Source: a virus. From it: 24,196 nucleotides of DNA. The notes under the pieces were generated by a model, which saw only the letters and a program-made list of their open reading frames with translations, was not told the DNA's origin and did not search any database. The position numbers and the translations under genes were made by a program. Positions within the stretch are counted from its first letter, which is position 1, and every line of letters starts with the position of its first letter. The stretch lies in the IMG/VR virus record IMGVR_UViG_3300012920_000256, positions 1 to 24,196 of that record; one strand, written 5' to 3'. This document shows positions 1 through 24,196 of this stretch, one piece after another.

Positions 1-3000
1 CACCAGATTCTGCAAGTACACCATCAGCACAGAAGATAACGAAGACAGAAACCAACTGGGTATAACCATCGTTGATAACCTTATAACCAGTACCACCAAA
101 GGAGACAATCGTGAATGCAGATGCAACCATCGACTTACCCTGATTAGGGAAGGATGCAGATCCATCTAATTCAAGACCAGGGAAAGGACAGTTAGGTTGC
201 TTGACCTTAGCACCATCAACCTCAGCACCGCCACCACCTAGGAAGGAGATAACAGATGAGTTCTGTGTATATGGAGATGCCTCAATGATTGGATAATCAT
301 CATAGTCACCACGAATTGCTACCCTTACATTATTAGCATCCGTTGCAAAGTTATCTGGATATGTTAGGATTAGTGCTGGATCGAATAACGTTCCGAAAGT
401 TTTAACTGTAGAACCAGAAGAAACTGTTTCATCTAAGATGTCTTCAAACAGACCCATCATTGTATTGATGGAAGATGCAACGCTTGCACACAATGGTTCC
501 GATCCACCAGTGTAGACAGTAACAGAATTCTGTGTTGTTCTTACAAATGTGTGTGCTGATTGTGGTAGGTGAGATACTGCATTAGCAGTGGCACTTACCC
601 ATGTATGTGGAGATTGTGGTAGGAATTTAACACCGTTGGTAAGACCACTTACAAAGTTATGAGTAGTTACGTTAGATGATGTACCAACATTAACCGTTAA
701 TGTTCCAGTTTGTCTTTGAATACCATTTGCTGCAGCACTTACGAATGTATGTGCGCCAGCGTAAGTAGAACCACCAATATTAACAGAGAATGTATTGTCG
801 TCGATCTTTGTAATTTCTAACCAACGATTACTTGCATAATCAAATCCAGCACGAGGATATGATTTTTGTACTGAGTTACCATCTAGGACACATGTATATG
901 TTAATGCGGCATCATCGATCTTAATGTAATCACCAGTAGCGAATCCATGATTTGCTAATGTAAATGATACAATACCAGTAACTGCATCGTATGGTGCATC
1001 GGTAACTGTAAATGTTGCAGCTCCAACAGCAGTGACCTCTAGAGATGTTCCAGATGCAGGGTCTGTAGAACGAGGGTATGCATGATTTGTTTGATTGTTA
1101 TCTTGATCACATGTAAATGTTACAGCACCATCTTCTAATACAATATTTCTTCCTACGCCAATACCATGTTGACCTACGGTAAGAACTAGTTCTCCAGTAT
1201 TAGGATTGTATGCAGCGTTACTAGCAGTGAGTAACTTGTTTGCAGGAGATGCACCAACATTAACTGTGATAGTAGTATCAGATTTTGCGGTGATAGGTAG
1301 TGATCTTCCACCAGCTTTATCAACAGCAGCTCTTGGATATGTCTTGGTAGCAGTATTGCCATCCATATCGCAAGTAAAGCTCAATGAATTGTCAGCAATA
1401 ACAACGCCTTCTCCAACGTCTAGGTTGTGACTTCCGATTGTTAGTTGTAAAGAACCTGTTGCAGGATCATAAGTACCATCGGTAGGAGTAAACTGAACAT
1501 CTGGTCCAGATGCTCCAACATTAACTGTGATAGTATCTGTTGTTGTAGCAGTGACAGCTACTGAAGTTTCATATGCTGGTTGACCTGATTGTGGTAATGC
1601 ATGTTCTGTTACATTACCATCCATCGCGCAAGTAAACACGAAGGATTCTGTATCCAATCTGAGAGAGTTGGCAGTCGTTACTCCATGACCTGCTCCAACT
1701 GTGAGGGTAAATTCACCAGTAGCAGGATTGTAAGCAGCATCGGTTGGAGTGAAGAATCCAGATGGTACTCCAGCAGTAGAATCTAATAAGATATTCCAAT
1801 CTTCAAACTTAGGAATAGTAGAAGTTATTGGAGTTGGATCATAGATAATGATCGTTCCATTTGTTTTTGCACTAGCAAAGGTATGTGCAATACCAGCAGC
1901 AGTTCCTGCATCTCCAACATTACAGTTAACTGAGATAGTTGTTGTTCCAGATACAGCAGTAATTTCGTAACTCTGTCCGTAGTTGGAATCGAATCTGTCT
2001 GGACTTGCATGGTTAGCTGCGCCACTACCTGTATCACAAGAGAAAGTAATAGCACCTTCTGTAAATGCGATCCTATCTCCTACTTGTGGAATACCACTTG
2101 CTGATACAGGATATGTAACAGTCAATCCACCTGTAGTAGAATTGTATACGGCACCAGTTGGTGTTACAGAATTGACTCCACCACCAGACCAGTTACGCAT
2201 TGCTTCCAATGCATACAACTTAGCTCTTTGGAAAGCATATAGTGTAGAAGGACGTTGTGCTTCAGCAATACCAGTTAACTGAACACCAGTAAAGTATGAT
2301 TCAGCGACAGTAACAATTCCATTGTTGCCACCAAGTACCAAGTCCTTAATAAGACCATTAAGTACAATTCTGATATCTCTACGGCACTTTCTTTGATTAG
2401 TATCACTAAGATTTAATAGTGGGAATTGTGCCTCTGTGTCTTTAAGTGCTTGATCTGCAATTAGATCTTTGTTTCTACAAATTAGATAAGCAGCATCTAG
2501 GTATGTACCATTCTGGTTGTTTGTAATTACATCAGCCCAGAGGAATGCTAGAGTATCAATAGCAGATGCTACGTTAGCACAAGCAGGTGTTCCTGCAGTT
2601 GCTGTGATAACAGTATCATCAAAATACCTAGGTACAGATGAGTATACTGGAGTATATACTGGATCTGTTGGAGTACCGTTGCCAGTTCTCCAGTTTCTCA
2701 TACAATAAATTGCTAATTCTCTAGCATATTCAATTGCACGAACGTTTTGAATAATTTCATCTTCAATGTAAGTAACCTTACCACCAACAATGTACTTCTG
2801 CGCTGCTTCGATTACGTTGTGGTTAGATCCAAATTCAAGGTCTCTAACGAGAGCATTGATAAAGTGAACAACATCTTGCTTACATTGTAGATCACCATCA
2901 CTACCATTAGCACTTGGTGAACTATAAGATGGATAAACTTTTTGACCAGCATCACATTCTAGAGTCATTCCCTCTAGTTTAATGTGATCATCTTCATTCA

Positions 3001-5623
3001 AACCTGCAACAGGATTATCTGTTGTTACAGTTGCAACACCAGTTACAGCATTGCTATAAACAAAGTTGGTAACGTTATAAGTAGTACCACCAAATTTTAC
3101 AGTACCACCAGAAACATAAGTATGTTCTTGTTCAGCAAGACCTATAAAAATATCAAACGAGTTTCCGCTGATATTATATGCAGAGTAGAAGTATCTTGCA
3201 AATTCTGAATTGATTCTTCCTACAACTTCATCTGCAATGAAATCTCTATTGTTGCGTAGGAATACACAAGCGTCTTGGAATCTTCTCTCTACAGGAGAAG
3301 AAATTGGGAATGTGTTTGGAGAGTTAAGTAGCGATAAAGTAATAGATTTAGTCGCTGTTTTAACAACTGCAAATTGACCAGGATCCAGATTAGCATCTGT
3401 AATCGCTGGCATCTTCTTAGGAATTACAAATCGTCTGCAACGACCGTCAGCATCTTCCAGAACTTTGTAAATTCTCTGTCTTCCGTTTAGAGCAGATAGA
3501 TCAGGTGTCGCAGTAGGAAGACCTTCAATTAAAATTTCTTGACCTTCTTTAAATTCGTGTGTATTAGTTCTACCAACTAGTGCGTTAGTATAGAATACGA
3601 TACCACCACTGTCTTCTGCATTACCAAACTGATCACTCTGGAAACCACCTTGAGTAATAGAAGGATCTCCTTGTAAGGAGAAATCAATTCTAGAGATAGG
3701 TAATGATGTGTTATAATCTGTATCTACAGAAACAACTTCACCTTCAGCACGAATCGACTTTAGTTTTGTTGTGTTTAGTGTTTCTACCTGAGCATTTCCA
3801 GTGAATACTTCAATGGATGCTGTTTGAACTGTTGTCCAACCAGTAGATCCAAGAATAGGTAGGTAACTAACTTCCCATGAAGTTGGGTTGTTAATATCAT
3901 TTGGTTCAATCTGAGTTACTTCATAGTAACCAGCAGCAGGAGTAAATGTTGCATTACCAACATCACTTAGATATACGTATGTGCCAGCTGGTGTTACTGA
4001 AGTAGGATCAGTAGACCATGTAATTTTGTTTGCAGCAGTTGTTCCTGTGGACGTTAGTGCTAGAGGACTACCTGTGTTGTGAGTAACAGCTGTTACATAA
4101 TTAAATTGTTCACCTTCAACGAAAGAACCACTGTCTAGTTGAATATCAATAGTACCATTTACATATGCAGATGCACCAACTTGAGTATCAAAAACAACAC
4201 TTTGAATGATTGCTCTTGCACCAGTGTTGACACCAACTACTTTCAATCCACTAACTAGAGTAGATAAACCAGTGTTATTCTGGAATGTAACTCTAAACTG
4301 TTGTGGTCCAAAGATTTGATGACCGATTGGGAAGTCAGTACCAAAATCTCCATTGGCATCAGCATCAACTAGGATACGCTGTTTGTCATCAAAGACCATT
4401 GCGAAATCCCAAGTCGCAACTGCGTCACCATTGGAATCAATTTTATCTCTATAAGTTACACCAATAACGTAGTTCTTATCACCAAACTTAAAGATGTGCT
4501 TGTTTGGGTTAGCAGGTCTGATGATTACAAGACGAAGGTTGTCACCAACAACTGATGCGTCAGGTGGTAGTGAAATTGGGTTATCTTCTACATAATCACC
4601 ACCAGATACGATAAGCGTTTCTTTAACGCCAGGTGTTGCCCACGCTAATTGTGCTGCTTTCTTAATACTTCTAACTGGGTTTACAGCAGAACGACCATCG
4701 TTAAGGTCAGAACCAATCTGCTGTGAAACGTAGATACGACCACCAACGTCATTCGTTGCTAGGTTGAGGACGTATTCTGTAGTTGCAATCTTGTCGGATC
4801 TATCACCTAGGAGCGGAGTAATAGAACGAGGGAACTCACCAGCTGGACCAGTTTCAGAATATCCATACTCATTCTGATCAACTACGCGGAAACCAATGTG
4901 CTTAAACTGAACTTCTCCGTTCAATTCAATACCATCTGTATGTACAGGAGCATCAGATCCTGTTTGTCCTGAGTTTAATGCTTGGTATACGTTTTGTCCG
5001 AAGTACCTGTATGCATTCTCCTGTAGGATAATACCAGAAGACCATAAAGTACCAGAATTATTGATAAATGTTTTTAGAGATGGTGCTCTAAATGCTGCGT
5101 TAGGAGTAACAAAGTTATCAATATCAAGGTTGAGGATTCTCGCCGTATCAGAAATGATAGACGTTGAGGTTCTAATAGCACCGTTGATGTCAAGTTCAAA
5201 GTCAACGGTATCAAGAACTGCTTCAGCAGATGCACCAACACCACCACCGCCTGATAAAGTAACAAGAGGTGCTTGTGTATATCCGCTACCTGGTTCGTTA
5301 ACAGCAATAGATACTACCTGACCATTAAAGATGAATGCAGAACCCTGTGCTTGGACTCCACCACCACCAATAGGTGCAGCGATTGTTACAACTGGTGGCG
5401 AGATGTACCCAGAACCACCCGTTAAAATTTTAACGTCATTAACACGCTGCCCCGTTCTATTAATACCAACACGGGGCAATCCCGTATTAGCATCTAACTG
5501 CGTTCTTAGAATTTCTTTTTCTAATGAACCTGTACCGCCTCTAACAGTAAGTTCATCATTACCGACCAGTTTAGGTTTAGAACCCTGAAACTTTTCTTTA
5601 TCGGAATTAATATGAATTGACAT
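1..5623 (-). CDS. Giant phage virion structural protein (tail/fibre, beta-helix-like), 3' end beyond window
   Basis: The frame runs from ATG at 5623 to the left edge with no stop (1874 codons plus one base), so the C-terminus is missing. The start MSIHINSDKEKF follows GGGAG at 5636-5640 and a GCTAAATAC promoter-like element. Modules in order: two G-x-G-Y-rich units near residues 65-135; a parallel-beta-helix-like segment near 290-390 (IYVSQQIGSDLNDGRS, then VSGGDYVEDNPISLPP); two helical modules ending in MRNW at 975 and 1142; five roughly 75-residue repeats from 1158 to 1617; short HTFVSA-type repeats; and a distal SMVASAF...QLVSVF...ADGVLAESGG segment, which I recognise from giant marine T4-like phage structural proteins. 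It is probably a tail-fibre or baseplate-appendage protein exposed on the virion. The family and structural role are well supported. The ligand or enzyme activity is unknown, and no catalytic motif is visible. Confidence 0.9.
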   Translation of the reverse strand, partial: MSIHINSDKEKFQGSKPKLVGNDELTVRGGTGSLEKEILRTQLDANTGLPRVGINRTGQRVNDVKILTGGSGYISPPVVTIAAPIGGGGVQAQGSAFIFNGQVVSIAVNEPGSGYTQAPLVTLSGGGGVGASAEAVLDTVDFELDINGAIRTSTSIISDTARILNLDIDNFVTPNAAFRAPSLKTFINNSGTLWSSGIILQENAYRYFGQNVYQALNSGQTGSDAPVHTDGIELNGEVQFKHIGFRVVDQNEYGYSETGPAGEFPRSITPLLGDRSDKIATTEYVLNLATNDVGGRIYVSQQIGSDLNDGRSAVNPVRSIKKAAQLAWATPGVKETLIVSGGDYVEDNPISLPPDASVVGDNLRLVIIRPANPNKHIFKFGDKNYVIGVTYRDKIDSNGDAVATWDFAMVFDDKQRILVDADANGDFGTDFPIGHQIFGPQQFRVTFQNNTGLSTLVSGLKVVGVNTGARAIIQSVVFDTQVGASAYVNGTIDIQLDSGSFVEGEQFNYVTAVTHNTGSPLALTSTGTTAANKITWSTDPTSVTPAGTYVYLSDVGNATFTPAAGYYEVTQIEPNDINNPTSWEVSYLPILGSTGWTTVQTASIEVFTGNAQVETLNTTKLKSIRAEGEVVSVDTDYNTSLPISRIDFSLQGDPSITQGGFQSDQFGNAEDSGGIVFYTNALVGRTNTHEFKEGQEILIEGLPTATPDLSALNGRQRIYKVLEDADGRCRRFVIPKKMPAITDANLDPGQFAVVKTATKSITLSLLNSPNTFPISSPVERRFQDACVFLRNNRDFIADEVVGRINSEFARYFYSAYNISGNSFDIFIGLAEQEHTYVSGGTVKFGGTTYNVTNFVYSNAVTGVATVTTDNPVAGLNEDDHIKLEGMTLECDAGQKVYPSYSSPSANGSDGDLQCKQDVVHFINALVRDLEFGSNHNVIEAAQKYIVGGKVTYIEDEIIQNVRAIEYARELAIYCMRNWRTGNGTPTDPVYTPVYSSVPRYFDDTVITATAGTPACANVASAIDTLAFLWADVITNNQNGTYLDAAYLICRNKDLIADQALKDTEAQFPLLNLSDTNQRKCRRDIRIVLNGLIKDLVLGGNNGIVTVAESYFTGVQLTGIAEAQRPSTLYAFQRAKLYALEAMRNWSGGGVNSVTPTGAVYNSTTGGLTVTYPVSASGIPQVGDRIAFTEGAITFSCDTGSGAANHASPDRFDSNYGQSYEITAVSGTTTISVNCNVGDAGTAAGIAHTFASAKTNGTIIIYDPTPITSTIPKFEDWNILLDSTAGVPSGFFTPTDAAYNPATGEFTLTVGAGHGVTTANSLRLDTESFVFTCAMDGNVTEHALPQSGQPAYETSVAVTATTTDTITVNVGASGPDVQFTPTDGTYDPATGSLQLTIGSHNLDVGEGVVIADNSLSFTCDMDGNTATKTYPRAAVDKAGGRSLPITAKSDTTITVNVGASPANKLLTASNAAYNPNTGELVLTVGQHGIGVGRNIVLEDGAVTFTCDQDNNQTNHAYPRSTDPASGTSLEVTAVGAATFTVTDAPYDAVTGIVSFTLANHGFATGDYIKIDDAALTYTCVLDGNSVQKSYPRAGFDYASNRWLEITKIDDNTFSVNIGGSTYAGAHTFVSAAANGIQRQTGTLTVNVGTSSNVTTHNFVSGLTNGVKFLPQSPHTWVSATANAVSHLPQSAHTFVRTTQNSVTVYTGGSEPLCASVASSINTMMGLFEDILDETVSSGSTVKTFGTLFDPALILTYPDNFATDANNVRVAIRGDYDDYPIIEASPYTQNSSVISFLGGGGAEVDGAKVKQPNCPFPGLELDGSASFPNQGKSMVASAFTIVSFGGTGYKVINDGYTQLVSVFVIFCADGVLAESG
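773..2152 (-). repeat. Five tandem ~75-residue protein repeats in the left giant gene
   Basis: Units run at 2152-1912, 1738-1514, 1477-1253, 1216-1001 and 997-773. The pattern is AYN-P-ATGxLxLTxGxHxxxxG, then FTC-x-x-DGN, then YPR, then TxTVNVG. Units 2 to 4 start exactly 87 codons apart, with 12-residue linkers. Each unit holds one Cys in FTC or a close variant. All unit starts are in one frame, which also supports an intact reading frame. Confidence 0.85.
2189..3296 (-). repeat. Duplicated helical module ending in MRNW
   Basis: Two diverged copies lie head to tail within the left giant protein: about 3296-2690 and 2510-2189. Shared landmarks are a helix with CxxRNxDxIAD, then KQDV or RRDI with LVRDLEFG or LIKDLVLG, then an AAxxY/AESY stretch, a YA-rich helix and MRNW. 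The first copy carries an extra beta-rich insert. Confidence 0.7.
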
Positions 5624-5662
5624 GTCGCAGCCTAACTCCCAGAACCTGTATTATCCTCAGTT

Positions 5663-5671
5663 GTATTTAGC
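5663..5671 (-). promoter_or_regulatory. Late-promoter-like element GCTAAATAC
   Basis: On the minus strand the 52-base gap between the 166-residue gene and the giant left gene contains GCTAAATAC, 39 bases before the ATG at 5623. The same nine bases occur before the DUF4815 gene with almost the same spacing. It resembles the T4 late consensus TATAAATA, read by the gp55-type late sigma factor. Promoter function is inferred from sequence and position only. Confidence 0.55.
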
Positions 5672-5675
5672 ATCC

Positions 5676-6176
5676 TCATGCCCACTCAAGTGTTGTAACT
5701 TGAGTTGATACTGCCCATTTGATAGTAGAAGTTGTACCTGCTCTAATAGTAGAATAGGAGAATCTATTTGTTGCACCCACAGGAGTAATTGACCAAGTTT
5801 GACCTGAGGGAATATCGTCCTTGATAATTGTTTCCATAGTTGACATCACAGAAACTGCTCCTGCTCCGTCGCAATACACTGCTGACTCTAACTTACTGGT
5901 AAAAACAACACCAGCATCATTTACTGCAACAATGTGACCAGTAACAAAATTCATAGTGTTATTGGGAATAGGAATTTGTGTTCCTACTCCATCTAGTGCT
6001 AATGATGATGTATTGATACCACGTAAAATATATGTGGTAGTGTTACTATCTGTATAGTTAGAGTTTTTAATTTCTAAAGTATTCAGATCTTTACCATTTC
6101 TGTCTTCATCGACAATTACAGTTTTTCCGATAGAAAAACCACCTGAAGAATCAAACTTTTCGATTGTAGTTGCCAT
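5676..6176 (-). CDS. Putative virion structural protein, 166 aa
   Basis: A complete ORF from ATG (6176) to TAG/TAA-type stop at 5676. It starts one base after the TAA of the fibre gene, which suggests translational coupling; no strong Shine-Dalgarno sequence is visible. The product (MATTIEKFDSSGGF...) is beta-rich, with no signal peptide, membrane segment or catalytic motif. A central part reads TGHIVAVNDAGVVF and SAVYCDGAGAV, followed by IIKDDIPSGQTW. I recognise the general type as a small conserved structural protein placed next to fibre genes in marine T4-like phages, but I cannot assign it a T4 counterpart. It could be a fibre tip, a connector or a fibre-assembly helper; its tight coupling to the fibre gene favours a role tied to that protein. 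Confidence 0.8.
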   Translation of the reverse strand: MATTIEKFDSSGGFSIGKTVIVDEDRNGKDLNTLEIKNSNYTDSNTTTYILRGINTSSLALDGVGTQIPIPNNTMNFVTGHIVAVNDAGVVFTSKLESAVYCDGAGAVSVMSTMETIIKDDIPSGQTWSITPVGATNRFSYSTIRAGTTSTIKWAVSTQVTTLEWA

Positions 6177-6177
6177 T

Positions 6178-9100
6178 TTAGTTCTTAGTAATTGTGGATG
6201 AGAAAGTAATGAGGACAGTATTTGTAGCAGGAACGTTAGCTCCTAATGTAATATTTAACCTTGCTTCATTTCCAGCAGTAAATTCAAACTCTGGAACAAT
6301 CAATTGATAGTCAGTTCTCAAGTTTCCATACTCTGTATGGAATACATCTGTACCATTATCTGTTACACCAAATTCGATAAACTCTTTGTTTCCATCTACT
6401 TGGTTTTCTGCAACTACAACTACCTTTGCTCCTTTAGCAATAGTAGTGTCATATATGTTGGAACCACCATTATTTGATGCACCTTTAGTCAATGAAATTT
6501 TCTCAGAAGCAATTTTAACATCTGCAAGTTCAAATTCTTTAAGATCTCCATCGAAGACCTTAACTCCATTATATGTTCCAGTTCCAAAACCAGTGTTTAG
6601 ATATACATCACCTTGATCATCCAATCTAAGGATAGGATCTACATAAATTCCTGTGGAAACACCAAGATCGAAATATGGTTTTGAAGTATGTAGGAAGGTC
6701 TTTGTAGCATCAGTGTTATCAAATGTGGTTTCTGCATTATTAAATGTCATTAAGTTTGCAGTAATCTCAAACTGTTGACTTGTTTGAGATCTGATTGTAT
6801 CTACAGCAAAGAAATCGAGTGCAGTCGTGCTGAGCTGCATTGTGTTGCTTCCATCATTGTAGAAGTACAAGATGTTTTCATTTGCACCAGGAACAGTTTC
6901 AGGAATAATATAAGTATTTTGATCAACGTCTTTGACACCACCAAGAGAACCCCAGTTGGTTCCGTCATAACCTTCATATGTTAGATTGGTTGTGTTGTAT
7001 CTAATAGAACCTTGCTCTGCAGTTCCTCTCTCACCAGTAGTTCCATTTGGAATTACAAGAGATGTTGTAGAATCAATATTAACTTTTTTACCAGAGTTAG
7101 GTCTTAGAACTAGATCGTTAATGTCTGTAGATACTGCATTATCTGCTAATCTTAAATCACCATTAACAACTAATGGTAAATCACCTAGAGGTCCAATTCT
7201 CAGTTCTTCGATATCCTCAAATGTTAGAGGAGCAACTGCGATTTGTGAGTATTCTAGTTGTGCAGAACCGTTAGGTAGAGTGCCACTTGTATGTGTTGGT
7301 TCACTACCACTTGTAGCAGTAGTACCAGCTCCACCAACAGGAACAACATAAAGGTTGTTCTTATACTTTACATATTGTCCTTCCGTTACAGGAACGTTTG
7401 CCGCCCACTCTGTATATGCAGGAGCAGTTACGTTCACAGAACGAACTTTCTTCATGTTGACAAATTCAAGATGATTAGGAGTAAACCTAACTGTATTGAT
7501 ATTGTCATTGATAAACCATAAGGTATTATCATTAGAACCTACACTTTGTTCTGCTAGGATGTATGTGTTACCATCTAGGTCACGGACACCACCTAGAGAT
7601 GACCATGAACCAGTTCCTGAACTATAACCTTCATATTGATTTGTATCAGTGTTGTATCTAATACAACCATCTTTTACAATACCAGCAACAGGTCTTTCTG
7701 ATGTATTACCAGATGGTACAGCAATAGCAGTATTAGATAAGACATCTGCAATTCTACCTGTATCAGGAACGAACTTAATATCAAATCCGCCAAGTGATTT
7801 GAATGCATTGTCAACATTTTCAATCTTTAAGTAATCACCAATTCTTACCTCACTACCCTTGAGGATATTAGTAACAGTAAGATCACCTGTTGTTGCTGCA
7901 AACTGAACCTTAGAACCTATGTTTAATGTAGCAGCAGTAACATTAACAATTCCAGTGAGAGGATCATCAACAGCAATATCAATATTTCCTGCAGCAGGAC
8001 CAGCAAATGTACCGCATGTAATTGCAGTAGATGTTAACATTGTGTTAACAGTTGCATTAGCAATGGTTGCAGCAGTTGCTTCTGCTAGTGGTGTTGTAAG
8101 TTTTTGTACATTAAAGAAACCATCTTGTACAGTTCCTTTAACAACTTCTTCTACAATAACATCGGTTACAGATAACGAGAATCCACTACCAAATGTCTTA
8201 GGATTATTTGTACTAACTGTAATCTGTGCTTCATCGTTGTCATCACCACCTTCGTTTTGGTGATCTACATTTTCTGTGGCACAGAAGTAATAAAGAGTAG
8301 GTGTTGTATCTGAAACTTTAATTGTTACATTTGTACCATCAACAGTAACACCATCAGTATACGAAGAACCAAAGATGTTGATGATAACATCACCCGCTGT
8401 AGTTGGGTTTGCACTCAATGTCAATTGAGTTGCGCTGTCTACAGATGCAATAGTTGTATTGTCTGCGAAAATACCATCACCAGATACTTTCGATACAACC
8501 ATGCCAACGCTAATTCCGCTGGTTGATGCTACAGTAATAATTTTACTATTAGTTGCTAATGTAGTAGAAAGATTTTCTCTCCTACTAGGTGCCCAGATAC
8601 CATCTCTAAATTTAGATAGAGCAAAGTCATGACCACCATTTGTTCCATCACTAAGATCGAATGTATAACTGTTACCAGAATACACCGTCCAAGATGGTGT
8701 CATTACTGCTCCGTTACCATCATTTAGATCAATGAAGTAACGATATTCGGTTGCAGCAGTATCAATATCATATCCTGTTGTTGGAGAACTTACATTTACA
8801 AGAAGATCTCCTGCCTCAAATCCAAACCTATCTACTACAATGTAATCAACATTTCCAGCAGCAGTTGCAACTTTACGAACAACTACAGGAGTACCAGCAG
8901 CATTGACAGAGTTAACTGTGATTGTCAGGTTATCTGCAGGTGTAACACCACCAACAGATGCGCCAGGAATTGTGATGGTATCATTTTCTGCGTAGAAGGA
9001 TCCTTCAGTTCCTGTAGTAATTACGGCAGACAGAATAGCACCAGTGTTGTCTCTCTGTACATCAAATGTAGCACCAACACCATTTCCAGATGTTGCACTC

Positions 9101-11679
9101 TGTGCTACCCCATTATATACACCATCAGATGCAGCTGCTACGACTGTAGAAACTGTTACTGTAGATGCTAAGATAGATCCACCTGCATCTCTTACTGTAT
9201 CTCCTACAGTAAACGTAGAAGCAGGAATTGCATTACTTACAAAATTGATCTTATCAACCTGTAGATTAGTAACTGCATATACTTCTGGTTGTACAAGATC
9301 AAACTCACTTACTAATAGAGTATCACCAATAGTATATCCATTACCACCTTCTACAATACTTACATCACTAACAAAACCTAATGTTCCGACTGTATATTGG
9401 AATCCACTACCACCACCATACTCTGGTTCAAAGTTGACAACCATTGTACCAGCAGTAACTGGATTAATGGAAATTATTAAAGTAGTTGCATCTAGAATAC
9501 TAGTAACTGTTGTACCAGCAATAATTTCACCGTTACCACTTACTTTAGTAACGAGCATTCCAGGAACAATATTTGCCGTAGAAGCAACTGTTAGATAACT
9601 TAAATTAGAATTAACAATTTTAATATCAGCATTACCAGGAATAGTTGGTCCCTCTGACATAGTGAACTGTGTTGCACTATCAACACTAACAACAGTTACA
9701 CCACCAGGAATCTGTCCTGGATTATTAATGTTTTGTACAATTTCAACACCATCACCAACTTCAATACCAGTAGTATCAGAAACTGTAACTTGAGGACTAC
9801 CAGCATCAATTGTAGAAACACTAATAGCAAGATCATTACCACCAGATCCTGGTTGAGCACCTGCAGAACCACCTAGAGTATTACCTGCAATATAAAGTAA
9901 ATCACCTGGTAAGTAACCACTACCAGCTGCTACAATAGTTACACTGTCGTAGAAAGAATTACCACCACCTTCTGAGATAACAACATTAACAATTAATCCA
10001 CTACCATTACTATTGATATTTTGTACAGAAATATTATTGTATGTTCTAGCATTACCAGTAGCATTACCTGTAAACTGAACTGCGGTAACACCTGCTGTAG
10101 AGGTGAAGGTAACACCATTAAAGGTCAATTCTCCTCTAGCATATGTGTTAACGTTACTAACTGCAGTTGCTAATGTGAGAACATCGCCAGTTTGATATCC
10201 AGTACCAAAATTGGAGATTTGATCTAATGCTTGAATAGAACCAAAATTACCACCAAGAGTAACTTGGAAACCAGAACCTAATGTTCCTGCATTAGCAGTG
10301 TTTGCATCATACAAATCTGCTGCATCAACACTAATAACATCTCCTGCTTGATAGAGACCATCGCCAGGAGCACTAACTAAGAATTCTGTGACACTACCAC
10401 CAACAGTGTCGATTTCCATTTGGAATCCACTTTGCTGTGAATTTGGATCTGAGTGAGTAATAGCACCACCCATATTTGGGTGAACATTACATCCATAGTA
10501 AATTACAGCGTTTGCTGGTGCTGCTGGTACTGCATATGTAATAGTTCTATTAGTAGCAGCAAAGTAACCAGCGATAAATCCTGCTGCAGTTACTGTAACT
10601 CCGTCTAGATCATATGTAAAACCATCTGCAGCATCTAAAACAGTGTTAGAATCATCTTGTGTAGATGAGAAGAACATCGGGTGTGAACCGTTTGTTGCAT
10701 CACTAACATCAAAGATATAAGTTTTACCTTTTAGTAAGTTAAAATCTCCTCCTTCAAATCCGTCAAGGAAATACTTGTTACCTAAAGAAGATTTAACTAC
10801 AAATGTTTGTGTTCCTGCAAGAGGAATAGTTCCTGTTAAAACCTCGCCTGCTTGATACTGAGATGTGACAGATACGAATTCACTACTATCAACTCCACCA
10901 ACAGGTTGTACACCACCATTCTGAACACTGAGATTCATCAGCATTCCTGTTCCAGTACCACCAGTCATTGGGATACTCTTGAATACCCCGTTTGGATAGT
11001 TGGTTCCAGAAGTTACTGTAGCGGCAAATGAACTAACAGTAATATCAGCAGTCATCTGCTGACCACTACCACCTGTTACTGCTACGTTTGTATATCCACC
11101 AGGACCATAGTTGATACCACCATTAGTAATAGAACCACCAATCTGATCAACTGTAAAGTCAATAAGGGCACCTGTTCCATTACCACCAAGAACAGGAATG
11201 TTTAGATATACGCCAGGTGTATATCCAGTTCCATTGTTTGTAATAGATCCACCAAATCCATCAACCTCAATACCTAAGGTAGCAGAGTCACCAGTACCAC
11301 CAATTGCAGCAATTCCAGTGTATGTTCCAGCATCGTAGTTAGAACCAGCAGTTGCAATTGCAATGCCTGTTGTATCGAGGCTATTCTTCTCAATTACAAA
11401 ATCTCTATAATACTTGACGTTTGCCGCTGAGAGATCAGATAATTTTTTACTGTTACTGGCAAATCCTAGTACACCTGTACCATTCCTGTAGATACCCAGT
11501 AGAGCATCATTTACAAATGCCAAACTTGGCGAGGATACTAGACCATCACCTAGTTTTAAGTTTCCTGTAGATAGATCAGATCCACCTGCAGTAACGTTGA
11601 AAATCTGAGCACTAATTTCATTAATCTTCAACCTTTGCTGTTCAAAGGTATCAGTACGTGCTACATTAGTTGCTGGCAT
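6178..11679 (-). CDS. Large modular tail-fibre-like virion protein, 1833 aa
   Basis: The complete gene begins at MPATNVARTDTFEQQRLKIN, an N-terminus I recognise as the virion-attachment type of marine T4-like fibre proteins. The ATG at 11679 overlaps the end of the 68-residue gene by 14 bases. Modules in order: N-terminal anchor (1-105); four 37-38 residue Gly-rich repeats (112-262); a cupredoxin-like domain (about 300-411; H333, C397, H400, M403); further G-x-G-Y units; two roughly 60-residue TVxSTxGI modules (628-749); a second, degenerate cupredoxin-like domain (about 977-1150) containing a third such module; two IRYNT...YEGY repeats (1323-1406, 1545-1624) with a carbohydrate-binding-like insert near 1427-1478; and a beta-rich C-terminus. 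It probably makes a long fibre for host recognition. No transmembrane segment is seen. The receptor is unknown and the copper idea is inference. Confidence 0.85.
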   Translation of the reverse strand: MPATNVARTDTFEQQRLKINEISAQIFNVTAGGSDLSTGNLKLGDGLVSSPSLAFVNDALLGIYRNGTGVLGFASNSKKLSDLSAANVKYYRDFVIEKNSLDTTGIAIATAGSNYDAGTYTGIAAIGGTGDSATLGIEVDGFGGSITNNGTGYTPGVYLNIPVLGGNGTGALIDFTVDQIGGSITNGGINYGPGGYTNVAVTGGSGQQMTADITVSSFAATVTSGTNYPNGVFKSIPMTGGTGTGMLMNLSVQNGGVQPVGGVDSSEFVSVTSQYQAGEVLTGTIPLAGTQTFVVKSSLGNKYFLDGFEGGDFNLLKGKTYIFDVSDATNGSHPMFFSSTQDDSNTVLDAADGFTYDLDGVTVTAAGFIAGYFAATNRTITYAVPAAPANAVIYYGCNVHPNMGGAITHSDPNSQQSGFQMEIDTVGGSVTEFLVSAPGDGLYQAGDVISVDAADLYDANTANAGTLGSGFQVTLGGNFGSIQALDQISNFGTGYQTGDVLTLATAVSNVNTYARGELTFNGVTFTSTAGVTAVQFTGNATGNARTYNNISVQNINSNGSGLIVNVVISEGGGNSFYDSVTIVAAGSGYLPGDLLYIAGNTLGGSAGAQPGSGGNDLAISVSTIDAGSPQVTVSDTTGIEVGDGVEIVQNINNPGQIPGGVTVVSVDSATQFTMSEGPTIPGNADIKIVNSNLSYLTVASTANIVPGMLVTKVSGNGEIIAGTTVTSILDATTLIISINPVTAGTMVVNFEPEYGGGSGFQYTVGTLGFVSDVSIVEGGNGYTIGDTLLVSEFDLVQPEVYAVTNLQVDKINFVSNAIPASTFTVGDTVRDAGGSILASTVTVSTVVAAASDGVYNGVAQSATSGNGVGATFDVQRDNTGAILSAVITTGTEGSFYAENDTITIPGASVGGVTPADNLTITVNSVNAAGTPVVVRKVATAAGNVDYIVVDRFGFEAGDLLVNVSSPTTGYDIDTAATEYRYFIDLNDGNGAVMTPSWTVYSGNSYTFDLSDGTNGGHDFALSKFRDGIWAPSRRENLSTTLATNSKIITVASTSGISVGMVVSKVSGDGIFADNTTIASVDSATQLTLSANPTTAGDVIINIFGSSYTDGVTVDGTNVTIKVSDTTPTLYYFCATENVDHQNEGGDDNDEAQITVSTNNPKTFGSGFSLSVTDVIVEEVVKGTVQDGFFNVQKLTTPLAEATAATIANATVNTMLTSTAITCGTFAGPAAGNIDIAVDDPLTGIVNVTAATLNIGSKVQFAATTGDLTVTNILKGSEVRIGDYLKIENVDNAFKSLGGFDIKFVPDTGRIADVLSNTAIAVPSGNTSERPVAGIVKDGCIRYNTDTNQYEGYSSGTGSWSSLGGVRDLDGNTYILAEQSVGSNDNTLWFINDNINTVRFTPNHLEFVNMKKVRSVNVTAPAYTEWAANVPVTEGQYVKYKNNLYVVPVGGAGTTATSGSEPTHTSGTLPNGSAQLEYSQIAVAPLTFEDIEELRIGPLGDLPLVVNGDLRLADNAVSTDINDLVLRPNSGKKVNIDSTTSLVIPNGTTGERGTAEQGSIRYNTTNLTYEGYDGTNWGSLGGVKDVDQNTYIIPETVPGANENILYFYNDGSNTMQLSTTALDFFAVDTIRSQTSQQFEITANLMTFNNAETTFDNTDATKTFLHTSKPYFDLGVSTGIYVDPILRLDDQGDVYLNTGFGTGTYNGVKVFDGDLKEFELADVKIASEKISLTKGASNNGGSNIYDTTIAKGAKVVVVAENQVDGNKEFIEFGVTDNGTDVFHTEYGNLRTDYQLIVPEFEFTAGNEARLNITLGANVPATNTVLITFSSTITKN
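6807..7713 (-). repeat. Two IRYNT...YEGY modules with an insert between
   Basis: Copies lie at 7713-7462 and 7047-6807 in the fibre gene. Both read (C/S)IRYNT, xYEGY, W-S/G-SLGGV-R/K-D, NTYI, then N-xLxF-x-ND and a short beta segment. The first is followed by a roughly 50-residue insert with GQYVKYKNNLYVV and PTHTSGTLPNG, resembling small carbohydrate-binding folds. Confidence 0.75.
10894..11346 (-). repeat. Four tandem 37-38 residue Gly-rich repeats in the fibre gene
   Basis: Residues 112-262 of the fibre protein form four consecutive units, each beginning G-x-(N/G)-Y-xxG, with a central GG-x-G-(T/D/Q) and often ending GGSIT or similar. Lengths are 38, 38, 37 and 38. The pattern suggests a repetitive beta shaft. 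Confidence 0.8.
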
Positions 11680-11872
11680 TTTTTATTAACTCTCTTAGTA
11701 AGGACTTGATCTCAGAGACATCATTCTTCAACTTATTTATGTCGTCTAACGCGGAACCTAACTGTTTAGATTTACGTCTCGCATCAATAGCAGAATCGTC
11801 CAAATTTAAGATAGCACCAGTGTTTTGGTCTCTAACGAGACCATCATGTCCTTTAACTTTCACAAAGTCCAT
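11666..11872 (-). CDS. Small conserved phage protein with C-terminal coiled coil, 68 aa
   Basis: A short ORF between the DUF4815 gene (8-base gap) and the fibre gene (14-base overlap). The N-terminal part reads VKGHDGLVRDQNTGAILN, a signature I recognise from a small conserved protein of marine T4-like phages. Residues from about 43 to the end (LDDINKLKNDVSEIKSLLRELI) carry heptad-spaced hydrophobics typical of a short coiled coil. No clear Shine-Dalgarno sequence precedes the ATG, so translation may depend on coupling to the gene upstream. Its job is unknown; a coiled-coil adaptor or assembly factor for the following fibre is plausible from position. The plus-strand ORF overlapping it is a shadow. 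Confidence 0.85.
   Translation of the reverse strand: MDFVKVKGHDGLVRDQNTGAILNLDDSAIDARRKSKQLGSALDDINKLKNDVSEIKSLLRELIKNASN
11734..11741 (-). promoter_or_regulatory. Late-promoter-like element CATAAATA inside the 68-aa gene
   Basis: The minus strand reads CATAAATA, seven of eight bases of the T4 late consensus, 54 bases before the fibre-gene ATG at 11679. It lies inside codons for the coiled coil (Asp-Asp-Ile-Asn-Lys), so the bases could be kept for the protein alone. If real, it would give the fibre gene its own late start. Confidence 0.4.
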
Positions 11873-11880
11873 ATGCGGAA

Positions 11881-14800
11881 TTAGAATGCAGCAACAGCAC
11901 GAATATCTTGGATCTTAGGAACATATGCAGGATCCACACCCATCATTACAATTTTAATTGCAAATGATGAATATTCTGGTAGATCTTTTACACTATATTT
12001 AAGGTCTTGATATGCAGATTGTTTCTCCACAATTCCTGAAATTGTGTTTTCGCTGGTAGCAATTTCAAATACATCTGGTTCTCCTTTTTCATTAAAGTAG
12101 ATCCAATCAATATCCGCAAAGTTCTCTTGACTCGAAGCTTTCTTGAACTTGTAGAATACTTGTAGATTAGAAATGTCTTTGACATTTGCTAGGAGATGTA
12201 CATCAATTGCAGTAGCTGGATTTGTAATAGCAACTTCTTTAGTTACATACTTGGCCGCGGCGGATCCATTCTTAGATGTATCTTCAGCAACAAAGTCGAA
12301 ACCATCAGTATAAGTCAACTTACCAATCTCTAGATAAGATGCTTCGTTTTCTGGTTGATTTGGATACTTAACAAAATCACCTACACGGAAGATATCAGCA
12401 ATTTGTTCTGCAACATCAGCATTTCTATTGTATAGAGTGTTGTCAATAATTCTATCATCGTAATTATCATTGATTGGATTGACATCAACTCTTAGAGTCA
12501 ATTGTTGTGTTTGACTGTTCCAAATAGTTGTCTTACCAGTAATCTTATTGTCATATGTTTGAAGTATAGCATTTGGATTACGTGCTACAATAGTAGAAGC
12601 ATCATCAATATCAAATAGAACTTGTGATGGATTAGAATCTACAGTTACATTTGTAAGACCCAACTGATTACCTAGAGTTACTGTCTCTCCTTTCTGGAAG
12701 AATTGACTTGTCTTAACCCTAACATATACAACTTGACCATCGACTCTCGCAATAGTTCCTGTTGTCTTTGTAGTTACACCTTTAATTGTCTGGTTGTCTT
12801 GTAGTTGTGTTGCACCGTTGCCAGCAAGATTGAACTGATAAACAGGATAGAACTCAATAACTTGATCTCTTCTACCATATCTGTTTTCCTTACCTTGAGC
12901 ATTTTCAATTCTATTAGATACTGTTTTAACAGTAGCACTAGAAAGATCAATGATTGGACTCAAGTGAGACACAGTAGACGATAGAGTCATCTTATATGTA
13001 AGTGACTGAGATAAACCGTTTAGAGTTTCATTAATATTAGATGCAATAAACTTCTGATTTGTGAAGTAATGTGGTTCATTCAAGAACGTTCTCTCATATT
13101 CTGCTTGTGAATATGAAGTATAGTTTGTAGTTTTTGAATCCACAGGAACAACATCTGTTGTTTTAACTTCTGTATCTAAAGTAGTACCAGTGAATGAAAG
13201 ATAACCAACTTGTGGGTACAATGTTTCATACTTTCTATTGTATGATGCATAAACAAGATCACCACCACCAACAGAATTTCCTGATGCTTGACCAGGTGAT
13301 GTGATGTTATAGGAATCAATACCAGAGTTTGTTACTTCAAATAATGTATTGTTTAAAATAGATGATGTAATACCACCTGTCTCTAATGCAGTTCTATAGA
13401 AGACATAAGAGTGACCAGTATCTTCAAATCCATTATCTCTGTGATTTACTTTGACAACAGCGTTGTTATTTTTGAATAGTTTTGAACTGGAGTTGGTATT
13501 GGAACTTGCATTAGTTTCAAATGGATTTGAATCTAGAAGTTCGTAATTTAGAGAACTATTCTTAAGTAGAAGTTCTGCAGGTCTAGTTGTATCGAACTCA
13601 GCACGGTACATAGTGAACTTAAGATCTTCAAAGATATCTTCAGTCCAACTCTCTGTATTCTGTGAACGATAAACAGAACCTAGAGATGGTTGAGTTGTAA
13701 TAACTGTGCTTGTAGCAATATCAGTTTCTCCAAGTTTAGAAGACCATAGTTCATAATCGATAGAATCTGTTTCAACTACGAGAGCATACTCGGTATCATT
13801 TTGTAAATATACAGGATTATCGAAAGCAAAGTGTGTTGGTGTGGTAGATGACGTGACATCGCCCGAATCGACCGCTACACCCATTCTAACTGCTGGTGTG
13901 TCTATCTCAATAAAGGTTTGGATTTCGCACCCTCCAGCGCCATTTCCGACCCCTCTGATAACGACTGAAGGTGCCTCTGTATATCCAAAGCCAGGTAGTG
14001 AGATCTCAACGTTATAAATCTTGCCATTAGAAACTTCAATGTTTGCGGTTGCATTAGAACCACCAGGAAGTTGTGGACTTTCAATACTGATAATTGCGCT
14101 ATCATAATTAAGACCAGTATTAGTAATTCTAATATCAGATAACTTACCACTATCTTTTGCAATAGCAAGAACAAAATCAGTACCACTTGTAGCATTAGCA
14201 AGAGTTACAGATGGAATGATTAGATCTTCATTAGGAATGAACGATTTACCATTGTGGTTACTAAGAACAACTGTGTAAACTTGCTCATTAGTCAAACTAT
14301 ATCTGCCAGATGCAGTAGCTACTAGTTCTACATTGTTCTTATCAAAGATCTTAAGGATAGGACCAGAAGCAGAAGAAGATGCACCAGTTACATTCTCTCC
14401 TTTGAGAACTGACATATTTCCACTAGCAAAACATTTTAGAATTGTAGTTGGAGATAAAGTTTTTTCAGAACCAGGAATAATGTTCTTGGCAGGTTTTTCT
14501 GCATCTACATTAGTGATATATGTTTTGACTGGAATAGTGTTACTCTTCTTACTAAAGTAGAGATCAACTCCAGTAACGAAACAACCACCATCTAGATTCT
14601 CAACCTTAAAGGTTTGAGCTAGTGGATTTGGTCTAATAGGATTGTCAGTGTTACTTTCAATTAATTGTACACCTTCATTAGATTTGAAGATGGATGGTTT
14701 TGTAGATACAATTCCAGAAGGATTCTCTGGTAAAATACCAGTAGCATAATACTTGACTTCGGTATAAGAATCTACACCTAGTTTTTCTTCATTAGTTGCA

Positions 14801-17800
14801 CTAGAAGTAAATCTGAATGTTAAGATACCAGAGGTGAAGTTTAACTCTTCTGCACTATTGTCATAACTTAATGTTCCGATGTCTCCAGTCCATGTTGCAT
14901 TTTCTGATGGTGGAGCACCTGCAGGAACAACAATCAAACCAGATGCATTACCATACTCATCAGTTGTAATACTGCCATTAAATGCAGACAAGGAATTACC
15001 TGCAATACCAGTATATCTTAGGTCAGGGTTAACCCAACGAGAAATATCTCTTCCCTCTAGGAAAACATAGATCCTAGTATTAGGTTTCATTCTGCCAACT
15101 TTAAATTTGACAGGAACACTTCTAGTAAAGTATGCAAGAGATGTGGATACAACTCTATCACCAGAAGTTTTTGTTTGTACTCCTTTTCCAATCTCATTAT
15201 TCTTAGGACTGATGTTAGAAGAACTTCCTACAGATGCAGATGTAACAGAAGTATTTGCTACCTGTGAATTAACTTCTCCAAGAGAGTTGATAGAAGTAAA
15301 GGAAGACGAAGCACCAACCCAGTTGATTACAAATGAATTGTGTAAACTTGAGAAACTTTCTCTGACATCTTCTTTTGCCAAGAAAATATTAAACAAGTCA
15401 GTATTAGTATCAACAACAACTGGTTCTACACTTTGATCATACCATTGATCAATAGAAGGAGTTAGTTCTCCATCACCAACATATTGGATTACAACAAATG
15501 GATTTGGATTTAATGTAGAAGATGCGAAACTATTTCCTAATAAGGATAGTGGTTGATATGGTAAAGTAACCATATTACCAGTTTTCTTATATCCAGCAAC
15601 AGTTCTTTGATCTTCTCTAACGTTAACTTCTTTGAGTTCGATAGAATCTTCTTTAGATTGTGGTCTTAATACAGATTGTTGTGCATCAATAGCACATCTG
15701 TAATCTAATGAATTGAGATTACCTACTTTATGTGCTTCAAAGTTATCAACAAAGAATCCAGATTTAAATCTGTCTAGACCAATCTCATCCTTAACTTGCA
15801 TATTAAGAGCTTGCTGCTCTAGGATGCTAAGTGTGGTATAATACTCAAGACGCTCGATACGCTTCTCTAGTTTACCGATGTCACGCATTGTGTAACGACG
15901 GTTATCAACTGGAGTAATTCTTACATCCTTACTGGTCTTTGTAAATGCAGGAATATGTGCATAGAACAGAGGTACAGCATCCTCAATAGGATCTGGTTTG
16001 GATGGGTTGAGAGAAGAGTTACCTTCCTTGACAATAAATTGTCCTTTCTTATCTAAGAAGATACCATCAATACGATCTAGATACTGTTTCTGACTAAAGG
16101 AGAATGTATACTCTAGTCCAAAATCTGGAGCAGGACTGCTAGCAATAACGGCACCAGCACCAGCAAAGGATCCTTCTGTCCTTTCTAGTGTAGCAGTATC
16201 AAGGAAGCCAGGAATAATAGCACTGCTATCTACCTTAGGTCTAAAGTCAATAACATTCTTGAGTTCAATAATACCAAGAACAGATGAATCGAATGTTGGG
16301 ATTTCATCTTCAGCAACACCTGCTTCATGCAGATAACTGTCAATAGTGCAGAAATCACCCTGTGAATGCTCGAAGTAATCGAAAGCAATAACAAGTTGTC
16401 CTACAGTTGCTTCAAATCCAGGCTTCAATACGATACGGGATACATCATAAATTGTATCTCTCTGTCCATTGTCAAAAGTATATCTGGATGTTACATTAGT
16501 ACCAGAAATTAGATTACCAGCAGTATCAATCTGAGGTGGTTGAGAAGGAGTTCCTTCATATACATATCTGAGTTTGAATGCATCAGAGTATGATAGAATT
16601 TCTACAACTTCTGTATCGTAATCTGTTCCTCTTAGAGGTACAACACGGTCACCAGCAGATGTAACTGTAATTCTCTTATTCTTTACAGCAGTTTTTAATC
16701 TTGGTTTTGCATTAGATACTTCTAATGTTGCAGTCAACTTAAGTTTAGGGAACGTTCCATTAGATGGTACAGTACCAAAGTAGTTTGCAGGTAGAGACAA
16801 ACTAATACTACCAGATGTTAAACCACTAGATGTATCAGTAGAAGATGAAATTTCTACATTCTCTTCATCTACGTAGATAATATCACCACTAACAATATCA
16901 GGTGCATCACCTGGATTAAGCACAGTGATCATGTAGTTCTCTTCAGTGAACCTTGCAAATCTCTGTGTACCAAATGGTAACTGAGCAGCAAACGTTACTG
17001 TACCACCAGATGTAGAAGCAGTAGTTACAAAATCTCTACGGAAGTAATATTTGATCTTAGTGTCATCACCACCAGCAGAAATTTGAGAAACCTGCTTGCT
17101 TCCAGTAGGGAATAGAAGTGTGCCACTTGTAGAATTGTCTACCTTTGGACGCAACCTTACAATACTCGCATTTGTTACTGGACCTGGTAGAGCAGTATCA
17201 AAATAAATTCTAGATTTATATGCACCCTCTTGCTTAGTAGCAAATTGTACAATTGCTCTTACTAAGTTATTCTCATCATCAGAGAATTGTACTAGATCTC
17301 CTTGCTGTACAGCGTTTGCAGCATCAGCACTGAAACTAGTAGATTCTACAAAAGAAGATCCCTGTGAACCAGAGAATGTATAATCTGTTACAGTTTTAAT
17401 TTCAGAATATTCTTGACTGTTAACTACAACGTCTGCAGAGAAACTGTTTGCATTTCCAGATCCATATGTACAACCAAGAGATTTTACATTCTGTGGGGTG
17501 TACGTAGTAACTGTATCTCTGTATAGAACAGGAACAACAGATGCTGCAGCACCAGGTTGTGATGCACCTTCAGGATTTTCTACAGTTACAGCAGGTGGTT
17601 GTGCATATTCGATGTTAACAGCATTTCTGTTAGAGATAGCAACTTTGTAAATAGCACCTGAATTTGATTTACTAATAAGAATTTTAGATGAATCAAACTT
17701 CAAACCATTAATCAATAGGGAGCAACCATCAGCATACCCGATACCTCTCTTCTGAACAACAAAGTGAGAAAGAGTATTTTCTTTAGCAATTCTTACAGTA

Positions 17801-19968
17801 TTACCATCCTCATCTCTAATTGTCTCACCAGGCAAGAATCTACCAGATAGTGTTTTGACAAATAGGAGGTTGTTCGTGGTGTACACACCAGCAGGAGTTC
17901 CCTCTACAACGCCGTATGCTCCACTATCTACACCAAATACATACTTACCTTCATCATACCCAGAAGGGACAGTTTCTAGGACGATTTTAGTGAAGAATTG
18001 AGGATCAAAATAAGAGATTCCAAATGTTGTGTTGTATGCATTAGATCCAGCAGCAAGACGACCTTTGGATAAGATAATATCAGAATCTGAATTGAAACCA
18101 TCGCCTCTCTTCTTAAGGAAGAAATTGTTTGGTTTAGCTTTACCAACAACAGGTGTGATAGTATTAGAGTAATCTACAATAAAACCAAATTCTTGACCAT
18201 CAGTTGATGCATCAGATTCTGACAGATAAATGTTTCTACGGAAATCACCATCAGAAAGATCATATTCTAATAGTAACTGTTCTAGTTCGTTCTTAGGACC
18301 ATAAATGGTCAACTCCAAAAACTTGACAGATTCTTCTGTATTAATTAGTGGTTTGTTTGTAGTAGCAAACGATAGAGTTTTGAACGATGAGATAGCAGTT
18401 GGTGTTCCTAAATCACTTCTGGTTTTGATGAAATATAACTCACCATATTGTGATTGGAAAGTGCTATCGGTTACAGAACCAATCAGATTCACTGGATCTG
18501 TAACTTGAATAGTAATAGTTTTAATACCATCATTAGGAGAGAAGGTCAATCCTCTTCTATCAATTGTTTGTCTGTGCTCTGTTGATAGTTCTGTATTGTT
18601 TAAACCAATAGAACCATCATTAAATGTTGAATATAAAAATACGTCAGGATATGCAGTCAGGTCGGATCCTTCCTTATTCAAAGGAACGCTACCATATACA
18701 TTAGTAATACTGTAAGAAGGTAAACCTCTTGATTTGATATTTACATTCTCAGTAGAGAGACTTTCTCTTGCTTTGTTAATTTCTAGATACTTAGTTTCTT
18801 TATTAACAATCTCATAACCTTTAATGTATGCTTTACCAGGACCAACGCTAGCAATCATCTTTCTAGCAGATGTACCAGCATCATATCCATTGTAGAGACC
18901 AAACTCATCTACAGCATAGAGACCCTTGTTTCCATCCTTCTGTGCCCACTCCCTGACATCAACAGAAAAGTTGTCAACAACATAGTCACCAGATTCATCA
19001 AATGTTCTACGTGCTAGAGTTTGCTCTAGTACACTAAAATCTGTAGAGGAAACTTTGCTTTGTACTTGTCCTTTAGAAACAGTAAGAAGTTGAATGAAGT
19101 TCTTGTCGGTAATTGCACCAAGTTCAAACTCTTTTAACTCTAAACTAATTTTTAATCTGTGTGCACCAGGTGCAGTATAGTTAGAAGAACCAATAGAATT
19201 ATCATATAATGATGCTTCTTCCTCAGGAGTTACAATTTCTTCTTTAATTGTAAAACCAATTTTTGCAGATGGTTTGTTATAATATTCGTCAATAACTAAT
19301 AGTTCTTGATCACAACGAACAAAATAACCATTAACAAAGTAAATACCTTCTTCTACCTTTACAGCAGAACCGAATCCCATTGCAGGACTCTCTAATGAAG
19401 TTACTTCATTTGTATCAGGGTTTGTTACATTAATACTAGTAGGTAGAACACTACCATCTGTACCAACAACTAGAAGCGGTGTATTAACACCATCAACAAC
19501 TTCTAACGTTTCACCTTGGCGGAAGGTTGGTTCTGTGTTGGAACTACCACTATTGATGTAATTAACATACAATGTATCAGCGGCAGATTCTGTTGCTAAA
19601 GTCGTTGCGAGAATAGTAGCTTTGACACCAGAAGTTAAACCAATCAGTTGTTGACCGACTAGTTGTGTAATATCATATTTCTTATAAACAATATCGTCTC
19701 CTTCCGAGACCGCAACCTCAGAAACAGACGATAGTTTTACGTAATCTAATTTTGTGTTGAGACCAACCTCACCAGGAATGACAAGTTCACCCTGCTTGAA
19801 TGCGTATTTGCCAAAACTTTCTACTTGGTTCTGGAGGATCGATTGTAACTGAGTTAATTCTCTAGTTTGAATCGAGTAACCAGGACGGAATAGAATTTTA
19901 TAAAAATTCTTATTCGCATCAAAGTCCTCGTAGTAAGGGCTTACATTTAAATTAGTCTTCTGTGGCAT
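11881..19968 (-). CDS. DUF4815-family giant virion structural protein, 2695 aa
   Basis: The start at 19968 follows GGCGGAG with a 4-base spacer, a good ribosome site. Residues 7-52 (NVSPYYEDFDANKNFYKILF, then RPGYSIQTRELTQLQSILQN) are the hallmark N-terminus of the DUF4815 phage family. Other family landmarks, in order: RRYTMRDIGKLEKRIERLEY with a helical stretch near 1355-1450; MKPNTRIYVFLEGRDIS; NPLAQTFKV near 1780; FAFDNPVYLQNDTEYALVVE near 2046; SLGSVYRSQN; HLSPIIDLSSATVKTVSNRI near 2334; and the C-terminal IKIVMMGVDPAYVPKIQDIR. A G-x-G-Y unit lies near 1950-2015. It directly follows gp8 (61-base gap), where T4 has gp9 and gp10, so a baseplate-periphery or fibre-attachment role is likely, though direct homology to gp10 is not shown. 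Its stop precedes the 68-residue gene by 8 bases. Confidence 0.9.
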   Translation of the reverse strand: MPQKTNLNVSPYYEDFDANKNFYKILFRPGYSIQTRELTQLQSILQNQVESFGKYAFKQGELVIPGEVGLNTKLDYVKLSSVSEVAVSEGDDIVYKKYDITQLVGQQLIGLTSGVKATILATTLATESAADTLYVNYINSGSSNTEPTFRQGETLEVVDGVNTPLLVVGTDGSVLPTSINVTNPDTNEVTSLESPAMGFGSAVKVEEGIYFVNGYFVRCDQELLVIDEYYNKPSAKIGFTIKEEIVTPEEEASLYDNSIGSSNYTAPGAHRLKISLELKEFELGAITDKNFIQLLTVSKGQVQSKVSSTDFSVLEQTLARRTFDESGDYVVDNFSVDVREWAQKDGNKGLYAVDEFGLYNGYDAGTSARKMIASVGPGKAYIKGYEIVNKETKYLEINKARESLSTENVNIKSRGLPSYSITNVYGSVPLNKEGSDLTAYPDVFLYSTFNDGSIGLNNTELSTEHRQTIDRRGLTFSPNDGIKTITIQVTDPVNLIGSVTDSTFQSQYGELYFIKTRSDLGTPTAISSFKTLSFATTNKPLINTEESVKFLELTIYGPKNELEQLLLEYDLSDGDFRRNIYLSESDASTDGQEFGFIVDYSNTITPVVGKAKPNNFFLKKRGDGFNSDSDIILSKGRLAAGSNAYNTTFGISYFDPQFFTKIVLETVPSGYDEGKYVFGVDSGAYGVVEGTPAGVYTTNNLLFVKTLSGRFLPGETIRDEDGNTVRIAKENTLSHFVVQKRGIGYADGCSLLINGLKFDSSKILISKSNSGAIYKVAISNRNAVNIEYAQPPAVTVENPEGASQPGAAASVVPVLYRDTVTTYTPQNVKSLGCTYGSGNANSFSADVVVNSQEYSEIKTVTDYTFSGSQGSSFVESTSFSADAANAVQQGDLVQFSDDENNLVRAIVQFATKQEGAYKSRIYFDTALPGPVTNASIVRLRPKVDNSTSGTLLFPTGSKQVSQISAGGDDTKIKYYFRRDFVTTASTSGGTVTFAAQLPFGTQRFARFTEENYMITVLNPGDAPDIVSGDIIYVDEENVEISSSTDTSSGLTSGSISLSLPANYFGTVPSNGTFPKLKLTATLEVSNAKPRLKTAVKNKRITVTSAGDRVVPLRGTDYDTEVVEILSYSDAFKLRYVYEGTPSQPPQIDTAGNLISGTNVTSRYTFDNGQRDTIYDVSRIVLKPGFEATVGQLVIAFDYFEHSQGDFCTIDSYLHEAGVAEDEIPTFDSSVLGIIELKNVIDFRPKVDSSAIIPGFLDTATLERTEGSFAGAGAVIASSPAPDFGLEYTFSFSQKQYLDRIDGIFLDKKGQFIVKEGNSSLNPSKPDPIEDAVPLFYAHIPAFTKTSKDVRITPVDNRRYTMRDIGKLEKRIERLEYYTTLSILEQQALNMQVKDEIGLDRFKSGFFVDNFEAHKVGNLNSLDYRCAIDAQQSVLRPQSKEDSIELKEVNVREDQRTVAGYKKTGNMVTLPYQPLSLLGNSFASSTLNPNPFVVIQYVGDGELTPSIDQWYDQSVEPVVVDTNTDLFNIFLAKEDVRESFSSLHNSFVINWVGASSSFTSINSLGEVNSQVANTSVTSASVGSSSNISPKNNEIGKGVQTKTSGDRVVSTSLAYFTRSVPVKFKVGRMKPNTRIYVFLEGRDISRWVNPDLRYTGIAGNSLSAFNGSITTDEYGNASGLIVVPAGAPPSENATWTGDIGTLSYDNSAEELNFTSGILTFRFTSSATNEEKLGVDSYTEVKYYATGILPENPSGIVSTKPSIFKSNEGVQLIESNTDNPIRPNPLAQTFKVENLDGGCFVTGVDLYFSKKSNTIPVKTYITNVDAEKPAKNIIPGSEKTLSPTTILKCFASGNMSVLKGENVTGASSSASGPILKIFDKNNVELVATASGRYSLTNEQVYTVVLSNHNGKSFIPNEDLIIPSVTLANATSGTDFVLAIAKDSGKLSDIRITNTGLNYDSAIISIESPQLPGGSNATANIEVSNGKIYNVEISLPGFGYTEAPSVVIRGVGNGAGGCEIQTFIEIDTPAVRMGVAVDSGDVTSSTTPTHFAFDNPVYLQNDTEYALVVETDSIDYELWSSKLGETDIATSTVITTQPSLGSVYRSQNTESWTEDIFEDLKFTMYRAEFDTTRPAELLLKNSSLNYELLDSNPFETNASSNTNSSSKLFKNNNAVVKVNHRDNGFEDTGHSYVFYRTALETGGITSSILNNTLFEVTNSGIDSYNITSPGQASGNSVGGGDLVYASYNRKYETLYPQVGYLSFTGTTLDTEVKTTDVVPVDSKTTNYTSYSQAEYERTFLNEPHYFTNQKFIASNINETLNGLSQSLTYKMTLSSTVSHLSPIIDLSSATVKTVSNRIENAQGKENRYGRRDQVIEFYPVYQFNLAGNGATQLQDNQTIKGVTTKTTGTIARVDGQVVYVRVKTSQFFQKGETVTLGNQLGLTNVTVDSNPSQVLFDIDDASTIVARNPNAILQTYDNKITGKTTIWNSQTQQLTLRVDVNPINDNYDDRIIDNTLYNRNADVAEQIADIFRVGDFVKYPNQPENEASYLEIGKLTYTDGFDFVAEDTSKNGSAAAKYVTKEVAITNPATAIDVHLLANVKDISNLQVFYKFKKASSQENFADIDWIYFNEKGEPDVFEIATSENTISGIVEKQSAYQDLKYSVKDLPEYSSFAIKIVMMGVDPAYVPKIQDIRAVAAF

Positions 19969-19982
19969 CGTACTCCGCCAAT

Positions 19983-19994
19983 AATACTAGTATT
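19983..19994. repeat. Perfect 12-base palindrome AATACTAGTATT
   Basis: A perfect inverted repeat in the leader of the DUF4815 gene, between the GCTAAATAC element and the ribosome site. It has no loop and is AT-rich, so a stable RNA hairpin is unlikely. It may be chance. Confidence 0.3.
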
Positions 19995-20003
19995 CTCGTT
20001 GAA

Positions 20004-20012
20004 GTATTTAGC
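20004..20012 (-). promoter_or_regulatory. Late-promoter-like element GCTAAATAC
   Basis: The minus strand of the gap between gp8 and the DUF4815 gene reads GCTAAATAC, 35 bases before the ATG at 19968. It is identical to the element before the left giant gene and shares TAAATA with the T4 late consensus. A late promoter is inferred. Confidence 0.55.
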
Positions 20013-20029
20013 GAACTAATCAAAGAGTA

Positions 20030-21844
20030 TCAGAACTCGATTACTAGTTTGATGTCTTCAATCTGGTCAGGAGCACGAGTAATGAGACGACGGTTCTCTA
20101 CGTAGATCACATTACCAGAGTTATTTTCGATCTCTGGGTTAGCAAGACCACTTGCAAATGTGGAACCTAATAGAGCAGAACCATAACTTGTATCTACATT
20201 ACCAGAAGCGGTAGAAGATTCTCCAGTAACAGCATTAGAACCATTGCTCTCGAATGCTCTTACAACACCCTGATCTGTGTGTGCATCATTGGTTTGGATG
20301 TACTTAAGAACACCAGCAGTTGTAGAACCGCTATCTAGTGTCCATGATACAACTGTACCATATGCTGTACCACCACTTACAGTTTGTTGGATCTTCTCGT
20401 CAACAGAGAAATCTGCGTTAGCACCAGTAATCTTAAGTGCCTTTAGACCAGAAAGTGTGTCATCTGTTGCAAAGGTTGTAGTACCATAGTTGTATGGATC
20501 AGCAATGATACCGATACGACGGAAGTCGTTATCTACAGGGAAGTCACCTTGACCTTCAGAGTAAGTAAGACGAATGTTAGTCATAACACGCTTACCATTT
20601 AGTTCTGTCTCGTGATCGGAACCGTGACCACCTGCAGGAGGTAGAACAATTTCGATAGCACCAACAGCAGTAGCACCAGTTGTGACTGCGCTGCTTAGAC
20701 CAGCATCAGAGAAGAGGTTACCATTGCCTAGAAGAACATTAGCATAGGTATAACCAGTTCCACGAGCTTCAATCTCAGCAGAGGTGATTGTACCTGCACC
20801 ATTTGTTACAAACTTAACCTTACCACCAGATCCATCACCTTTAATAGATGTGTATAGGGTCTGTGATGCAGGAAGGTTAGCACCAGCGTTCTCAACTAAA
20901 GCAACATCAACAGCACCAGCAGTAGCAAGAGCTACGGTTGCCTGTCTAGATGAGTTAGCAGGAAGAACGATTGGCATGAAGTCCGAAGAAAGGAACTTCA
21001 GTACATCATCAGTTGGGATGGTGTACATATACTTCCAAATATAACCAGCACCAGTTGTCTCTGTGTAGATACCAGTAGCAGAATCATAATTAGCACCTGC
21101 TACAGTTGGTTCTTCAGTAGCGTTTTGTCCAGTGCTGTTGGAAGGGTCTTCACCATTGTAAAGACACTTGAATACTTCATATGCGGAGTTCATGACATAG
21201 AACTTAGCATCTGCAATGCTGTTTGCACCTGTTGCAGTTTGCTTACCAATTTGACCACCGCCACCAGGAGTAGCAGAGTAGTCAGGTTTCCACATGTCAA
21301 ACTTAGGGTTAGCAACTAGATCCCAGTTGTAACGACGGATAACTGTTCTTGCAAAAGAATCAGTAATACGCTTTGCGGCAACTAACTCGTCATATAGTGC
21401 TCTCTTCTCGCTTTGGTTGTCAAGAGGAAGAGGTGGAACATCTTCAGTAGCGTAACGATATACACCAGAAACTGCTTCGGCACCAGTGTCAGAACCGCCA
21501 GCACCACCACTTCTGCCTTTTAGAGCAGAACCAAGAGGAGGAGCAGAGTTAACACCGTTGCTACCAAAAACGTCGGTCAAAAGAAGGGCACTATCATAAA
21601 CTGCAGCAACTGTGGCACGGAAAGCGGTGGAACCATATGTTCCAACATACACTTCGTTGCCAACTACAAACGCCGTCGAATTTTGTGTGTGAACCTCTAA
21701 GTAAGCTTTCCAGGGTTGTGGGCGTCCCACAAAGAAATACATTCTTGAGCGTTCCGCGCTGGTATCGTTGGGACCTTCCGTTAACGATTCCAGGAATTGT
21801 TTAGCATTAAAGATTCTAAACTTATCAGAGATGATAGCAGCCAT
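20030..21844 (-). CDS. 8: Baseplate wedge protein gp8, T4-like, 604 aa
   Basis: A homologue of the T4 baseplate wedge subunit gp8, which joins gp7, gp10, gp6, gp53 and gp25 in building the six wedges around the tail hub. As I recall the T4 sequence, matching landmarks occur in order: IISDKFR at residues 4-10 against IVTSKFR; GRPQPW at 40-45 against GRSEPW; VIRRYNW near 168 against VIPRRDW; GAGYIWKYMYTIPTD near 263-278 against GDGYVWEYLFEIPPD; FRRIGIIADP against FRQISIITNP; and the C-terminal VIYVENRRLITRAPDQIEDI against MIYMENRPPIIMAMDQTEEI. At 604 residues it is nearly twice T4 gp8 (334). The extra length includes Gly-rich inserts, one with a G-x-G-Y unit, as expected for the cyanophage type. 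The start is fixed by N-terminal similarity. A doubled late promoter lies just upstream. Confidence 0.94.
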   Translation of the reverse strand: MAAIISDKFRIFNAKQFLESLTEGPNDTSAERSRMYFFVGRPQPWKAYLEVHTQNSTAFVVGNEVYVGTYGSTAFRATVAAVYDSALLLTDVFGSNGVNSAPPLGSALKGRSGGAGGSDTGAEAVSGVYRYATEDVPPLPLDNQSEKRALYDELVAAKRITDSFARTVIRRYNWDLVANPKFDMWKPDYSATPGGGGQIGKQTATGANSIADAKFYVMNSAYEVFKCLYNGEDPSNSTGQNATEEPTVAGANYDSATGIYTETTGAGYIWKYMYTIPTDDVLKFLSSDFMPIVLPANSSRQATVALATAGAVDVALVENAGANLPASQTLYTSIKGDGSGGKVKFVTNGAGTITSAEIEARGTGYTYANVLLGNGNLFSDAGLSSAVTTGATAVGAIEIVLPPAGGHGSDHETELNGKRVMTNIRLTYSEGQGDFPVDNDFRRIGIIADPYNYGTTTFATDDTLSGLKALKITGANADFSVDEKIQQTVSGGTAYGTVVSWTLDSGSTTAGVLKYIQTNDAHTDQGVVRAFESNGSNAVTGESSTASGNVDTSYGSALLGSTFASGLANPEIENNSGNVIYVENRRLITRAPDQIEDIKLVIEF

Positions 21845-21880
21845 TGGTCTTCTGTTCCGACGTAGTGTTTGTGCCTGAGT

Positions 21881-21894
21881 TATTTATATTTATA
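21881..21894 (-). promoter_or_regulatory. Doubled T4-type late promoter TATAAATATAAATA
   Basis: The minus strand reads TATAAATATAAATA, two overlapping perfect copies of the T4 late promoter TATAAATA. It lies in the 60-base gap before gene 8, 36 bases upstream of the ATG at 21844. T4-like late transcription uses gp55 with gp33 and the sliding clamp at such elements. This is the strongest promoter candidate in the window. Confidence 0.75.
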
Positions 21895-21904
21895 GCAATA
21901 TTTA

Positions 21905-24196
21905 TTAAATTGGGAACGGAACTAACTCATCTCCGTTCGCAATGGTGTTTGGACCTCTCACCAGAGTGCAACCAGTAAAGGAATTTACGGTTTTGCCTGT
22001 GTACTGTAGAACTGACCCTTGACCTGTGAAAAGGTAACCCTCATCAGGGAAGTAGGTTGTCTTCTGTGCATTAAGAACACTAGGAATACTTCCAGCATCC
22101 AGAGAACTAGTAACTGGATTTTGAATGGATGGATTTCCTAAATTGAACTTATCACCTGCCTTAGTGTAACTAGAATCTGCTCTATCACTGAAATCACCAA
22201 TAGTCAAGGCAGGGAAGTATTGGGTGATATCTCCAATACTAAATCCAGATACATTAGCAGTTCCATCATCGAAGGAGATGTACTGCCAGTTGCCAATTGT
22301 TGGTCCTACATTAGATTTTAGATAGTTACCAACGTAATCATTAGTTCCAAACAATTCATTTCTGACTACAATAATAGTACCGTCACGTTTGGTGACAGTA
22401 TAGTTACCTTGAGCATTTTCAATTAAATCAACTTTATTTTGATTTCTCTGTTGTACTGGATCATTGATGAATGCAGTTTCCTGATATCCATCAACAACAC
22501 CACCAGGAGGTGGAGTAACAACAATTTCAAATGCTTCTTTTGTAATAGAGAAGTCAGCAGGTGCAGAAACTTGTCTTTGTGTAAATCTTTCAAACTGAGT
22601 ATCATTTACACCACCAGCAACCATCGTGAAATCACTTTCAGATTCGATAGTAACGATACCAGCAGAGATAACACTAATATCTTCAATCTGTCTTAGATAT
22701 GTTCCAGCAGCCCAGAATTGTTCTGTGGTGTTTTCATATCCTCTGAAGATTTGTAGGAATCTATCAGGTAATTTCTTACTATAGAATATAATTTCATTAC
22801 CAACTAGTATTCTTCCATTAACAGCAAACTTGGTAGTATCAGGAATGTATACTTCAGTATCACCAATAGCAAGATCAACATCAAGATATGCAGCATTCTC
22901 AAAGTAATTGTAATTCGCAATAGAATTATTTTCAATTTCTACTTGTACTGTAGTAGTAACTGCTCTAGAAATTGTTGATATGGAGTTAAGAGATACAATA
23001 TCTTGTACTGCTCCAGTAACAACAGATACACTATCTTGTAATCTTAAGACACCACCAACTCCTTCAATCTCAACAGGTTCTGGTTCGATGTATATAATCT
23101 TTGCCATGCCAGGTTGATCTGACTCAGGTGGCATATCAAATCCACCGCCAGCAAGATTAGATGTTGGTAGTCCAGTAGCACCAGTTTGAAGTTCTGACTC
23201 GATCACTCTATTTTGATCTGCTGGCATCTGTACAGGCAGAGAACTGATACCAGTTACATTTGTAAGACCAGCTTCATCGATTTCAGATACAACCGAAATC
23301 GCAGTCATACCAAGGGTTTCAATGTATGGGTTGATACCAATATTGATTAATGAAACACCAACGTCTCTTTCTGTTAAGATGTCAAATCTTCTAGTTGCAA
23401 TAACCTTAGGAGCAGTAGTATATCCAGAACCACCATCGATTAGATCGACACTGATTACTTGACCCTTACTTACTAGAACATTTGCTCTAGCACCACCACC
23501 ATTACCATCTAAAGATTCAAACTTAAGAACAGGTGGTGTATAATACTGATATGCAGTAGGTTGTGTGATAGGATCATAACTACGCTGGTTCCATGTCAGT
23601 TTAGTAACAGTACCATTCTCAATAGTTGCAACTACAGAAAGACCTTCACCTCTAGTAATTCCAGTATAACTTTCAATTGATACTGTACCAAAAATATTAT
23701 TTGTAGTTTGCTCTCCATCTCTACCATCTTTACTGATAGCTTCAGATGGAAGTTTCTTAATGCGTCTGAATCCTTCTTCACCTTCTACTCTAATCTTATC
23801 ATTATTTGAAAGGTATACAAATGGTTGTTTGTATGTCTTGCCAAGAATAGTTCCAGACCATATTCCATTATCATCTTTTAGAAGTTTTCTTCCATACTCA
23901 TCCTCTTTGAATGACAGTACAGGACTAGAAACTGAAATAGTAATACTTCTAGTATATTTGCCTTTAACAGCAAATGTGAAACCAAGACCAGATTCTATAA
24001 CAGGGTTTTGACATTTAAGATCAAAAGTTACATTATTAGCACCAGTTCTAAATGGATTACTAATTTCACCAATTATATTGTATGTTCCATCTCCTCTCTC
24101 TTGCCAAACATGAATTGCAGTTCCAACTGCATCACCCATCCAGTCATACTTAAGAAGAGTATCTAATGTAGATTCAAGAGCAGAGAATTGTAATAC
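21905..24196 (-). CDS. Large baseplate/tail structural protein in the T4 gp7 position, 5' end beyond window
   Basis: The frame is open to the right edge. In-frame codons before the first visible Met read LQFSALESTLDTLLKYDW, so that Met (24139) is internal and 763 residues of the C-terminal part are seen. The protein is beta-rich with no membrane segment. A G-x-G-Y unit lies near fragment residue 255 (GQVISVDLIDGGSGYTTAPK). Near 431-502 is a module I recognise from marine T4-like baseplate proteins: DTEVYIPDTTKF, GRILVGNEIIFYSKK, FLQIFRGYENT, then YLRQ. The C-terminus carries KFNLGNPSIQNPV and EGYLFTGQGSVLQYTGKT. It lies directly upstream of gp8, as gene 7 does in T4, so a wedge role is likely from position. 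I do not see clear sequence similarity to T4 gp7, so no symbol is given. Confidence 0.88.
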   Translation of the reverse strand, partial: VLQFSALESTLDTLLKYDWMGDAVGTAIHVWQERGDGTYNIIGEISNPFRTGANNVTFDLKCQNPVIESGLGFTFAVKGKYTRSITISVSSPVLSFKEDEYGRKLLKDDNGIWSGTILGKTYKQPFVYLSNNDKIRVEGEEGFRRIKKLPSEAISKDGRDGEQTTNNIFGTVSIESYTGITRGEGLSVVATIENGTVTKLTWNQRSYDPITQPTAYQYYTPPVLKFESLDGNGGGARANVLVSKGQVISVDLIDGGSGYTTAPKVIATRRFDILTERDVGVSLINIGINPYIETLGMTAISVVSEIDEAGLTNVTGISSLPVQMPADQNRVIESELQTGATGLPTSNLAGGGFDMPPESDQPGMAKIIYIEPEPVEIEGVGGVLRLQDSVSVVTGAVQDIVSLNSISTISRAVTTTVQVEIENNSIANYNYFENAAYLDVDLAIGDTEVYIPDTTKFAVNGRILVGNEIIFYSKKLPDRFLQIFRGYENTTEQFWAAGTYLRQIEDISVISAGIVTIESESDFTMVAGGVNDTQFERFTQRQVSAPADFSITKEAFEIVVTPPPGGVVDGYQETAFINDPVQQRNQNKVDLIENAQGNYTVTKRDGTIIVVRNELFGTNDYVGNYLKSNVGPTIGNWQYISFDDGTANVSGFSIGDITQYFPALTIGDFSDRADSSYTKAGDKFNLGNPSIQNPVTSSLDAGSIPSVLNAQKTTYFPDEGYLFTGQGSVLQYTGKTVNSFTGCTLVRGPNTIANGDELVPFPI
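21914..21938 (-). other. Inverted repeat at the gp7-position gene end (possible weak hairpin)
   Basis: Minus-strand GAACGGA (21938-21932) pairs perfectly with TCCGTTC (21920-21914) across an 11-base loop. It covers the last codons of the upstream gene and is followed by AATTTAATAAAT, not a clean T-run. It could be a weak terminator or an RNA-stabilising hairpin, or chance. Confidence 0.3.

Follow-up and report, generated by a model that had tools for sequence, protein, structure and literature searches.

A cupredoxin domain with a likely type-1 copper site in a baseplate/tail structural protein of a marine T4-like phage

Analysis of a 24.2-kb virus record with 38% G+C (here called the window, the whole stretch of DNA that was analysed) revealed that a large structural protein of the baseplate or tail of a marine T4-like phage contains a cupredoxin domain, of the build seen in the blue copper proteins of plants and bacteria. 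The domain most likely holds one copper ion: the evidence is best read as a type-1 copper site on the virion, from which we infer that copper is bound.

The cupredoxin-like domain is carried by an ORF of 1833 aa located at positions 6178–11679 of the window, minus strand. Comparison with PHROGs returned a match of 1704 bits to phrog_6005, annotated “virion structural protein,” which spans residues 693–1832 of the ORF, together with a weaker baseplate wedge match (phrog_32294, 192 bits) and a further match to phrog_708. A baseplate wedge subunit is encoded in the same window at positions 20030–21844, minus strand (phrog_438, 578 bits), and further genes of the window have their matches among virion structural and tail fibre families. 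Both homology and the structural gene neighbourhood thus identify the ORF product as a virion tail or baseplate protein. The domain had earlier been described, in a sequence-only reading of the window, as part of a phage fibre; this is only partly right, since “fibre” is too specific given the virion structural and baseplate wedge matches, and the protein is better called a large baseplate/tail structural protein. Among named DNA records, the nearest was Synechococcus phage ACG-2014h, with a 75% match across a neighbouring stretch. The source virus is a marine T4-like phage, and its host is probably, by inference, a marine picocyanobacterium.

The domain covers residues 289–412 (10444–10815, minus strand), slightly wider than the interval of about 300–411 proposed from the sequence-only reading, which had nevertheless recognized a real domain and had placed all four candidate ligands exactly where they were found here. 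These are H333 (first histidine, 10681–10683), C397 (cysteine, at the end of the penultimate strand, 10489–10491), H400 (second histidine, 10480–10482) and M403 (axial ligand, replaced by Gln in several close homologues, 10471–10473), all on the minus strand. They follow the type-1 ligand order His...Cys-x(n)-His-x(m)-Met/Gln and fall at the correct strands. An intradomain disulfide was ruled out as a role for C397, which is the single cysteine of the domain.

The motif C-x2-H-x2-M occurs once in the 1833-aa ORF and likewise once across all large ORFs of the window combined, and a histidine 55–75 residues ahead of such a motif was obtained in 0 of 20,000 protein shuffles. That the window copy on its own has no database match might favour a chance motif match, but this explanation is refuted by the shuffles together with the homology, fold and ligand conservation results described below, and its probability is negligible.

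Structure prediction with AlphaFold2, using an alignment of 56 family members, yielded a model of the domain with a pLDDT of 96.7 and a pTM of 0.90. The fold check suggested along with the sequence-only reading thus returned, with very high confidence, the Greek-key β-sandwich that characterizes the cupredoxin superfamily. The top VIA structural match to the model was rusticyanin (Z 8.7, 98 residues aligned, 2.5 Å), followed by cupredoxin domains of laccases and nitrite reductases, and all 50 VIA rows among the matches listed were cupredoxin-fold copper proteins. Rusticyanin was also the top Foldseek match in the PDB (E 4.7e-4). A Z near 8 would be modest by itself; the weight is carried by the uniformity of the match list and by the sequence evidence. 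In the model, H333 lies ahead of strand 47–50, C397 closes strand 104–109, and H400 and M403 sit in the loop before the last strand, a predicted placement that is the arrangement of type-1 copper proteins. When the domain model was searched against BFVD, structural matches were also found to “Beta-sandwich proteins” of Marseillevirus LCMAC201 and Pithovirus LCPAC records, which suggests, at the level of predicted structures, that the domain may reach giant viruses.

Direct searches of the window domain against Pfam, NCBIfam and PDB sequences gave no match; the window copy did not reach the gathering score of PF00127 (Copper-bind), nor did the domain match the amicyanin model TIGR02657, to which three family members gave a weak NCBIfam match (best E 0.011). 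Only profiles and intermediate sequences linked the domain to known families. Aligned with hhalign, the family profile matched host plastocyanins at E 5.7e-5, with the H, C and H ligand columns in register, and with a set of marine cupredoxins, drawn from Prochlorococcus, Bacteroidetes and other sources, the E value was 2e-17. Most of these marine cupredoxins score above the Copper-bind cut-off in Pfam or give a significant match to that family, and their own profile matched plastocyanin (9e-7) and amicyanin (3e-4) in the PDB. In addition, a virion copy of the domain in ACG-2014j hits PF00127 itself, scoring 21.4 bits where the cut-off is 21.2. The domain is therefore connected to the cupredoxin superfamily by sequence both through intermediates leading to PF00127 and directly to plastocyanins. 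On the combined strength of homology and predicted fold, the window domain is a true cupredoxin relative, and the original description of it as cupredoxin-like is borne out, with the ligand columns aligned along the profile chain to Copper-bind and plastocyanin.

A tblastn search with one family member located relatives in at least 304 phage records, nearly all from phages of marine picocyanobacteria, with a few from pelagiphages and Methylophilales phages. All 12 complete genomes examined contained between one and five copies of the domain. The proteins bearing these copies are labelled gp9, gp7/baseplate wedge, tail fibre, tail spike or structural; in S-SM1, for which a virion proteome exists (PMC3037559), copies occur in gp9 and in its neighbour, and T4-GC 398/399 proteins are among the carriers. 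The domain was also observed within an ORF labelled peptidase S8 in S-BM3, and in P-SSM2 the tail spike copy adjoins an ORF with a PF00082 (subtilase) domain. Further occurrences were found on contigs assigned to marine bacteria and archaea, some of which may be viral. Among them, ORFs of ∼340–430 aa with the domain are present on contigs assigned to Prochlorococcus and to Marine Group II archaea, and may be either genes for cellular surface proteins or viral pieces.

Conservation of the ligands was assessed on 116 unique complete copies in which all four ligand columns are present. The pattern HCHM was found in 89 and HCHQ in 15 of these, so that 104 of the 116 carry one or the other. Phages with HCHM copies include P-SSM2, S-ShM2 and S-SM1. 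The patterns used in two broad scans contained none of the ligand residues, and hence the pattern step of these scans did not select for ligands. With the sequences weighted for relatedness (63 effective sequences), all four ligands place between 4th and 7th in conservation among 101 columns, surpassed only by three structural F/Y/G positions, in a family whose mean column identity is 27%. Glutamine is a natural axial alternative in type-1 sites (PMC4059628), and the change from Met to Gln has occurred in at least two separate branches of the tree. HCHQ is found among the closest homologues, including sequences 68–72% identical to the window domain.

The cysteine is missing from nine rows of the tree, and in eight of them the second histidine is missing too; that histidine is kept in all of the other 87 rows, where the cysteine is present. 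Counted on the phylogeny, these co-losses amount to two independent events on well-supported branches, too few for significance, and the joint loss is a trend rather than a proof. Comparison of homologues, proposed earlier as a check for ligands lost independently, placed the ligands among the most conserved columns and did not show them lost singly; the phylogeny-corrected analysis of co-loss is underpowered. Degenerate copies without the full ligand set are held in baseplate proteins, with the patterns KGTL (S-CAM22), HSDH and NSNI. Some baseplate-type copies without the cysteine and second histidine still match the family, and in S-CAM22 and S-SM1 an intact and a degenerate copy are adjacent within one protein.

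Since ligand-less members persist, the fold can serve without metal. It is conceivable, though unlikely, that the domain is a β-sandwich derived from a copper protein that acts in the virion as a rigid spacer or as a contact module and is normally metal-free, its ligands persisting for packing or through recent ancestry. The degenerate baseplate copies fit such a role, as do the Ig-like sandwiches that tail proteins often bear and the assembly of these proteins in the cytoplasm. Against it, the ligands outrank almost all core positions in a very divergent family, the methionine is exchanged for glutamine and only rarely for other residues, as fits a metal site, and the losses of cysteine and histidine coincide. 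Ligand conservation and the exchange of Met for Gln thus weaken, without removing, the earlier doubt that the fold might be kept for structure only.

Cupredoxins can also bind zinc in vitro, and occupancy by a metal other than copper (Zn, Ni or Fe) was weighed, with the metal serving, for instance, as bait for uptake receptors of the host in the manner of the “Ferrojan horse” iron tails. HxH motifs are reported to hold iron in T4 gp37, and the same has been proposed for the tails of cyanophages and alterophages (PMC11705849). The window domain has no HxH motif, and a His2-Cys-Met/Gln set carried by a cupredoxin fold is what type-1 copper sites typically show; another metal is accordingly regarded as highly improbable.

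A second, divergent copy of the domain is present in the same protein at residues 979–1150 (8230–8745, minus strand), where it matches the family profile as two halves (HMM matches with E 1.6e-19 and 3e-12) that flank an inserted domain. The inserted domain, at about residues 1035–1104 (8368–8577, minus strand), is β-rich and was modelled with a pLDDT of 82–94, whereas the cupredoxin halves were modelled poorly (pLDDT about 45–60). Residues H1017, C1133, H1140 and E1143 of the second copy are invariant in an alignment of 17 homologues, and its loop, C1133-x6-H1140-x2-E1143, is unlike that of the first copy. The second copy might be a variant metal site.

For the first copy, binding of copper at a type-1 site remains the preferred explanation. 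The full set of His, Cys, His and axial Met on a loop of amicyanin length would hold one copper ion per domain, and the assembled particle would then display several copper sites. That the ligands are conserved among close relatives in hundreds of marine phage records suggests that the particles of these viruses carry copper. Type-1 copper sites are not normally loaded in the cytoplasm. Because phage proteins assemble in that copper-poor compartment, the metal would be taken up late in infection or once the cell has lysed. The likeliest role, modelled on the use of the same face in plastocyanin and amicyanin, would be that of a metal-stabilized surface module whose exposed His/Met face docks to another virion protein or to the host surface; this role is the least certain part of the proposal.

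Cupredoxins are electron carriers, several copies of the domain occur per genome, and several cyanomyoviruses adsorb in a light-dependent manner (PMC2984593), all of which could favour a redox function. It is unlikely that marine phage tails carry redox-active type-1 copper centres that act in adsorption or particle survival, for example as a redox- or light-linked attachment switch or in protection from superoxide, which would give the virion working electron-transfer sites. A virion redox device that exchanges electrons or detoxifies reactive oxygen at adsorption, coupled for example to light or to the redox state of the host, is judged very unlikely. Pelagiphages and Methylophilales phages, which infect hosts other than oxygenic phototrophs, carry the domain as well, and this argues against a role confined to photosynthesis; moreover, no redox partner was seen among the virion genes, and variants with an axial Gln would differ in potential.

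Within the non-subscription literature searched, no account of virion cupredoxin domains was found. If copper is bound as proposed, the tails of marine phages, and of cyanophages above all, would contain copper, given several domains per genome and multiple copies in each baseplate, and copper would join the debate over the metals of phage tails and of the sea. Copper binding would also offer a way into tail proteins whose present labels are hypothetical or structural, and a simple way to ask whether metals act in adsorption. The domain further provides a conserved signature with which baseplate and fibre genes of marine phages can be annotated.

Among known systems, amicyanin (TIGR02657; 1aac) has the same ligand order and C-x2-H-P-x-M spacing, with the loop CTPHPFM in place of CNVHPNM in the window domain. 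The amicyanin loop given in the sequence-only reading was confirmed against PDB chains at positions 92–98 of 1aac. Amicyanin is a free periplasmic electron carrier, whereas the window domain is part of a giant virion protein. Plastocyanin (PF00127) shares cupredoxin homology with the ligands in register, but its loop is C-x2-H-x4-M and that of the window domain is the shorter C-x2-H-x2-M. Phage plastocyanin is known as a metabolic gene (PMC3037559). Cyanophage petE is a stand-alone gene with an ORF of about 107–134 aa, in contrast to a domain inside an 1833-aa structural ORF. Separate petE-like genes were present in 9 of 12 phage genomes, and identity of the window domain with phage petE plastocyanin was ruled out because these phages encode petE as a gene of its own. 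The rusticyanin and laccase cupredoxin domains are the best structural matches (Z 7.8–8.7), but they share only about 12% identity with the window domain, have longer ligand loops and show no sequence family match to it. The Gln axial ligand of the stellacyanin type is shared by the HCHQ copies among the closest homologues; these copies are not phytocyanins, and Gln arose inside this domain family. The iron-bearing HxH tail fibres of T4 gp37 and alterophage R22Y likewise place metal ligands on a tail protein, but with another fold, another metal and another motif (PMC11705849).
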